Assembly: GCF_036967205.1 (NCBI RefSeq)
Contig: NZ_CP146022.1
Coordinates: 2,976,001 to 3,040,000 of the forward strand
Source: Streptomyces sp. Q6
GTDB lineage: Bacteria > Actinomycetota > Actinomycetes > Streptomycetales > Streptomycetaceae
Length of the DNA stretch: 64,000 nucleotides
Direction: 5' to 3'
Position numbers and translations under genes: made by a program
Notes under the pieces: generated by a model
What the model was told of the DNA's origin: nothing
Database searches by the model: none
Seen by the model: the letters and a program-made list of their open reading frames with translations, nothing else
In this document: one piece after another, positions 1 to 64,000 of the stretch
Layout of the letters: each line of letters starts with the position of its first letter
Position numbering within the stretch: the first letter of the stretch is position 1

Positions 1-510
1 GCCGTCGGTCCCGACGACGTACGCGGCGCTCATCTCCTTCGACTCCCCGTCCGCCGTGCGGACTTGAAGGGTGACGCCGTCCGTGCCCTGCGTCAGGCCC
101 GTCACCTCGGTCTCGTACGCGAAGGAGACCCCGGCCTCGACGGCACGCCGCGCCAGCGCCTTCTCGACCTCGTACTGCGGGACGACGAGGAGGTGGTTGA
201 ACCGGGAGGGCAGGTCGCCGAGGTCGACGGTGAGGCGCCCGAACAGCCGCAGCCGGTCGAGGACCTGGCCCCTCTCCTCGATCTCGTCGGCCAGACCCCG
301 CGCGTCGAGCTGCTCCAGGGTGCGGGCGTGGACGACGAAGGCGCGGGAGAGGTTGCTGATCGTGCGGGCGCGCTTCTCGACGAGGGTGACGGGCACACCG
401 GCGGCGGCGAGGTCCCCGGCGAGCAGCAGGCCGGTGGGCCCGGAGCCGACGACGAGGACGGAGCCGACGCCCGTGCGGTCGTTCGTGGTGCCGTTCGTGG
501 TGCCGTTCAT
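1..510 (-). CDS. FAD-dependent monooxygenase/oxidoreductase, 5' part
   Basis: This is the N-terminal 170 codons of a flavin-dependent aromatic-ring hydroxylase-type enzyme; the rest lies beyond the window edge. After a short Asn/Gly/Thr-rich start comes a Rossmann dinucleotide-binding motif, VLVVGSGPTGLLLAGDLA, followed by a typical VTLVEKR segment that would contact the ADP ribose. Further on, an RAFVVHARTLE segment is typical of the class A FAD monooxygenase family (PheA/MhpA/tetracycline-hydroxylase-like). The ATG at 510 is chosen because it is the first start before the Rossmann fold. The first codons consist of 9-bp repeats encoding NGTTNGTTN. The gene diverges from the tetR gene, so it is the obvious candidate target of that regulator. 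The substrate cannot be told from this part. Confidence 0.85.
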   Translation of the reverse strand, partial: MNGTTNGTTNDRTGVGSVLVVGSGPTGLLLAGDLAAAGVPVTLVEKRARTISNLSRAFVVHARTLEQLDARGLADEIEERGQVLDRLRLFGRLTVDLGDLPSRFNHLLVVPQYEVEKALARRAVEAGVSFAYETEVTGLTQGTDGVTLQVRTADGESKEMSAAYVVGTDG

Positions 511-564
511 GGTGGCCTCCTACGACTGCGCTGCGAAAGCGACTGCGACTGCGACTGCGGTGCG

Positions 565-661
565 CCAACACCTGTTGGTCAACACCTGTTGGTCAACGCT
601 TGTTGGCAAACGTAGAGCCGCACGTCTGGACTGTCAACACGTGTTGGCCTACGTTTGTTGG
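565..661. promoter_or_regulatory. Five-copy 14-bp operator array between FAD monooxygenase and tetR
   Basis: Five 14-bp near-palindromes fill the divergent intergenic region. CCAACACCTGTTGG (565-578), TCAACACCTGTTGG (579-592) and TCAACGCTTGTTGG (593-606) are contiguous. After a 27-bp gap follow TCAACACGTGTTGG (634-647) and CCTACGTTTGTTGG (648-661), also contiguous. The consensus is YCAACRCSTGTTGG. The last copy ends one base before the tetR ATG at 663, leaving no room for a Shine-Dalgarno sequence, so tetR mRNA is probably leaderless or nearly so. The natural reading is an operator set for the adjacent TetR protein controlling both genes. Confidence 0.75.
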
Positions 662-662
662 C

Positions 663-1244
663 ATGAGTGAGAAGCAGCAGGCGACGCAGGTGGCCCGGCG
701 GTCCGACGCCACCCGCGCCGCGATCCTCGGCGCGGCCCGTGAACGGTTCGCCGCGGACGGGTACGAGCGGGCGACGATCCGCGCCATCGCGCGTGACGCC
801 CGGATCGACCCGTCCATGGTGATGCGCTATTTCGGGAACAAGGAAGGTCTCTTCGCGTCGGCCGTCACCCTCGACCTGAAGCTGCCGGACCCGGCGGGCA
901 TCGCGCGTGAGGAGATCGGCCGCACGCTGGTGGGCCACTTCCTGGCGCTGTGGGAGGAGAACGAGGTGCTCACCGCGCTGCTGCGGGTCGGCACCACGAA
1001 CCAGGCCGCCGCCGAGCGGATGCAGGGTGTGCTGCGCGACCAGCTGATCCCGGTGGCCAGGAAGGTCTGCCCCGACCCCGAGCAGGCCCCGGCGCGGGCG
1101 GCGCTGGGCGCGTCACAGGTGCTCGGGCTCGCGCTGACGCGGTACGTGCTGCGCTTCCCGGCGAGCGTGGCGATGAGCCGCGAGGAGATCGTGGACTGGC
1201 TTGGCCCGACGGTGCAGCGCTATCTGACGGCCGAGACGCCCTGA
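663..1244 (+). CDS. TetR family transcriptional regulator
   Basis: A 193-aa one-component regulator. An N-terminal TetR helix-turn-helix (about residues 18-65) contains TRAAILGAARERFAADGYE, then IRAIARDARIDPSMVMRYF with the MVMRYFGNKEGLF recognition and exit-helix pattern. The C-terminal half is the helical ligand-binding/dimerisation domain. I start it at the ATG at 663, although the frame stays open upstream, because the HTH is correctly placed from there and the upstream part is operator repeats. It is likely an autorepressor that also represses the divergent monooxygenase through the five repeats at 565-661. The ligand is unknown. Confidence 0.9.
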   Translation: MSEKQQATQVARRSDATRAAILGAARERFAADGYERATIRAIARDARIDPSMVMRYFGNKEGLFASAVTLDLKLPDPAGIAREEIGRTLVGHFLALWEENEVLTALLRVGTTNQAAAERMQGVLRDQLIPVARKVCPDPEQAPARAALGASQVLGLALTRYVLRFPASVAMSREEIVDWLGPTVQRYLTAETP

Positions 1245-1298
1245 GCGGGACGGGAAGCGGACGCGGACCGGGACGGGCAGGACCCGCAGGGGTGAACG

Positions 1299-1346
1299 CG
1301 TCGAGGGCATCCACGGCGCGGGTGCGCGCCGTGGATGCCCTCGACG
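1299..1346. terminator. Bidirectional terminator hairpin between tetR and small membrane protein gene
   Basis: A perfect 22-bp inverted repeat (1299-1320 and 1325-1346) with a 4-nt loop (GGTG) lies between two convergent genes. There is no long U-tract on either side, which is common for Streptomyces terminators. It can serve tetR on the plus strand and the 80-aa gene on the minus strand. Confidence 0.75.
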
Positions 1347-1360
1347 GGAAAGCGTGCGGG

Positions 1361-1603
1361 TCAGCCCTGCTTCTGCTGCTTGCGGGACTTGTCGCCGAGC
1401 ACCACCAGACCGGCGATGACCAGGAACAGCACGATCGGAGCGGCCACGTAGAGGCCGAGCGTCTCGATCACGCTCAGGCCGTTGGTGCCCGGGTCGTCAC
1501 CGTCGTCGCGCGTCAGCGCGAGCGCGGGGGACGACATGAGCAGCATCATCAGCGTCGTACCGGAGGCCAGGGCGCCGGCGCGCAGGGCGTTCTTCTTGTC
1601 CAC
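1361..1603 (-). CDS. Small membrane protein with signal-like N-terminus
   Basis: An 80-aa protein starting at GTG (1603) with VDKKNALRAGALASG. A first hydrophobic stretch (about residues 8-31, ending SSPALALT) looks like a signal peptide or first membrane helix. A short acidic linker (DDGDDPGTNG) and a second transmembrane helix (about residues 50-70, YVAAPIVLFLVIAGLVVLG) follow, then a basic tail DKSRKQQKQG, giving a cytoplasmic C-terminus by the positive-inside rule. It lies just downstream of malQ on the same strand with a 20-bp gap. Function unknown; small proteins like this are conserved in Streptomyces. Confidence 0.75.
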   Translation of the reverse strand: MDKKNALRAGALASGTTLMMLLMSSPALALTRDDGDDPGTNGLSVIETLGLYVAAPIVLFLVIAGLVVLGDKSRKQQKQG

Positions 1604-1623
1604 GGTGCCAACGTAGCGAACGC

Positions 1624-3675
1624 CTAAGCGCGCCGCGCGCCCGGGGGGCCTGTAAGGGGCACGGAGCCGTCCCAGAGCTCCCGGAGAAGGGCGTGCGCGC
1701 GGGGCGAGGCGGCCAGCTCCTCCAGGGTGACGGGGCGCCCGGTCGGGTCGGCGACGGGCAGCCGCCAGTTGGGGTACTCGGTCCAGGTCCCCGGCAGGTT
1801 CTGCGGCCGCCGGTCGCCCACGAGGTCGGGCAGCCAGACGCCGATCATGCGGGCCGGGGTGCGCAGCAGGAACCGGTGCACGGCCCGGATCTCCTCCTCC
1901 TCGTCGTGCCCGTCGCGCAGCAGCCCGAGCCGGGCGAAGAGGGTGAGCCACTCCCCCACCTCCGCCGCGGCCTCGTCCGGTGAGGCCGTGGACAGGCCGA
2001 GCCGCCGGCGCAGCCGCACGTCGTCGCCGGTCAGCCGGGCAGCCGTCGACGGCAGGTCGTGGGTGGTGGCGGTGGCGACGCAGTCCGTACGCCAGTCGTC
2101 GGCGGGCACCGGACGTCCGTCGCCCTCGGGTCCGTAGGCGCGCTCGAACCACAGCACGGACGTCCCGAGCACCCCGTGCTCGCCCAGCGTCTCGCGCACG
2201 CCGGGCTCGACGGTCCCGAGGTCCTCGCCGATGACGTACGCGCCCGCACGCGACGCCTCCAGGACCAGCACGGCGAGCATGGCCTCGGCGTCGTAGTGGA
2301 CGTACGTGCCCTCGGTCGGCGCCTGGCCCTCCGGGATCCACCAGAGCCGGAAGAGGCCCATCACGTGGTCGATGCGGACGGCGCCCGCGTGCCGCATCAG
2401 GCCCCGCAGGAGTTCGCGGAAGGGCGCGTACCCGGTCTCGGCGAGGCGGTCGGGGCGCCACGGGGGCAGGCCCCAGTCCTGGCCGCGCGCGTTGAACGCG
2501 TCCGGCGGCGCTCCCACGCTCATGCCCTGCGCGAAGACGTCGCGCTGCGCCCAGGCGTCCGCGCCGCCCGGGTGCACGCCGACCGCGAGGTCGTGCACGA
2601 GCCCGATCGGCATGCCGGCCTCGCGGGCGGCCCGCTGGGCGGCGGCGAGCTGGCCGTCGGTGAGCCAGGCGAGCCGGCAGTGGAAGTCGACGCGGTCCAT
2701 CAACTCCCGCCGCGCGGCGGCCGTTTCGGGCGAGCGCGGGTCCTGGAGGGCCGTGGGCCAGGTGTGCCGGTCGGGGCCGTACCGCTCGGCGAGCGCGTAC
2801 CAGGTGGCGTGGTCCTCCAGGGCGGTGCCCTGTGCGGCGAGGAAGTCGCAGTAGGCGGCGCGGCGGCCCGGGGAGAGCGGCACCTGGTGGACGGCTTCGA
2901 GGGCCTCGCGCTTGAGCGCCCACACCGCGTCCCGGTCGATCAACTCGCCCTTGTCCAGGACGGATTCCCGCAGCCGTGCGGCGTCGCGGGTGCGCGCGGG
3001 CACGTAGGCGTACTCGGGGATGTCCTCGATCCGCAGGTGCACCGGGTCGGGGAAGCGGCGGGAGGAGGGGCGGTACGGGGACGGGTCGGTGCCGCCGTCG
3101 GGGCCCGCGGGTACGGCCGCGTGCAACGGGTTGACCTGGAGGAATCCGGTGCCGTGGGTGCGGGCCGACCAGGACGCGAGATCGGCCAGGTCGGCGAGGT
3201 CGCCCATGCCCCAGGAGTGCTGGGAGAGCAGGGAGTACAGCTGGACGAGGAGTCCGTGGGTGCGCTCGGGCGGCTGCGGGGCGCGGGACGGCGCCACGAC
3301 GAGGTGGACCTCGGCGGCGCGGCCGTCGGGCGCGGTGACGCGCAGCCGGTGCACGCCCGGCGCGGTCGGGGTGCCCGGGTTCCAGGGGGCGAACCGGTCG
3401 TCGCCCTCCCGGCACAGCGCGATCCGCGAGCCCGCGGGCAGCGTCGGCGCCCAGGACGGCATCCGTCCGTCGGCGGCGGCCACCACGGTCGGCGGCAGCA
3501 GGCGGCTCTCCGCCCGCGCCTGCGCGTCCCGCAGCGCGTCCGGCGACCCGGCGTCCACGCCGAGCGCCGCGAGTGCGGCCGTCACCGCGGCGTCGGAGGC
3601 GCGGACCGTGCGGCCGGGCGCCGGTGAGTAGGACGTGGCCACGCCGTGCAGGGCGGCGAGCCGGGCCAGGCTCAT
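1624..3675 (-). CDS. malQ: 4-alpha-glucanotransferase (amylomaltase), GH77
   Basis: A 683-aa GH77 enzyme that transfers alpha-1,4-glucan segments between maltooligosaccharides in cytoplasmic maltodextrin metabolism. Length fits actinobacterial MalQ, which has an N-terminal extension before the (beta/alpha)8 barrel. Recognisable barrel segments are LYSLLSQHSWGMGDLADLAD, FLQVNPLHA, VRIDHVMGLFRLWWIPEG (catalytic Asp nucleophile region), VIGEDLGTVEPGVRE (acid/base Glu in GEDLG) and TTHDLPS with the third carboxylate. The ATG at 3675 overlaps the stop of the preceding small gene (ATGA, 3672-3675), so translation is probably coupled. Confidence 0.95.
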   Translation of the reverse strand: MSLARLAALHGVATSYSPAPGRTVRASDAAVTAALAALGVDAGSPDALRDAQARAESRLLPPTVVAAADGRMPSWAPTLPAGSRIALCREGDDRFAPWNPGTPTAPGVHRLRVTAPDGRAAEVHLVVAPSRAPQPPERTHGLLVQLYSLLSQHSWGMGDLADLADLASWSARTHGTGFLQVNPLHAAVPAGPDGGTDPSPYRPSSRRFPDPVHLRIEDIPEYAYVPARTRDAARLRESVLDKGELIDRDAVWALKREALEAVHQVPLSPGRRAAYCDFLAAQGTALEDHATWYALAERYGPDRHTWPTALQDPRSPETAAARRELMDRVDFHCRLAWLTDGQLAAAQRAAREAGMPIGLVHDLAVGVHPGGADAWAQRDVFAQGMSVGAPPDAFNARGQDWGLPPWRPDRLAETGYAPFRELLRGLMRHAGAVRIDHVMGLFRLWWIPEGQAPTEGTYVHYDAEAMLAVLVLEASRAGAYVIGEDLGTVEPGVRETLGEHGVLGTSVLWFERAYGPEGDGRPVPADDWRTDCVATATTHDLPSTAARLTGDDVRLRRRLGLSTASPDEAAAEVGEWLTLFARLGLLRDGHDEEEEIRAVHRFLLRTPARMIGVWLPDLVGDRRPQNLPGTWTEYPNWRLPVADPTGRPVTLEELAASPRAHALLRELWDGSVPLTGPPGARRA

Positions 3676-3911
3676 CCCGCGGCCAGGCCGCTCGGAGTGG
3701 GCTCGGAAGTCAGGGGCGCCTCGTCGGCCATGGGCGGCTCGGACGTCAGCGGGGCGTAGTCGGCGAAGGCCGGTTCGCTGGTCAGGGGTGCTTCGTAGGA
3801 GTACGTGGTGGTGTCGGCTCCGGGCTCCAGCGGATCCAGGAGGTCCCCGGGGTACAGGGGTTCCGCCTGTTTGGAGAGGGCCGAGAGCAGGAGATGCGCC
3901 GATGCGGCCAC
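3672..3911 (-). CDS. Small protein with three APLTSEP repeats, translationally coupled to malQ
   Basis: A 79-aa protein starting at GTG (3911), preceded by an excellent ribosome binding site AAGGAGG six bases upstream; this decides the start over upstream in-frame codons. The first half (AASAHLLLSALSKQAEPLYP) is amphipathic. The second half carries three copies of APLTSEP spaced 12-13 residues apart, each preceded by Y or E (YEAPLTSEP, DYAPLTSEP, DEAPLTSEP). There is no cysteine, signal peptide or membrane helix. The stop overlaps the malQ start. The repeat pattern of Thr/Ser followed by acidic residues recalls multi-core peptide precursors, but no maturation enzyme is adjacent. Function unknown. 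Confidence 0.75.
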   Translation of the reverse strand: MAASAHLLLSALSKQAEPLYPGDLLDPLEPGADTTTYSYEAPLTSEPAFADYAPLTSEPPMADEAPLTSEPTPSGLAAG

Positions 3912-4202
3912 AGTGGCCTCCTTCGTGATGCGGGTCCGTCGTGAGTCGTGACCCCTACCCAGCGGGCGCGGCCGCAGACCTGTCAGTACGGGCAACGTGT
4001 TGCTGGTCACATTGTGTACGACGAAAGGAAATTGGCCAGGGGACCGGGAAAACCGGAAGAACTTCACTGGTCGCACCACGCCCCGTCGGGGCAATTGCGG
4101 CACAACGGCCACGGGCGTTGACACCCTGCCCCGGTGAGTGGTGGGGTCGGTAGCCACCCTGGGAAAGCTCTGATCCCGTAGATCTTCGTTGAGGAGTAGG
4201 CC
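3912..4202. promoter_or_regulatory. Divergent intergenic region between malQ operon and GH84 gene
   Basis: About 290 bases separate the minus-strand small gene/malQ operon from the plus-strand GH84 gene, and promoters for both must lie here. A TTGACA hexamer is at 4118-4123 on the plus strand, but no convincing -10 box lies at normal spacing. A GAGGAG ribosome binding site (4191-4196) fits the GTG start at 4203. I see no clear operator. Confidence 0.4.
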
Positions 4203-7172
4203 GTGCAGCTCCGGCGCAGGAAGAGGGCGGCCGCTCTGGCGGTCGCCGTCATCGCGGGGACGCTGGGCGGGGCCACGGGAGCGGTCGCCGCTCCGCCGGC
4301 GCCGGGGACCACGTCGGGCACCGCCGGGAAAACGGAGTCGGACGCGGGGCTGCCGTCAGTGTGGCCGCGGCCGCAGTCGCTGAAGGCCTCGGCCCATGGG
4401 GTCACGGTCTCGGACGACGTGGTGCTCGTCGTCCCGTCGGGGACCGACCCGTACGCGGTGGAGGCGTTGCGCACGGCGCTGCGCGACGCCGGGGCGCGCG
4501 AGATCCGGCAGGTCGCCGACGACTCCGCCGTGCCCGCCGGGTCGGGGCTCGTGGTGCGGACCGGTTCCGCGGTGCCCGAGACGTCGGCGGGCGCCGGGGA
4601 CTACCGGCCCGACTCCCGCAACAGCGCGGCCGGTTCCCTCGACACGGTGCTGCGCGGCCTCGGCGCGACGGCCCGCCGCGACCTGCCGTCCGGCGGCTAC
4701 CGCATCGCCGTCGGGCACACGGCCGGACGCCCGAGCGTGGCCATGGAGGGCATCGGGGACGACGGCCTGTTCCACGCGGTGCAGACGTTCCGGCAGCTCC
4801 TCGACGGGCGGTCCGTCGCGGGCGTCGTCGTACGGGACTGGCCGGGCACGGCGGTCCGCGGCCTCACCGAGGGCTTCTACGGAACGCCGTGGACGACCCG
4901 GCAGCGCCTGGAGCAGCTCGACTTCATGGGCCGCACCAAGCAGAACCGCTATCTGTACGCGCCGGGCGACGACCTGTACCGCCAGGCCCGCTGGCGCGAG
5001 ACGTACCCGGCGCAGCAGCGTGCCGACTTCCGCGAGCTGGCCGAGCGGGCCCGCGCCAACCACGTGACGCTGGCCTGGGCCGTCGCGCCCGGACAGGCGA
5101 TGTGCATGTCGTCGCCCGACGACGTGAAGGCCCTCAACCGCAAGCTGGACGCGATGTGGGCGCTCGGGGTGCGCGCGTTCCAGCTCCAGTTCCAGGACGT
5201 GTCGTACAGCGAGTGGCACTGCGCGTCGGACGCCCGCGCGTTCGGGTCCGGGCCGCAGGCCGCGGCGAGGGCGCAGGCGCGCGTCGCGAACGCGGTGGCG
5301 GAGCACCTGGCCGACCGCCACCCGGGCGCCGAGCCGCTGTCGCTGATGCCGACCGAGTACTACCAGGACGGGAAGACCGCGTACCGTACGGCGCTCGCCC
5401 GCGATCTGGACGACACGGTGGAGGTCGCGTGGACCGGCGTGGGCGTGGTCCCGCGCACCATCACGGGCGGTGAACTGGCGGGCGCCAACCGGGCGTTCGG
5501 CGGCGCGCACCAGTTGCTCACGATGGACAACTACCCGGTCAACGACTACGCGCAGGACCGTATCTTCCTCGGCCCCTACACCGGCCGCGAACCGGCCGTG
5601 GCGTCCGGCTCGGCGGCGGTCCTCGCCACCGCGATGGAGCAGCCCGCGGCCTCCCGCATCCCGCTCTTCACGGCCGCGGACTACGCGTGGAACCCGCGCG
5701 ACTACCGCCCCCAGGACTCCTGGAGGGCGGCGATCGACGACCTCGCGGACGGCGACACCGCCCGCGGGCGGGCGCTCACCGCCCTCGCGGGCAACGACGC
5801 CTCCTCGGTCCTCGGCGCCGAGGAGTCCGCGTACCTCCAGCCCCTCCTGTCCGCCTTCTGGCAGGCCCGTACGACGACGGACGCGGCCCGCAACAAGAAG
5901 GCGGCGAAGGAGCTGCGCGCCGCGTTCACGGTGATGCGGCGCACGCCCGGCGCGCTCGACGACACCGCGCTCGCGTCCGAAGTGCGGCCGTGGAGCGACA
6001 AGTTGGGCCGCTACGGCGCGGCGGGCGAGGCGGCCGTCGACATGCTGGAGGCGGCGGGTCGCGGTGACACCGCGGCCGCCTGGCAGGCCGCGCGCCGCCT
6101 GTCGTCCCTGCGCGCGGACCTGAAGCGAAGCGGCCAGGTCACCGTCGGCAAGGGCGTGCTGGACCCGTTCCTGACGCGGGCGCAGAAGGCGTTCGCGGCG
6201 TGGGCGGGCACGGACCGGGCGGACGCGGCGACGGGCCCCTCGGCCGAACTCCCGCGCGTGCGCGCCCTGTCGACGGTCACGGTCCTCACCGACCCGGACG
6301 CGCGGGGCACGGTCGAGATCCACGTCCCCGGCGAGGGCTGGCGGCGCCTGGGGGCCCTCGCGGAGGGCGGCTTCACGGAACTCCCGGCGAAGAACACGCG
6401 GGCGGACGCGGTACGGGTCACGGGCACGGACCGGGTCAGCCACCTCGTCCCCTGGTACGCGGACACGCCCAGCGCCGCGCTCTCCCTGGCCCGCACCGAG
6501 GCCGACGCGGAGATCGGCGGCGCCGCGCAGCGGATCACGGCCCGCCTGACGTCGCAGCGCCCCGCCGCGGTCCGCGGGAAGCTCACGGCGAAGGCCCCGC
6601 ACGACATCCGTGTGCACGTCCCCGAGAAGTCCGAACTCCCGCGCGGCACGCAGGTCGACGTCCCCGTGGAGGTGACGGTCCCCCGGGGCACTCCCGCAGG
6701 GACGTACGAGGTCCCGGTGTCGTTCGGCGACGAGACCCGCACGGTGTCGGTGCGCGCCTACCCGCGCACGGCCGGTCCCGACCTGGCCCGCACCGCGAAG
6801 GCGACGTCCTCGGCGGACGAGACCCCGGACTTCCCCGCGTCCGGCGCCAACGACGGCTCCGCGGAGTCCCGTTGGTCCTCCCCCGCGAAGGACGGCGAGT
6901 GGTGGCAGGCGGAGTTCGACTCCCCCGTGCGCCTCGGCCAGATCGTCCTGCGCTGGCAGGACGCGTACGCGAAGGCCTACCGCGTCCAGACCTCCACGGA
7001 CGGCCGCACCTGGCGCACGGCGGCGACCGTCCGCGACGGCCAGGGCGGACGCGAGGCGGTCCGGATGGACGCGAAGGACGTCCGCTTCGTGCGGGTGGTC
7101 GGGGACGAGCGGGCCACGGAGTACGGGATCTCGCTGTGGTCGGTGGAGGCGTACGCGGTGGCTCCGCAGTGA
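4203..7172 (+). CDS. Secreted GH84 beta-N-acetylglucosaminidase-like protein with C-terminal F5/8C (CBM32) domain
   Basis: A 989-aa exported protein. It has a basic N-terminus and hydrophobic signal sequence (residues 1-30, ending near AVAAPP), then a GH20/GH84-type N-terminal alpha/beta domain (about 45-210). The GH84 catalytic barrel (about 215-500) starts at GLTEGFYGTPW, and a helical domain follows. The last 140 residues are a discoidin/F5-8C carbohydrate-binding domain (SSADETPDFPASGANDGS, RWSSPAKDGEWWQAEF). GH84 enzymes remove beta-GlcNAc using an Asp-Asp pair. Here the segment reads FQLQFQDVSYSEW, so the first Asp is Gln331 and only Asp332 remains. It either works with altered chemistry or only binds. 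GTG start with GAGGAG upstream. Confidence 0.88.
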   Translation: MQLRRRKRAAALAVAVIAGTLGGATGAVAAPPAPGTTSGTAGKTESDAGLPSVWPRPQSLKASAHGVTVSDDVVLVVPSGTDPYAVEALRTALRDAGAREIRQVADDSAVPAGSGLVVRTGSAVPETSAGAGDYRPDSRNSAAGSLDTVLRGLGATARRDLPSGGYRIAVGHTAGRPSVAMEGIGDDGLFHAVQTFRQLLDGRSVAGVVVRDWPGTAVRGLTEGFYGTPWTTRQRLEQLDFMGRTKQNRYLYAPGDDLYRQARWRETYPAQQRADFRELAERARANHVTLAWAVAPGQAMCMSSPDDVKALNRKLDAMWALGVRAFQLQFQDVSYSEWHCASDARAFGSGPQAAARAQARVANAVAEHLADRHPGAEPLSLMPTEYYQDGKTAYRTALARDLDDTVEVAWTGVGVVPRTITGGELAGANRAFGGAHQLLTMDNYPVNDYAQDRIFLGPYTGREPAVASGSAAVLATAMEQPAASRIPLFTAADYAWNPRDYRPQDSWRAAIDDLADGDTARGRALTALAGNDASSVLGAEESAYLQPLLSAFWQARTTTDAARNKKAAKELRAAFTVMRRTPGALDDTALASEVRPWSDKLGRYGAAGEAAVDMLEAAGRGDTAAAWQAARRLSSLRADLKRSGQVTVGKGVLDPFLTRAQKAFAAWAGTDRADAATGPSAELPRVRALSTVTVLTDPDARGTVEIHVPGEGWRRLGALAEGGFTELPAKNTRADAVRVTGTDRVSHLVPWYADTPSAALSLARTEADAEIGGAAQRITARLTSQRPAAVRGKLTAKAPHDIRVHVPEKSELPRGTQVDVPVEVTVPRGTPAGTYEVPVSFGDETRTVSVRAYPRTAGPDLARTAKATSSADETPDFPASGANDGSAESRWSSPAKDGEWWQAEFDSPVRLGQIVLRWQDAYAKAYRVQTSTDGRTWRTAATVRDGQGGREAVRMDAKDVRFVRVVGDERATEYGISLWSVEAYAVAPQ

Positions 7173-7246
7173 GCCGGGCGTGAGCTGAGTCCCGCCGCAC
7201 GGCGAACCGGAACCTTGCTTCCCACTTCTGCCGCCCCACGCGTCGC

Positions 7247-7276
7247 TATGTACTCAGTACATATACCCAGTACATA
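7247..7276. promoter_or_regulatory. PadR-type operator over padR promoter
   Basis: A perfect 15-bp palindrome, ATGTACTCAGTACAT (7248-7262), lies 23 bases before the padR start. It is followed at once by a second, partial copy ending in CAGTACATA (7268-7276). The ATGT...ACAT half-sites are the known hallmark of PadR-family operators. The position between promoter and start suggests autorepression of the padR-ABC-permease operon. Confidence 0.8.
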
Positions 7277-7284
7277 CTGACCTC

Positions 7285-7842
7285 ATGAGCACCCGCCACA
7301 TCCTGCTGGGGCTGCTCGCCTCGGGACCCCGCCACGGCTACGACCTGAAGCGACGCCACGACGAACGGTTCCCGCAGGCCCGCCCCCTGGCCTACGCGCA
7401 GGTCTACACGACCTTGCAGCGCCTGGTCCGCGACGGCCTCGTGGAGGTCGACAGCACTGACTCCGACGGCGGCCCCGAACGCACCCTGTACCGGGCGACG
7501 GAGCAGGGCCACGGTGAACTGCTCGACTGGGCCCGGGAGATCACCCCGCCCGCCCCGCACGTCGCCAACGAGATCTTCGCGAAGGTCGTCGTCGCCATCC
7601 TCGTCGCCGACGGGAGCCCGGTCGGGGAGGGCGCCGATCCCGCCGCGCACCTGCTGGCCCAGCGCGCCGCGCACATGGCCCGGATGCGCGAGCTGACCGC
7701 GGTGAAGACCGACCCGAAGGCCGACCTCACCACCGTCCTGTCCGCCGACTACGCCCTCGCCCACCTCGACGCCGATCTGCGCTGGATGACCACCACCGCC
7801 GCCCGGCTCACCACTTTGACCGCGGAGGTCACCGCAGCATGA
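7285..7842 (+). CDS. PadR family transcriptional regulator
   Basis: A 185-aa regulator with the PadR winged helix at its N-terminus: STRHILLGLLASGPRHGYDL, then YAQVYTTLQRLVRDGLVEVD, the wing and a TLYRATEQGHGELLDWA segment. The C-terminal region (PADPAAHLLAQRAAHMARMRELTAVKTDP) is helical, as in PadR subfamily 1/2 dimerisation arms. It opens an operon with an ABC ATPase and a permease, with the stop and next start overlapping as ATGA (7839-7842). PadR proteins in this arrangement usually repress a drug- or peptide-export ABC pair until an inducer binds. The palindrome at 7248-7262 is the likely site. Confidence 0.92.
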   Translation: MSTRHILLGLLASGPRHGYDLKRRHDERFPQARPLAYAQVYTTLQRLVRDGLVEVDSTDSDGGPERTLYRATEQGHGELLDWAREITPPAPHVANEIFAKVVVAILVADGSPVGEGADPAAHLLAQRAAHMARMRELTAVKTDPKADLTTVLSADYALAHLDADLRWMTTTAARLTTLTAEVTAA

Positions 7843-8555
7843 GCACACTCTTGGTCGCCGAAGGGCTCACGAAGTCCTACGGCAGGACACCCGCCCTGCG
7901 CGGCGCGGACGTCGAGGTCCACGCCGGCGAGATCCTCGCCGTCACGGGCGCCAGCGGCAGCGGCAAGTCGACGCTGCTGCACTGCCTGGCCGGCATCGTG
8001 CACCCCGACGCAGGCGCGGTGGCGTACGAGGGCACCCGCCTCGCCGGACTCGACGAGGAGCGCCTCAGCGAGCTGCGCCGCACCGACTTCGGCATCGTCT
8101 TCCAGTTCGGACAGCTCATCCCCGAGCTGTCCGCGCTGGACAACGTGGCGTTGCCGCTGCTGCTCGCCGGGCGACCGCGGGCCGCGGCGCGGGCGGAGGC
8201 CGACGCGTGGCTTGAGCGGTTCGGCGTGCGCGGCCAGCGCGAGCTGCGCGCCGGCGAGATGAGCGGCGGCCAGGCCCAACGGGTCGCCCTGGCACGGGCA
8301 CTGGTGACCGAGCCGAAGATCGTCTTCGCCGACGAGCCGACCGGCGCGCTCGACTCGCTGGCCACGGAGCAGGTCCTCGCGTCGCTGGTCCACACGACGC
8401 GCGAGACCCACACCGCGGTGGTCCTGGTGACGCACGAGGCACAGGTGGCGGCGTACGCGGACCGCGAGGTGCGCCTCCAGGACGGGGTGGTGCAGGACGC
8501 CTTCGGCGCGATGCCGTCGGGCTCGTCGTCCGCCGCGTCGGAGGTGGCGCGATGA
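7839..8555 (+). CDS. ABC transporter ATP-binding protein (MacB/LolD type)
   Basis: A 238-aa nucleotide-binding subunit. It contains Walker A GASGSGKSTL, Q-loop FQFGQLIPELSALDNV, signature MSGGQAQRVALARAL, Walker B IVFADEPTGALDSLA with D-loop, and H-loop VVLVTHEA. The sequence style (ALRGADVEVHAGEILAVTG, DEPTGALDS) is the 3.A.1.122-like group that pairs with FtsX-fold permeases in export of lipids or antimicrobial peptides, or in mechanotransmission, rather than import. It overlaps the padR stop by 4 bp and the permease start by 4 bp (ATGA, 8552-8555), so the three are one operon. Confidence 0.93.
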   Translation: MSTLLVAEGLTKSYGRTPALRGADVEVHAGEILAVTGASGSGKSTLLHCLAGIVHPDAGAVAYEGTRLAGLDEERLSELRRTDFGIVFQFGQLIPELSALDNVALPLLLAGRPRAAARAEADAWLERFGVRGQRELRAGEMSGGQAQRVALARALVTEPKIVFADEPTGALDSLATEQVLASLVHTTRETHTAVVLVTHEAQVAAYADREVRLQDGVVQDAFGAMPSGSSSAASEVAR

Positions 8556-9904
8556 GTGCCGGGTCCGACCTGCGGCTCGCCTGGCTCCTGACCCGGGGCG
8601 CCGACCGGCTGGAGCGGCGGCGGGCCGCGCTGACGGCGGTGGGGGCGGGGGCGGCGACGCTCTTCGCGCTCGGGGCGGTGGCCCTGGCGAGCATCCGGGG
8701 CCAGGTCTGGTTCCCGTACGGGTACGGCCTGTTGGACCAGCCCGGCACCCGGCAGGGCTTCGTGCTGGCGCTGCTGCTCCTGCTGGTGCCGGTGCTCGGC
8801 TTCCTCGGGCAGTGCGCCCGCATCGGCGCGGTCCACCGCGACCGGCGCCTGGCCGGGCTGCGGCTGTCGGGGGCGGGGCCGAAGCAGGTGCGGCGGATCG
8901 CGGCTCTGGAGGCCGGGCTCGCGTGCCTGGTGGGGGCGGTGGCCGGGCTCGTCGTGTTCACGGTGGCCGTGCTGTCCGTCGGACGGCTGCCGGACCCGGT
9001 CGCGTGGGCCGGCTCCGCCGTGGTGGTCGTGGCCGTTCCGGTCCTCGCGGCGCTGGTGAGCCGGTTCGCGCTGCGCCGGGTCATCGCCTCACCGCTCGGG
9101 CACGTGCGGCGGGAGCGGGCACGCGGCGGGCCGGGGCTGCTGGTGGGCCTGTTCCTGCCGGTGCTCCTGGTGGCCGCGGCGGTGGTGCTGGTCATGGCCC
9201 GGGGCTTCCGCGGTCAGGTCGCCGTCCTGCCGATGATCGTCATCGGCACGGTGGCGGTCACCGGGGCCGCCGCCCTGTGGATCACCGGTTTCTCGGCGAG
9301 GACGATGGGACGGCGACTCGCGGAGCGCGCGCAGAAGCCCGCCACGCTGCTGGCCGCGCACCGGCTCCAGGAGGATCCCTGGGCGGCGGCGCGCAGCCAC
9401 GCCGCGGTCGTCCTGGTCACGGTCGTCGGCGTCGCCCTGATCGGCATCCGGCGGATCCTGATCGACCGGCTGCACGAACAGCGGCGCGAGGGGACCCTCG
9501 GCATGTCCATCGAGTACTACACGTTCGGCATCGACCTCACCGGGGCGGCCGTCGCCCTCGCCCTCCTGATCAGCATGGCCGCGCTGGCCGTGGGAGTCGC
9601 GGAGTCGCTGTCGTCCCGGCGCCGGGCCCTGGCCGCGCAGACCGCGAGCGGGGTGCCGCGCCGGGTCCTGATCCGCGCCCTGCTCCTGGAGACGGCCCTG
9701 CCGCTGGCCCCCGCCCTGCTCCTGGCCACGGCCGGTGGCACGGCGATCCACACGGCGTACGCCTCCGCCACGGACCAGGACGTGCCGTGGGCCGCCCCGC
9801 TCCTGGTCCCCGTCGCCGTCTACGGCTGTTGTCTCCTGGCCGCGGCGACCGCGCTGCCCCTGCTGCGCCGCTCGACGCATCCGGCGTACCTGCGGATGGC
9901 GTAA
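8552..9904 (+). CDS. FtsX-fold ABC transporter permease
   Basis: A 450-aa integral membrane subunit. An N-terminal helix (about residues 28-48, GAATLFALGAVALASI), a group of helices around residues 70-170 (LALLLLLVPVLGFLG, AGLACLVGAVAGLVVFTVAVLSVG) and a second group toward the C-terminus (ALALLISMAALAVGVAESLSS, LPLAPALLLATAGGTAI) give the duplicated FtsX arrangement. DRRLAGLRLSGAGPKQVRRI is the coupling-helix segment. It forms the membrane part of the exporter with the preceding ATPase, under PadR control. The substrate is not evident. A strong terminator follows. Confidence 0.88.
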   Translation: MSAGSDLRLAWLLTRGADRLERRRAALTAVGAGAATLFALGAVALASIRGQVWFPYGYGLLDQPGTRQGFVLALLLLLVPVLGFLGQCARIGAVHRDRRLAGLRLSGAGPKQVRRIAALEAGLACLVGAVAGLVVFTVAVLSVGRLPDPVAWAGSAVVVVAVPVLAALVSRFALRRVIASPLGHVRRERARGGPGLLVGLFLPVLLVAAAVVLVMARGFRGQVAVLPMIVIGTVAVTGAAALWITGFSARTMGRRLAERAQKPATLLAAHRLQEDPWAAARSHAAVVLVTVVGVALIGIRRILIDRLHEQRREGTLGMSIEYYTFGIDLTGAAVALALLISMAALAVGVAESLSSRRRALAAQTASGVPRRVLIRALLLETALPLAPALLLATAGGTAIHTAYASATDQDVPWAAPLLVPVAVYGCCLLAAATALPLLRRSTHPAYLRMA

Positions 9905-9919
9905 GAGAGTCCCGCCACG

Positions 9920-9959
9920 CGCAGGGGCGCCCGGAGAGGATCTCCGGGCGCCCCCTGCG
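9920..9959. terminator. Bidirectional terminator between ABC permease and MscS channel gene
   Basis: A long hairpin with arms reading GCAGGGGCGCCCGGAGA and its near-complement (one extra C on the right) lies between convergent stops at 9904 and 9969. The arms are almost perfectly paired with a very short loop. It fits termination in both directions. Confidence 0.75.
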
Positions 9960-9968
9960 TCGTAGGGA

Positions 9969-11027
9969 CTACTTCGAAAGATTCGCCGGCGGTATCGGGG
10001 AAGCCGCCAGCGACTGCGGCGACGTCGTCGACGCGTACGCCGAGGGCGCCGACATGCCGGCCGTCGGATCCACCGCGGGCTCGCCGTCGACCTGCACGGG
10101 GACGCCGCCCACGATCCGGATCCCGGACTCGTCGAAGGCGCGCTTGATGCGCCAGCGCAGCTCGCGCTCCACGGTCAGGGACTTGCCGGGCATGGTCTTG
10201 GCGGAGACCCGCACCACCATCGAGTCGAGCAGCACGCTGTCGAGGCCGAGCACCTCGATGGGGCCCCACAGCATCTCGTTCCACGGCTCGGCCTTGCTCA
10301 TGGCCTCGCCGGCCTCGGCCAGCACCGACTTGACCTTGTCGAGGTCCTCGTCGGCGCGGACGGTGACGTCGACGCCCGCGGTGGCCCAGCCCTGGGAGAG
10401 GTTGCCGATGCGCTTGACCTCGCCGTTGCGCACGTACCAGATCTCGCCGTTGTCGCCGCGCAGCTTGGTGACGCGCAGGCCGACCTCGATGACCTCGCCG
10501 GAGGCGACACCGGCGTCGATCGAGTCCCCGACGCCGTACTGGTCCTCCAGGATCATGAAGACGCCGGAGAGGAAGTCGGTCACGAGGTTGCGGGCGCCGA
10601 AGCCGATGGCCACGCCGGCGACACCGGCGGAGGCGAGCAGCGGTGCGAGATTGATCTCGAAAGTGCCGAGGATCATGAGCGCGGCTGTGCCGAGGATCAC
10701 GAAGGACGCCACCGAGCGGAGCACGCTGCCGATGGCCTGCGAGCGCTGCCGCCGCCGCTCCACGTTCACCAGGAGCCCACCGAGCGCGGTGCCGTCGACG
10801 GCCTGCGCGGTGCGGTTCATGCGCTCTATCAGCTTGGTGATCGCGCGGCGGATGGCGACCCGCAGCACGACCGCGATCACGACGATCAGCAGCACCCGCA
10901 GGCCTATGCCCAGCCAGGTGGACCAGTTCTGCTCGACCCAGCTCGCGGCCTGTCCGGCCTGCTCCTGGGCGTCCTTGAGCGTGGGCTGTTCCTTCGTGTC
11001 GGAAGCCGGCAGGACGGTCGCGATCAC
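9969..11027 (-). CDS. MscS family small-conductance mechanosensitive channel
   Basis: A 352-aa channel. An N-terminal helix (about residues 33-52, LGIGLRVLLIVVIAVVLRV) is followed by a second helix and the MscS pore helix TM3, rich in small residues (APLLASAGVAGVAIGFGARN). Next come LVTDFLSGVFMILEDQYGVGD and the beta domain (GEVIEVGLRVTKLRGDNGEI). The C-terminal alpha/beta vestibule domain is present and ends in a Pro/Ser/Ala-rich tail. It would release osmolytes on hypo-osmotic shock at the plasma membrane. I chose GTG at 11027, with GAGG nine bases upstream. An in-frame ATG at 11078 would add 17 residues (MWWVSPHPS) and cannot be excluded. Confidence 0.9.
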   Translation of the reverse strand: MIATVLPASDTKEQPTLKDAQEQAGQAASWVEQNWSTWLGIGLRVLLIVVIAVVLRVAIRRAITKLIERMNRTAQAVDGTALGGLLVNVERRRQRSQAIGSVLRSVASFVILGTAALMILGTFEINLAPLLASAGVAGVAIGFGARNLVTDFLSGVFMILEDQYGVGDSIDAGVASGEVIEVGLRVTKLRGDNGEIWYVRNGEVKRIGNLSQGWATAGVDVTVRADEDLDKVKSVLAEAGEAMSKAEPWNEMLWGPIEVLGLDSVLLDSMVVRVSAKTMPGKSLTVERELRWRIKRAFDESGIRIVGGVPVQVDGEPAVDPTAGMSAPSAYASTTSPQSLAASPIPPANLSK

Positions 11028-11274
11028 AGCGGGTACCTCGGTGTTGCTCGGGGACGGGTGCGGGCTGACCCACCACACTAACGGGGCATCGTGTGTGGAT
11101 TGTTGCCATGTTCGAGGGAGAGGCCGTGCCCGCCTGGGGATGAAGGACGTGTGGTCGAAAACACTCCCAGCCCGTTACGCGGACATGGTGGCGCCATGAC
11201 CAGCCATGAGGGGAGACTGACTACGAGATCGTCCCGGCGCGAGCCACGCGCCGCCGGCGTACAAGGAGGCATCC

Positions 11275-11811
11275 GTGCCGCATGTCCTGGTCCTCAACGC
11301 GTCGTACGAGCCGCTCGGCGTCGTACCGCTCCGCCGCGCGCTCGTACTCGTCCTCGAGAACAAGGCCACGTGCCTCGAGGAGTCCGGCGCCTTCATGCAC
11401 AGTGCGACCCGTACCGTCCCCGCCCCCAGCGTGGTCCGGCTCAAGCGGTTCGTACGGGTTCCCTACCGGGGGCCCGTTCCTCTGACCCGACGTGCGCTGT
11501 TCGCCCGTGACGGCGGCCGGTGCATGTACTGCGGTGGCGTCGCAACCAGCGTCGACCACGTCATCCCGCGCAGCCGCGGGGGTCAGCACGTCTGGGACAA
11601 CGTGGTGGCGTCGTGCCGCCGCTGCAACCACACCAAGGCCGACCGCCACCTGGTGGAGATCGGCTGGCGCCTGCGCCACAAACCGGCCCCGCCGTCGGGC
11701 CTGGCCTGGCGCATCATCGGGACCGGGCATAGGGACCCGCGCTGGCTGCCGTACTTGCAGCCGTTCGGCGCGGACGAGGCACTGGCCCGGATCGAAGGCG
11801 TCTCCGCCTGA
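11275..11811 (+). CDS. HNH endonuclease domain protein
   Basis: A 178-aa protein of the actinobacterial single-HNH family. An N-terminal PHVLVLNASYEPLGVV domain is followed by the HNH zinc-finger module (about residues 80-125): CMYCG, then ATSVDHVIPRSRGG (the DH of HNH), WDNVVASCRRCNHTKAD (N and second CxxC) and DRHL. It carries the metal-binding and general-base His expected for a nuclease. GTG start at 11275 with AAGGAGG at 11263-11269. It is monocistronic with its own terminator and oriented away from the MscS gene. Homologues are conserved in Streptomyces; the cellular target is unknown. Confidence 0.9.
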   Translation: MPHVLVLNASYEPLGVVPLRRALVLVLENKATCLEESGAFMHSATRTVPAPSVVRLKRFVRVPYRGPVPLTRRALFARDGGRCMYCGGVATSVDHVIPRSRGGQHVWDNVVASCRRCNHTKADRHLVEIGWRLRHKPAPPSGLAWRIIGTGHRDPRWLPYLQPFGADEALARIEGVSA

Positions 11812-11839
11812 TCATCGATCCGGGTCTTCGTGTGTGACG

Positions 11840-11880
11840 GGGGTGGCCGTGCGCCCGGTGGGCGGGCGGCCACCCCTTTC
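11840..11880 (+). terminator. Rho-independent-like terminator after HNH gene
   Basis: GGGGTGGCCG and CGGCCACCCC arms flank a GC-rich loop and are followed by TTTC, starting about 28 bases after the HNH stop codon. Confidence 0.7.
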
Positions 11881-12207
11881 GTCCGCCGGGCGCTCCCCTG
11901 CTGCACACGCCCTGACGGGACGCTGTACGGGTGCGGCGAAGCCGCTGACTGATCGTCCAGTTCCACCTGGCGGGGTTCGACCTGGCCGGGTTCGACCTGG
12001 CCGGTGTGAACAACGGCTACCGGGTCGGCCACCAGGACGGGCGGACTCGCGCGTTTGCTGGACGACGACTCTATGCCCTCAACTCCCTTGTCCGGGCGCC
12101 TTGTTATGAACACACCGGCAGTCCGATCCGGGGTCGGACCGGGAGGGCGCGGCCGGAGCGGCCGGGCGTCGAAGGTAACGAGTTGGCCGACCGGGGGCCG
12201 CTCGCTA
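11881..12207. other. Non-coding stretch upstream of csnR, with a 15-bp tandem duplication
   Basis: No gene is supported here. The only structure is GGGTTCGACCTGGCC in two exact tandem copies (11973-11987 and 11988-12002), preceded by a degenerate third (TTCCACCTGGC). The remainder reads as ordinary intergenic DNA ahead of the csnR promoter. Confidence 0.4.
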
Positions 12208-12280
12208 TTGACGCCCCCTTCACGCGCGCCTTACCTTCCTCGCACCGATAGGAAACCTTCCTAACAGTCCTGCGAGGAGG
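12208..12280 (+). promoter_or_regulatory. csnR promoter and ROK/CsnR operator
   Basis: TTGACG (12208-12213) and TACCTT (12232-12237), 18 bp apart, form a plausible SigA-type promoter. Just downstream lies a perfect palindrome TAGGAAACCTTCCTA (12249-12263), of the AGGAAAnnTTCCT type known for the CsnR/ROK repressors of Streptomyces. A strong GAGGAGG ribosome binding site (12274-12280) leads to the ATG at 12291. The operator would lie in the early transcribed region, a roadblock position suited to autorepression and control of the whole csn operon. Confidence 0.75.
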
Positions 12281-12290
12281 CAGAGCGGCG

Positions 12291-13457
12291 ATGGCGGTCA
12301 CCCCCGGCACCCCCAGCGTGCTGCGTGTCATGAACGATCGGGCCGCGCTCGATCTCCTCGTCGCGCACGGGCCGCTCACCCGCACCCGGATCGGCGAGCT
12401 GACAGGGCTCTCGAAGCCGACCACCTCGCAGATCCTGGGGCGGCTCGAAGCCGCCGGGCTCGTGCGGACCACCGGGAGTCAGGCCGGGCGGCCCGGACCC
12501 AATGCGGTGCTGTACGAGATCGAGCCCGGGGCCGCGCACGTCGCCGCCCTGTCCGCCGACCCCACCGGCATCACCGCCGTCGTCGCCGACATCACCGGCG
12601 CCGAGCGGGGACGCTGCCGGATCGAGGCCGTCGCCGTCGCCGAGGACGTGCGGCACCGCACCGCGCAGCTCGTCGCCGAGGCCGTCGAAGGGGCCCTGGG
12701 CAAGGCCGGACTCCGGCCGGACGAGCTGACCGCCACCGTCATCGGCACCCCGGGCGCCATCGACCCGCACACCGGGCAGCTCCGGTACGCCCCGCACCTG
12801 CCGGGCTGGCACTCGCGCACCCTGCGCGCCGAGCTCGCCGAGGTCCTCGGCACGCCCGTCTCCATCGAGAACGACGTCAATCTCGCCGCCGTCGCCGAGC
12901 AGCACGAAGGCGCGGCCCAGGACCACGACGACTTCGTCCTCGCCTACGTCGACGAGGGCGTGGGCGCCGCCATCGTGCTGGGCGGGACGCTGCTGCGCGG
13001 CGCCACGGGCGGCGCGGGCGAGATCGGCTACATGCCGCTGCCGGGCGCCCCGCTCGCGCGCGGCGGCGACAGCGTCCACGCCCGTACCGACGGCGGCGGC
13101 GGTTTCCAGAGCCTTGTCGCCGCCCCCGCAGTGCGCCAACTCGCCGGGGGCGTGCACGACTTGGGCGAGGCCCTGAGCAACCCCGGTGTGCTCGACGAGG
13201 TCGCCCGGCGGCTCGCCACCGGGCTCGCCGCGGTCGTCGCTGTCGTCGACCCCGAACTCGTCGTGCTGTCCGGGACGGTCGCCCAGGCCGGCGGCGACGC
13301 CCTGCGGGAGCGGGTGGAGGAGGAGCTGTCCGGGCTCGCCCTGCCCCGGCCGCAGTTGCGCGTCAGCGAACTCGACGGCGATCCCATCCTCACCGGCGCC
13401 CTGCGCACCGCCCTCACCCAGGCCCGCGACACCGTCTTCGACACCAGCACCGCCTGA
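12291..13457 (+). CDS. csnR: ROK family repressor of the chitosan-oligosaccharide operon
   Basis: A 388-aa ROK-family transcriptional regulator. The N-terminal winged helix-turn-helix (about residues 8-75: LRVMNDRAALDLLVAHGPLT, then IGELTGLSKPTTSQILGRLE) is followed by a sugar-kinase-fold ROK domain with ENDVNLAAVAEQH and the G-rich region TGGAGEIGYMPLPG. The usual ROK zinc-finger cysteines are not obvious in that stretch (residues 240-260), as in some regulators that are no longer kinases. It heads the cluster for a binding protein, two permeases, a GH4 enzyme and a kinase. This is the order of csnR-E-F-G-H-K in S. coelicolor/lividans, where CsnR represses until chitosan oligosaccharides appear. 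Confidence 0.88.
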   Translation: MAVTPGTPSVLRVMNDRAALDLLVAHGPLTRTRIGELTGLSKPTTSQILGRLEAAGLVRTTGSQAGRPGPNAVLYEIEPGAAHVAALSADPTGITAVVADITGAERGRCRIEAVAVAEDVRHRTAQLVAEAVEGALGKAGLRPDELTATVIGTPGAIDPHTGQLRYAPHLPGWHSRTLRAELAEVLGTPVSIENDVNLAAVAEQHEGAAQDHDDFVLAYVDEGVGAAIVLGGTLLRGATGGAGEIGYMPLPGAPLARGGDSVHARTDGGGGFQSLVAAPAVRQLAGGVHDLGEALSNPGVLDEVARRLATGLAAVVAVVDPELVVLSGTVAQAGGDALRERVEEELSGLALPRPQLRVSELDGDPILTGALRTALTQARDTVFDTSTA

Positions 13458-13516
13458 CCCGCCCGCCCTCCCTCTCTCCCACGCCCCAACCCCCGTACAC
13501 GTAAAGGACGTTCGCC

Positions 13517-14854
13517 ATGCCGCGATGGCGCATACCCCTGCGCGCTCCCGTGGTACTCGCCTCGGCCGGGCTGTTGCTCGCCGGCTGCGCCAACCCGAGT
13601 ACCGGCAGCGCCGACGACGATCCGACCAAGCCCGTGACCATCACGTTCTGGCACGGCTGGTCGGCGCCCGGCGAGGTGAAGGCGATCAACGACTCGATCG
13701 CCCGCTTCGAGAAGCTGCACCCGAACATCCGGGTCCGGGCGACCGGGAACGTCTCCGACGCCACCGTCAACCAGGCCCTGCGGGCCGGCGGCGACGAGGC
13801 TCCCGACGTCGTCTCGTCCTTCACCACCAACAACGTCGGCCAGTACTGCGACTCCGGCATGTGGGTCGACCTCGACCCGTTCATGAAGAAGACCGGACTG
13901 AAGAAGGACGAGGTCTTCCCGCGGTCGCTGCTCAACTACACGAGCTACCAGGGCAATCAGTGCGCTCTGCCGCTGCTCGCCGACGCGTTCGGCATGTACT
14001 ACAACAAGGACGCCTTCAAGGAAGCGGGTATCGCGCGACCGCCGAAGACGATGTCCGAGTTCGTCGCCGACTCGAAGAAGCTCACCGAGAAGTCCGGGAA
14101 CTCGTACAAGCGCGTCGGATTCATGCCGAACTTCCGGCTCTACCAGAACAGCCCGGACCGGCTGTTCGCCCAGTGGGGGCCGACGTACTTCGACAAGAGC
14201 GGGAAATCGCGGCTCGCGAAGGAGCCGGCCTCGTACGAGTTCTTCAAGACCGCGCGCAAGCTCGTGGACGCACAGGGCGGATATGACGCCCTGGAGAAGT
14301 TCCGGACGTCGTTCGGTGACGAGATGTCCAACCAGAACGCTTTTCTGAGCGGCAAGTTGGCCATGCATCTCGACGGTGAATGGCGCGGACTGATGCTCGA
14401 CGACGCGAAGGCGAAGTTCGACTGGGGGGTCGCCCCGCTGCCGGTCCCCGACGACCAGGCCGAGACGTACGGGCGCGGCTATCTGACCGGCACCGTCGCC
14501 GGGATCGCGCACAGCAGCAAGCACCAGAACGCGGCGTGGGAACTGGTGAGGTTCCTGACGGCCGACACCGACCAGGTGGTGAAGTTCGCCAACGCGATCC
14601 ACAACGTCCCGTCGACGTACGCCGCCCTCAAGTCGCCGAAGCTGGACGCCGATCCGACGTTCCGTACGTTCCTCGACATCGCGAAGAACAAATACAGCCA
14701 GGTCCTTCCGCCCTCCACGAACGGCGGCATGTACATCGTGCAGTTGCAGGACTTCTCGTACAGCGAGGAGGCCGGCGATGTCCCTGACCTGAAGAAGGGG
14801 CTGAAACGCCTCGACCGGCTCATCGACGCCGACACCCTGCAATCGAAGAACTGA
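13517..14854 (+). CDS. csnE: ABC transporter sugar-binding lipoprotein, chitooligosaccharide type
   Basis: A 445-aa family 1 extracellular solute-binding protein. It has a lipoprotein signal peptide (RWRIPLRAPVVLASAGLLLA) with lipobox LLAGC, so the mature protein is lipid-anchored on the outer face of the membrane. ITFWHGWSAPGEVKAINDSI, the hinge regions and SGKLAMHLDGEWRG are typical of oligosaccharide-binding proteins of the CUT1 importer family. Position directly after csnR and before two MalF/MalG-type permeases assigns it as the receptor of the chitosan/chitobiose importer. As in other Streptomyces CUT1 systems, no ATPase is encoded here; a shared MsiK-type ATPase would energise it. Confidence 0.88.
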   Translation: MPRWRIPLRAPVVLASAGLLLAGCANPSTGSADDDPTKPVTITFWHGWSAPGEVKAINDSIARFEKLHPNIRVRATGNVSDATVNQALRAGGDEAPDVVSSFTTNNVGQYCDSGMWVDLDPFMKKTGLKKDEVFPRSLLNYTSYQGNQCALPLLADAFGMYYNKDAFKEAGIARPPKTMSEFVADSKKLTEKSGNSYKRVGFMPNFRLYQNSPDRLFAQWGPTYFDKSGKSRLAKEPASYEFFKTARKLVDAQGGYDALEKFRTSFGDEMSNQNAFLSGKLAMHLDGEWRGLMLDDAKAKFDWGVAPLPVPDDQAETYGRGYLTGTVAGIAHSSKHQNAAWELVRFLTADTDQVVKFANAIHNVPSTYAALKSPKLDADPTFRTFLDIAKNKYSQVLPPSTNGGMYIVQLQDFSYSEEAGDVPDLKKGLKRLDRLIDADTLQSKN

Positions 14855-14871
14855 GGGGCGGAGAAGGCACC

Positions 14872-15807
14872 ATGGCACTCACACTTTCCCGGCCCGCGCG
14901 CCGCAGACTGCGCACGCTCGGCTTTCTCTCCCCGTGGCTGATCGGGTTCAGCGCGTTCTTCGCGTACCCGTTGATCGCCACCGTCTACTTCTCGTTCATG
15001 CACTACAACCAGATCAAGGCGCCCACCTTCGTGGGGCTGCGGAACTGGAAGTACGTGTTCCAGGACATGCCGCTCTTCGGTCCCGCGCTGTGGAACACGC
15101 TGTGGCTGGTCGTGATCATGGTGGCGCTGCGGGTCGTCTTCGGGCTGTCGCTCGGACTGCTCGTCACGAAGATCAAGAGCGGGGTCGGCTTCTTCCGTAC
15201 CGCCTTCTACCTGCCGTATCTCGCGCCGCCGGTGGCCGCGACCGTCGCCTTCGTCTTCCTGCTCAACCCGGCGACCGGACCCGTCAACGAGGTACTCGGC
15301 AAGGTCGGCATCGACGGCCCCAACTGGTTCAACGACCCCGCCTGGGCCAAGCCGTCCCTCGTCCTGCTCTCCCTGTGGGGCATCGGCGACCTCATGGTCA
15401 TCTTCATGGCCGCGCTCCTCGACGTACCGAAGGAGCAGTACGAGGCGGCCGACCTGGACGGGGCCGGGGCCTGGTCGAAGTTCCGGTTCGTGACCTGGCC
15501 GTCCATCACGCCGATCGTGATGTTCGCCGTCGTCACCGGCGTCGTACAGACCATGCAGTACTACACCCAGGCCCTGGTCGCCGGAAAGATCGCGTCCGGC
15601 GTCTCCATCGGCCCCGGGTCGGTGATCCAGCCCGGGTATCCCGACCACTCGACCCTGACCGTTCCGCAGCTCGTCTACTCGATGGGCTTCCAGAACTTCA
15701 ACACCGGCGCGGCGTGCGTGCTCTCGCTCGTCCTGTTCGTCATCGCCATGGCCGTGACCATGCTGCTGATGCGCAAGCGCTCGGGCCTGCTCGCGGCGGA
15801 GGACTGA
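14872..15807 (+). CDS. csnF: Sugar ABC transporter permease (MalF type)
   Basis: A 311-aa inner-membrane permease with six predicted helices. The first is near residues 17-37 (FLSPWLIGFSAFFAYPLIA). The EAA coupling loop reads EQYEAADLDGAGAWSKFRFVTWPSITP, the contact surface for the ATPase. It starts 17 bases after csnE with GGAGAAGG upstream and is followed by csnG five bases later. It is the first of the two permeases of the CUT1-family importer. Confidence 0.9.
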   Translation: MALTLSRPARRRLRTLGFLSPWLIGFSAFFAYPLIATVYFSFMHYNQIKAPTFVGLRNWKYVFQDMPLFGPALWNTLWLVVIMVALRVVFGLSLGLLVTKIKSGVGFFRTAFYLPYLAPPVAATVAFVFLLNPATGPVNEVLGKVGIDGPNWFNDPAWAKPSLVLLSLWGIGDLMVIFMAALLDVPKEQYEAADLDGAGAWSKFRFVTWPSITPIVMFAVVTGVVQTMQYYTQALVAGKIASGVSIGPGSVIQPGYPDHSTLTVPQLVYSMGFQNFNTGAACVLSLVLFVIAMAVTMLLMRKRSGLLAAED

Positions 15808-15812
15808 GACCC

Positions 15813-16724
15813 ATGACCACGACGACACTGCGCCCGGCGGCGCCCACCACGACCGCCAAAGCCCCGTACGAGAGAGGGCCCGCGGCGGCCCGCGCCCGCC
15901 GCAAGCGGGTCCTGAACTGGATCGCCGTGCACTGCGTGGCCATCGCGATCGCGCTGCTGTTCGTGCTCCCCTTCGTGTTCGTCTTCCTGACGTCCGTGAT
16001 GAGCGACGACCAGGCGATGAGCGGCGACCTGTGGCCGGACGCCTGGCACTGGGAGAACTACAAGGCCGTCGTGCAGACGGACGGCTTCCTCGACTGGTGG
16101 AAGAACTCGCTGATCTACGCGGGCCTGGGGACGCTGCTCACCGTGTGCTCGGCGATCCCCGTCGCGTACGCGCTCGCCAAGTTCCGCTTCCGCGGCCGGC
16201 GTACGGCGATGATGCTGGTCATCTCGACGATGATGCTGCCGCCCCAGGTCATCGTGATTCCGATGTACCTGGTGTGGGCGCAGCAGTTCCATCTGTCGGG
16301 GACGCTGTGGCCGCTGATCATCCCGATGGCGTTCGGCGACGCGTACTCGATCTTCCTGCTCCGTCAGTTCCTGCTGACGATCCCGAAGGAGTACATCGAG
16401 TCGGCGAAGGTCGACGGCTGCGGCGAACTGCGCACCCTGCTGAAGATCGTGGTGCCGATGGCCAAGCCCGGCATCGCCGCGATCGCGCTGTTCCAGTTCT
16501 TCTACTGCTGGAACGACTACTTCGGTCCGCAGATCTACGCGGCCCAGAACCCGGCGTCGTGGACACTGAGTTACGGGCTCGAATCCTTCAAGTCGGCGCA
16601 CAGCGTCAACTGGAACCTGACGATGGCCGCGACGCTGCTCGTGATGGCGCCGGTCTGCATCGTCTTCTTCTTCGCACAGAAGGCCTTCGTCGAAGGCGTC
16701 ACCCTCACCGGGGTCAAGGGCTAA
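15813..16724 (+). CDS. csnG: Sugar ABC transporter permease (MalG type)
   Basis: A 303-aa permease with a Thr/Ala/Pro-rich cytoplasmic N-terminus (TTTTLRPAAPTTTAKAP), six membrane helices and the EAA loop PKEYIESAKVDGCGELRTLL. It ends in the typical MalG-type helix and AFVEGVTLTGVKG tail. The ATG at 15813 follows the csnF stop by five bases; the frame is open upstream, but the MalG-type N-terminus begins here. With CsnF it forms the importer channel. Confidence 0.9.
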   Translation: MTTTTLRPAAPTTTAKAPYERGPAAARARRKRVLNWIAVHCVAIAIALLFVLPFVFVFLTSVMSDDQAMSGDLWPDAWHWENYKAVVQTDGFLDWWKNSLIYAGLGTLLTVCSAIPVAYALAKFRFRGRRTAMMLVISTMMLPPQVIVIPMYLVWAQQFHLSGTLWPLIIPMAFGDAYSIFLLRQFLLTIPKEYIESAKVDGCGELRTLLKIVVPMAKPGIAAIALFQFFYCWNDYFGPQIYAAQNPASWTLSYGLESFKSAHSVNWNLTMAATLLVMAPVCIVFFFAQKAFVEGVTLTGVKG

Positions 16725-16740
16725 GGAAGGTCATTCGGAT

Positions 16741-18006
16741 ATGAAGCTCGCTGTGGTCGGCGGAGGGTCGACCTACACACCCGAACTCATCGACGGATTC
16801 GCGCGGTTGCGGGACACGCTGCCGATCGAGGAACTGGTCCTCGTCGACCCGGCGGCCGACCGCCTCGAACTGGTCGGCGGTCTCGCGCGCCGGATCTTCG
16901 CCAAGCAGGGCCACCCGGGCGTCATCCGTACGACGTCCGACGTGGACGCCGGGGTCGCCGACGCCGACGCCGTGCTACTCCAGCTGCGCATCGGCGGCCA
17001 GGCCGCGCGCAACCAGGACGAGACGTGGCCCCTCGAATGCGGCTGCGTCGGCCAGGAGACGACCGGCGCGGGCGGCCTCGCGAAGGCGCTGCGCACGGTG
17101 CCGGTGGTCCTCGACATCGCCGAGCGCGTGCGCCGCGCCAACCCGAACGCCTGGATCATCGACTTCACCAACCCGGTCGGCATCGTCACCCGGGCGCTGC
17201 TCCAGGCCGGGCACAAGGCGGTCGGGCTCTGCAACGTGGCGATCGGCTTCCAGCGGAAGTTCGCCCGCCTCCTCGACGTGGCGCCGTCGCAGGTCCACCT
17301 CGACCACGTCGGCCTCAACCACCTCACGTGGGAGCTCGGCGTCCGCCTCGGCGGCCCGGACGGCGAGGACGTGCTGCCCCGGCTGCTCGCCGACCACGGT
17401 GACGCCGTCGCCGAGGACCTGCACATGCCGCGCCAGATCGTCGACCGGCTGGGGGTCGTGCCGTCGTACTACCTGCGCTACTACTACCAACATGACGCTG
17501 TCGTACGGGAATTGCGCACCAAACCGTCGCGGGCCGCGCAGGTGGCCGAGATGGAGCGCGAGTTGCTGACGATGTACGGCGACCCGACGCTGGACGAGAA
17601 GCCCGAGCTGCTCGCCAAGCGCGGCGGCGCCTTCTACAGCGAGGCGGCCGTCGACCTCGCCGCGTCCCTGCTCGGCGGCGGCGGCTCGCCGTACCAGGTG
17701 GTCAACACGTACAACAACGGCACGCTGCCGTTCCTGCCCGACGACGCCGTCATCGAGGTGCAGGCCGCGGTCGACGGGAAGGGCGCGCGCCCGCTGCCGG
17801 TGCCGCGGCTCGACCCGATGTACGCGGGCCTCGTCGCGAACGTCACCGCGTACGAGGACCTGGCCCTGGACGCCGCCCTGCGCGGCGGCCGCGACCGGGT
17901 CTTCAAGGCGCTGCTCGCCCACCCGCTGGTGGGACAGTTCGAGTACGCCGAGCAGCTCACCGACCAGCTGATCGCGCACAACCGGGAGCATCTCGCGTGG
18001 GCATGA
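16741..18006 (+). CDS. csnH: GH4 family glycosidase (6-phospho-beta-glucosidase/glucosaminidase-like)
   Basis: A 421-aa NAD- and Mn-dependent GH4 enzyme, full family length. The N-terminal Rossmann motif KLAVVGGGSTYTPELIDG binds NAD. LQLRIGGQAARNQDE and CGCVGQETTGAGG follow, then the metal-binding region DFTNPVGIVTRALL and GLCNV with the conserved cysteine. GLNHLTWELGVRLGG carries the conserved His. GH4 enzymes cleave via a redox-elimination mechanism and often act on phosphorylated disaccharides. In this cluster the likely substrate is a chitosan- or chitin-derived disaccharide inside the cell. The stop overlaps the kinase start (ATGA, 18003-18006). Confidence 0.88.
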   Translation: MKLAVVGGGSTYTPELIDGFARLRDTLPIEELVLVDPAADRLELVGGLARRIFAKQGHPGVIRTTSDVDAGVADADAVLLQLRIGGQAARNQDETWPLECGCVGQETTGAGGLAKALRTVPVVLDIAERVRRANPNAWIIDFTNPVGIVTRALLQAGHKAVGLCNVAIGFQRKFARLLDVAPSQVHLDHVGLNHLTWELGVRLGGPDGEDVLPRLLADHGDAVAEDLHMPRQIVDRLGVVPSYYLRYYYQHDAVVRELRTKPSRAAQVAEMERELLTMYGDPTLDEKPELLAKRGGAFYSEAAVDLAASLLGGGGSPYQVVNTYNNGTLPFLPDDAVIEVQAAVDGKGARPLPVPRLDPMYAGLVANVTAYEDLALDAALRGGRDRVFKALLAHPLVGQFEYAEQLTDQLIAHNREHLAWA

Positions 18007-18970
18007 CCGTCCTTGCCGTGGACGCGGGGAACAGCAAGACCGACGTCGCGGTGGTCGCGGCCGACGGCACCGTCGTCGGCGCGGCCCGCGGCGGCGGGTT
18101 CCAGCCGCCCAAGGTGGGCGTGGAGGCGGCCGTCGACGTGCTGGCCGAAGCGGTCGGCCGGGCGTTCGCGCAGGCCGGCGTCGCCTCGGTCGCGCACGTG
18201 TCGGCGTGCCTGGCCAACGCCGATCTCCCGGTGGAGGAGAAGGAGTTGGCGGTCGCGCTGCGGGCCCGGGGTGGGCGCCGGGTGTCGACGTGCGCAACGA
18301 CACGTTCGCGGTGCTGCGCGCCGGGCTCCTGGAGGACGGCGAGCCGCGCGGCGTCGCCGTCGTGTGCGGCGCGGGCGTCAACTGCGTCGGCATGCTGCCG
18401 GACGGGCGCACCGCCCGCTTCCCGGCGATCGGCAAGATCTCCGGCGACTGGGGCGGCGGCGGGGGCCTGGCGGAGGAGGCCCTCTGGTTCGCGGCCCGCG
18501 CGGAGGACGGCCGGGGCGAACCCACGGCCCTGATGCGCACGCTGCCCGCGCACTTCGGGCTCTCCTCCATGTACGCGCTCATCGAGGCGCTGCACCTGGA
18601 GCACATCCCCCTCGCCCGGCGCCACGAGTGCACGCCCGTGCTGTTCGCCACGGCGGCGGACGGGGACCCGGTGGCCCGCGCCGTGGTGGACCGGATGGCC
18701 GAGGAGGTCGTGGCGATGTCGGTGGTCGCGCTGCGCCGCCTCGATCTGCTGGCGGAGGAGGTGCCGGTCCTCCTGGGCGGCAGCGTCCTGGCCGCACGCC
18801 ACCCTCAACTGGAGTCACGGATCAGCGAGTTGCTGTCGGTCCGCGCGCCCAGGGCGGTACCGCGGGTGGTCTCCGAGCGGCCGGTCCTCGGCGCGGCGCT
18901 GCTCGGCCTCGACGCGGTGGGGGCCGCGCCGGAGGTGTTCGCGCGGGTGCGGGGCCACTACGCGTCGTAG
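18003..18970 (+). pseudogene. csnK: Glucosamine/N-acetylglucosamine kinase (BadF/BcrA ATPase fold), frameshifted
   Basis: An ASKHA-fold kinase split by a one-base frameshift. The first segment reads TVLAVDAGNSKTDVAVVAAD (phosphate-1 motif) through SACLANADLPVEEKEL. The frame is lost in the GGGG run at 18268-18271. One added G restores ALRARGWAPGVDVRNDTFAV and continues without stops through VVCGAGVNCVGMLPDG, IGKISGDWGGGGGLA and VLLGGSVLAA to RVRGHYAS. The repaired product is 322 aa, full length for the family. It would phosphorylate the sugar released by the importer/GH4 pathway. Start ATG 18003 overlaps the csnH stop; GTG 17997 is also in frame. Whether the missing base is biological or an assembly error cannot be decided from sequence alone. 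Confidence 0.85.
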
Positions 18971-18979
18971 CGGGAGCGC

Positions 18980-19012
18980 GGGGCGCCGGGACCGGGAACG
19001 GCCCGGCGCCCC
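18980..19012 (+). terminator. Terminator at end of csn operon
   Basis: GGGGCGCCGGG (18980-18990) and CCCGGCGCCCC (19002-19012) form a perfect 11-bp stem with an 11-nt loop, ten bases after the csnK stop. Confidence 0.75.
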
Positions 19013-19255
19013 GCCGTGATCGCCGGGCCGCGAAGGGAACCGATCGCATCCCCGGCACGTGTTCCAAGGCGGGGCCCGCGACGTCGTACCGGAAGCGGCC
19101 GGGGCACGGCCGGGGCGAGATCGCCTGAACAAGATCGAGTCAATGCCTGTGCGGATGTCAGTCGCGGCAGCGATACTTGCGGCCGTGCACCTTCGCCCGC
19201 GCCCTCGTACGCCGGGCGGAAGTGAACGACGTACGACCATGGGGGAGGGTCGAGA

Positions 19256-20707
19256 GTGACATCACCGCCGAACGGGAGCGCGGCGCCACCGGGGCGTGGC
19301 ACCGTGCCGTCGATGCCGAGCGTGCCGCCGCAGACGCGGGGCGCGGCGCCCGGCGTGCCCGCGCCCGCACCGGCGCCCGCGCGGCGCACCGCCTGGGCCG
19401 AGGGCGTGGACCGCCTGAAGTCCGCGGCGACGACCGAGCCGGGGCGGCTGCGCATCATCGGGGCCGTGATCGCGCTGCTCGTCGTGGCGTTCGGCGCGAC
19501 GACGGCGTGGCAGATGACGGACCGTTCCGCCGCCGCCGACGACGTGCTGCACTCCAGCCAGCCGCTGAGCGCCGACGCGGCCGACATCTACCGCTCCCTC
19601 GCCGACGCCAACACCGCGGCGTCCAGCGGGTTCCTGGCGGGCGGGCAGGAGCCCGCCGCCGTGCGCGACCGGTACGAGAAGGACATCCGTACCGCCGCCG
19701 AGAAGCTCGTGACCGCCGCGGCCAGCACCGACCCGGGCTCCCCCTCCGCGAAGACGATCGCCGAACTGAACAAGCTGCTGCCGCAGTACAAGGGCCTCAT
19801 CGAGCGGGCCCGCGCCAACAACCGGCAGGGCTTCCCGCTGGGCGGCGCCTACCTGCGGTACGCGAACGAGAAGATGCAGACCGAGATGCTCCCGGCCGCC
19901 GAGGACCTGTACACCAAGGAGAACCAGCGGCTGCGCGGCGACTACGACGCGGCGACCCCGTACCCCTGGATCGCGATCGCCCTCGGCGTCATCGCCCTCG
20001 GGGCTCTCGCGTGGGCGCAGCGACGCAACTACCGTCGGACGAACCGGGTGTTCAACCACGGACTGCTCGCCGCGACCGCCGCCTCGGCGGTGGTGCTGCT
20101 GTGGCTCGTGGTGGGGCACACGGTGGCGCGCAGCGGGCTCGACGCCTCCTACGACCACGGCGTCCGCTCGCTGAACGTCCTGCACGACGCGAGCATCGCG
20201 TCCTTGAAGGCGCGCGGCAGCGAGAACCTGACGCTGGTCAGCCGCGGCGCCGAGACGGTCGAGCTGAAGAACGGCGACATCAAGGACAAGTACGACGTCG
20301 ACTTCCAGAAGCAGATGAACACGCTGGGCGACAAGTTGGGCGCCGCCGACTCCCTCGCGGGCGGCGACAGCGCCGGACGCGCCCCGGTGACGAAGGCGAA
20401 CGCGAGCATGAAGGAATGGCTCGCCCGCCACAAGGACGCCCGCAAGGCGGACGATTCCGGTAACTACCAGGGCGCCCTCGACAAGATCATCGGCTCGAAG
20501 CAGGACAAGCCGACCGGAGAGTGCTTCGATCTGGTGGACCAGAGTCTCGACACGGCACTGGCGCACGAGCAGCGGCAGTTCAGCACCGAGGCGGGCGACG
20601 GGCTCGACGCGATGACCGGACTGCCCGTGGGCGCCGCGGTGCTGGCGGTGCTCGCCGCGGCGGGCGCGGTGCTCGGCATCGGGCGCAGGCTTTCGGAGTA
20701 CCGGTGA
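19256..20707 (+). CDS. glnX: GlnX-like membrane sensor protein
   Basis: A 483-aa membrane protein. The N-terminal 60 residues are Pro/Ala-rich and cytoplasmic. Helix 1 (about 66-86, IIGAVIALLVVAFGATTAW) precedes a helical extracytoplasmic domain, a central pair of helices follows (about 240-290, WIAIALGVIALGALAWA and GLLAATAASAVVLLWLVVG), then a second extracytoplasmic helical domain and a last helix (GAAVLAVLAAAGAVLGI). The duplicated helical sensor domains and position before glnH and pknG match mycobacterial GlnX, which relays the ligand state of periplasmic GlnH to the kinase PknG. GTG start at 19256 behind GGGGGAGGG. The assignment rests on architecture and context, not on a diagnostic motif. 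Confidence 0.75.
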   Translation: MTSPPNGSAAPPGRGTVPSMPSVPPQTRGAAPGVPAPAPAPARRTAWAEGVDRLKSAATTEPGRLRIIGAVIALLVVAFGATTAWQMTDRSAAADDVLHSSQPLSADAADIYRSLADANTAASSGFLAGGQEPAAVRDRYEKDIRTAAEKLVTAAASTDPGSPSAKTIAELNKLLPQYKGLIERARANNRQGFPLGGAYLRYANEKMQTEMLPAAEDLYTKENQRLRGDYDAATPYPWIAIALGVIALGALAWAQRRNYRRTNRVFNHGLLAATAASAVVLLWLVVGHTVARSGLDASYDHGVRSLNVLHDASIASLKARGSENLTLVSRGAETVELKNGDIKDKYDVDFQKQMNTLGDKLGAADSLAGGDSAGRAPVTKANASMKEWLARHKDARKADDSGNYQGALDKIIGSKQDKPTGECFDLVDQSLDTALAHEQRQFSTEAGDGLDAMTGLPVGAAVLAVLAAAGAVLGIGRRLSEYR

Positions 20708-20721
20708 GAGGGGGTGCGGTG

Positions 20722-21762
20722 ATGGACGGGCGAGGAACGCGCGGGGTGAGTCTGCGCGGCTGGGGCGGCGTGGCGGCCATGGCGGTCGCCTGTGCCCTGA
20801 CGGCGGTGTTCGCGCTGCTGCTCCCCCTGACGCAGCGCGCCGGCACGGGCGGTGACGGCAGCACCGGGTACGGCTCGGGCGGCGTCGCCGACGGGACCCA
20901 GGCCGCGGCCAAGGACTGCGACCCGAAGGTCAAGGACAAGGAGCCGGAGCGCAGCCTGAACCCCGCCTCCGGCAGTGACGACGGGGACGCGGTGCGGGCC
21001 ATCAAGGACCGCGGCTATCTGTCGGTCGGCGTCGACCAGAACAGCTACCGCTGGGGCTACCGCGATCCCAACAGCGAGGCGAAGACGGCCGAGCTGGAGG
21101 GCTTCGACATCGACCTCGCACGCGAGATGGCGGACCGCATCCTGGGCGACCCGACCAAGGTCCACTTCCACGCGATCCCCACCAACCAGCGCATCCCGGC
21201 GATCCAGCGCGACGAGGTCGACATGGTGGTGCGCACGATGACCATCAGCTGCGACCGCCTGGAACAGGTCGACTTCTCCACCGCGTACTTCCAGACGGGC
21301 CAGCAGGTGCTCGCCCCGAAGACCTCGAAGATCACGGGGTACGACGAGTCGCTCGCCGACAAGCGGATCTGCACGGCGAAGGGGTCGACGGCCGAGAAGG
21401 CGCTCGGCGACGACAAGACGGCGAAGAAGCTGCCGGCGAGCACCGACATCTCGACGACGGTGCCGAACCAACTGGACTGCCTGGTGCGGCTCCAGCTCGG
21501 CGAGGTCGACGCGGTCGTCACCGACGGCGCGCTCGCGGCGAGCCAGGCCGCGCAGGACCCGACGGTGGAGCTCAAGGGCAAGCCGTTCACCGAGGAGTAC
21601 TACGGCATCGCCATGAAGAAGGGCTCGGACGACCTGGTCCGCCGGGTGAACGGGGCCCTGGAGGACTACCGCGAGGACGGCGGCTGGCAGAAGTCGTACG
21701 ACAAGTGGCTGAAGCCGGCGCTCGGCGCGTCCTCCGGGCCGCCCGCACCGAAGTACAAGTGA
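20722..21762 (+). CDS. glnH: GlnH-like extracytoplasmic amino-acid-binding protein
   Basis: A 346-aa family 3 solute-binding protein: YLSVGVDQNSYRWGYRDPNS, LEGFDIDLAREMADRIL, DMVVRTMTISCDRLEQVDFS, GSTAEKAL and YYGIAMKKGSDDLV are the usual lobe and ligand-site segments for polar amino acids. A single N-terminal hydrophobic helix (residues 12-32) anchors or exports it; there is no good lipobox. No permease or ATPase is encoded nearby, so it is more likely a receptor for the GlnX/PknG pathway than part of an importer. ATG 20722 has AGAGGGGG seven bases upstream; GTG 20704, overlapping the glnX stop, is an in-frame alternative. Confidence 0.85.
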   Translation: MDGRGTRGVSLRGWGGVAAMAVACALTAVFALLLPLTQRAGTGGDGSTGYGSGGVADGTQAAAKDCDPKVKDKEPERSLNPASGSDDGDAVRAIKDRGYLSVGVDQNSYRWGYRDPNSEAKTAELEGFDIDLAREMADRILGDPTKVHFHAIPTNQRIPAIQRDEVDMVVRTMTISCDRLEQVDFSTAYFQTGQQVLAPKTSKITGYDESLADKRICTAKGSTAEKALGDDKTAKKLPASTDISTTVPNQLDCLVRLQLGEVDAVVTDGALAASQAAQDPTVELKGKPFTEEYYGIAMKKGSDDLVRRVNGALEDYREDGGWQKSYDKWLKPALGASSGPPAPKYK

Positions 21763-21802
21763 CAGGGACATTCGGGGACGTGAAGGAAAGCGAGAGTGAT
21801 CG

Positions 21803-23107
21803 ATGGGCGTCGCGGGACCCCCTGGTCCGGTGATGGACCGGGACGAGGTGGACCGTGCCCTGGCCCGGCTCGGTGCGGAGCACGAAGCGATCGAGACGTC
21901 GCTGCTCGCGCTCCAGGACCACGCGGGACGCCGCCTGCTGGAAGGCGCGCAGCTGACCGGGACGACCCGGGAGCGCTGGGCGTCGGCCGAGCAGGCGATC
22001 ACGCTGCTGTGGACGTACTTCGACGCGTACGCGGGCGCTCTGCGCGCGGCGCGCGAGATGCGCTCACGGCGCCGCTGGCCGAGCCGTGACGACCTGGTGG
22101 AGCTGACCGAGCTGCTGCGCGGCGAGTCCGTGACGATCGCCTCGGGCGCGGGCACGAGCGGCGGCGCGTCGCCGTCGATCACCGGCCCGGCGAAGCTGTC
22201 GGAGCGGTTCACGCTGGCCGCGCTCGTGGAGCGGATGAACGACCTGTACGCGTCGTCCCTCGACATGGTCGTCTCCGCCGACGCGGTGTGGTCGGCGCTG
22301 CCCGCCCGCATAGACCTGCTCGCCGCCGAGCTGGGCCGCACCCGCCAGCTCGCGCACTCCGTCGGCGTACGCCCCGGGGAGCACCCGGCGGGCGACGACC
22401 TGGAGCGGATCACCGGCGCGCTGACGCGGCTGCGCGAGGAAGTGGTCTCGGACCCGCTCACGTACTGGCAGAAGGCGCACGGGAGTTCCGCGCCGGGCGG
22501 CGGCCGCCCGGACACGACGGCGTACGACCGGCAGGCGCGCGCTCTGGAAGAGGTGCGGCGCGAGATCGAGGCCGTGCTCGGCGTACGGCAGGACGCGGAG
22601 GCGCGCCTGGCCAGACTGCGGGACGTGCTCTCGCGCGCGGACCGCACCCTCGCCGAGGCGAGATCGGCGCGCGGCGAGGTCCTCGCGAAGATAGCCGCGT
22701 CGGAGGTGCCCGCGGTGTCGGGCCCGCCGACCGCGCTCCAGGAGCAGCTGGCGCTGGCCGCCGAGTACCGCAGGCACGGCCAGTGGCACCGGCTGTCGCC
22801 GCTCCTGGAGTCGCTGGAGGAGAAGGCCGAGGACGAACTGCTGCGCGCCCGCGAGTCGTTGACGGCCGTGACCCAGCCGCTGGCCGTCCGCGCGGAGCTG
22901 CGCGGGCGGCTCGACGCGTACAAGGCGAAGGTGGCGCGGCTCGGTTTCGCGGAGGACCCGTTCCTGGTGGAGCGGTACGACGCGGCGCGCCGCATGCTGT
23001 GGAGCGCGCCCTGCGACCTGCGCGTGGCGGAGGAAGCGGTGCTGCGCTACCAGCGGGCCGCGGCGGACGTCCTGGCCGCGCCCAGTGACCAGAGGGGGGA
23101 GTCGTAG
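21803..23107 (+). CDS. Helical protein of unknown function in the PknG cluster
   Basis: A 434-aa soluble protein made almost entirely of amphipathic helices, rich in Glu/Arg/Ala/Leu. Regions around residues 10-45 (VDRALARLGAEHEAIETSLL) and 245-310 (ALEEVRREIEAVLGVRQDAE) look like coiled coils. No enzyme motif, cysteine cluster, signal or membrane helix is seen. It ends two bases before the PknG start, so it is co-translated with the kinase and probably a partner of this signalling system. I do not recognise a family. Confidence 0.85.
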   Translation: MGVAGPPGPVMDRDEVDRALARLGAEHEAIETSLLALQDHAGRRLLEGAQLTGTTRERWASAEQAITLLWTYFDAYAGALRAAREMRSRRRWPSRDDLVELTELLRGESVTIASGAGTSGGASPSITGPAKLSERFTLAALVERMNDLYASSLDMVVSADAVWSALPARIDLLAAELGRTRQLAHSVGVRPGEHPAGDDLERITGALTRLREEVVSDPLTYWQKAHGSSAPGGGRPDTTAYDRQARALEEVRREIEAVLGVRQDAEARLARLRDVLSRADRTLAEARSARGEVLAKIAASEVPAVSGPPTALQEQLALAAEYRRHGQWHRLSPLLESLEEKAEDELLRARESLTAVTQPLAVRAELRGRLDAYKAKVARLGFAEDPFLVERYDAARRMLWSAPCDLRVAEEAVLRYQRAAADVLAAPSDQRGES

Positions 23108-23109
23108 TC

Positions 23110-25788
23110 GTGGCCGAAGCACGCAGGTGCACGCGACCCGGTTGCACGGGCAGTTACGAGGACATGGGTGGGGAGCTGTACTGCGACACCTGTGGCCTGC
23201 TGTACGTTCCCGGGGGCCGGCCCCCGGGCCCCGGGCCCGACCCGCACGCCGGCGGGCCGCAGGCCACGGGCGGCTGCCAGCGTCCCGGCTGTTCCGGCGC
23301 CTACGAGGACATGGGCGGCGGGGAGCTGTACTGCGACACGTGCGGGCTCGCCCCGGTGGTGTCGCCGACCGGCCTGGTGTCGTCGCCGCCGACGGGCGTC
23401 GCGGCGGGCGGCGCGCGCGGTTCGCAGAGCTCGTCGTCGAGTTCCCGGGCGTCGTCGCGGGCGTCCGCACGTTCCTCGTCGCGCTCCTCGCAGTCGCGCC
23501 GGTCCGTGTCCGGGCGGCTGTCCCGTTCGCTGTCCGGGTCGTCGACGTCCCGGTCGGTGTCCGTGCGCAGCTCCGGCTCGTCCGCGGGCAGTTCGGGGCG
23601 GGCGCGGCTCGGCGTGGGCCTGGTCAAGGTGCCGGACGTGCCGCGCCCCGACCCGCGCGTGATGGTGCAGGACAACCCCGAGGTCCCCGAGCGGAAGCGA
23701 TTCTGCTCGCGCTCCGACTGCGGCGCCCCGGTGGGCCGCGCGCGCGGCGACCGGCCCGGCCGCACCGAGGGGTTCTGCACCAAGTGCGGGCACCCGTACT
23801 CCTTCGTGCCGAAGCTGGGCGCGGGCGACATCGTGCACGGCCAGTACGAGGTCGTGGGCTGTCTGGCGCACGGCGGGCTCGGCTGGGTCTACCTCGCCAT
23901 CGACCGCGCGGTCTCCGACCGCTGGGTGGTCCTCAAGGGCCTGCTCGACACCGGCGACCAGGACGCGATGGCTGCGGCGATCTCGGAGCGCCGCTTCCTC
24001 GCCGAGATCGAGCACAGCAACATCGTGCGGATCTACAACTTCGTCGAGCACCTGGACCAGCGCACCGGTTCCATGGACGGCTACATCGTCATGGAGTACG
24101 TCGGCGGCAAGTCCCTCAAGGAGATCGCCAACGAGCGGCGCACGCCCGACGGCAAGCGGGACCCGCTCGCCGTCGAGCAGGCGTGCGCGTACGGCATCGA
24201 GGCGCTGGAGGCGCTCGGTCACCTGCACAGCCGCAACCTCCTGTACTGCGACTTCAAGGTCGACAACGCGATCCAGACCGAGGACCAGCTCAAGCTCATC
24301 GACATGGGCGCGGTCCGCAGGATGGACGACGACGAGTCAGCGATCTACGGCACCGTCGGCTACCAGGCGCCGGAGGTCGCCGAGGTCGGCCCGTCCATCG
24401 CCTCCGACCTGTACACCGTCGCCCGCACCCTCGCGGTCCTCACCTTCGACTTCCAGGGCTACACGAACGTGTTCGTGGACTCCCTGCCCGACCCCGACAA
24501 CATCGAGGTCTTCCGCCGCTACGAGTCGTTCTACCGGCTCCTGGTGCGCGCCACCGACCCGGACCCGGCCCGCCGCTTCGCCTCCGCGCAGGAGATGGCC
24601 GAGCAGCTGACGGGCGTCCTGCGCGAGGTCGTCGCGCTCCAGACGAACCGGCCCCGGCCCGCCCTGTCCACCCTGTTCGGGCCCGAGGTCAAGGTCACCG
24701 ACACGGAGTTGTTCGGCCGGTTCGACGGGGCCGTGTCGCGGCTCGGGGTGCGGCAGGTGCCGGTGCGGCGCAAGGCGGCGCGGACGGCCGTCGGCGCGGC
24801 GCCCGAGCAGCCCGCCCTGCCGCCGTCGCCCGTCTCGCTCGTCAAGGTCCTGAACGCGCCGGCCACCGCGCTCGCGCTGCCGGTGCCCCGCGTCGACCCG
24901 GCCGATCCCAACGCCGGGTTCCTCGCGGGCTTGATGGCGTCGGCGCCCGCCGAGCTGATCTCGGCGCTGCACGCGGCGCCCACCGGCTCCCTGGAGCTGC
25001 GCCTGCGCGAACTGCGGGCCCGCCTGGAGATGGGCGAACTCGACTCCGCCGTACGGGGGTTGGCGGCGCTGGAGGCCGACCACCCGGACGACTGGCGGGT
25101 GGTCTGGTACCGGGGCGTCGCGGCGCTCGCGACCGGCGACCACGCGAGCGCGGCGCTCTCCTTCGACGCGATCTACGACGCGTTCCCGGGCGAGCCCGCG
25201 CCGAAGCTGGCGCTCGGTGTCTGCGCGGAGGTGCTCGGTCAACTCGACAACGCGGCCGAGTATTACCGCCTCGTGTGGTCCACCGACCCCAGTTACGTCA
25301 GTGCGGCCTTCGGCCTCGCGCGCGTCCAGCTGGCCGCCGGGGACCGGGGCGGCGCGGTGCGCACCCTGGAGTCGGTGCCGGAGTCCTCGATCCACTACAC
25401 GGCCGCCCGCGTCGCCTCCGTACGGGCGCGACTGCGGGGCCGTATGTCGGAGAGCCTGAACGGCGATCCGCTCCTGAACGACCTGACGGCCGCCGCCGGA
25501 CAGGTCGAGGCGCTCGACGCGTTCGGCCTCGACGCGGTGCGCCGCGAACTGTTGTCCACCGAGGTCCTCGGGACGGCGCTCGACTGGGTACTCTCCGGTA
25601 GGCAGGGTTCCGGTCAGCCCCAGGGCCCCGTGCGCACGGTGGTACTCGGCAATGACCTGGACGAGCGCGGACTGCGTCTCGGCCTGGAGCGCTCGTACCG
25701 GACACTGGCCAGGCTCGCTCAGCGCGGCGAGGAGAGGATCGAACTGGTGGAGCGGGCCAACCGCTACCGCCCCCGGACGTGGGTGTGA
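23110..25788 (+). CDS. pknG: PknG-like serine/threonine protein kinase with zinc fingers and TPR
   Basis: An 892-aa soluble kinase in the PknG architecture. The N-terminus has two near-identical zinc-finger repeats (residues 7-29 and about 56-79: CTRPGC/CQRPGC, YEDMGG, LYCDTCG). A Ser/Arg-rich linker (about 100-165) leads to a third Cys module (CSRSDCG, FCTKCGH; about 198-225) like the PknG rubredoxin domain. The kinase domain (about 240-510) has YEVVGCLAHGGLGWVYLA, VVLKGLL (Lys), a non-RD catalytic loop LLYCDFKVDNA (Asp381) and DMG in place of DFG (LIDMGAVRR), then GYQAPE. The C-terminal 250 residues are TPR-like helices. It would phosphorylate FHA proteins of the GarA/OdhI type in nitrogen and 2-oxoglutarate control. 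GTG start. Confidence 0.92.
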   Translation: MAEARRCTRPGCTGSYEDMGGELYCDTCGLLYVPGGRPPGPGPDPHAGGPQATGGCQRPGCSGAYEDMGGGELYCDTCGLAPVVSPTGLVSSPPTGVAAGGARGSQSSSSSSRASSRASARSSSRSSQSRRSVSGRLSRSLSGSSTSRSVSVRSSGSSAGSSGRARLGVGLVKVPDVPRPDPRVMVQDNPEVPERKRFCSRSDCGAPVGRARGDRPGRTEGFCTKCGHPYSFVPKLGAGDIVHGQYEVVGCLAHGGLGWVYLAIDRAVSDRWVVLKGLLDTGDQDAMAAAISERRFLAEIEHSNIVRIYNFVEHLDQRTGSMDGYIVMEYVGGKSLKEIANERRTPDGKRDPLAVEQACAYGIEALEALGHLHSRNLLYCDFKVDNAIQTEDQLKLIDMGAVRRMDDDESAIYGTVGYQAPEVAEVGPSIASDLYTVARTLAVLTFDFQGYTNVFVDSLPDPDNIEVFRRYESFYRLLVRATDPDPARRFASAQEMAEQLTGVLREVVALQTNRPRPALSTLFGPEVKVTDTELFGRFDGAVSRLGVRQVPVRRKAARTAVGAAPEQPALPPSPVSLVKVLNAPATALALPVPRVDPADPNAGFLAGLMASAPAELISALHAAPTGSLELRLRELRARLEMGELDSAVRGLAALEADHPDDWRVVWYRGVAALATGDHASAALSFDAIYDAFPGEPAPKLALGVCAEVLGQLDNAAEYYRLVWSTDPSYVSAAFGLARVQLAAGDRGGAVRTLESVPESSIHYTAARVASVRARLRGRMSESLNGDPLLNDLTAAAGQVEALDAFGLDAVRRELLSTEVLGTALDWVLSGRQGSGQPQGPVRTVVLGNDLDERGLRLGLERSYRTLARLAQRGEERIELVERANRYRPRTWV

Positions 25789-25792
25789 GTTG

Positions 25793-27187
25793 ATGTCGCA
25801 GAAGCAACAGCTGGCCGCTTGCCCCAGTTGCGAGGAGCCGCTCGACGAGAGCGACCGCTTCTGCGGGGCCTGCGGATACGACCTGTCGTCGGTGCCTCCC
25901 GTGCCGGACGACCAGCCGACGCTGACCATGGGCGCACCCGCTGTGCCCGAGGCGCCCGAGGCGGAGCCCGCCTCCGTGGAGTGGCCGGCCGCACCGGAGC
26001 TGGACAGTTCGGACACCCCGGCGCCGGTGCACCTGCCCACGGACCTGGAGGGCACGGACTCCGGCGGGTCCGAACTGCCCGCCGCCGTACGGTTCGACGA
26101 CCCGGTCCCGGCCCCCTCGGCCGCCGCCGCCCCCTCGCCCTCTCCCACCCCTTCCGCTTCTCCCACCTCTCCCGCCTCTCCCGTCTCCTCGGCCGACGAG
26201 TTCCCGCTCGCCGCGCCCGATCCGCGGACCGCGTCACCGGAGGAGATCGAGGCCGCGACGCCGCCGTCCGGCACCAAGATGTGCGTGGCGTGCCGCGCGG
26301 GCCAGGTCGACGCGGACGGCTACTGCGAGAACTGCGGGCACGCGCAGCCGCGCGAACGCGACCACATGGAGCAGGAGTTGGACGCCGTCGCGGCGGTCAG
26401 CGACCGCGGCCTGCGCCACCACCGCAACGAGGACGCGTTCGCGATCTCGTCGGCCGCGCTGCCCGACGGCTCGGCGGCCGTCGTCGCCGTCGTCTGCGAC
26501 GGGGTGTCGTCGGCGACCCGGCCCGACGACGCGTCGCTCGCGGCGTCCCGCGCGGCCAACGAGTCGCTGCACGAGTCGCTGCCGCGCGGCACGCACCCGC
26601 AGCAGGCCATGCACGAGGCGATCGTGGCCGCCGCCGAGGCGGTCAACGCGCTGGCGCACGAGCCCGCGACGGCCCGGGAGCACCAGCCGCACCAGAACGC
26701 CCCGGCGTGCACGTTCGTCGGCTCGATCATCACCAAGGAACTGCTGATCGTCGGCTGGGTCGGTGACTCGCGCGCCTACTGGGTGCCCGACGACCGCTCC
26801 TCCCCCGCCGCCCGGCTCACCGAGGACGACTCGTGGGCCGCGCAGATGGTCGCGGCGGGCCTGATGAACGAGGCGGAGGCGTACGCGGACGAGCGGGCCC
26901 ACGCGATCACCGGCTGGCTGGGCGCGGACGCGTACGAACTGGAGCCGCACACCGCGTCGTTCAAGCCGGACCGGCCCGGCGTGGTGATCGTGTGCACCGA
27001 CGGGCTGTGGAACTACGCGGAGGGTGCCGGGGAGATGGCCCGGGTCGTCCCGGCCGACGCGGCCGCGCGCCCGCTGCACAGCGCCCAGGTTCTGGTGGGC
27101 CACGCCCTGGACGGCGGGGGCCACGACAACGTAACAGTGGCAGTGCTGCCGTTCCCGGTCCCGCCCGCGGGGGCAGGATCGGCCTAG
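25793..27187 (+). CDS. PP2C-type protein phosphatase with zinc ribbons
   Basis: A 464-aa PPM-family Ser/Thr phosphatase. It starts MSQKQQLAACPSCEEP with a zinc ribbon (CPSC and CGACG, residues 10-31). A long Pro/Ala/Ser linker, a second ribbon (MCVACRAGQ and YCENCG, about 162-184) and a PP2C domain (about 195-455) follow. Catalytic metal motifs are present: AVSDRGLRHHRNEDAF, VVAVVCDGVSSA (metal-binding Asp-Gly), LLIVGWVGDSRAY, VVIVCTDGLWNY and GGHDNVTVAVL. ATG 25793 lies five bases after the pknG stop and matches the zinc ribbon start; the open frame upstream overlaps pknG and is ignored. It is the natural antagonist of the neighbouring kinase. Confidence 0.92.
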   Translation: MSQKQQLAACPSCEEPLDESDRFCGACGYDLSSVPPVPDDQPTLTMGAPAVPEAPEAEPASVEWPAAPELDSSDTPAPVHLPTDLEGTDSGGSELPAAVRFDDPVPAPSAAAAPSPSPTPSASPTSPASPVSSADEFPLAAPDPRTASPEEIEAATPPSGTKMCVACRAGQVDADGYCENCGHAQPRERDHMEQELDAVAAVSDRGLRHHRNEDAFAISSAALPDGSAAVVAVVCDGVSSATRPDDASLAASRAANESLHESLPRGTHPQQAMHEAIVAAAEAVNALAHEPATAREHQPHQNAPACTFVGSIITKELLIVGWVGDSRAYWVPDDRSSPAARLTEDDSWAAQMVAAGLMNEAEAYADERAHAITGWLGADAYELEPHTASFKPDRPGVVIVCTDGLWNYAEGAGEMARVVPADAAARPLHSAQVLVGHALDGGGHDNVTVAVLPFPVPPAGAGSA

Positions 27188-27245
27188 GCCGGAACCGGCC
27201 GCAGCACGTACCGCGAATGGTCTTGTTCAGGGGGGACTTGTCACC

Positions 27246-28586
27246 ATGGCCAATTTCTCGAAGTCGAACGTTCCGCAGTTCTCGGTGGAGGTCTACCAGA
27301 ACGAGTACCTGCCGGACGGCGGTCGCGAGGTCAACGCGATCGTCACCGTGACGTCCACCGGCGGCACGGTCGGGGGCGCCGTCGCGGCCCCGCAGTTGTT
27401 CGGCGCCGGCGGCGGTGCGGACGCGGCGGTCGCGCTGATGGTCGACTGTTCGGGCTCGATGGACTATCCGGCGACCAAGATGCGGGGGGCGCGCGAGGCC
27501 TCGGCCGCCGCGATCGACACCCTGCGCGACGGGGTGCACTTCGCGGTGATCGCGGGCACGCACGTCGCCAAGGAGGTCTACCCCGGCGGCGGCCGCCTCG
27601 CCGTCGCCGATCCGGCCACCCGCGGTCAGGCCAAGCAGGCGCTGCGCAAGCTGTCCGCGGGCGGCGGCACGGCGATCGGCACCTGGCTGCGGCTCGCCGA
27701 CCGCCTCCTGTCCTCCGCGGACGTCTCCATACGGCACGGGATCCTGCTCACCGACGGGCGCAACGAACACGAGTCGCCGCAGGACCTGCGGGCCACGCTC
27801 GACGCGTGCGCGGGCCGCTTCACCTGTGACGCCCGCGGTGTGGGTACGGACTGGGAGGTGAAGGAGGTCACGGGCATCGCCTCCGCCCTGCTCGGCACCG
27901 CCGACATCGTCGCCGACCCGGCGCACCTCGCCGAGGACTTCACGCAGATGATGGAGACGGCGATGGGCAAGGAGGTCGCGGACGTGGCGCTGCGCCTGTG
28001 GACCCCGCTCGGCTCCGAGATCAAGTTCGTCAAGCAGGTCGCGCCCACCGTCGAGGAGTTGACGGACCGCCGCACGGAGGTGGGACCGCGCGCCGGTGAC
28101 TACCCGACCGGCTCCTGGGGCGACGAGTCCCGCGACTACCACGTGTGTGTGCAGGTCCCGACCGCCGACCTCGGCCAGGAGATGCTCGCCGCCCGCGTCT
28201 CCCTGGTGATCCCGCAGCCGGACGGCTCGGCGCAGACGCTGTCGCAGGGTCTCGTCCGCGCGGTCTGGACGGACGACATGGCCGCTTCTACGTCGATCAA
28301 CCCCCAGGTCGCGCACTACACGGGCCAGGCCGAACTGGCCCAGGTCATCCAGCAGGGTCTGGACGCGCGCAAATCGGGCGACGTGGACGGGGCCACGGCG
28401 AAACTGGGCCGCGCGGTGCAGCTCGCGGCGCTCTCCGGAAACGCGGATACGGCGAAACTGCTTTCGAAGGTGGTGGACGTGGTGGATGCCGCGGAAGGTA
28501 CTGTTCGATTGAAAGCGAAGGTCGCGGAGGCCGACGAGATGACTCTCGAAACCCGGTCCACCAAGACGGTTCGCGTGAAGAAGTAG
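27246..28586 (+). CDS. von Willebrand factor A domain protein
   Basis: A 446-aa cytoplasmic protein with an N-terminal segment NVPQFSVEVYQNEYLP and a vWA domain (about residues 55-240). The metal-ion-dependent adhesion site reads LMVDCSGSMDYPATK (DxSxS), with further MIDAS residues in GGGTAIGTW and LLTDGRNEHE. The C-terminal half is a beta-rich domain followed by a helical segment (TGQAELAQVIQQGLDARKSG). vWA proteins serve as metal-dependent assembly modules. Its place between a phosphatase and an FHA protein suggests a scaffold or substrate of the PknG pathway. Confidence 0.9.
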   Translation: MANFSKSNVPQFSVEVYQNEYLPDGGREVNAIVTVTSTGGTVGGAVAAPQLFGAGGGADAAVALMVDCSGSMDYPATKMRGAREASAAAIDTLRDGVHFAVIAGTHVAKEVYPGGGRLAVADPATRGQAKQALRKLSAGGGTAIGTWLRLADRLLSSADVSIRHGILLTDGRNEHESPQDLRATLDACAGRFTCDARGVGTDWEVKEVTGIASALLGTADIVADPAHLAEDFTQMMETAMGKEVADVALRLWTPLGSEIKFVKQVAPTVEELTDRRTEVGPRAGDYPTGSWGDESRDYHVCVQVPTADLGQEMLAARVSLVIPQPDGSAQTLSQGLVRAVWTDDMAASTSINPQVAHYTGQAELAQVIQQGLDARKSGDVDGATAKLGRAVQLAALSGNADTAKLLSKVVDVVDAAEGTVRLKAKVAEADEMTLETRSTKTVRVKK

Positions 28587-28604
28587 CAGCTCAGCAGCTG
28601 CTCC

Positions 28605-28660
28605 GTAGCGATACAGACTGACGTACGAGTACGGACCAGTACGGACGAGTACGTACGAAG
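28605..28660. repeat. Short GTACG-rich repeat between vWA and FHA genes
   Basis: The gap between the vWA and FHA genes contains several overlapping copies of AGTACGGAC/GAGTACG and two CGTACGA units, just before the GAAGGAGAGGGGG ribosome binding site of the FHA gene. This could be a local operator or slippage-generated repeat; no known site is recognised. Confidence 0.35.
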
Positions 28661-28679
28661 GAGAGGGGGAAGCGCCGAC

Positions 28680-29864
28680 ATGCCGACCTGCCCGAACGGA
28701 CACCAGTCGGGTTCCGACGACTGGTGCGAGGTCTGCGGTCACCGCATGGCCGGTGCCGTGCCCCCGCCCCCTCCGCCGCCTCCGGCCGCCGGTTACGGCT
28801 ACCCCCAGCAGCCGCAGGCGCCGCAGGGTGGGGGCGGAGCGCCGGAGCTGTGCCCGCAGTGCCGTACGCCGCGTGAAGGCGGCGCCCCGTTCTGTGAGGA
28901 GTGCCGTTGGAACTTCCTCACGAACACGGCGACGTCGTACACCCCGGCGGCCCCGAACCCGCCGCTGCCGAACTCCTCCGGCGGGCCGCAGGGCCCGAAC
29001 CCGGCGCTGCGTTTCCAGCAGCCGCCGCAGGGCGCCGACCCGTACGAGTACCAGGGCTCGCGCCCCTCACAGGTGAACCGGCCGGCCGAGCCGATCCCGC
29101 CGAACCCGTTCGGTGGCGAGCCCTCGGGCCCGGTCCCGCCGCCCGGTCCGAACGGCACGGGCGGGGGTGTCCCGCAGGCGTTCCAGCAGCGGCCGCCCGC
29201 TCCGGCGCCCGCGCAGCCGGGGCCGCCCGCGCCGCCGCCGTTCCCCGACTACCCGCAGGCGCCGCATCCGCAGGGTCCGCCGCCGCCTCCGCCCGGACCC
29301 TCGCCGTCGTTCGGCGGGGGCGGGACGAGCGGGGACGACTGGGTGATCTCGCCGCCGTCGTCGCCGTCGACCGCGCCGGAGGGTCCGCCGTCGCAGGGCT
29401 ACCCGCAGCAGGGGCAGGGCTACCAGCAGCCTCCGCAGCCGCAGCAGCCCCAGCAGCCGATGGGCTGGTCGGCGACGATCGGTCCCGACCGCGAGTACTT
29501 CATGGCGATGATGCACCGCAGCGGTCCCGAGGCGTCGGGCCTGAACCTGCCCGCGTACTCGCCGGAGCAGCAGCGCCGGCTCACCGGGAACCAGATCACG
29601 ATCGGCCGTCGCCGGCACTCGACCGGTGACACCCCCGACATCGATCTGTCGGTGCCGCCGGAGGACCCGGGTGTCTCGCACTCGCACGCGGTGCTCGTGC
29701 AGCAGCCGGACGGCACATGGGCGGTCGTCGACCAGAACTCGACGAACGGCACGACGGTCAACGGCGGCGAGGAGCCGATCCAGCCGTTCGTCCCGGTACC
29801 GCTCCAGGACGGCGACCGGGTGCACGTCGGCGCCTGGACCACGATCACGATCCACCGGGGCTGA
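28680..29864 (+). CDS. FHA domain protein with zinc ribbons and Pro/Gln-rich linker
   Basis: A 394-aa protein. Two small zinc ribbons lie at the N-terminus (MPTCPNGHQSGSDDWCEVCG, and CPQCRTPREGGAPFCEEC near residues 59-77), then about 180 residues of Pro/Gln/Gly-rich disordered linker, and a C-terminal FHA domain (about 300-394). The FHA phosphothreonine-binding residues are visible: ITIGRRRHS (Gly-Arg), GVSHSHAVL (Ser-x-x-His) and DQNSTNGTTVNG (Asn-Gly). It reads phosphothreonine marks set by the kinase and removed by the PP2C. No GarA-type ETTS phosphorylation motif is seen near the FHA domain. It is the last gene of the cluster and is followed by a terminator. Confidence 0.9.
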   Translation: MPTCPNGHQSGSDDWCEVCGHRMAGAVPPPPPPPPAAGYGYPQQPQAPQGGGGAPELCPQCRTPREGGAPFCEECRWNFLTNTATSYTPAAPNPPLPNSSGGPQGPNPALRFQQPPQGADPYEYQGSRPSQVNRPAEPIPPNPFGGEPSGPVPPPGPNGTGGGVPQAFQQRPPAPAPAQPGPPAPPPFPDYPQAPHPQGPPPPPPGPSPSFGGGGTSGDDWVISPPSSPSTAPEGPPSQGYPQQGQGYQQPPQPQQPQQPMGWSATIGPDREYFMAMMHRSGPEASGLNLPAYSPEQQRRLTGNQITIGRRRHSTGDTPDIDLSVPPEDPGVSHSHAVLVQQPDGTWAVVDQNSTNGTTVNGGEEPIQPFVPVPLQDGDRVHVGAWTTITIHRG

Positions 29865-29882
29865 GCGCTCCGTCCGGTCGCC

Positions 29883-29926
29883 GGGGGCGGCCCGTCGTGC
29901 GGGGAACCGCGCGACGGGCCGCCCCC
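29883..29926. terminator. Terminator between FHA gene and methyltransferase gene
   Basis: GGGGGCGGCCCGTCG (29883-29897) and its perfect complement (29912-29926) form a 15-bp stem with a 14-nt loop between convergent stops at 29864 and 29949. Confidence 0.8.
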
Positions 29927-29948
29927 GTCAGTACCTGTGCTTCAGGGC

Positions 29949-30928
29949 CTACACCCCCGGCAGCGCCCACACGTAAGGCCCCCCGGGGTCGTCCAGCCAG
30001 GCCCATTCCCGGCCGCCCTCCACGGTCAGCCCGAACCGGTCACGGGTCGGCCTGCCCTCCCGCTCCCAGAGGGCGACCACCTCGCGCGGGTCGAGACAGC
30101 CCGCGGTCAGCGTCAGCAGGAAGCGGAACAGCTCGTCCCGCAGCAGGCGCCGCGGCAGCCCTCCGACGTACGGCTCCGCCACCTCCCCCGCGTCCCCGCG
30201 CAGCGCCACGAAGTACGCCGCCGTGCGCAGGAACCGCCCCTCGGCGTGCCCCGCGTCCGTCACGGTCAGCGCGACCAGGCCGGTCGAGACGGGCGCCAGG
30301 ATCCGCGCCCCGGACGGCACTGGCCCACCCACGCCACCGGCACCGCGCGCAGCGCGCACGTCGCGATGATCCGGTCGTACGGCGCCCGCTCGGGGCAGCC
30401 GCGCGTCCCGTCCCCGGTGACGACGGCCGGCCGGTACCCCGCGGCGGTGAGATGCGTCCGCGCCGACTCGGTGATCTCCGGGTCGAGGTCGACCGTGGTG
30501 ACGTGGTCGTCGCCGAGGCGGTGGGCGAGCAGGGCCGCGTTGTAACCGGTGCCCGCGCCGATCTCCAGGACCCGGTCCCCGTCCCGTACGTCCAGGTCCA
30601 CCAGCATCCTGGCCATCAGCGACGGCTGGCTGCTGGACGAGACGAGGTGCCCGTCGCGCAGCCGGGTGGCCAGCGGCTGGTCGGCGTACGCGCCGCGCAG
30701 CCACCGCGCCCGGCGCTCGGGGTCGGGGTGCTCGCCCCACAGCCGTTCGTAGCCGCCGGGCACGCCGAGGAAGTAGTAGGGCACGAAGACATGGCGCGGG
30801 ACCTGCGCGAACGCCGACCGCCACCTCGTGTCCGCGACCCACGCGCCGCTCGCCTCGATCTCGCGTACGAGCCCGGCCCGCGCCCGTACCGCGAGGACGC
30901 CGAGGTCCTCCGTATGGTCTGCGCCCAT
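29949..30928 (-). pseudogene. PCMT-like (protein-L-isoaspartate) methyltransferase, frameshifted
   Basis: A SAM-dependent methyltransferase of the isoaspartyl methyltransferase fold. From ATG 30928 the frame reads MGADHTEDLGVLAVRARAGL, PRHVFVPYYF, then SAM-binding motif I RVLEIGAGTGYNAALLA and VTTVDLDPEITESA. The frame is lost in a CCCC run at 30308-30311 (GGGG on the coding strand). One extra base restores WVGQCRPGARILAPVSTGL and the rest of the domain plus a C-terminal region ending GGPYVWALPGV at the TAG at 29949. The repaired length is 326 aa. Related proteins occur alone or with ATP-grasp peptide systems; no such partner is next to it. Frameshift or sequence error is undecided. Confidence 0.82.
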
Positions 30929-31032
30929 ATGTCCACTGTGCTGCCGCGGCGCCGAAACAGCGAGCCCCCGCGGGCCCGGCGACCGGTCCTAAGCCCCGAG
31001 TCCTCGGCCACCCCGTCTGAGACCATGGACGG

Positions 31033-31437
31033 GTGACTGAGATCCCGCGCGACACGCTTCAGGAGCAGACGTTCTACGAGCAGGTGGGCGGCGAGGAGAC
31101 GTTCCGCCGTCTCGTGCACCGCTTCTACCAGGGCGTCGCCCAGGACCCGCTGCTGCGCCCCATGTACCCGGAGGAGGACCTGGGCCCCGCCGAGGAGCGG
31201 TTCGCGCTGTTCCTCATGCAGTACTGGGGCGGCCCGCGCACGTACAGCGACCACCGGGGGCACCCGCGTCTGCGGATGCGGCACGCGCCGTTCCGGGTGG
31301 ACCGGGCGGCGCACGACGCGTGGCTGAAACACATGCGCGTCGCGGTGGACGAGATCGGCCTGTCCGAGGAGCACGAGCGGACGCTGTGGAACTACCTGAC
31401 GTACGCGGCGGCCTCCATGGTGAACACGGAGGGCTGA
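31033..31437 (+). CDS. glbO: Group II truncated haemoglobin
   Basis: A 134-aa trHbO-type globin with a two-over-two helical fold. TFYEQVGGEETFRRLVHRFY begins the fold; FALFLMQYWGGPRTYSDHRG has the B/CD region with the group II Tyr and Trp-Gly; HPRLRMRHAPFRV carries the proximal His region; and AWLKHMRVAVDEIGL follows the H-helix pattern. It binds O2/NO at a haem group and is probably involved in oxidative or nitrosative stress. GTG start at 31033 without a clear Shine-Dalgarno sequence (leaderless possible). It is divergent from the methyltransferase gene, 104 bp apart. Confidence 0.92.
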   Translation: MTEIPRDTLQEQTFYEQVGGEETFRRLVHRFYQGVAQDPLLRPMYPEEDLGPAEERFALFLMQYWGGPRTYSDHRGHPRLRMRHAPFRVDRAAHDAWLKHMRVAVDEIGLSEEHERTLWNYLTYAAASMVNTEG

Positions 31438-31598
31438 GGCCGCCGGGCCCACGGCGGACACCTCTCGCCGGACACCTCTCCCCGGTATCCGGTCGGTAGC
31501 CGGTCCAGACCTCTTCCCCAAACCCCACGCCCTCTGACAACATCCGGACAGACTTTCGGGGGCGAACAGAGCGGAACGGCGAGGCGGGGGCTTCAGGG

Positions 31599-34500
31599 GT
31601 GTGGGGTTTTGTCCTGCTACGGGTGCGGGCGCATCGGCTGCTGCTGACCGCGGCCGTGCTCGCCGTGCTGCTGACGACGTCGGTGCTCGCGATGCTCAGC
31701 GCCTTCTCCGGCGCGATCGGTGACGCCGCGCTGCGGCACTCCCTGCGCACCCGCGACGCGGCGACGACCGCGCTCGTGGTCCGCGCCGACGTCCCCGCGG
31801 ACGCCAGGAAGAAGGCCGTCGCCGCGCTCGGCCGGGGCACGCGGCACATCTTCGACGGACTCCCCGTGCACCGGGAGTCGTTCACCCGCTCCGGCGCGTA
31901 CGGCCTGCCGCACACCGGGTCCGGCGACAAACCGGACCTGACCAAGTTCGCCGCGATCGAACCGTCCGAGGTGAAGATCACATCCGGGCGGCTGCCGCGC
32001 GCCCGCACGGGCCCCGTGGTCGAGGCGGCGCTGCCGCAGATCGCCGCACGGGCGCTCAAGCTGAAGCCGGGCGCCCGGCTCACCCTCACCGACCGGCTCG
32101 GCGGCCCCAAGATCCGCGTCGAACTGACCGGCGTCTACCGCCCCGCCCGGCCGCAGTCCCCGTACTGGACGCTCGACGAGCTCGGCGGGCGCGGCGTGCA
32201 GAAGCTGGGCTTCACCACGTACGGGCCGCTGCTCGCCGACCCGTCCGTCGTGGAGGGCGGCCGGGTCAGCGACGGGCAGTCCGCGTGGCTGGCGACGGCG
32301 GACTTCTCCACCCTGACCACCGACCGCATCGACGCCCTGCGCGACGCCGCCCGCACCGGCACCCGGAAACTGCTGCACGACAAGGAACTGGCCGGCACGA
32401 CGGCGGTGGGCACCTCACTGCCCGACGTCCTGGACCGGGCGGAGCGGGCCCTGCTCGTCGCCCGCTCCACACTGCTGATCGTGGCCCTGCAACTGGTGCT
32501 CCTCGCCGGGTACGCGCTGCTGCTCGTGGCGCGGCTGCTGAGCGTCGAACGGGCCGGGGAGACCTGGACGCTGCGCTCGCGCGGCGGATCGCGGGGCCGG
32601 ATCACCGGGCTCGCCGCGAGCGAGGCGCTGCTGCTCGCGCTGCCCGCCGCGGTGTGCGCGCCGCTGCTCGCAGGCCCCTCACCCAACTCGTCGCCTCGCA
32701 GGGGGCGCTGTCCCGGATCGGGCTGCGCCTGGACGTGGGTCCGGGCACGGGGTCGGTATGGCTGGTGGCCGTGGGCGTCGCGGTGGGCTGCGCGCTCGCG
32801 GTGACGGTGCCCGCGCTGACCGCGCAGGGACCGCAGGGCGGGCGGGCCAAGGCGCTGCCCGCGCCGGTGCGGGCAGGGGCCGACGTGGGCCTGCTCGTCA
32901 TCGCCGCGGTCGCGTACTGGCAGTTGGACCGGCAGACCGCGGGTTCGGGTGGTTCGGGCGCGATCACCGCGGACCGCGGCGGATCGCTCGGCATCGACCC
33001 GCTCCTGGTCGTGGCGCCCGCGCTCGCCCTGCTCGCCGGCACGGTCCTGACACTGCGGCTGCTGCCGCCGGTGGCGCGGCTCGCGGAGCGCCGGGCGGCG
33101 AGCGGGCGCGGGCTGCCCATGGCGCTCGCCGGCTGGCAGTTCAGCCGCCGCCCGATGCGCGGCGCGGGCCCGGTCCTGCTGCTCGTCCTCGCCGTCGCGA
33201 TGGGCGTCCTCGCGATCGGCCAGGGCGCGTCGTGGGACCGCTCGCAGGAGGACCAGGCGGACTTCCGCTCGGGCGCCGACGTACGCGTCCTCGCGACCGA
33301 ACCGGGCATGGACCAGGTGGCGCGGTACGCGACCGTGCCCGGCGTGCGGGACGCCGCGCCCGCCTACCGGATGTCCGTCCCCCTCGACAGCGGCCGCTCC
33401 GGCACGGTCCTCGCACTGGACACCGCGCACGTGAAGAACGGCCTGATGCTCCGCGACGACCTCGCGGACGCGCCACCGCGCACCATCGTCGCGGCGCTCA
33501 GCCCGAAGACGGGCACCGACCCGGGCGTACGGCTGCCGGCCAAGGCCGACCGCCTGCGCCTGACCCTGCGCGCCACCGACCTGAAGGCCGAGGGCACCCC
33601 CGACCCCGACCGGGCGACGACCGTGTCCGCGACCGTCCAGGACCGCTACGGGCTCACGTACCGGCTGCTCGTCGGTGACCTGCCGCTCGACGGCCGCGCC
33701 CACCGCCTCGACGTCGGCCTCGGGCAGGCGGCGGGCCCGCTCAGGCTGGCCGGGCTCGACTTCGACACCCGGCAGCGGATGGGCGAGGGCTCCCGCAACC
33801 GGATCGACGTCACGTCGGTCGCCGCCTCCGAACCGGGCGGCCCCTTCCGCGCATCGAGCGTCGAAGGTCTCCCGTGGCGTACGTCGATGCTCGGCACCGG
33901 CACCTCGGAACCGGGCGCCCCCGGCGCCCCCGCCGACCCGAAGCTGGACCGCGCCGCCCTCGCCGACGGACGCCTGTCCCTGGTGTACGGCACCGGCTAC
34001 ACGCTGCCCGACCAGTGGAACGGCTACGGCCCCCTGCCCACCGTCAACATCCGCCTCGCGCCCGCCCGGCCCGAGGTCGAGGAGATCGCGGCCGTGGCCA
34101 CCGACCGCTACCTGAAGTCGTCCGGCACCCGCGTCGGCCAGAGCGCCGACGTGAACCTGAACGGCGCGACGGTACGCGTGCGGATCACCCGGAGCGTACG
34201 GGCCCTGCCGACCACCGGATCCGAGGCGGGCGCCGGTGACCCGGCCAGGGACGGCGGCGCCCTGCTCGTCGACCTGCGGGACCTCAACCGGGCCCTGACC
34301 GGCCCGACCACCGACCCGGTCGCACCGAACGAATGGTGGCTGACCACGGCGCCCGGCGCCGCCGAACAGGCCGCGAAGGCGCTGCGGGCGCTGCCCGACA
34401 CGGACCCCTCGCAGATCGTGGTGCGCGCCGAGATCGGCGAGCGGCTGCGCGACGACCCGCTGGGCGCGGGCCCGCAGTCCGCGCTCGCCGCCGCCGCCCT

Positions 34501-34894
34501 GGCCGCGGCGCTGCTCGCGGCCGTCGGCTTCGCGGTGAACACGGCGGGCTCGCTGCGCGAGCGCGGCACCGAGTTCGCGATCCTCGCGGCGCTCGGAGCG
34601 TCGCGGCGCCGCCTGGCCCGCCTGGTCGCCGCCGAACAGGGCGTGCTCGTGGCCCTGGCGCTCCTGGTGGGCACCGCGCTCGGCACGTTCCTGACGCGGG
34701 CGGTGGTGCCGCTGATCGTGCTGACCGGCGAAGCGACCCGGCCCGTGCCCGACGTGGTCGTCCAACTCCCGCCGCACCAGGTCGCGCTGCTGCTCGCGGG
34801 CGTCGCCGCGACCCCCGTTCTGATCACCGCGGGTCTGGCGCTGCGCAGGCCGCCGCGCGCCGCGACGGCGCTGCGCGCGCAAGGAGGCGAGTGA
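31599..34894 (+). pseudogene. Large FtsX-fold ABC permease, frameshifted
   Basis: A big exporter permease that starts VWGFVLLRVRAHRLLLTAAV with an N-terminal membrane helix (residues 9-32). An extracytoplasmic domain and a helix pair at about 285-365 follow. The frame is lost in CCCC at 32675-32678; adding one C gives LLAGPLTQLVASQGALSRIG and reads on to 34894. The rest has helices near WLVAVGVAVGCALAVTV and LLVIAAVAYWQL, a second extracytoplasmic domain and a C-terminal FtsX triplet (LAAAALAAALLAAVGFAV, coupling segment ILAALGASRRRLARLV). Repaired length is about 1098 aa. It pairs with the next permease and the ATPase at 37771. The substrate is unknown. Confidence 0.82.
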
Positions 34895-34895
34895 C

Positions 34896-37676
34896 ATGGC
34901 CGACGACAGGGCGAGCGGGATCGGGGGCGGTTCCGCGGCCGGTTCCGCGAGGTTGACGAGGGTCGTCGCGCCGTGGGTGCGCACCCGGTTGCGGACGGCG
35001 CCGGGCGCGGCGGCCGCGCTGTTCCTCCTGGTCCTGCTCACGTCGTGCCTGGCGGCCGCGTTCCCGAGGGCCGTCGACCGCTACGAGGACCAGGGGCTGC
35101 GCCAGACCGTCTCCGACGAGTCGCCGGGCCACATGGGTCTCAACGCCACGACGCTCGACGCCGGCATCGAACTCCCCCCGGAACAGCGGGACGAGCGGCT
35201 GGGTGAGGACTTCACGCGGTTCGCGTTCCGGCACCTCGTGTCCGGACTGCGCGCCCCGCTCGTCGCGGATCCGCGGGAGTCCTCGTACGGCGTGCGCAGC
35301 CGGGAGCAGGTGGAGGTGCGCGAGGACTGGCTGCCCCGGCCCGACGGTCTCGCGGTCAAGTTCACGCTGAACGCGCAGGGCGGCCTCGCCGGGCACGCGA
35401 AGGTGACGGCGGGCCGACTGCCGCGCGCCGCCGCGTCCCTGACCTCCATGGAGGCCGCCGTCACGCGAGAGACGGCGAAGACGCTGCACATCGAGGCCGG
35501 TTCGGTGGTGCACACGCTGAACATCGAGGGCGAGTGGACCGCCGTACGGATCACGGGAATCGTCGCCCCGCGCAATCCGTCGGGCGCGTATTGGTCGGCC
35601 CGGCCGCTGCTGCGCACCCCCGCCCTGCGCAGCACGGACGGCATGCCGCCGCAGCACTACTGGACGGGCTCGCTGCTCCTGAACCCGGACGCCGGGCCCG
35701 CGCTCCTGAACCTGCCGAGCGGCGTCGAGCAGTACTGGCAGCTGGCGCCCTCCGTCGGCCGCCTCACGGCACGCGAACTCCCGGCGCTGCGCGAGGCGTT
35801 GGCGTACACGACGGACGGCCCCGGCCTCCTGAAGGTACGCCGGGCGACCGCCACCGAGACGACGGACGTCACCACCGGGCTCGACGACGTCATCGGCCGC
35901 TTCGAGGCACTGCGCGACGGCATCACCCCCGTCGTCGCGGTCGCCGCGTACGGCACGGGCACCGTCGCCTGCGTCGTGCTGCTGATGGCGGGCGGCCTCG
36001 GCGCGGACCGGCGCCGCGCCGAGCTGGGCCTGCTGCGCTCGCGCGGCGCGTCGCTGCGCGGCCTCGGCGGACGGCTGCTCGCCGAGACGGCGGTGGTCGC
36101 GGTACCGGCCGGCGCGCTCGGTCTCCTGCTCGCGCTCGCGGCCGTGCCGTACGGGCGGTGGACGCGGGCCGCGCTCGCGGCGAGCGCGGTCGTGGCGGTC
36201 GCCTGCGCGGCGCTGCCCGTGCGCGCGCTGGCCGCCCATCGCCGTACGCGGCTCCACACGGGCCGCGAGGACGTGGCCACGGCCCGCCCGACACCGCGCC
36301 GCACGATCGCCGAACTGACCGTCCTGGTCCTGGCGGTCGGCGCCATCGTGGCGCTGCGCCGCCGGGGCGCGACGGACGGCGGGGACGGCCTCGTCGCCCT
36401 CGCCCCGGTCCTGGTCGGCGTGGTCGCCGCGTTCGTCCTCGTACGGGTCCACCCGCTCGTCCTGCGTCGTCTCGTGGGCCCCGCCGGACGGCTGCGCGGC
36501 GCCATCGGCCTGCTGTCGCTGGCCCGCGCGGCCCGCACCAGGGCGAGCGCGGGCACGGCGGTCCTGCCGCTGCTCGCGCTGCTCACCGCGCTGACCACGG
36601 CGGCGTTCGGCGGCTCCGTGCTCGCCGGCATCGACGGCACCCGCGACCGCGCCGCGCTCCTCGCGACCGGCGCGGACGCCCGTGTCGACGGCAGCGGCCC
36701 GCTGTCCGCGCGCACGATCGACGCGATCCGCGAGGCCCCCGGCGTCTCCGGCGCCACCGGGGTCACGGTCCGCTACGACGCGGAGGTCAAGGAGGGCACG
36801 CGCCGCTTCCCGCTGGCTGCGGTCGACCCGCGGGCGTACGCGGACCTCGCCGCCCGGACGGACCTCGGCGCCTTCCCCGCGAGCAAGCTGAAGCAGCCCG
36901 CCTCGAAGTCGTCCGCGATCCCGGCGCTGATCTCCCCGTCCCTGCGGGAACAGTTCACCGGCGGCCGCCTCGTCCTGTGGATGAACGGCGAGACGGTGAC
37001 CCTGCGCCCGGCGGTCGTCCGCTCCGAGACGCCCGCCCTCGCCGACGACTTCCTGATCGTCGACGCACGGGCCCTCGCCCGCGCCACCGAAGCCCCCGCC
37101 CGCCCCACGTCCCTCCTCCTCACCGGCGCCCACATCGACGCGCGGGCCCTACGCAAGGCCGCGGGGGACGACACGACCGTGCGCGTACGGTCCGTCGAGC
37201 GCGCCCGGTACGTGGACTCGCCGCTCCAGACCGGCGCCACCGACAGCTACGTCGCGGCCGTCGCCGCGGGCGCGGGCTTCGCCGCCCTCGCGCTGCTCCT
37301 CGCCCTGGCCCGCGCGACACCGGAACGCCTCGCGCTCCTGGCCCGCCTGCGCACCATGGGCCTCACCCGCGGGCAGGCCCGCCGCCTGCTGATCCTGGAG
37401 TCCCTCCCCCAGGCGCTCCTGGCGACGGCGGGCGGCGCCCTGACCGGCTGGGCGGCGGTCCAACTCCTCTCCCCCGGCCTCGACCTGACGTCCCTCGCCC
37501 TGGCGGACGAGACGTCGACGGCGGCCTCCCACCTCCGCACGGACCCCCTCTCCCTGGCGCTCCCGGCCGTCTGCGTCCTCCTCCTGGCGACGGGAACGGC
37601 CACACTCCAGGCATATCGCTCGGGAAGACGCAGCGCGGCGAGAGAGCTGAGAGCGGGGGAAGAGGCGCCGCTGTAG
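34896..37676 (+). CDS. Large FtsX-fold ABC permease
   Basis: A 926-aa permease, start ATG 34896 just after the previous stop. The architecture is the same as its neighbour: an N-terminal helix (about 29-52, GAAAALFLLVLLTSCLAAAF), an extracytoplasmic domain of about 280 residues, a middle helix block (AYGTGTVACVVLLMAGGLGA, LLRSRGASLRGLGGRLLAETA as coupling segment), a second soluble domain and a C-terminal block (VAAVAAGAGFAALALLLALA, LRTMGLTRGQARRLLILESL). It is part of a two-permease, one-ATPase exporter of the MacB/FtsX superfamily. Genes of this kind in Streptomyces are usually associated with cell-envelope functions, but nothing here fixes the cargo. Confidence 0.9.
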   Translation: MADDRASGIGGGSAAGSARLTRVVAPWVRTRLRTAPGAAAALFLLVLLTSCLAAAFPRAVDRYEDQGLRQTVSDESPGHMGLNATTLDAGIELPPEQRDERLGEDFTRFAFRHLVSGLRAPLVADPRESSYGVRSREQVEVREDWLPRPDGLAVKFTLNAQGGLAGHAKVTAGRLPRAAASLTSMEAAVTRETAKTLHIEAGSVVHTLNIEGEWTAVRITGIVAPRNPSGAYWSARPLLRTPALRSTDGMPPQHYWTGSLLLNPDAGPALLNLPSGVEQYWQLAPSVGRLTARELPALREALAYTTDGPGLLKVRRATATETTDVTTGLDDVIGRFEALRDGITPVVAVAAYGTGTVACVVLLMAGGLGADRRRAELGLLRSRGASLRGLGGRLLAETAVVAVPAGALGLLLALAAVPYGRWTRAALAASAVVAVACAALPVRALAAHRRTRLHTGREDVATARPTPRRTIAELTVLVLAVGAIVALRRRGATDGGDGLVALAPVLVGVVAAFVLVRVHPLVLRRLVGPAGRLRGAIGLLSLARAARTRASAGTAVLPLLALLTALTTAAFGGSVLAGIDGTRDRAALLATGADARVDGSGPLSARTIDAIREAPGVSGATGVTVRYDAEVKEGTRRFPLAAVDPRAYADLAARTDLGAFPASKLKQPASKSSAIPALISPSLREQFTGGRLVLWMNGETVTLRPAVVRSETPALADDFLIVDARALARATEAPARPTSLLLTGAHIDARALRKAAGDDTTVRVRSVERARYVDSPLQTGATDSYVAAVAAGAGFAALALLLALARATPERLALLARLRTMGLTRGQARRLLILESLPQALLATAGGALTGWAAVQLLSPGLDLTSLALADETSTAASHLRTDPLSLALPAVCVLLLATGTATLQAYRSGRRSAARELRAGEEAPL

Positions 37677-37770
37677 GCGCGTAGGAGATGCCGCGGACAC
37701 CCCACCCCAGCCAGCACCACCCGAGCCCACACGGATCGACCCGCCGCACGACACGGGAGACGGAAACGAC

Positions 37771-38736
37771 ATGACACCGGACACCCCGGCGCCCGCCCCC
37801 ACCCTCGCCGACCTGGAACAGCGCGCCACCGCCCACCGGGACCGCCCCGCCTACGGCCACGACGCCCTGATCACCTGCGACCGGCTCGTGCGCGTCTTCA
37901 CGACGGACGGCGTCGAGGTCCAGGCCCTCCAGGGCCTCGATCTCCTCGTCCGCAACGGCGAGTTGATGGCGCTGGTGGGCGCGTCCGGCAGCGGAAAATC
38001 CACCCTGATGAACATCCTGGCGGGCCTGGACGAACCCACGGCGGGCGCGGCGAAGGTGGCCGGCTACGACCTGCTCGCGATGGGGTCGAAGGAGCGCCTG
38101 CGCTACCGCCGCGAGGCGGTCGGCTTCGTCTGGCAGCAGACGGCCCGCAACCTCCTGCCGTACCTGACGGCAGCTCAGAACGTGGCGCTGCCCATGCAGT
38201 TGCGCGGCAGGACCCGCCGCTCGGCGAAGGCGGAACGGGCGACGCAGCTCCTCACCATGCTCGGTGTGGCGGACTGCCACGACCGCCGCCCACAGCAGAT
38301 GTCCGGCGGCCAGCAGCAGCGCGTGGCGATCGCCGTGGCCCTCGCCAACGAACCGAAGGTGCTGCTCGCCGACGAGCCCACCGGCGAACTCGACTCGCAC
38401 ACCGGCGAGCAGATCTTCGCCGCGTTCCGCACGGCGAACGAGGAGTTGGGCACCACGGTCGTCATCGTCACCCACGACCAGACGGTGGCGAGCGAGGTCC
38501 GCCGCACAGTGGCGATCCGCGACGGCCGTACGTCGACGGAGGTGCTGCGCCACCGGCACGTGGACGAGACGACGGGCCAGGAGTCCCTGGTCTCCCGCGA
38601 GTACGCGATGCTGGACCGGGCGGGACGGCTCCAACTCCCCGCGGAGTACACGGAGTCGCTGGGCATGCGCGACCGCGTGCTCCTGGAACTGGAGGAGGAC
38701 CACATCCAGATCCGGCCGGACGACCAGGACCGCTGA
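37771..38736 (+). CDS. ABC transporter ATP-binding protein for the FtsX-type permeases
   Basis: A 321-aa ATPase. After a 35-residue extension, Walker A is GASGSGKSTLMNI. Q-loop VWQQTARNLLPYLTAAQNVA, signature MSGGQQQRVAIAVAL, Walker B VLLADEPTGELDSHT and H-loop VVIVTHDQ follow. The C-terminal 80 residues extend past the usual LolD/MacB length (LVSREYAMLDRAGRLQLPAEYTE), resembling a small AbrB-like or accessory domain. It is the third gene of the exporter operon and starts 94 bp after the second permease. Confidence 0.92.
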   Translation: MTPDTPAPAPTLADLEQRATAHRDRPAYGHDALITCDRLVRVFTTDGVEVQALQGLDLLVRNGELMALVGASGSGKSTLMNILAGLDEPTAGAAKVAGYDLLAMGSKERLRYRREAVGFVWQQTARNLLPYLTAAQNVALPMQLRGRTRRSAKAERATQLLTMLGVADCHDRRPQQMSGGQQQRVAIAVALANEPKVLLADEPTGELDSHTGEQIFAAFRTANEELGTTVVIVTHDQTVASEVRRTVAIRDGRTSTEVLRHRHVDETTGQESLVSREYAMLDRAGRLQLPAEYTESLGMRDRVLLELEEDHIQIRPDDQDR

Positions 38737-38808
38737 ACGCCGCCCGTTCCCGCCTCTGACTGGATCAGTGCGACACGGCCGGCCGGCCGACGGGCCGACC
38801 GGTCGATC

Positions 38809-39489
38809 TCACAGCAGGACGGACAGCCCGCCCAGGCCGGTGGAAGTGCGCCGCAGGGCGACGGATCCGTACGGGGCGCGCAACCGCACCCACGCCCCGG
38901 AGGCGAGCAGGTCGACGGCGTCGCCGCGCAGGAAGCCGAGTGAGGCCGCCGCGTGGGCGATCCGCACCGGCACGCCGGTCCCGGCGATCTCCCGCGACCA
39001 GATCTCCCGCCCGACCCGGTCGAGTTCGCTCCGCGTCCGCGCCTCGGGCGCCAACTCCTCGACGCGGGACCGGAATTCGGCGACGGCGGCCTTCACGAGT
39101 GCGCGCAGCGCCTCGGCGTCCGGGCACCCGGGGACCCGCTCCCAGCCGCCACGGGGCGGCAGCATCCCGGCCCACGGCGGCCCGGTGACGGCGGCGGGCA
39201 CCACCGCGCTCGCCCCCGCCTCGTCGAGGGCGTCGAGCAACTCCCCCGCGGAGACGGTCACATCGAGGGTGTCGTCGATCCCGCTCTCGTACGGCTTCAG
39301 GAGCCGTGCCGTACGGATGGCGAGCACCTCGAACGAAGGCGGCCGCCCGAACACCGCGAGCGCCTGGCCGCCGGCCTGCGCCTGCAACCGTACGGCGGCC
39401 GCCTTGTCGTAGTGCAGCAGCCGGCCGAGGAAGGCGGCGAGATCCGCCGCCTCCCCGGCATCGGCGAAATACAGCACGGGCACGCTCAT
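38809..39489 (-). CDS. Conserved hypothetical protein
   Basis: A 226-aa protein starting MSVPVLYFADAGEAADLAAF. The N-terminal half looks alpha/beta (LGRLLHYDKAAAVRLQAQAG, ALAVFGRPPSFEVLAIRTARLL), and the rest is helical with WERVPGCPDAEALRALVKAA and EIWSREIAGTGVP. There is no signal, membrane helix or recognised catalytic motif. The start overlaps the thioesterase stop (ATGA, 39486-39489), so it is the last gene of the ettA-thioesterase operon. I do not recognise the family; it appears to be conserved in Streptomyces. Confidence 0.85.
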   Translation of the reverse strand: MSVPVLYFADAGEAADLAAFLGRLLHYDKAAAVRLQAQAGGQALAVFGRPPSFEVLAIRTARLLKPYESGIDDTLDVTVSAGELLDALDEAGASAVVPAAVTGPPWAGMLPPRGGWERVPGCPDAEALRALVKAAVAEFRSRVEELAPEARTRSELDRVGREIWSREIAGTGVPVRIAHAAASLGFLRGDAVDLLASGAWVRLRAPYGSVALRRTSTGLGGLSVLL

Positions 39490-39907
39490 GCCGCGAGCGC
39501 CCCCGCGGCGTCGTCGGCGTCGTCCCGGTACTCGTCCAGGAACTCCCGCTCCTCGGCGGTGATCCGCCGCGGACGCTGCGCCTCGAAGTCGAACGGCACT
39601 ATGACCGTCGACGCCCGGACGTAGACCTGGTCGTCGTCCTTGACCTCGTAGGCGAGCGTGAACGAGGCGGCACGCACCTCGGTCACCCACATCTCGATGT
39701 CCACCGGACGGTGCCGGTGCACCAACTGCCGCTTGTAGTCGATCTCATGGCGCGCCACGACGGACCCCTGCTGGAAGTCCTTGTCCGGACGGAACAGGAA
39801 GTCGATCCGCGCTTCTTCGAGGTACCGAAGAAAGACCACGTTGTTGACGTGGCCGTACGCGTCCATGTCCGCCCAGCGCAGGGGGCAGGCGTATACGTGG
39901 CGAGCCA

Positions 39908-39908
<1 letters not shown>
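39486..39908 (-). CDS. Acyl-CoA thioesterase (4HBT hot-dog fold)
   Basis: A 140-aa hot-dog-fold thioesterase: MARHVYACPLRWADMDAYGH contains the family catalytic pattern RWxDxDxxGHVNN (Asp and His-Val-Asn), followed by FLRYLEEARIDFL. It would hydrolyse acyl-CoA esters in the cytoplasm; chain-length preference is unknown. ATG 39908 overlaps the ettA stop by one base, and this fixes the start. The length is typical of the YbgC/FcbC type. Confidence 0.9.
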
Positions 39909-41572
<1,664 letters not shown>

Positions 41573-41645
41573 GAGAAACCGTCCGGCAGTCGAAGTGTGG
41601 CAGCGAGGGTCCCGCGTAACGCGGCTCCACCGCATGAGGGCAGAT

Positions 41646-41672
41646 ACACCCCATCTTGCCTGACCGGCACCC
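41646..41672 (+). repeat. attL, 27-bp core direct repeat
   Basis: This starts ACACCCCATCTTGCC and ends GACCGGCACCC; the identical 27 bases occur at 52569-52595 beside the integrase gene. Similarity weakens but continues for about 20 bases to the right of both copies (GGAAACC and GTAT are shared). Confidence 0.9.
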
Positions 41673-41880
41673 TCCGATGGAAACCAGTATGGGCGGGGGC
41701 CTGTGACCTGGCCGTTCCCTGATCGCTGCTGTAGTTGATCTGTCACTGGTTGTCGCTGTCAGGCACCCGTGAGCGGCCTCGGACGGCCCACAGACGGCCC
41801 CGCGCTCGGCGTGTTTTCCCTGCCCACCACCCCGCCCGGTGGGGTTGGGCCCCGACCTGAGCCGGGGCCCGCGGTGCGTT

Positions 41881-42186
41881 CTACCTCTGCCTGGCGAGCA
41901 CGTCGCCGATGGTCAGTCCGTTGACCACCACGCGCGGCGCTTCCGCTTTGGCCCGCTCCAGCGCGGTGTCGTGGTCGAAGCCGTGCGCCTCGGGCCCCCA
42001 GCGGCCATCCTCGCCGAGGTACTCGCCCTGGTGGTGGATGGCCCAGCGACCGTCACCGGTCAGCTGCACCTGGAGGGCGAACAGGCGCAGATCCCTGTGA
42101 CCCGTCAGCGCGGCGTCGACTACCTGGTACTTCGTGACCTCGACGGTGACGGCGTCGATCGAGTTCTGAGCGGTGGTGTCACTCAT
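41881..42186 (-). CDS. Small hypothetical protein, AICE cargo
   Basis: A 101-aa protein (MSDTTAQNSIDAVTVEVTKY) with GGAGG eight bases before ATG 42186. The middle carries LFALQVQLTGDGRWAIHHQG and WGPEAHGFDHDTALERAKAE, suggesting a small alpha/beta fold with a GDGRWA turn. No catalytic motif, signal or membrane helix is seen. It is the leftmost gene of the element, reading toward attL and ettA, so read-through could reach ettA. Similar small proteins occur in Streptomyces mobile elements; function unknown. Confidence 0.75.
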   Translation of the reverse strand: MSDTTAQNSIDAVTVEVTKYQVVDAALTGHRDLRLFALQVQLTGDGRWAIHHQGEYLGEDGRWGPEAHGFDHDTALERAKAEAPRVVVNGLTIGDVLARQR

Positions 42187-42232
42187 GGGTGCCTCCGAGG
42201 ATCGGTGTCGTTGTCCTGATGGGCTTCGCCCG

Positions 42233-42308
42233 GCACGGTTCTGGGAGGGGCCGCAAGGTGGAGCACCCCACTGTCTGAACGACCTTGCGGCCCCTCCCAG
42301 GTTCGTGC
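42233..42308. terminator. Long hairpin between two small minus-strand genes
   Basis: CTGGGAGGGGCCGCAAGGT (42241-42259) and its perfect complement (42282-42300) form a 19-bp stem around a 22-nt loop. The stem is extended by GCACG/CGTGC after a 3-nt internal loop. It lies downstream of the 68-aa gene and upstream of the 101-aa gene, both on the minus strand. It may act as terminator or attenuator for read-through into the latter. Confidence 0.6.
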
Positions 42309-42433
42309 TGCCCTCGGGCATCAGGGCATCGACGGCGATCCGGGCTGCACCGCCCACACCACCCACAACGACGGCCCCGTGCGCGCTCTCGATCCGGGCG
42401 CGTCCGAGCTGCCGACATTTGCCTCTGCTGGCG

Positions 42434-42640
42434 TCAGCTACGGATGTCACGGTCGGGGGCACTCCTGGCACGTGCGCGCCCTGCCAACGCACGTCCGTAG
42501 GCAACTGCCCACATCGTGAGGCCGGTGGCTTCGAAGAAGCGCATGCCTGCGTCGCGCTCCGTAATGAGCCAGATCAGAATCGGCAGCACCATGAGCAAGT
42601 GCCAGTGCGGGTTGTTCCAGCGATCCTTCTTGCCAGCCAT
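42434..42640 (-). CDS. Small membrane protein, AICE cargo
   Basis: A 68-aa protein starting MAGKKDRWNNPHWHLLMVLP, with an AAGGGGGGGCGAG ribosome binding site directly upstream of ATG 42640. Two short hydrophobic helices (residues 14-27, HLLMVLPILIWLIT; and about 40-53, LTMWAVAYGRAL) suggest a small hairpin membrane protein with a basic, Arg-rich cytoplasmic tail. No homologue is recognised. It is included because its ribosome binding site, start and membrane pattern agree. Confidence 0.6.
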   Translation of the reverse strand: MAGKKDRWNNPHWHLLMVLPILIWLITERDAGMRFFEATGLTMWAVAYGRALAGRARARSAPDRDIRS

Positions 42641-43467
42641 CTCGCCCCCCCTTGATGCGGCACCCTAGCCCGCGGTCGGTGGAGCGGCTTTGGGCGGGAG
42701 CTGCCATGGGGCGAGTGATCATGGCCCCTTAAGCTTCCGGCGAGTCGGGCAGTCTGTGGAGCTGCCCGTTAAAGCACGACGTTGGGGCCATGATCTTAGA
42801 GGCTCGCCCCATGGTGGCTGCCTAAAGCCGTGGAGCCGACCGGCCCCGGCCACGACGGGTTTCCCGCTCATCGGGCTGCTGCCCGCGTCTGGGCTCGGCG
42901 CCTGTGGGTGGTCAGCGGGCCTTGGGGCGCTTGGTGAACCTGGCTGCGGTGGCCCGTCGATTCGCTCCGCCATGATCCGGCCTGATCGGTAACACAAAGC
43001 GTCTTCACCCTGTGCTCTTGCTGTCCACCTTGTGCCCCACGGCCTGGTTGTCTGGTTGTGGCCTCCTGGGTGGTGACGGACAGACGACGTCCCGCAGCCG
43101 GGACGAAGGCAGGAGGCGGAGGGGCGGCGGCTGGCCGGCGCCGCCCCGAAGTTGTGAGGCCCTCGGTCCGTATGGATCGATCCCCTGGGGACAGTGGGCC
43201 TGGGGCTTTGAGAGGTGGTGTTCTTGCTCCTGCACCTTGGGGTCTCACCTGTTGCTTGGTTCTTCTCCTCTTCTGGGCCGGATCATGGCGGAGAGGAGCG
43301 AGGGGCCGTGAGCGGCCATGGTGCGCCGAAGTGCCCCTCTGGCGGTTGGGTTGGCACTGATCGATCCCATGGGGCCCGGCCCGAGCCGCGAGCGCAGCGA
43401 GCCTTGATGAAGTAGGGAAAGTTCCACCGCGCCCAGCGAACCAGGGGGCACGGCGATTCACCATCGG
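42641..43467. other. 830-bp non-coding, highly structured segment of the AICE
   Basis: No ORF here has a convincing start, codon bias or protein pattern. The DNA is full of inverted repeats. CCATGGGGCGAG and GATCATGGCCCC (42704-42728) are matched by complements at 42784-42814 around an inner GGGCAG/CTGCCC hairpin. An 18-bp perfect inverted pair, CTCCGCCATGATCCGGCC (42965-42982) and its complement (43277-43294), lies about 300 bp apart. GATC, CATGG and GGCC motifs recur. Candidates are a single-strand origin, a transfer locus or a structured RNA; the sequence alone does not decide. Confidence 0.5.
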
Positions 43468-43953
43468 CTAGGCGGCTGCACTCCCGGGCTGCTGCCCGTG
43501 TTCGAGATAGATCGGGGCGGCCCCCGATCGGGCCTCAACCGCGGCAAAGATCCTTCGGGCTAGCCTCGGGATCGACCGCTTGCTGATCTCTGGGGCCGAC
43601 AGGAACTCGAATCCCTTCAGCTCGTCCGCCTGCAAGGTCACTTTGGCAAGGCTCTCGGGGCTGAGTTGACCGCCGTCGAACAGGTACAAGACCTTGTCTC
43701 CCTCGGCGTCGCTGGGCGCCCAGTCGACGGCCAACAAGCGCCCGATGGGAGGTGTGATCCCAAGCTCTTCCCGCACCTCGCGCACGGCTGCTTGAAGGGG
43801 TGACTCCCCTGTCTCGACGTACCCGCCGGGGATGTCCCAGTAGTCCTTGTACGTGGGCTCGACCATGAGGACTCGCCCCGCGGTATCAAAGAAGAGCGCA
43901 CCCGCTGCCATTCGCGGATGCGCCATCTTCGCTTCGTGTTCGTTCAAGGCCAT
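43468..43953 (-). CDS. Nudix hydrolase, Pif-like (transfer immunity)
   Basis: A 161-aa Nudix-fold protein. The Nudix box is intact: GGYVETGESPLQAAVREVRE, then ELGI (GX5EX7REUXEEXGU), so it should bind Mg and hydrolyse a nucleoside diphosphate linkage. The start ATG 43953 gives MALNEHEAKMAHPRMAAGAL. In pSAM2 the immunity factor Pif, which stops redundant transfer between element-bearing cells, carries a Nudix motif and sits near the tra/kor genes. This is the positional counterpart. It lies 20 bp downstream of the XRE regulator on the same strand and is probably co-transcribed with it. Confidence 0.85.
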   Translation of the reverse strand: MALNEHEAKMAHPRMAAGALFFDTAGRVLMVEPTYKDYWDIPGGYVETGESPLQAAVREVREELGITPPIGRLLAVDWAPSDAEGDKVLYLFDGGQLSPESLAKVTLQADELKGFEFLSAPEISKRSIPRLARRIFAAVEARSGAAPIYLEHGQQPGSAAA

Positions 43954-43972
43954 GCCGCCGAGCGTACCTATG

Positions 43973-45196
43973 TCAGACGACATGCAGTCGGTTGGCCAGC
44001 TCCGCCATGGGACGGCTCGGTCGGCCCCGCTGGTTCCGCACCCAGGTGAGCACAAGCTCTCGCGCGAGGTAGTGACTCCGGACCTGCTCCGGCGCCCATC
44101 GCTCGGCTTCGAGGATCATCGACAGGGCGTCATCGACGCGGTTGTGTGCGCTGAGGGCTCGGGCCACTTCGAGGTTGTGTCGAGTGCGCCGTTCGGTCGG
44201 CAGTGCACTGGTGTCGATCTGCGGTCCGAGATCGACGGCAACTTGCATGTCTCCGAGTTCGGCTGATGTGGCCACACGGTGAATCGCGACGTTGGTCGGC
44301 CCGAACGCTGTCCATACGTGGTTGGCGTCGTGTCCGAGTTGCCGTGCGGCCCGGTCGGCTTCGGCAAGGAACTCGCGCGTTGTGTCCCGGTTCTCGGCGC
44401 GTGCCGCTGCCATTGATCCGGCAAGGAAGAGCGTTCCGTAGATCGACAGGAACTCGGGGCTGGCGTCGTCGAGCCCTGGCCGGAGGTAGTCCGACGCGTC
44501 GCCGACGAGCTGCACCGCGGCGTCGAATCGGCCGTTGGAAAGGAGGCAGTGCGCCACCGACCGGAAGAGCGATCCGGTCACGACCTGGTTGCCGGACTGC
44601 TGCGCCGCGGCAAGGCCGCGATCCGCTGCGATCCAGGCGAGATCCGTTTCCCCCACCTTGGTCAGCACCATGGCGGCGCCCTGGTAGGTCATGGCCATCA
44701 ACTCGTACACCCGCTCGCGTTCTTGACCTTCGTACGCCTGGGCGGCAATGAGTACGTCGGCCAGCAACAGCGGTAGACGGCGCGTCGCGAAGCCGTACCG
44801 CGAATCTTGGTAGGCGTCCCATACCTCGGAGACGCTGGTACGCAGTTCGTCGAGCGCCGTCGGCTCACCCTCGGTGGGCACTCCCAACAGCGGCGTGAGC
44901 TGCCGGTAGTTCATCAGCGCTGATCGCAGCGCGGGGACGGTGCGAGTCCCGCTGTCGGCTGTCCAGTCCATGAGCGTCGGCTCGGCAAGCAAGTCGCCCA
45001 ACGTCACGTCCAAAGCGTCAGCCAGGGACTTGATGACCGAGAGTCGGTCCAGTTCCAGCCTGTTGTTCTCGGCCTTGCTGAGCCAGTCGACTGTACGGCC
45101 GACGAGTCCGGCCAAGACTTCCTGGGAGATACCGCGTCGGCGGCGGTACCAAGCGACTCGTTCGCCGATCGTCAGGTTCGTCGTCATTCCTCGCAT
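43973..45196 (-). CDS. XRE-type HTH regulator with TPR-like C-terminal domain
   Basis: A 407-aa regulator. The N-terminal helix-turn-helix (about residues 9-65) reads IGERVAWYRRRRGISQEVLA, GLVGRTVDWLSKAENNRLEL and LADALDVTLGDLL. The remaining 330 residues are helical repeats of TPR character (ALMNYRQLTPLLG, AMTYQGAAMVLTKVGETDLA, GSLFRSVAHCLLSNGRFDAA). This is the common actinomycete architecture in which peptide or small-molecule binding to the TPR part controls DNA binding. ATG 45196 is chosen over ATG 45187, whose GAGGA lies too close. It is divergent from the 65-aa gene with a palindrome between. It probably controls itself and the Nudix gene. Confidence 0.88.
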   Translation of the reverse strand: MRGMTTNLTIGERVAWYRRRRGISQEVLAGLVGRTVDWLSKAENNRLELDRLSVIKSLADALDVTLGDLLAEPTLMDWTADSGTRTVPALRSALMNYRQLTPLLGVPTEGEPTALDELRTSVSEVWDAYQDSRYGFATRRLPLLLADVLIAAQAYEGQERERVYELMAMTYQGAAMVLTKVGETDLAWIAADRGLAAAQQSGNQVVTGSLFRSVAHCLLSNGRFDAAVQLVGDASDYLRPGLDDASPEFLSIYGTLFLAGSMAAARAENRDTTREFLAEADRAARQLGHDANHVWTAFGPTNVAIHRVATSAELGDMQVAVDLGPQIDTSALPTERRTRHNLEVARALSAHNRVDDALSMILEAERWAPEQVRSHYLARELVLTWVRNQRGRPSRPMAELANRLHVV

Positions 45197-45226
45197 GGAA
45201 CGAGCGTCCCCCCGTCTCTTCACGCG

Positions 45227-45249
45227 ACCCCGGAGAGATTTTCCGGGGT
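45227..45249. promoter_or_regulatory. Palindromic operator candidate for the XRE regulator
   Basis: ACCCCGGA (45227-45234) and TCCGGGGT (45242-45249) form a perfect 8-bp inverted repeat with a 7-bp AT-rich centre, 31 bases upstream of the XRE start in the divergent region. Size and symmetry suit an HTH dimer. Confidence 0.55.
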
Positions 45250-45324
45250 GGTGTTCCGCTCCGGTCCTAGCGTTGCTGACTACCCGAGGGGCTGTCAGCT
45301 CGAACGTGCGACGAGGGGGACACG

Positions 45325-45522
45325 ATGGCACTGACCCCGCAAGAACGGCTGGAACTGGTCCGCCAGATCAAGGGACTTGGCGACGAAGTGACCGCGTTGA
45401 CGCGTCGCGCCGATGCGGTGATCACTTCGCTCGGTTCTGCTGTTTCACGAGATCTTCGAGCTGTTCCATCCGCTCGGAAAGACGGCGCACGTCCTGGCGA
45501 ACCTCTGACAGATACTTCGTGA
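45325..45522 (+). CDS. Small helical protein, AICE
   Basis: A 65-aa reading frame, MALTPQERLELVRQIKGLGD then EVTALTRRADAVITSL, with GAGGGGG upstream of ATG 45325. The first 36 residues form a clear amphipathic helix typical of small AICE proteins. The last third (from about residue 40) runs antisense through the 3' end of the gntR gene and loses the pattern. Either the gene truly overlaps convergently by about 100 bp, or the 3' end was replaced when this module was joined. Confidence 0.5.
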   Translation: MALTPQERLELVRQIKGLGDEVTALTRRADAVITSLGSAVSRDLRAVPSARKDGARPGEPLTDTS

Positions 45523-45790
45523 TCTGCTCGAACTCCGGGCTCCGCTTCGACTCGGCGCCCTCACCCGGCAGGGCCGCGAAGCTGCCTTTGCCCTGGTGGG
45601 AGATCGCATAGCCGTCTTCACGTAGACGAGAGATCGCCTGCCGGGCGACGGTACGCGAAACGCCGTGACGAGTCATCAGCTCAGACTCTGAAGGCAGCTT
45701 GTCACCCGGGGCCAGTTCCCCGTCCCGGATCTTGCCCTTGAACTCGTCGGCGATCTGCAAGTACGCCGCACGCCCGGTGAACTCGGTCAT
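45422..45790 (-). CDS. GntR family repressor, KorSA-like
   Basis: A 122-aa short GntR regulator. The N-terminal winged helix (about residues 5-75: YLQIADEFKGKIRDGELAPG, LPSESELMTRHGVSRTVARQ, AISRLREDGYAISHQGKGSF) is followed by a 35-residue coiled coil (EFEQITKYLSEVRQDVRRLS, ERMEQLEDLVKQQ) for dimerisation instead of a ligand domain. This matches KorSA-type repressors that hold AICE transfer and replication genes off. ATG 45790 with GAGAGGGG upstream. It is divergent from the traB operon and flanked by repeated ACCAAGT elements, likely its own binding sites. Confidence 0.88.
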   Translation of the reverse strand: MTEFTGRAAYLQIADEFKGKIRDGELAPGDKLPSESELMTRHGVSRTVARQAISRLREDGYAISHQGKGSFAALPGEGAESKRSPEFEQITKYLSEVRQDVRRLSERMEQLEDLVKQQNRAK

Positions 45791-45807
45791 AGCCCCTCTC
45801 CGCGGTT

Positions 45808-45930
45808 GTTGTACCAAGTGCAGCACATCGGACCGACACGAGTCGAGGGCATCCACTTGACACACCAAGTAGTACAGGAGCATTCTCGAATCAAGGTTGA
45901 CGTACCAAGTACGTCAAGTGGCTCGAATCT
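45808..45930. promoter_or_regulatory. Divergent promoter/operator region of the AICE transfer operon
   Basis: A promoter for the plus-strand operon is TTGACA (45857-45862) with CATTCT (45881-45886), 18 bp apart. Three ACCAAGT elements occur at 45813-45819, 45864-45870 (inside the spacer) and 45904-45910. The last lies in a perfect palindrome at 45897-45917 made of arms TTGACGTAC and GTACGTCAA around CAA. Spacing and position indicate the operator set of the KorSA-like GntR protein, repressing both itself and the tra-rep operon. Confidence 0.75.
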
Positions 45931-45942
45931 AGGAGCACGCTC

Positions 45943-46299
45943 ATGCGTCAGATTCCCGTCGACACCTCCGCCGCCACCGTGATGGTGGCCAAGCCCCCGC
46001 AGCCCAAGGTCAAGGACCGGCGCTCCGGTGAGATCGCCACGGACACTGAGACCGGCGCGACCCTGATGACCGTCGAGGTCATGTTCTCCGCCAACGACGA
46101 GGTCGAGATCCTGGCCGTCACGGTCCCCGAGCCGGGCATCACCGGTGAGCTCGTGATGGGCACGCCCGTCGCGCTTACGGGGCTGATCGCCCGCCCGTGG
46201 GAAAACGACTTCGGCAACGGCAAGCGGCACGGCATCTCGTTCCGTGCGGTCGCCGTCACCTCGCTCGCCGCGGGTGCCTCGAAGCCGAAGGCAGCCTGA
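45943..46299 (+). CDS. SCO3933-like AICE regulatory protein
   Basis: A 118-aa protein (MRQIPVDTSAATVMVAKPPQ) with beta-rich content: TETGATLMTVEVMFSANDEV, ILAVTVPEPGI, GTPVALTGLIARPWE and ISFRAVAVTSL. The pattern resembles an OB-like small barrel and is the usual first gene of the AICE tra operon, labelled regulatory protein in other Streptomyces elements. AGGAG ribosome binding site upstream. The stop lies two bases before traB, so the two are co-translated. Biochemical role unknown. Confidence 0.8.
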   Translation: MRQIPVDTSAATVMVAKPPQPKVKDRRSGEIATDTETGATLMTVEVMFSANDEVEILAVTVPEPGITGELVMGTPVALTGLIARPWENDFGNGKRHGISFRAVAVTSLAAGASKPKAA

Positions 46300-46301
46300 T
46301 C

Positions 46302-47657
46302 ATGACGTGGCTGCTCGCCGTCGTGCTGCTGGTCGTCGCCACCGCGCTTGTGCTGCGGTGGCGGCGCCCCGCCTGGTACTGGCTGACCTTCGGGGTCACC
46401 CTCGCCGCGCTGCGCATCCTGATCCACTACGGCTCGGTCATGGACGCCTGCGGCCTGACCGTCCCGCCCTCGCGCTGGCGTCTCCGGCTGGCCCGGATGA
46501 CCAACCGGGACATGCCCGGCCCGCGCGCGCCGCGCATCCTGCGCCTCAAGCCGACCCGGACCGGCCTGGTCTTACGGATCAAGCTTCGTCCCGGACAGGA
46601 TGCCTTCGACGTGGCCGCGTCCACGGACCGGCTGCGGCACTCCTTCGCCCTGTACGGCGTCTCCTCGCGTGAGCTGCGTTCTGGCGTCGTCGAACTGCGG
46701 ATGACCGGCTACGACGTGCTCAAGAAGGTGCACATGCCCGCCAAGACCGATCTGGCGCCGATGCGTATCCCGGTCGCCCTGCGCGAGGACGGTGCGGTGC
46801 ACTACCGCGACTACCGGGCTATCCCGCACGCCCTCACCCTCGGCGCCACCGAGTCCGGAAAGTCGGTGTACCTGCGCAACCTGGTCGCCGAACTCGCCCC
46901 GCGGGATGTGGCGTTGGTCGGCATCGACTGCAAACAGGGCGTGGAGCTGTTCCCGCTCGCCCGCCGCTTCTCCGCGCTCGCCGACAACCCCGACACCGCC
47001 GCGGAGTTGCTGGATGCGCTCGTGGATCACATGGAGGGCGTCTACCAGACCATCCGCGCCCATCAGGGTGTGGCCTCTGGCATCCCGGATGCGGAGATCG
47101 CCGCCGACATCTGGGACCTGCCCAAGGATCTGCGCCCGGTCCCGATCGTCGTCCTCGTCGATGAGGTCGCCGAACTCGCCCTGTACGCCAACAAGATCGA
47201 AGAGAAGCGCCGCGACCGCATCATCACCGCGCTCGTGCGCCTGGCCCAGCTTGGCCGCGCTGCCGGGGTCTATCTGGAGATCTGCGGCCAGCGCTTCGGC
47301 TCCGAACTCGGCAAGGGCATCACGATGCTCCGTGCCCAGCTCTCCGGCCGCACCGCGCACCGCGTCAACGACGAGTCCAGCGCGAACATGGCCTTCGGCG
47401 ACATCGCCCCGGACGCCGTCTTGGCCGCGATCTCGATCCCGGCCGACATGAAGGGCGTCGCCATCTCCGGCGACTCGACCGGCGGATGGTCCCGCATCCG
47501 CGCCCCGCACCTCTCCCTGCGCAAGGCCGTGAACATCTGCAACCGGCACGCGAAGCGCACTCCGGACCTGCCTGAACTGGCCCCGTTCCGACCCGTGCTG
47601 CCGCACCTGAAGCCGATCCCGGCCCCGACTTCCAAGCCCGCCGCCGCGGCTGCCTGA
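46302..47657 (+). CDS. traB: FtsK/SpoIIIE-type DNA translocase, TraB/TraSA-like conjugation protein
   Basis: A 451-aa single-protein conjugation pump. Two N-terminal hydrophobic helices (residues 2-20, TWLLAVVLLVVATALVL, and about 25-42) anchor it in the membrane. The FtsK-like ATPase domain (about 140-410) has Walker A GATESGKSVYL (Lys187), LVGIDCKQGVELFPLAR, Walker B PIVVLVDEVAELAL and AAGVYLEICGQRFGSELGKG. It moves double-stranded element DNA between mycelia in Streptomyces conjugation. Short for TraB, but comparable to TraSA of pSAM2. ATG 46302 follows the previous stop by two bases. Confidence 0.92.
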   Translation: MTWLLAVVLLVVATALVLRWRRPAWYWLTFGVTLAALRILIHYGSVMDACGLTVPPSRWRLRLARMTNRDMPGPRAPRILRLKPTRTGLVLRIKLRPGQDAFDVAASTDRLRHSFALYGVSSRELRSGVVELRMTGYDVLKKVHMPAKTDLAPMRIPVALREDGAVHYRDYRAIPHALTLGATESGKSVYLRNLVAELAPRDVALVGIDCKQGVELFPLARRFSALADNPDTAAELLDALVDHMEGVYQTIRAHQGVASGIPDAEIAADIWDLPKDLRPVPIVVLVDEVAELALYANKIEEKRRDRIITALVRLAQLGRAAGVYLEICGQRFGSELGKGITMLRAQLSGRTAHRVNDESSANMAFGDIAPDAVLAAISIPADMKGVAISGDSTGGWSRIRAPHLSLRKAVNICNRHAKRTPDLPELAPFRPVLPHLKPIPAPTSKPAAAAA

Positions 47658-47741
47658 ACCCCCTCCGCTCCCCGGTCGGCGTAACCGTCTCGCGCCAGGC
47701 CCCTACCCCGCCCATGCCTGATCACGGAAGGAGCACCACCC

Positions 47742-47924
47742 ATGGCCACTGCTCGCAAGCGGACCCCGCGCAAGCCCGTCGAGCCTGCCAAGTGCGAGAC
47801 CTGCAAGGGCTCCGGAGAGATCTCCGTGGCGGTCCGTGTCGGCGGTCGCAAGCAGCGGACCACCGGTCATCAGCAGACCGGGATGTGCCTGGCCTGCTTC
47901 GGCTCCGGCGAAGCCACCGACTGA
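47742..47924 (+). CDS. Small zinc-ribbon-like AICE protein
   Basis: A 60-aa basic protein (MATARKRTPRKPVEPAKCET) with two CxxC pairs, CETCKGSGEI and CLACFGSGEA, a DnaJ-like zinc knuckle with paired CxxCxGSG motifs. GGAAGGAG precedes ATG 47742. Small CxxCxG proteins between traB and spd genes are common in Streptomyces AICEs. They may bind DNA or help a partner; role unproven. Confidence 0.75.
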   Translation: MATARKRTPRKPVEPAKCETCKGSGEISVAVRVGGRKQRTTGHQQTGMCLACFGSGEATD

Positions 47925-48002
47925 ACACCGCCTAGACCGGGCGGCCGGACTCCGTGAGCCCCGCCCGGTCTGGGCCTCAACCCCTTCGAAGGAGGTGAAG
48001 AC

Positions 48003-48650
48003 ATGTTCCGCTCGATCCGCCCGGACGCCGTCCTCGTACAGGCCGTGATCGCTGGCGCGCTGTCCTTCGCCCACCTGCACGACCTTGCCTCCTCAGCCGG
48101 ACAGACCGGCTGGAAGGCATGGGCCTACCCGATCAGCGTCGACCTGCTCTTGGTCGCCGCCTGGCGACGACTGCGCACCGATGGACCGTCCCGACTGGCC
48201 TGGTGCTGGTTCCTGGTCGCCCTGGTGGCCTCGCTCGGCGCCAACGTCGCCACCGCCGGATTCCTCGACCTGGCCCACCCTCCGGCCTGGCTGCGGTTCG
48301 GCGTCGCCGGATGGCCCGCGCTCGCCTTCCTCGGCGGCACGCTCCTCACGCACTCCCCGAACGCTCCGGCCGGGGACCGGGTGCCGGTTCCGCCGGCGCC
48401 CGCAGCCCCGGCCCCCGAACCCACTCCCGCACCCGATCCCGCGGAAGCGATCCCGGCCCCGGAGGAGGCTCCAGCCCTTCCCGCCTCCGACCCCGCTCCT
48501 GCGGTTCCGGCCGCGCTGGTCGAGCACGCCCGCAAGGTCGCCGATGACCACCGCGCTCGGACCGGGACCCCGATCGACACCGACACCCTGCGCGCCCGCC
48601 TCGGCGTCCCGGCCCCGATGGCCGACGCGATCGCCGCCCAACTCACCTGA
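48003..48650 (+). CDS. DUF2637 membrane protein, SpdB-like plasmid spread protein
   Basis: A 215-aa protein with four predicted membrane helices in the first 120 residues (AVIAGALSFAHLHDLA, AWAYPISVDLLLVAAWRRL, WCWFLVALVASLGANVATAG, WPALAFLGGTLLTHS) and the DUF2637 pattern. A Pro/Ala-rich linker (APEPTPAPDPAEAIPAPEEA) and a small helical C-terminal domain follow (IDTDTLRARLGVPAPMADAI). Spd proteins help the element spread through septa of the recipient mycelium after TraB transfer. ATG 48003 with GAAGGAGGTG upstream. Confidence 0.88.
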   Translation: MFRSIRPDAVLVQAVIAGALSFAHLHDLASSAGQTGWKAWAYPISVDLLLVAAWRRLRTDGPSRLAWCWFLVALVASLGANVATAGFLDLAHPPAWLRFGVAGWPALAFLGGTLLTHSPNAPAGDRVPVPPAPAAPAPEPTPAPDPAEAIPAPEEAPALPASDPAPAVPAALVEHARKVADDHRARTGTPIDTDTLRARLGVPAPMADAIAAQLT

Positions 48651-48672
48651 CCCCGAAAGGAGATCACCCGTC

Positions 48673-48867
48673 ATGCCTGCCCGCGACTTCTTCCACTCCG
48701 TGATCCGGATCGGCCCCGTGCAGATCGGCACCCACCGCGACCGGCACGGCCAGTCCAAGCACGCCGCGGTGTGCACCAACGACCGGTGCGGCTGGTCCGC
48801 CGACTACGGCACCTCCTCGGCCGCCCAGCTCGCCGCCCGCACCCACCGCTGCCGCCTCGCCGACTAG
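48673..48867 (+). CDS. Small mobile-element transfer protein
   Basis: A 64-aa protein, MPARDFFHSVIRIGPVQIGT, with a Cys/His pattern (AAVCTNDRCGWSADYG and THRCRLAD) that could bind one zinc. AAAGGAGA precedes ATG 48673. The gene lies between the DUF2637 and small membrane protein genes in the spd cluster. Very similar small proteins labelled mobile element transfer protein occur in other Streptomyces AICEs; molecular role unknown. Confidence 0.8.
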   Translation: MPARDFFHSVIRIGPVQIGTHRDRHGQSKHAAVCTNDRCGWSADYGTSSAAQLAARTHRCRLAD

Positions 48868-48879
48868 GAGAGATCAGTC

Positions 48880-49035
48880 ATGGACATCCCGCTCTGGTTC
48901 TTCGTCGCTTGCGTCGGCGTGCTCGGCATCCGGCTCGTCCGCGTGCCCTGGTGGCTGATCGCCCTCCTCCTGCTCGGCGGCTACCTCCTCGCCAACAGCC
49001 TCTTCGCCCCCGTCATCGACCCCGCCCTCAAGTAA
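48880..49035 (+). CDS. Small two-helix membrane protein in spd cluster
   Basis: A 51-aa hydrophobic protein, MDIPLWFFVACVGVLGIRLV then VPWWLIALLLLGGYLLANSL, ending DPALK. Two membrane helices are separated by Arg/Trp. AGGAGAGA lies upstream of ATG 48880, and the previous stop is 12 bases away. It is shorter than typical annotation cut-offs but well supported by ribosome binding site, spacing and composition. It is probably one of the small Spd proteins for intramycelial spread. Confidence 0.75.
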   Translation: MDIPLWFFVACVGVLGIRLVRVPWWLIALLLLGGYLLANSLFAPVIDPALK

Positions 49036-49059
49036 CCCATCCCTGAGAGGAGTTCTCCC

Positions 49060-49383
49060 ATGGCGCTTCGCCCCAAGGTCCCGACCAACGACCACGCGAT
49101 CGGCCCCGTCTCGCCGACCGTGGTCGAGCCGACCGCCATCGTCCCTAACGCGTACTACGCCCCGACGCCGCAGACCCCGGCCTCTCCGGCCTCGTCGCCT
49201 CCCACGGTCCAGCTCACCCCCGGCGCGCTGCTCCTGGCCGTCGGCGGCGGCACCGCGGCTGTTCTCGTCGTCGGCGCCGTCCTGGTCTCGATGCTTCTCG
49301 CCGTCGCCATCACCGCCGCCTCGGTGGCCGTGTGCGCGGTCGTCGTCCGCTCGCTCCTTGCCTCGGAGCACAAGCGCCGCTGA
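49060..49383 (+). CDS. SpdD-like membrane protein
   Basis: A 107-aa protein: a Pro/Thr/Ser-rich N-terminal 50 residues (VEPTAIVPNAYYAPTPQTPA), then a long hydrophobic region with two adjacent helices (about 52-95: GALLLAVGGGTAAVLVVGAV, LVSMLLAVAITAASVAVCAV) and a basic tail SEHKRR. GAGAGGAG precedes ATG 49060. Size, layout and position fit SpdD-type spread proteins of Streptomyces plasmids and AICEs. Confidence 0.8.
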   Translation: MALRPKVPTNDHAIGPVSPTVVEPTAIVPNAYYAPTPQTPASPASSPPTVQLTPGALLLAVGGGTAAVLVVGAVLVSMLLAVAITAASVAVCAVVVRSLLASEHKRR

Positions 49384-49473
49384 CCGGGTCCCGGGCGGCT
49401 TCCACTGCCAGGTTTCCGCCGCCCGGGCCCGTGCCTCCTGCCCGAACTCACTGATCCGGAAGGAACCCTCATC

Positions 49474-49662
49474 ATGACCGACCGCATCGACTCCCCGGCG
49501 CGGGTCTGCCCGAACTGCGATGGCTTCCCCGCCGTCGCCGTTACCCTCGGCGGCCGCACCTCCGCCGGGCACCTGCGCACCATCACCGTGCACTGCCCCA
49601 AGTGCCACGGCCTCGGCACCCTGGCCACCCGCACGACCGCCCTGGCCGGGGGCCGCGCATGA
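49474..49662 (+). CDS. Small zinc-ribbon protein preceding rep
   Basis: A 62-aa protein, MTDRIDSPARVCPNCDGFPA, with two CxxC pairs (CPNCDG and CPKCHGLG), a four-cysteine zinc ribbon. GGAAGGA precedes ATG 49474. Its stop overlaps the rep ATG (ATGA, 49659-49662), so translation is coupled to the replication initiator. It may be a DNA-binding accessory of Rep; this is inference from coupling. Confidence 0.75.
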   Translation: MTDRIDSPARVCPNCDGFPAVAVTLGGRTSAGHLRTITVHCPKCHGLGTLATRTTALAGGRA

Positions 49663-51044
49663 CCGACACCGCGACCTTCGCGGGCCTCGACCCGGTCACC
49701 CTCGCCGACGCGCTCAGGGTGGCCGGGTCCGACGGCTTCGACCGCTGGCAAGACCAGATCAAGCGCACGGGCGGCTGCGCCAACCCCATCCACCTGACCG
49801 GCTGGACCCTGACCAAGGACAAGGCAACCGGCGAGACCCTGCACCACTACTCGACCGAGACCGAGCCCGGCGGACGCCTCCGCGTCGCCTGCGGCAACCG
49901 CCGCGCCTCCCGCTGCCCGTCCTGCGCCTGGACCTACGCCGGAGACACCTACCACCTGATCCGCGCCGGACTCGTCGGCGACGACGCCCGCGACATCACC
50001 GCCACAGTCCGCGACCATCCCCGCGTCTTCACCACTCTGACCGCGCCCTCGTTCGGCCCGGTCCACAACCGGCCCGAACGTGGCACCTGCCGCTGCGGCA
50101 CCCGGCATACCCCGGACGACCCGGCCCTCGGCACCGCCCTCGACCCGGGCACGTACGACTACGCGGGCGCGGTCCTCTTCAACAACCTGTCCGGCGAACT
50201 GTGGATGCGGTTCGTCAACCGGCTGCGCCGTGAGATCGCCGCCCGTGCCGGGATCACCCAACGGGAACTCTCCGAGTCCGCCCGGATCTCGTACGGCAAG
50301 GTCGCCGAGTTCCAAAAGCGCGGCGCCATCCACTTCCACGCCGTGATCCGCCTCGACGGCCCCGACGGCCCGGACACTCCGCCGCCCTCCTGGGCCAGCG
50401 TCACCCTCCTCGACGACGCGATCCGCGCCGCCGCCGCGCACGCCTACACCAGCGTCAGCGTCCCCGCCGCCGACGACCAACCGGCCCGGACATTCCGCTG
50501 GGGCCGTCAGCTCGACGTACGCCCCGTCAAAGCCTTCGGCAACGGCTCCGACATCACCGAACAGGCAGTGGCCTCCTACGTCGCCAAGTACGCCACCAAA
50601 GCCGCAGAGGACACGGGCACCCTCGATCGCCGGATCGGCGAACTCGCCGAACTCGACCGCCACGGCGTCCCCGACCACGCCCGCCGACTGATCACCGCAT
50701 GCAAGCGGCTCGATCCCCTCTACCCGGACCGTCGACTCTGGGCCTGGGCCCACATGCTCGGCTTCCGCGGCCACTTCTCCTCGAAGTCCCGCCGCTACTC
50801 GACCACCCTCGGCCATCTCCGCCAAGCCCGCGCCGACTTCCGCGCCGCACAAGAACGCCAAGCCCTCGGCCTGCCCGACTACGAACCGGACACCGTGCTC
50901 GTGCTCGCCGACTGGCAGTACGCCGGGCATGGCCACACCCCCGGCGAATCCGTCCTCGCGGCCACGATCGCCCGCGACATCCAACTGAACCGCGACACAG
51001 CACGCGAAGCCCTGGCAGACCTCGCCGACGAGAAGGAGTGGTGA
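49659..51044 (+). CDS. repSA: RepSA-type rolling-circle replication initiator
   Basis: A 461-aa HUH endonuclease. An N-terminal Cys-rich section has ACGNRRASRCPSCAWTYAGD and CRCGTRH. The HUH metal motif is HFHAVIRLDG (His225 and His227), and the catalytic tyrosine motif is SYVAKYATK (Tyr307 and Tyr311). Rep would nick the double-strand origin and start rolling-circle replication of the excised element. ATG 49659 is fixed by the four-base overlap with the upstream stop. It is followed three bases later by xis, the pSAM2 order rep-xis-int. Confidence 0.92.
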   Translation: MTDTATFAGLDPVTLADALRVAGSDGFDRWQDQIKRTGGCANPIHLTGWTLTKDKATGETLHHYSTETEPGGRLRVACGNRRASRCPSCAWTYAGDTYHLIRAGLVGDDARDITATVRDHPRVFTTLTAPSFGPVHNRPERGTCRCGTRHTPDDPALGTALDPGTYDYAGAVLFNNLSGELWMRFVNRLRREIAARAGITQRELSESARISYGKVAEFQKRGAIHFHAVIRLDGPDGPDTPPPSWASVTLLDDAIRAAAAHAYTSVSVPAADDQPARTFRWGRQLDVRPVKAFGNGSDITEQAVASYVAKYATKAAEDTGTLDRRIGELAELDRHGVPDHARRLITACKRLDPLYPDRRLWAWAHMLGFRGHFSSKSRRYSTTLGHLRQARADFRAAQERQALGLPDYEPDTVLVLADWQYAGHGHTPGESVLAATIARDIQLNRDTAREALADLADEKEW

Positions 51045-51046
51045 CC

Positions 51047-51241
51047 ATGCAGCACACCCTGCCCGACCGCTACCTGACCCCGGTCGATGTCGCTGACCTG
51101 CTCGGCGTCCCGGTCGAGACGATCTACCAGTGGCGGCGTAAGCGCACTGGCCCCAAGGGCTTCCGTGTCGGCCGACACCTCCGCTACGACCCCGCCGACG
51201 TTCACGCCTGGGTCATGACACAGATGGAGGTGGCCGCCTGA
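51047..51241 (+). CDS. xis: Excisionase (MerR/AlpA-type HTH)
   Basis: A 64-aa protein, MQHTLPDRYLTPVDVADLLG then VPVETIYQWRRKRTGPKGFR, VGRHLRYDPADVHAWV: the classic winged-helix excisionase with VAxLLGVPxxTIYQWR and an RYDPADVxAW wing. It binds att arms and turns the integrase toward excision. ATG 51047 is two bases after the rep stop; the stop overlaps the integrase start (TGATG). Confidence 0.92.
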   Translation: MQHTLPDRYLTPVDVADLLGVPVETIYQWRRKRTGPKGFRVGRHLRYDPADVHAWVMTQMEVAA

Positions 51242-52503
51242 TGGCCGGACACATCCAAGACCGCTGGTTCAAGGTCGAGCCGGGCCCGGACGGCAAGCCG
51301 GTCAAGGTCAAGACCGACCGCTATGGCGTCGGCCTCCGCTACCGTGCCCGCTACGTGGGTCCGGACGGCACCGAGAAGGCCAAGAGTTTCCCGGACAAGC
51401 AGAAGCGCTTGGCCGACACATGGTTGACCAACATCGAAGCGGACATGGCTCGCGGGCAGTACATCGACCCCCGGGCCGCTCGAACGACCTTCCGTGAGTA
51501 CGCGGAACGGTGGCTCGGCGCGCTGACCACCGATCTCACGAGCCGGGCCGCTGTCGAGGGACGCCTACGGCTCCACGCTCTGCCGTACCTCGGTACGCGC
51601 CCCATCGGGTCGTTCCAACCGGAGCACATCCGCGAGTGGAACCGGCAGCTCGAAGACGCCGTGGCGTCCGCGTCGTACCGGCGACTGATCTTCGACGCCG
51701 TCTCGTCGGTCCTCAATGCGGCCGTCGACGACAGGCTGTTGGCTTCGAACCCGTGCCGCGCCCGATCGGTCAAGGCTCCACGACCGGCACCAACACGCGT
51801 GCATCCCTGGTCGGCCTCGCAGGTCTTCGACGTACGCGCGGGGCTCCCCGATCGCTACCAGGCAATGGCCGACGTCGGCGGCGGCTGTGGCCTTCGGCAA
51901 GGTGAGATCTTCGGTCTCGCGGTCGACAACATCGGAGATCTCGGCTGGCTCTACGTCCGCCAACAGGTCAAGAAGGTCCGCGGCAAGCTCGTGTTCGCCC
52001 CGCCGAAGCGCGGCAAGCTCCGTGACGTTCCCCTCGACCCCGAGGTGTCGGCGGCACTGACCGAGCACATGAAGCGCTTCCCGCCGGTAGAAGTGACCTT
52101 GCCGTGGCTCACGCCGACCGGACCGAAGGTCACGCACCGACTGATCTTCACGAGCAACGTCGACGGCGCGCTGTGGAGTAACGACTTCAACGACCGCGTT
52201 TGGAAGCCCGCCCTAGCCTCCGCTGGGATCATCCCGGTCCCGGAGAAGGGCCAGCGTTACGCTGCCGCTCGCGAGCACGGGATGCACGCGCTCCGGCACT
52301 TCTACGCATCGGTGCTTCTCGACTCCGGGGAGAACATCAAGGCCCTGAGCCTGTACCTCGGTCACAGCGACCCAGGGTTCACGCTCCGCGTCTACACCCA
52401 CCTCATGCCGTCCAGCGAGACGCGGACCCGGAAGGCCATCAGCGCCATGTACCGGGCCGCTGGTCACGCACATGACGGCCCAGAGACGGCCCAAGCCGCC
52501 TGA
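51241..52503 (+). CDS. int: Tyrosine site-specific integrase
   Basis: A 420-aa tyrosine recombinase. An N-terminal arm-binding and SAM-like core-binding domain (about residues 60-170, TFREYAERWLGAL and LPYLGTRPIGSFQPEHIREW) precedes the catalytic domain. Catalytic residues are the first Arg in GGGCGLRQGEIFGL (about 219), HALRH (His349, Arg352), LGHSDPG (His375) and the tyrosine nucleophile in RVYTHLM (about 384). It catalyses integration between attP and the 27-bp chromosomal site. The gene ends 65 bp before attR, the usual arrangement. Confidence 0.94.
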   Translation: MAGHIQDRWFKVEPGPDGKPVKVKTDRYGVGLRYRARYVGPDGTEKAKSFPDKQKRLADTWLTNIEADMARGQYIDPRAARTTFREYAERWLGALTTDLTSRAAVEGRLRLHALPYLGTRPIGSFQPEHIREWNRQLEDAVASASYRRLIFDAVSSVLNAAVDDRLLASNPCRARSVKAPRPAPTRVHPWSASQVFDVRAGLPDRYQAMADVGGGCGLRQGEIFGLAVDNIGDLGWLYVRQQVKKVRGKLVFAPPKRGKLRDVPLDPEVSAALTEHMKRFPPVEVTLPWLTPTGPKVTHRLIFTSNVDGALWSNDFNDRVWKPALASAGIIPVPEKGQRYAAAREHGMHALRHFYASVLLDSGENIKALSLYLGHSDPGFTLRVYTHLMPSSETRTRKAISAMYRAAGHAHDGPETAQAA

Positions 52504-52507
52504 CACG

Positions 52508-52547
52508 GCCCCTCATCGACGGGAAACCGCCTGGTGAGGGGCTGTTT
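52508..52547 (+). terminator. Terminator after integrase gene
   Basis: GCCCCTCA (52508-52515) pairs with TGAGGGGC (52535-52542), followed by TGTTT. It starts five bases after the int stop and lies between int and attR. Confidence 0.65.
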
Positions 52548-52568
52548 CATGCCCTTGCGCGGCGAGTA

Positions 52569-52595
52569 ACACCCCATCTTGCCTGACCGGCACCC
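52569..52595 (+). repeat. attR, 27-bp core direct repeat
   Basis: The sequence is identical to 41646-41672. DNA to its right is core chromosome and would have adjoined the ettA promoter side before integration. Confidence 0.9.
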
Positions 52596-52785
52596 CACGA
52601 CGGAAACCCGTATCGGTCCGCGGCCCTGAACTGCGCGTTCGCCGCGCTCGGCGGTAGCGGACCGATCACCGTCGGTCGCTGACCACCGACCGCGGACGGT
52701 CGGCCGGCCGCCGACGGCCTCGCCCCGTGATCGCCCCGGCGCGGGAGAGCCCGACGCGTCTGGGGCCTCGGCTCCGGACAGCGGC

Positions 52786-52818
52786 AGGGCCCGGACCACG
52801 CGTCGTGGTCCGGGCCCT
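52786..52818 (-). terminator. Terminator downstream of the DUF6243-type gene
   Basis: A perfect 15-bp stem, AGGGCCCGGACCACG (52786-52800) with its complement (52804-52818) and a 3-nt loop CGT, followed on the right by GTTCC. It lies 56 bases beyond the stop of the minus-strand 71-aa gene. Confidence 0.75.
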
Positions 52819-52873
52819 GTTCCGTGCGATGCCGCCCTGCGGCGGCGGTGCGTCAGCTCTGGGCAGTGGCGGG

Positions 52874-53089
52874 TCAGCTCTGGGCGGTGTCGTCGCCCGC
52901 CTGCCCCGTGCCCTCGGTCGCACCCGTCTTCTCGCGCATCTTGCGCACCAGCTCGGCCTTCTGGTCGGCTGCGCGCTTGCGGTCGAGGTTGCGGTGCGGG
53001 CCATTGGTCTGGCGTTCGGCGCGGGACTGCTTCTTGCGCTGGCCGCCGCCCTGGCCCACGGGGTTGTTGATGTTCTTGCTGTCGGTCAC
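52874..53089 (-). CDS. DUF6243-type small basic protein
   Basis: A 71-aa hydrophilic protein, TDSKNINNPVGQGGGQRKKQ then SRAERQTNGPHRNLDRKRAA, ending GDDTAQS. It is highly charged with no hydrophobic core, probably largely helical or disordered and perhaps nucleic-acid binding. GTG start at 53089 with GGGAGAA six bases upstream. Proteins of this kind are widespread in Streptomyces (annotated DUF6243 to my recollection); function unknown. Confidence 0.8.
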   Translation of the reverse strand: MTDSKNINNPVGQGGGQRKKQSRAERQTNGPHRNLDRKRAADQKAELVRKMREKTGATEGTGQAGDDTAQS

Positions 53090-53471
53090 GGGTTCTCCCG
53101 GCGGTGATGTGAAGTGATCTACGGATTCATCGGTGGGGGACGGGCGGCGACGTCGAAGGACGTCAGCAGGGGCCCGTCACGCTCTCACTCGTAAATCGGC
53201 GTCTGGAAGAACATGCCAAGGACGTTACCCGGTTTCCTCGGCCCCGCGCGCCGCCGTTCCCGGTCCCCCGGCGTCGGACGGGCTTTCGGCGAGCGCCCGG
53301 GACAGCCGACCCCGTACGCCCCGACCGCCCCTCACCTGCGCTTACGTCCAGGCCAGGACCGATTCCCGGCCCGGAGATCGCCGATCGGCTCGGCCCGACG
53401 ATCCGCGAGCACTCCGGCGGACGTCAGGCGCCCGCCCCGCCGGCGCCTGCCGTTCCCCGTGGCTCCGTCGG
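53090..53471. other. 380-bp region without a supported gene
   Basis: This lies between the DUF6243-type gene and the surface-protein stop. The only reading of note is a nine-codon minus-strand frame at 53185-53214 (MFFQTPIYE), too short to call. The promoter of the 71-aa gene is expected in the 53100-53160 part. Confidence 0.4.
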
Positions 53472-54899
53472 TCACTCTCCGCCCTGCGGCGACTTCTTCC
53501 TCCGAACCAGGACCAGGGACGCTCCACCCACCAGGACCAGCAGGATGGCGATGCCCGCGATCACCGGCGTCGCGTTCGAGCTGCCGGTCTCGGCGAGGTC
53601 CGACGCGGGGGTGCCGGTGCCGCCGACCGACGCGGGGCTGGGGCGGGTCGTCGTCTGGGTGTGCAGGCCGTCGTCGGCGGAGCCGGTCGCGGCGGCCACC
53701 GTGCGGCAGTCCAGGATCCCGCGCACCCGCTGCTCGAACCCGTGCGGCCCCTTGATCGTGAAGTCGTACGCCTGGTCCTCCTGGAGCGGGATCGTCACCG
53801 TCCGCGACGCACCGGCCTCGATCGTGTACCGCGTGCCCATCAGCTTGAAGGTGAACGGCTCGTCGCCCTTGTTCACCGCCGTGATGTCCACACCGCCCGC
53901 CGCGCAGTTCTTCCGCGCGGACAGCGCCGGCAGTGCGCCCTCCCCGGCCCAGGTCGCCGTCGCGGTCGCGGAGACCGTGGACTCGCTGGACCCGGCGAGG
54001 ATCTGCGTCTGGCTGCGGGTGTCGGAGGTGAAGGCGCGGCCGACCGGCACGGTCGTCGACGCCTGCACGGTCAGCGCCGCGGAGCCCGCCGCGGCGTCCT
54101 TGGGCACGGCGAAGAAGATCTGGCTGCCGTCGACCGCGGAGGTCACCGGCTTGCCCTTCTTGTCGACGACCTTCACCCCGCCCGCGGCGGCCTCGGCGGG
54201 CGGCGTCACGGTGACGCTCTCCGCGTCCGTCCGCACGGTGACCGGACCGACCCGCTCCCCCGGATGCCCGGAGACGGCCTGCGGCGACAGGCTCAGCGAA
54301 GCGCGCGGCTCGCCGAGGTCACGCGCGTTCTTCTCCAGGTAGTCGGCGAGCTTCTCGGCGGCACCGCTCACCGCCTCGACATCGGCCTTGTCCGAGTAGC
54401 GCCAGATGGCGACCTGGGTGCCGGCCGCGGCGTCCTGCTCGGTGAGACCGCCGGCCCCGGCCTTGCGGGCGAGCGCCGCGAGATCGTTGACCTGGGGGTA
54501 CGAGTTCTGGAGGATCCAACGGATCTTGCCCGCGTCGGAGTTGCCGCTCAGCGACGTGCCGCTCCAGGACGTCTCCTGGTACTTGGCGTCGGTCTGGGTC
54601 GGGTTGTGCAGGTCGACGCAGTACGTCTGGAGCATCCCGCCGCCGTCGACCGTCATCTGGAACAGCCCCGCGGAGACCCGCTCCGTGCGCCCGCCCTCGT
54701 GGATCTCTGCCGCGCCGTACGTCTGGAGGCCGCCGATGGTCGCGGTCGCGCCACCCTGCCCCTGGACGCCCTCGTCCGCGGAGGCCGGAGCGGCGCCGGA
54801 TATCGCGCCGGCCATCACGAGTCCCGACACCAGGCTCGCCACGGCGAGGCGAGCGGTACCTCGCCCGCGCCGCGCGGCCTGTGAGAACACAGAAAACAC
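53472..54899 (-). CDS. Sortase-anchored thioester-domain (TQxA) surface protein
   Basis: A 475-aa secreted cell-wall protein. It has a signal peptide (RGRGTARLAVASLVSGLVMA, cleavage near APASADE) and a thioester domain (about residues 45-190) with the reactive Cys in LQTYCVDLHNP and Gln in AGTQVAIWRY. Beta-rich stalk domains follow, then a sorting signal LAETG (residues about 435-439), a hydrophobic helix and the RRKK tail. LAxTG is the class E sortase motif of actinomycetes. Thioester domains can bond covalently to host or surface amines and serve as adhesins. I start at GTG 54899 with GAAGGGA six bases upstream; an ATG at 54932 would add 11 residues. Confidence 0.88.
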   Translation of the reverse strand: MFSVFSQAARRGRGTARLAVASLVSGLVMAGAISGAAPASADEGVQGQGGATATIGGLQTYGAAEIHEGGRTERVSAGLFQMTVDGGGMLQTYCVDLHNPTQTDAKYQETSWSGTSLSGNSDAGKIRWILQNSYPQVNDLAALARKAGAGGLTEQDAAAGTQVAIWRYSDKADVEAVSGAAEKLADYLEKNARDLGEPRASLSLSPQAVSGHPGERVGPVTVRTDAESVTVTPPAEAAAGGVKVVDKKGKPVTSAVDGSQIFFAVPKDAAAGSAALTVQASTTVPVGRAFTSDTRSQTQILAGSSESTVSATATATWAGEGALPALSARKNCAAGGVDITAVNKGDEPFTFKLMGTRYTIEAGASRTVTIPLQEDQAYDFTIKGPHGFEQRVRGILDCRTVAAATGSADDGLHTQTTTRPSPASVGGTGTPASDLAETGSSNATPVIAGIAILLVLVGGASLVLVRRKKSPQGGE

Positions 54900-54932
54900 G
54901 TAGTTCCCTTCAGGCAGGACGTCATGACACAC

Positions 54933-55215
54933 ATGGGGGGTGGTGTCCCGCCGGCAGAATCAATGCGGGGACCCCAAAGGCCCCTTGAGCTGCTTGAGCT
55001 ACTTTCGCTACGCCCGGCATCCTAAGGAAGCGGCCTATCACGATCCCCGGTGCTGTCCTCAGGCAACCGATCCGACTCGCAATCGTTATCGCCGAACTCG
55101 CATCCGAGCTGGGCTTATCGACAAATCACCGGCACGCATTCGCCGATAAGCCATATGCGCCCCATGCTCGACATGCGCCGCACTTCGGTCATGCGGACCG
55201 CACCGGGCCACCCTC
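54933..55215. other. Promoter-side intergenic DNA of the surface protein
   Basis: About 280 bases, less GC-rich than the surroundings, upstream of the thioester protein gene. I see no gene; the surface-protein promoter should be here, but no convincing -35/-10 pair stands out. Confidence 0.4.
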
Positions 55216-55370
55216 TCGACTCCGGCCGAGTCATCCCCTCTGCTCCGGCCGGGACATCCCCTCTGCTACGGCCGAGTCTTCCTCTCTACTCCGGCCGGTT
55301 CACCTCGTCCGCTCCGGCCGAGTCATCCTCTCCACTCCGGCCGGTTCACCTCGTCCGCTCCTGCCGGCCA
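55216..55370. repeat. 23-bp tandem repeat, about seven degenerate units
   Basis: Units carry CTCCGGCCGAGTCATCCTCT-like sequence. The CCGGCC core recurs at 55222, 55245, 55268, 55291, 55314, 55337 and (one mismatch) 55360, an exact 23-base period. The period is not a multiple of three and no gene uses it, so it is non-coding. Confidence 0.8.
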
Positions 55371-55402
55371 CCCCCGCGGACTCCAGATCGGCTCCAGCTT
55401 TC

Positions 55403-55566
55403 GGGTCACCTCACGGGCTCCAGGTGGGCCCCAGCCTTCGGGTCACCCCACGGACTCCAGGTCGGCCCCCGCCTCCGGGTCACCCCACGGACTCCAGGTC
55501 GGCCCCCGCCTCCGGGTCACCCCACGGACTCCAGGTCGGCCCCAGCCTCCGGGTCACCCCACGGGC
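55403..55566. repeat. 37-bp tandem repeat running into the ssb stop codon
   Basis: GGGTCACC recurs at 55403, 55440, 55477, 55514 and 55551, a strict 37-base period. The middle units are nearly identical (CCCACGGACTCCAGGTCGGC inside). Read on the minus strand, the unit contains GGGGTGACC, and the copy at 55551 supplies the ssb stop codon (TCA at 55554-55556). The array therefore appears to be an amplified ssb 3' end. Confidence 0.85.
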
Positions 55567-55985
55567 GCCGGTTCGATCTCGAACGACGGCTCGTCCCTTG
55601 CCCGTTGATCCTCCTCCGCCTGGGCCTTCCTCGCGGCCCGACGGAACGCGGAGGTGCCGCGCGAGAGATCGTGTCCGACCGACGTCGCCTGAATGTCGGC
55701 GGACGTCCAGTGCTGCCCTCCCCGTTCCTCGTCGCGCACTTTCAACCGCCCCTGGACGATGACCGGTTCACCGATCGCCACGGACCCCTGCACGTTCGTG
55801 CCGAGCATCCCCCGCGCCCACACCGTGAAGAAGTTCGTATGCCCGTCCACCCACGCGTTCTGCACCCGGTCGAAGTGGCGCGGGGTCACCGCGAGGCGGA
55901 ACCTGGCCACCGGACCGGTCGGCAACTCCCGGTACACCGGCGTCGTCGCCACGTTCCCCACGACCGTCAACAGCGTTTCGTTCAT
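55554..55985 (-). CDS. ssb: Single-stranded DNA-binding protein (SSB)
   Basis: A 143-aa SSB with one OB fold: NETLLTVVGNVATTPVYREL, GPVARFRLAVTPRHFDRVQN, TNFFTVWARGMLGTNVQGSV, GEPVIVQGRLKVRDEERGGQ. The C-terminus lacks the acidic DDDIPF tip of the main replication SSB and ends PSFEIEPAPVG. It is therefore more likely the secondary SSB (SsbB-type) used outside bulk replication, for example in chromosome segregation during sporulation in Streptomyces. ATG 55985. It lies downstream of the two GTPase genes on the same strand. Confidence 0.88.
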   Translation of the reverse strand: MNETLLTVVGNVATTPVYRELPTGPVARFRLAVTPRHFDRVQNAWVDGHTNFFTVWARGMLGTNVQGSVAIGEPVIVQGRLKVRDEERGGQHWTSADIQATSVGHDLSRGTSAFRRAARKAQAEEDQRARDEPSFEIEPAPVG

Positions 55986-56134
55986 GTCGTACGCCCCTCC
56001 CGACGCGCGGACCCCCCGCACGCCGTGTCCGACGCGCGGACCCCCGCGCGCCGTGTCCGAACCGCGGCCCGAGCCCTCCCCGAACCGCGATCCCAGACTG
56101 CCCCCGCCCACCGGATCCCGCCGACGCCTGTGTC

Positions 56135-58054
56135 CTACCGGCCCGTTGTGGAAAACCCCGCCACCCGTACGTACTGCTCCCGCACCTCCCGGTACCGCAG
56201 CAGCTCGGCCGCGACCGGGTCGAGGACCCGGGCCCTGCCGCACGCGGCGGCCGCGTCCCGCAGGCGCCGTTCCGCGTCCTGCCCGTACCGCCGCGCGGGC
56301 CCCTTCGCCGCGAACCGGCAGGCCCACTCCACGCACGGACCGCCGACGATCCCGGCCAGCATCATCAGCGCCGGCACGCCCAGGTTCGGCGGCACGACCC
56401 CGATGATCTGCGCCAACAGCCAGAGCCCGCCCAGAATCTGAAGGATCGTCATGGATGCCTGGACGAGCACGGCGACCGGCCACCACCCGGGCCGCGGCGG
56501 CCGCGTGGCACCTCCGTGAGCGGTGCCCTCCTGAGCGGCCCCGCCGTGCCCGGCGCCCTGCGGCGGATTCACGGCGAGCGCGTCCAGCGCCTCCGGCAGC
56601 CCTTCGGCGCCGCGCGTCGCCGCCTCCCGTACGGCCTGCCCCCACGCGACGGGCAGCCCGGTCGCCGCGGCCTCGCCCACCGCGCGCACCGCGTGCTCGA
56701 CGCGCTGGCGGGCCGTTGCCTCTTCCTCGGCCGGAGGTACGGGGGCCGTGGCCGGTGACGTGAGGGCGCGCTGGGCCTCGTACCAGCGCCAGAGCCTGAG
56801 CCACGGGGTGCCGCACGCCTTGTTGGCGCCGCGGGACCAGGCGCGCTCGGCGGCCTGCCCCGCGGCGGCCGCGCCCACCGCGTCGGCGAGCCGGTCGGCG
56901 AACTCCTCACGGGCCGCCTCGCTCAACCCCACCTGCCGCCCGGCCGCGTACACCGGCCGCAGCCGGTCGGCGGCCGCGTCGACGTCGGCGCCGATACGGC
57001 GGGCGGCGGCCGTCCGCTCGGCGGTGAACTGGTCCAGCGCCTCGCGCAGTTCACCGACACCCTCGCCGGTCAGCGCGGACAACGGCAGCACGGTGGCCCC
57101 GGGTTCGCCGTGCTCACCGAGCGCGATGCCGTCCTCGTCGAGCAGCCGCCGCAGGTCGTCGAGGACCTGTTCGGCGGCGTCGCCGGGCAGCCGGTCGACC
57201 TGGTTGAGCACCACGAACATCACTTCCGCGTGGCCCGCCATGGGCCGCAGATAGCGCTCGTGCAGCATGGCGTCGGCGTACTTCTCCGGATCGACGACCC
57301 ACACGACGGCGTCCACCAGCGCGAGCACCCGGTCGACCTGCTCCCGGTGCTCGGGCGCCGCGGAGTCGTGGTCCGGCAGATCGACGAGGACGAGCCCTTC
57401 GAGCGGCGCGTCCCCGTGCTGCCCCTGCAACGGCCTGCGCCGCTGCCGCCCGGGGATCCCCAACCGGTCGAGAAGGCCCGCCGCCCCATCGGTCCAACTG
57501 CACGCGATCGGCGCGGACGTGGTCGGGCGGCGCAGCCCGGTCTCTGAAAGGGGCACCCCGGCGAGGGAGTTGAACAGGGTCGACTTGCCGCTGCCGGTGG
57601 CTCCCGCGATGGCGACGACGGTGTGCCGCGCGGACAGCCGCCGCCGCGCGGACGCCTCGTCGAGCACCCGCCCGGCCTCCGCGAGGGTCGCGCCGTCGAG
57701 CCGCGTCCGCGAGAGCCCGACGAGCTCGCGCAGCGCGTCGAGCCGCTGCTTCAGTTGTCCGTCGTACGTCCCTGAACCGGCCGCCGGGGCGCCGTCCCGC
57801 GCGCCTTCGCCGTGCTGGTCTCCGGCGCGCCGCGCGATGAGCCCGTCGTCCCAGGGCCCACTCTTCGGGGCGGCATCGCCCGCTCCTGAAACGGCACCGC
57901 GCTCGGCCCGCTCCGACTGCCCTGCGCGATCCGAACGATCGGTGCCTTCCGCGTGATCCGACCGATCCGACCGATCCGTGTGATCCGAGCGATCCGAGCG
58001 ATCCGAGCGATCTGTGTGATCTGTGTGATCCGTGACGGCGGTCACCGCCCTCAC
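56135..58054 (-). CDS. Dynamin-like/YfjP-type GTPase with membrane anchor
   Basis: A 639-aa membrane-associated GTPase. The N-terminal 40 residues are Asp/Ser/Arg/Thr/His triplet repeats ([12 protein letters not shown]) encoded by 9-bp tandem DNA repeats. The G domain (about 115-330) has G1 [14 protein letters not shown], a Thr in [11 protein letters not shown]3 [10 protein letters not shown] and G4 [10 protein letters not shown]. Long helical regions follow, then a paired hydrophobic hairpin (about 535-590: [36 protein letters not shown]). GTG 58054 overlaps the previous stop (GTGA); GTG 58045 has a better-spaced AAGGAG and is possible. It works with the adjacent GTPase. Confidence 0.88.
57955..58035 (-). 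repeat. 9-bp coding tandem repeat, nine units
   Basis: Nine contiguous 9-base units (GATCCGAGC, GATCCGTGT, GATCTGTGT and variants) run from 57955 to 58035 inside the GTPase gene. They translate on the minus strand to Thr/Ser-Asp-His/Arg triplets. Degenerate units continue to about 57926. Confidence 0.85.
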
Positions 58055-59727
58055 CTCTCCTTCTGCAACAGCGACAGGGCCGCGATCAGCTCGGCCTGGG
58101 GTTCGGGACTGACGCCGAGAGTGTCGAGCGGCGCGAGCCGGCGTTCGCGCTCCGCCCCGAGGACGGTGTCGAGGTACTCGCTGAGCAGCCGCCCGCCGCG
58201 GTCCCGCAGCCGCAGGGCGGCCTGAGCGCCGATCCGCTCGGCGAGGTTCTCGCCGGCGGCCCTGGCCCGTCGCCCGCCGAGCAGGGCCGTGGCGACGAGC
58301 GCGGCGACGATCTCGGGATCGGGGGGCGCCGCGCCCTGCGCCTCCCCGACCGCCCGCACCTCCTCCTCGGCGTACTCCTCCAGGACCCGCCGCCACCGTC
58401 GTACGGCCATCCCGATCCGGTGCTCGGCGGTCTCCAACTCCGGGTCTCGACCCCCCAGTTCGGGCGCGCCGCCGCCCGGCTCGCGCCGCCAGGCCTCGTC
58501 CACCCGTTCGTCGGCGGCGGTCACCGCGCACAGCAGGAGGGCGCCCAAGCTCTCGACCAGGGCGTCCAGCAACTCCCCCGCGGTGGAGTCCAGCGGGTAG
58601 CTCCGCCAGCGCTTGAGGGCGTCACCGGCGAGCACCGCGCCCCCTTGCAACCGACTGCGCACGCGCGCGTGCTCGCTCTCGTACGCCTCCTCGACGGCCG
58701 TGGTGAGCCGGACGGTGGCGGAGTACTGGGTGGCGACGGCGGCGGCGAGTTCCGGCATCCGCACCCGCAGCGAGTCGAGCACGCCACGGGCCGTACGGGT
58801 CATGGCGAGCGCGCGGGCGTCCGGGTCCTGGGCGCGGTGGGTCAGCCAGGCCCGCAACGGCGCGACGGCGGTCGCCGGCAACAACCCTCCGTTGCCGGTG
58901 GACTCGGGCAGCTCGGGCACGGTGAACCGGGGCACCTCGCCGAGCCCGGCCTTCGTGAGCAGCGCCCCGTACTGCCGCGACACCTCGCCGACGACCTGAT
59001 GCGGCACGCGGTCGAGGACGGTCACCAGACTCACGTCGTGGCTCTTGGCGGTACGCAGCAGGTTCCACGGCACGGCGTCGGCGTACCGGGAGGCGGTGGT
59101 GACCATGACCCAGACGTCGGCGGCGCTGATGAGCCGGGCGGCGAGGACCCGGTTCTCGGCGACCAGGGAGTCGATGTCGGGGGCGTCGAGCAACGCGAGC
59201 CCGCGCGGCATCGTCCCCGCGGTCTCCACCCGCAGCACCCGCTCCTCGTCGTCGAGTACGGGCGCGAGCGCGTCGTCCTCGTCGTCCTCGTCGCCCACGT
59301 CCGCCTGCCGGGGCACCCACACGCGCGTGAGGTCGGGCAGGACGCGCATCCCGGAGAACCAGTGGTGGTCGTCCGGGTGGCAGACGAGCACAGGGGTACG
59401 TGTCGTCGGCCGCAGCACACCGGCCTCGCTGACGATGCGCCCCACGAGCGAGTTCACCAGCGTCGACTTGCCCGCTCCGGTCGAGCCGCCCACCACGGCG
59501 AGCAGGGGTGCTTCGGGCGCCCGCAACCGGGGCACCAAGTAGTCGTCGAGCTGTGCGAGCAACTCACCGCGGTTGGCACGCGCGCGTGGCGCCCCCGCGA
59601 GAGGCAGCGGGAAGCGCGCGGCGGCGACACGGTCGCGCAGCGCGGTAAGTGCGTCGAGCAGCTGAGGCCGTACGTCCAAGGTCACCACATGTGAAGAATG
59701 CCCAACTTTGGAGCCTTTCTGAAGCAT
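58051..59727 (-). CDS. Dynamin-like GTPase, partner of the adjacent membrane GTPase
   Basis: A 558-aa GTPase: G1 [29 protein letters not shown] (G2), [10 protein letters not shown] (G3) and [10 protein letters not shown] (G4). The rest is helical with no clear membrane segment. In Streptomyces such pairs resemble the DynA/DynB-type dynamin-like systems acting at membranes during sporulation septation, but I cannot prove orthology here. ATG 59727 is chosen because AGAGGTGG lies five bases upstream; GTG 59688 or 59685 just before [13 protein letters not shown] are alternatives. The stop overlaps the next gene. Confidence 0.88.
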
Positions 59728-60066
59728 ATGACCACCTCTGCGCGCCGATAAGACACCACCGGTCGTGTCCAGGACCGGAATCAAGAGGTGCGATAGCACA
59801 CAGGGAGCGCACAGCGGGACGGAAGGGGAGAGAGGGGGCGCAGGCATAACGAGTGCACAACACCCGGGGCGTGAGACGCCAAAAGCGATGCACGATTCGT
59901 ACCTGCCTGCGATTATCAGGACCGCTTCACTGAACCTCCACATCGAGTCGCAGGGACGAAACGGAGGCGAAGCAGCGAGGACAGGGACCCGGGAGCCCTA
60001 TCCTTGTCCCCGGCATGGTCATGGATCACCCCCATACCCGAGACCACGCCACCCGGCCACACACCG
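59728..60066. other. 340-bp intergenic region between GTPase operon and tRNA-Arg
   Basis: This contains the promoters for the minus-strand GTPase operon and the plus-strand tRNA. TATCCT at 59999-60004 is a possible -10 box for the tRNA; no matching -35 is obvious. No gene is seen. Confidence 0.4.
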
Positions 60067-60139
60067 GCCCCCGTAGCTCAGTGGATAGAGCAGGCGCCTT
60101 CTAAGCGCTTGGCCGCAGGTTCGAGTCCTGCCGGGGGCG
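60067..60139 (+). tRNA. tRNA-Arg (UCU anticodon)
   Basis: A 73-nt tRNA with acceptor stem GCCCCCG/CGGGGGC, D-arm GCTC...GAGC, anticodon stem GGCGC/GCGCT, anticodon TCT at 60100-60102 in the loop CTTCTAA, T-arm GCAGG-TTCGAGT-CCTGC and discriminator G. CCA is not encoded. It reads AGA codons, rare in this GC-rich genome. A terminator follows. It is a classical integration target, and integrase remnants lie immediately downstream. Confidence 0.97.
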
Positions 60140-60147
60140 CCTCTCGT

Positions 60148-60172
60148 AGGCCCCACTTCGGTGGGGCCTTTC
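60148..60172 (+). terminator. tRNA-Arg terminator with UUCG loop
   Basis: GGCCCCAC-TTCG-GTGGGGCC (60149-60168) followed by TTTC, nine bases after the tRNA. It is a stable tetraloop hairpin. Confidence 0.85.
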
Positions 60173-60847
60173 TGCTGGTCAGAGGCCCTGTACGTGCGCA
60201 CGCAGAAGCCCCGACCACTCCCCTGCCGATCCCGGGGCTGTCCGGCCGAAACCGGGTTTCTGCGGGTGGCTCTGTCGAATACGTGTCGAAGTTTTCGCGG
60301 CGGGTCAGTCGGGCCGTTCAGTCCGTCAGTCGGAGGCAGCAGGTCTTCGAGATCCCCCGCCGCTTCGAGGCGCCTCTTCAAGTCCGGCAACTGGCCGTCG
60401 ACACATCGGGCATAGATCGCGAGCAGCACGGGGACGCTGTTGCCCGCCCAGTCGGCCACCTGAGCGGGCGGGATCCCGTCGTTGAGCCACTTGGCCAGGC
60501 GGGTGTGTCGGAGGTCGTACACGCGCTTGCCCATGGGTGACTCGAAAACGTGCGCAGGCTCCGGGTCTTCTCAAGATGAGACCGGGAGCGAGTTTCGCTC
60601 GACCCACTGGTCACGACGTCCCGCGGGGCGCCTGGGCGGCGGTTCACGTTGAAGGCCCTCACGCAGAGCCGTGCGCACGGGCACGGCGACAGGATCGAAC
60701 TGTGCAGAGCGAACGCGCAGCAGAGCGATCGTGGTGGCCGTAAGCGTCTTGGCCGTGTTCTTCCGGCTATCGCCGCCAAGTTGGGTCCAGCGCGCATCCA
60801 CCTAGGGTGCGACCGTGCCGAACGGCTCGCGCCAAGCCGGCGACTAT

Positions 60848-60928
60848 CTATCGCACGGTGCACGTGGTCTTGCGGGCGCTCTTGTGCGTAAGGATCTTGT
60901 ACACCTTCACGTCGTACGTCGTCTCCAT
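60848..60928 (-). pseudogene. Integrase remnant, N-terminal part
   Basis: ATG 60928 starts METTYDVKVYKILTHKSARK then TTCTVR and stops at TAG 60848. This is the first 26 residues of the Streptomyces integrase family (TYDVxxYxI...KTTYTVRW). The downstream integrase body is absent until the C-terminal piece at 60555, in another frame. The start overlaps the stop of the xis-like remnant (TGATG), as in intact xis-int pairs. Confidence 0.65.
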
Positions 60929-61036
60929 CAGGCGGCGTCCTCACGGTCGTCGAGCCAGAGGTCCAGATCGCTCCGTCGGATCCTGAGGTCGCCGTTCGGG
61001 AGCTTGGTGCAGTGCGGCGCGCACCGCTTGGCACCC
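60928..61036 (-). pseudogene. Excisionase/HTH remnant upstream of integrase remnant
   Basis: The frame ending at TGA 60928-60930 reads AKRCAPHCTKLPNGDLRIRR then SDLDLWLDDREDAA, the C-terminal recognition part of a Streptomyces Xis-type HTH protein. No start codon with the N-terminal half is present in frame. With the integrase pieces it marks a decayed integrative element. Confidence 0.6.
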
Positions 61037-61780
61037 GAGGCGTCGTCGCCCTGGTGTTCCGCTGCAGGCCCGCGCGCGACATCTAACGAACGTCAAGGGA
61101 ATCGACGGCAGTTGAGTGGCTGACACCCGACGAAGTCACGCAGTACATGGCCGAGGTCTACGGGATCCGACTTCTGGACGCCCTTGGTGGGGCCGACCCC
61201 CACGTGCGGAGCCACGACGGCAAGCACCTGACACCGGCGCGATAGGACTTTCACTACTTCATCAAGGCCCGCGCACGGCCCGTCGCGCGCGGCCCGTCGC
61301 CCGGGCCTGCGCTCCTGTCTATGCCCCGCTCCAGCCCGGCCGCCGTCCGCACGCCTGACAGCTTGGGTCGAGGGGTAGCCAAAACAAGCCCTCAAGCACG
61401 GCAACCGTCACATGGCACGCGTAGCAACGAGCGCTTCCGACTGCGGCCAAAAGGGACGACCGAAAGGCAGCCAGCAGCGAGGGAGCGGTGGCCCCTTACG
61501 CGGGACCCGCCGGCCGCAGGGCCCGAGTAGGGCGGGGCGCCGTGCCCCCGCCGTCACGGATGACGAGAGTGTGAGGCGACCGCACCACCGGAATTGGGCG
61601 GATGGGGAGCAACTGCTGCCGCGATGCGGTTGAGGCCGGCGTGGTCGCTCCACGTCGGTACCGGTATCGCTATGACCGATCAGCGTGTCGTCCAGTGCTG
61701 ACGTGATGCTCATCAGGAGATGTGGGGACCGGCCCAACACTCAGCAGTTCGGATGGCGAAACCAGAGCCAGTTGTAGTCA
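61037..61780. other. Degraded, mostly non-coding part of the tRNA-adjacent island
   Basis: No intact gene. A plus-strand stretch at about 61116-61244 reads EWLTPDEVTQYMAEVYGIRL then LDALGGADPHV and stops at TAG. It has protein-like character but no start or recognisable family, so it is probably another gene fragment. The rest, up to the stop of the STAND gene, shows no feature. Confidence 0.4.
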
Positions 61781-63928
61781 TCAATCAGCGGGCCGCTCAG
61801 CCACCTTGGCTCGCAGTTCCTCCAAGAGTTCATAGCTCCTAGCCGTGTAGGGGTGCTGATCACCGAGGCTTTGTTCGCGCCTGTGGGCCACTAAGGCCAT
61901 CAACTCGACTGCCGGCTCTAATTCGCCGAGGGCGGCCAGGACTCGCGCGTACAGAAACTGCGCTGAAAGCGTGAGTGCGTAGTTGGGGCCGTGGCAGCGT
62001 TCGTAGTCTTGGGCGACTTGCCTCGCATCCTCGACAGCCGCTTCAAACCGACCAAGCCGGACCAGGGAGAAGGCGTAGCTGAGCCGTGACCCCAGGGTGA
62101 CAGCGTGGTCAGGTCCCAAGTGAAGAGCGCACTCTTGCGGAAGTGGCATCATCGCGCCATCGACCTCAACAGCAAGGTCGGTTATTGGCAGGAACTCAAG
62201 CAGGTGAGCTCGAGACTGCAGCGTGAGCGGGTGCTCCTTTCCGAGCACCCGTTCCCGTCCGTCTGTGGCGCGTTGAAGAAGGGTGACGCCCTCCGCCGCA
62301 TGCCCAAGCTGCTGCAATGGGTGGTTGAGCCCGAAATAACTGTCCAGTGTGTCGGGGTGGTCGGGCCCGAAGAGGCGTTCCCGGTCCGCAAGCACCCGCC
62401 GGAGAATCGCTTCAGACTCCTCGAACCGGCCGAGGCGGAAGAGCGCCCGGCCGGCCCGTGCGTGCGCGGAGAGCACCAACCTGTGTTCCGGACCGAGCTT
62501 GGGTTCCGTGATAGTGGCCGCGGTAGAGGCCAACTCCCGGGCTGACAGGTAATCGCCAGTACGGTGGAAGGCGCACGCCAGCCGTACCGCGACATCGAGA
62601 GCGCTAGCCACCACGGACGCATCAGCGGCATGGTGTAGCAACGCGAGGATATGCGGTGCGAGGAGGCTCAACCCTAGGTCCTGCGGACCCCGCTCAGGGA
62701 TGGTTGGTACAACGGCGTCCAGTAACAAGGTTGCCGTACTGGTGAGCTGCCTTACCTCCTCGTGCGGGATGCCAGCCATCACACTGGCAAGCAGCACAGC
62801 ATGGGTTTGAATGCATCGCGTGCTGACGTCAATCATCGTGGTCAGGGACTGATCTAGTAGTCCACGCAGCGCCACTTCGGCCCGCGGTCGAGGGACGACA
62901 CTATTGATCTGCGGGTTGTTCAAGAGCGTAAGCGGCAGTGGCTCAGGCCCAAAGCAGGCGAGCAGACGGAGCAGGGAGGCCGATTCCTGCACTCCCTGGG
63001 CTGCGAGTGCGTCGAGAGATAGCTGCCAGGTGCGGGTGATCAGGTGCCGGTCGTCCCGTTGGACCAGAGCTGCAGCCCCTTGGTCGATAAGGCCCACGCG
63101 CTCCTGGCCTTCGAGGTGCTCACCGTATTTCTCCATGGTCCACGGATCGATGACCTGATGGGAGAGGAAGCCACCCGCCAGGGTGAGCGCAAGAGGGAGC
63201 CGTCCGAGCCTGTCCGCGATCTCGGCAGCTTCCTCCAGCGTCCCCGACGTTGGCGCAAGGTCGCACAGCACCTGCGCTGCCGCCTCGCGAGGCAGTACCC
63301 CGACGTGATGCAACTCGGCATGCGGCCACCATTGAGCCGCGGCCCGACGAGTAGTGACCAAGACCGTGCCGCGCGGATTGGCACGCAGCCAGCCGCCATC
63401 CTGCAGGATCTCCGGAGAATCTGCGTTGTCGAGCACCAGCAGCCAAGAAGATTCGGACGCTTCGAGTCGCTCCCATACTAGATCCGCAGGCGCCCGTAAC
63501 CCGCTTCGAGCAGCGTTCAGCTGGCCTTCTGCCGCCCCTCTGTCCGCAGCCACGGCTAGCATGCCGCTGCGTAGACTGGCGCGATCGGCCGCATTGACCC
63601 AAAACCCGATGCGGTCACTTTCTGTCGTTGCGAACTGAAAAAGCGACCGAGCAACTGCGGTCTTACCGCAGCCGCCCATGCCATGAAGCACGTAGACCTG
63701 GTCGCCTACCCCCGGCGCGACTGCGGCTTGAAGAGTTCGCATCAGTTCGCTGCGGTCACGGAGCACCAACGGCGCTCGGCCACCGGTCGGCTGGCGTACT
63801 GATTCAGTTCCCGCCCACGCGCCCGGTCCGACGTCTCCATGGTGGTGGTGTTCGACAATGTGCTGATCGCCGGAAGCTTGGTAGACCCGGCCGTTATGGT
63901 CGGCGCGACCGTCCATGGCGCCCGTCAT
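61781..63928 (-). CDS. STAND NTPase (NB-ARC) with C-terminal TPR, NLR-like
   Basis: A 715-aa protein. The N-terminal 30 residues carry GRVYQASGDQHIVE (13-26), then a His-run and linker. The NB-ARC NTPase (about 55-330) has Walker A LHGMGGCGKTAVARS (83-95), Walker B SSWLLVLDNADSP, the sensor TVLVTTRRA and GRLPLALTLAGGFL (the GLPLA motif of NB-ARC). After a winged-helix-like region, the C-terminal half (about 470-700) is kinesin-light-chain-type TPR (LGPEHRLVLSAHARAGRALF, FGPDHPDTLDSYFGL, LGDQHPYTARSYELL). NLR-like STAND proteins oligomerise on ligand sensing by the repeats; many are anti-phage or cell-death switches. The ATG overlaps the upstream stop (ATGA). Base composition is lower in GC than the neighbours. 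Confidence 0.9.
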   Translation of the reverse strand: MTGAMDGRADHNGRVYQASGDQHIVEHHHHGDVGPGAWAGTESVRQPTGGRAPLVLRDRSELMRTLQAAVAPGVGDQVYVLHGMGGCGKTAVARSLFQFATTESDRIGFWVNAADRASLRSGMLAVAADRGAAEGQLNAARSGLRAPADLVWERLEASESSWLLVLDNADSPEILQDGGWLRANPRGTVLVTTRRAAAQWWPHAELHHVGVLPREAAAQVLCDLAPTSGTLEEAAEIADRLGRLPLALTLAGGFLSHQVIDPWTMEKYGEHLEGQERVGLIDQGAAALVQRDDRHLITRTWQLSLDALAAQGVQESASLLRLLACFGPEPLPLTLLNNPQINSVVPRPRAEVALRGLLDQSLTTMIDVSTRCIQTHAVLLASVMAGIPHEEVRQLTSTATLLLDAVVPTIPERGPQDLGLSLLAPHILALLHHAADASVVASALDVAVRLACAFHRTGDYLSARELASTAATITEPKLGPEHRLVLSAHARAGRALFRLGRFEESEAILRRVLADRERLFGPDHPDTLDSYFGLNHPLQQLGHAAEGVTLLQRATDGRERVLGKEHPLTLQSRAHLLEFLPITDLAVEVDGAMMPLPQECALHLGPDHAVTLGSRLSYAFSLVRLGRFEAAVEDARQVAQDYERCHGPNYALTLSAQFLYARVLAALGELEPAVELMALVAHRREQSLGDQHPYTARSYELLEELRAKVAERPAD

Positions 63929-64000
63929 CGCTCAGAGATGCGCTGGTCGCGGCCGGCCTGGTAGATCCTGGCGTGGCCCGAGGCGGTGGCATGCTGCGTC
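63925..64000 (-). CDS. 3' end of a gene sharing the STAND protein's N-terminal motif (partial)
   Basis: Only the last 24 codons are in the window: TQHATASGHARIYQAGRDQR then ISER and a stop that overlaps the STAND gene start (ATGA, 63925-63928). The motif ARIYQAGRDQRISE at its C-terminus aligns with GRVYQASGDQHIVE at the N-terminus of the next protein. This looks like an effector whose C-terminal tail matches the receptor's N-terminal tail. The body of the protein is outside the window, so its domain is unknown. Confidence 0.6.
   Translation of the reverse strand, partial: TQHATASGHARIYQAGRDQRISER

Follow-up and report, generated by a model that had tools for sequence, protein, structure and literature searches.

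A candidate Bell/BASS/NLR amyloid signalosome in Streptomyces sp. Q6 and motif-bearing membrane partners of related effectors

The gene pair and its genomic setting

The window, i.e. the whole stretch of 64,000 nucleotides that was analysed, covers bases 2976001-3040000 of contig 1 of the 8.95-Mb genome of Streptomyces sp. Q6. Its right end carries two genes on the minus strand, an NLR/STAND protein of 715 aa (61781..63928) and, cut by the window edge, the C-terminal end of a Bell-like effector gene (63925..64000). The adjoining sequence was read as a 10-kb stretch (L003), of which position 4336 is 64335 in window numbering. This extension of the contig, advised in the initial annotation, yielded the whole effector gene from 64335 (L003:3926-4336), with a GTG start at L003:4336, 136 codons and the final residues VTQHATASGHARIYQAGRDQRISER; its product is a different protein from the NLR. 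The minus strand from 63999 to 63922 reads TQHATASGHARIYQAGRDQRISER followed by a stop. As can be read from the sequence, effector stop and NLR start share an ATGA at 63925..63928 (-), and the 4-bp overlap described earlier between the cut gene and the STAND NTPase gene is thus correct. The overlap suggests that translation of effector and NLR is coupled.

The product of the NLR gene (63928-61781) opens with MTGAMDGRADHNGRVYQASGDQHIVEHHHHGD, and its N-terminal start is GRVYQASGDQHIVEHHHH. The receptor-side motif GRVYQASGDQHIVE occupies residues 13-26 (63851..63892, minus strand) and is directly followed by a His tract, HHHH, at residues 27-30 (63839..63850, minus strand). Further on lie an NB-ARC domain at residues 77-276 (35.7 bits against a Pfam cut-off of 23.5), with the P-loop GMGGCGKT at residues 83-90 (63659..63682, minus strand), and TPR repeats, also above cut-off, whose best stretch begins at residue 446. 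The protein aligns over residues 58-573 with the NCBIfam model NF040586 (FxSxx-COOH system TPR protein), although its score of 299.4 bits is just below the curated cut-off of 300 and the alignment begins behind the motif. Across 72 orthologues (71 from named genomes plus the window), R14, Q17, D21, Q22 and E26 of the receptor core are invariant, and a variable stretch follows at residues 31-39. Since this variable stretch comes after the motif, the receptor-side motif lies outside the folded domains.

The effector of 136 aa ends in ARIYQAGRDQRISER, which includes the effector-side motif ARIYQAGRDQRISE at residues 122-135 (63931..63972, minus strand). The motif was matched by a held-out profile and is predicted to be disordered. 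Searches with the effector gave nothing above cut-off in Pfam and NCBIfam, no match in PADLOC, a best match of only E = 0.31 among PDB sequences, and no good second copy in its own genome, where the next best hit had E = 0.009. Structure prediction gives a five-helix bundle at residues 3-102. Hence, the possibility that the upstream protein is a second STAND/TPR protein, raised in the initial annotation, falls away. Burial of the motif in a globular fold, also raised there, disagrees with the predicted confidence, as block pLDDT values are 89-96 for residues 1-100, mostly below 50 from residue 106 and 42-45 from residue 111. The first helix is hydrophobic, with a KD19 of 1.48 versus at most 0.37 past residue 40, and an N-terminal KD19 of at least 1.0 was found in 86 of 137 effectors sharing less than 80% identity.

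The supposed island begins on the left with a tRNA-Arg(tct) gene (60067..60141, plus strand), whose 3' part is found again in two copies past the effector, one of 30 nt at 93% (L003:6187-6216) and one of 26 nt at 92% (L003:7143-7168). The left flank was matched in all 24 same-genus relatives searched, some in part only, and the right flank is not syntenic. At least five relatives (G009, G014, G015, G020 and G024) have another tRNA-like copy no more than 26 kb away on that contig; across the genus, the tRNA-Arg(tct) gene seems to be a hot spot for integration. We read the locus as a worn integration island at this hot spot. The earlier proposal of an accessory island beside a tRNA is supported in part only, namely by the tRNA copies past the effector and the non-syntenic right flank. 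Adjoining the tRNA, a frame on the minus strand at 60300-60534 (MGKRVYDLRHTRLAKWLNDGIPPAQVADWAGNS...) resembles, by eye, the end of a tyrosine recombinase.

The shared motif in the genome and in relatives

The initial annotation had reported matching motifs at the effector C-terminus and the NLR N-terminus. Both were read directly, and both lie at the place it gave (63880..64000), except that the NLR motif (63892-63851) extends somewhat past that interval. Local alignment of the two ends scored 43 over 18 residues; when both ends were shuffled 20,000 times, this score was reached 12 times. By itself, this points to a good rather than overwhelming likeness. We therefore give most weight to the genome-wide distribution of the motif. 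A held-out profile (A5), built from 12 effector-side motifs of other genomes and containing no window sequence, was run against all six frames of the 8.95-Mb genome. It matched two places at E≤1, the window effector (5.2e-13) and the window NLR (4.4e-5). A wider profile, which included both window motifs, gave 2.8e-12 and 1.4e-11 for the pair; its remaining two matches had E-values as high as 0.52 and 0.56. This genome-wide test is decisive: the likeness of the window pair is more than chance. The pair is a self-contained module of two genes and one motif, with no other match to the held-out profile in the genome at E≤1. With one motif pair in this genome at that threshold, any role of amyloid templating in driving Streptomyces cell death could be tested cleanly on a single pair.

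Effector homologues are widespread. They were detected in 58 of the 100 genomes searched (E≤0.01); within the genus, a profile found them in 241 of 392 genomes (E≤1e-8), own genome included in both counts. A protein search, in which the motif was not selected for, provided 29 loci (L008-L036), these being one best match per genome rather than all matches. YQAG[RGH][DN] was present on the 13 best of them, and the weaker 16 had other tails. A scan of named genomes gave 204 relatives; we retained the top 80, corresponding to 79 loci at 55-70% identity, 74 of them in Streptomyces. The motif is universal among these 79 effectors by construction, because the scan pattern was [RH][VIA]Y[QM]AGRD[QM]. 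Their partners were chosen blind to the motif, as the downstream gene selected by GC3 and length alone. This choice gave a partner in 75 of the 79 loci. Seventy-two of these partners begin at -4 and bear the motif; a P-loop is present in 71 of the chosen partners and a His run in 62. By eye, L051 and L109 show the same motif-bearing partner at -4, which brings the total to 74 of 79. In L039 the receptor-side motif lies just downstream of the effector, with no start set.

We compared effector and receptor motifs within and between loci, leaving out L161 and L185, which have a stop inside the effector. Among 123 pairs, window included (effectors below 80% identity, relaxed choice of partner), the cognate mean was 48.5 versus 35.7 for non-cognate pairs; none of 10,000 permutations, which leave kinship uncorrected, exceeded 39.1. 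Similar values (cognate 49.0, non-cognate 35.8, best permutation 40.4) were obtained with stricter selection, for 98 pairs that did not include the window. Homologues thus pair the motif between neighbours, as would be expected if the initial annotation were right. The cognate partner came first in only 15 of 123 pairs and within the top 5% in 28 (11 and 23 of 98 in the strict set), because many pairs have one motif class in common. Some loci are repeats (L119 of L015, L244 of L232, L259 of L238), and some named loci repeat those of the G genomes.

Two further observations concern the arrangement of the effectors. Intact-motif effectors with no second motif were seen in L056, L094, L100 and L107 (8.4 kb examined, upstream included) and in L136 and L139 (3.4 kb); these six could possibly be orphan effectors fired by receptors elsewhere. 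Outside the genus, tandem neighbouring effector homologues occur in genomes of the same taxonomic order (G067:C27:113102-113859, G063:C152:14305-14988, G062:C1:8381939-8382708 and G070:C48:7083-7903).

Interpretation as a probable amyloid signalosome

We consider the window pair, with a probability of about 0.8, to be a two-gene Bell/BASS/NLR amyloid signalosome, most likely of the BASS3 type, in which the NLR would template the effector motif and the effector would attack the membrane. The name BASS3 is our presumption from the motif letters, the host and the RHIM-like look of the motif, rather than from a BASS3 profile. The founding paper on two-gene amyloid signalosomes of this kind is reportedly that of Dyrka et al. 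2020. The candidate BASS amyloid-signalling pair of the initial annotation gains support from the pairing in relatives, the non-NLR effector and the disordered motif tail. Its assignment to a YQAGRDQ type is supported as far as BASS is concerned; a separate new type is not needed, as BASS3 (RHIM-like) fits.

The pair belongs to an already known kind of system. Bell/BASS/NLR signalosomes are treated in PMC7889193, PMC8086366, PMC7885112, PMC9815663 and PMC12261475, of which parts were covered here. The window pair resembles them in the motif at the effector C-terminus and NLR N-terminus, the adjacent or overlapping genes, the small helical effector with a hydrophobic helix and the actinomycete host, and we saw no defining difference. 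Such systems are found in multicellular bacteria, mainly actinobacteria or cyanobacteria, and the host of the window pair is of this kind. According to the parts covered, BASS3 is a family resembling RHIM, of which members from Frankia and Streptomyces atratus have been tested (PMC8086366, PMC9815663), and it is reported to cross-seed with mammalian RHIM (PMC7889193). In Podospora, foci are formed by the S. atratus BASS3 but not by two proline mutants of it (PMC9815663). In that control the conserved mutated Gln residues are 7 apart, whereas those of the window are 5 apart, which slightly reduces our confidence in the signalosome and BASS3 reading. The way of working also resembles that of fungal HELLP/PNT1 (PP-motif) and mammalian RIPK1-RIPK3, in which a RHIM-related motif is combined with a helical-bundle membrane executioner; PNT1, like the window NLR, is of the NB-ARC-TPR type (PMC12881547, PMC7885112, both covered in part). 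We make no claim that the bundle is homologous to HeLo or MLKL, and, as a difference from these systems, the window motif profile had no match among PDB sequences at E≤10.

What has been published on other members suggests that the window pair may form amyloid, pass it on by templating, attack the membrane and serve in defence. The NB-ARC/TPR protein would act as sensor of some trigger, upon which NB-ARC oligomerisation would bring together several disordered N-terminal RVYQ..GDQ motifs. The gathered motifs could then nucleate a short cross-beta (RHIM-like) amyloid, which would template the same motif on the disordered effector tail. Templated tails would cluster the helical bundles and release the hydrophobic first helix; the membrane damage done by this helix would kill or disable the hyphal compartment.

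Alternatively, the motif common to both proteins could serve as a conventional short docking peptide, which binds a common third partner or holds the two proteins in a mutual soluble complex, with no amyloid involved. The evidence from the window itself, which consists of sequence similarity and predicted disorder only, speaks for this possibility. The motif is, however, Gln/Gly-rich on both sides and similar between them, which agrees with descriptions of BASS3, and one Streptomyces BASS3 member forms foci that are abolished by proline changes (PMC9815663, in the parts covered). A docking peptide is therefore unlikely in our judgement. Less probable still is a system resembling toxin-antitoxin pairs, in which a small helical membrane toxin would be kept inactive by the NLR via the tails and set free once the NLR is lost. 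A small protein with a hydrophobic helix, a gene overlapping a larger one and a mobile-looking island would all suit such a system. Yet the six intact-motif effectors with no second motif nearby (L056, L094, L100, L107, L136 and L139), together with the retention of the motif on partners of quite different build, fit activation better than neutralisation. A chance likeness, or a low-complexity tail duplicated locally, to which the shuffle count of the pair alone would leave some room, is extremely improbable, given that at E≤1 the motif is unique to the pair genome-wide and that the pairing holds across relatives.

Membrane partners and His-rich tails in relatives

The probable amyloid signalosome of the window is of a familiar kind; what would be surprising lies in the relatives, where a matching motif also occurs on membrane proteins among the partners that lack a P-loop. 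With the relaxed choice, a partner was found in 213 of the 236 effector loci examined, repeats included. From several partner lists, this one included, we picked 19 membrane pairs by eye for a membrane segment and a motif, and the shuffle counts hence describe this picked set and are no survey. L176, L231 and L240, which have a hydrophobic stretch with no visible motif, were not counted as membrane receptors; L271, with a membrane segment and a motif by eye, and L265 were left out of the shuffle test. Of 3,000 shuffles per pair, no more than 16 attained the score of the motif match in 18 of the 19 pairs; in L016, 61 did.

In 14 of the 19 membrane partners (L015, L016, L023, L035, L159, L184, L190, L191, L203, L232, L236, L238, L262 and L273), the N-terminal motif is followed by a membrane segment near the N-terminus, which is the sole membrane segment in the eleven partners for which all segments were listed. 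Lys and Arg around the segment were in excess on the N-side in 10 of the 14, equal in L236, L238 and L262, and fewer in L015, the C-side of the count being shortened for L262 and L273. The residue counts lean towards an inward-facing motif in these partners. Ricin-B lectin domains above the Pfam cut-off were found in L232, L236, L238, L262 and L273, from five genomes, one of which (G069) belongs to another family. Their motif differs (GN.F.GP..xQ.G) and is found too on the P-loop proteins L248, L250, L253 and L258. Below the Pfam cut-off, the outside parts are TIG-like in L159 and L023 and DUF3558-like in L191, and those of L184, L203, L016, L015 and L035 had no Pfam match. In L191 (L191:2255-3523, minus strand), repeats (QNIVSGDQTIVSGHQQIVVGDQHIHIG) come after the receptor-side motif, with a weak, below-cut-off match to a beta-roll antifreeze model.

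The five further membrane partners (L187:3943-5055, L189:3928-5019, L192:3979-5010, L195:3780-4886 and L197:2395-3513) combine the motif with a coiled-coil-like middle and C-terminal membrane segments. The one of these that was scanned, L187, had no Pfam match.

Drosophila PGRP-LC carries a RHIM-like motif on a single-pass membrane receptor. The membrane partners of the relatives share its layout of N-terminal motif, membrane segment and outside domain; the likeness is one of analogy with no claim of homology, and it concerns these partners rather than the window pair. It is somewhat more likely than not that Bell-type effectors are not restricted to NLRs, and that motif-paired membrane proteins would signal via amyloid from the surface across the membrane in a PGRP-LC-like layout. 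If the membrane partners are true receptors, bacterial amyloid signalling would reach beyond cytoplasmic NLRs to cell-surface sensing, e.g. of glycans, and the animal combination of membrane receptor and RHIM would have a counterpart in bacteria. We found no published report of membrane partners of Bell-like effectors in the literature covered, which comprised parts of the sources and lay outside Dyrka et al. 2020 and its tables.

A His-rich tail (EHHHH, RDLHVHY, THIHI) comes right after the receptor-side motif on receptors of different build. In the window this is a conserved EHHHH, and the parts of the BASS literature covered here make no mention of such a tail. His was counted in 49 partners below 70% identity; their selection required that both sides align to the motif. 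In 35 NTPase partners, His made up 16.8% of the 16 residues after the core versus 2.8% further on, and in 10 membrane partners 11.9% versus 1.5%. The tail is not universal, as at least two His were present in 24 of the 35 NTPase partners and 5 of the 10 membrane partners. A weaker idea is that it might tune nucleation of the motif, for instance by pH or metal. Effector tails are, per residue, also His-rich (16.4%) because of their short DQHITER end, and the contrast between receptors and effectors is one of length and clustering.
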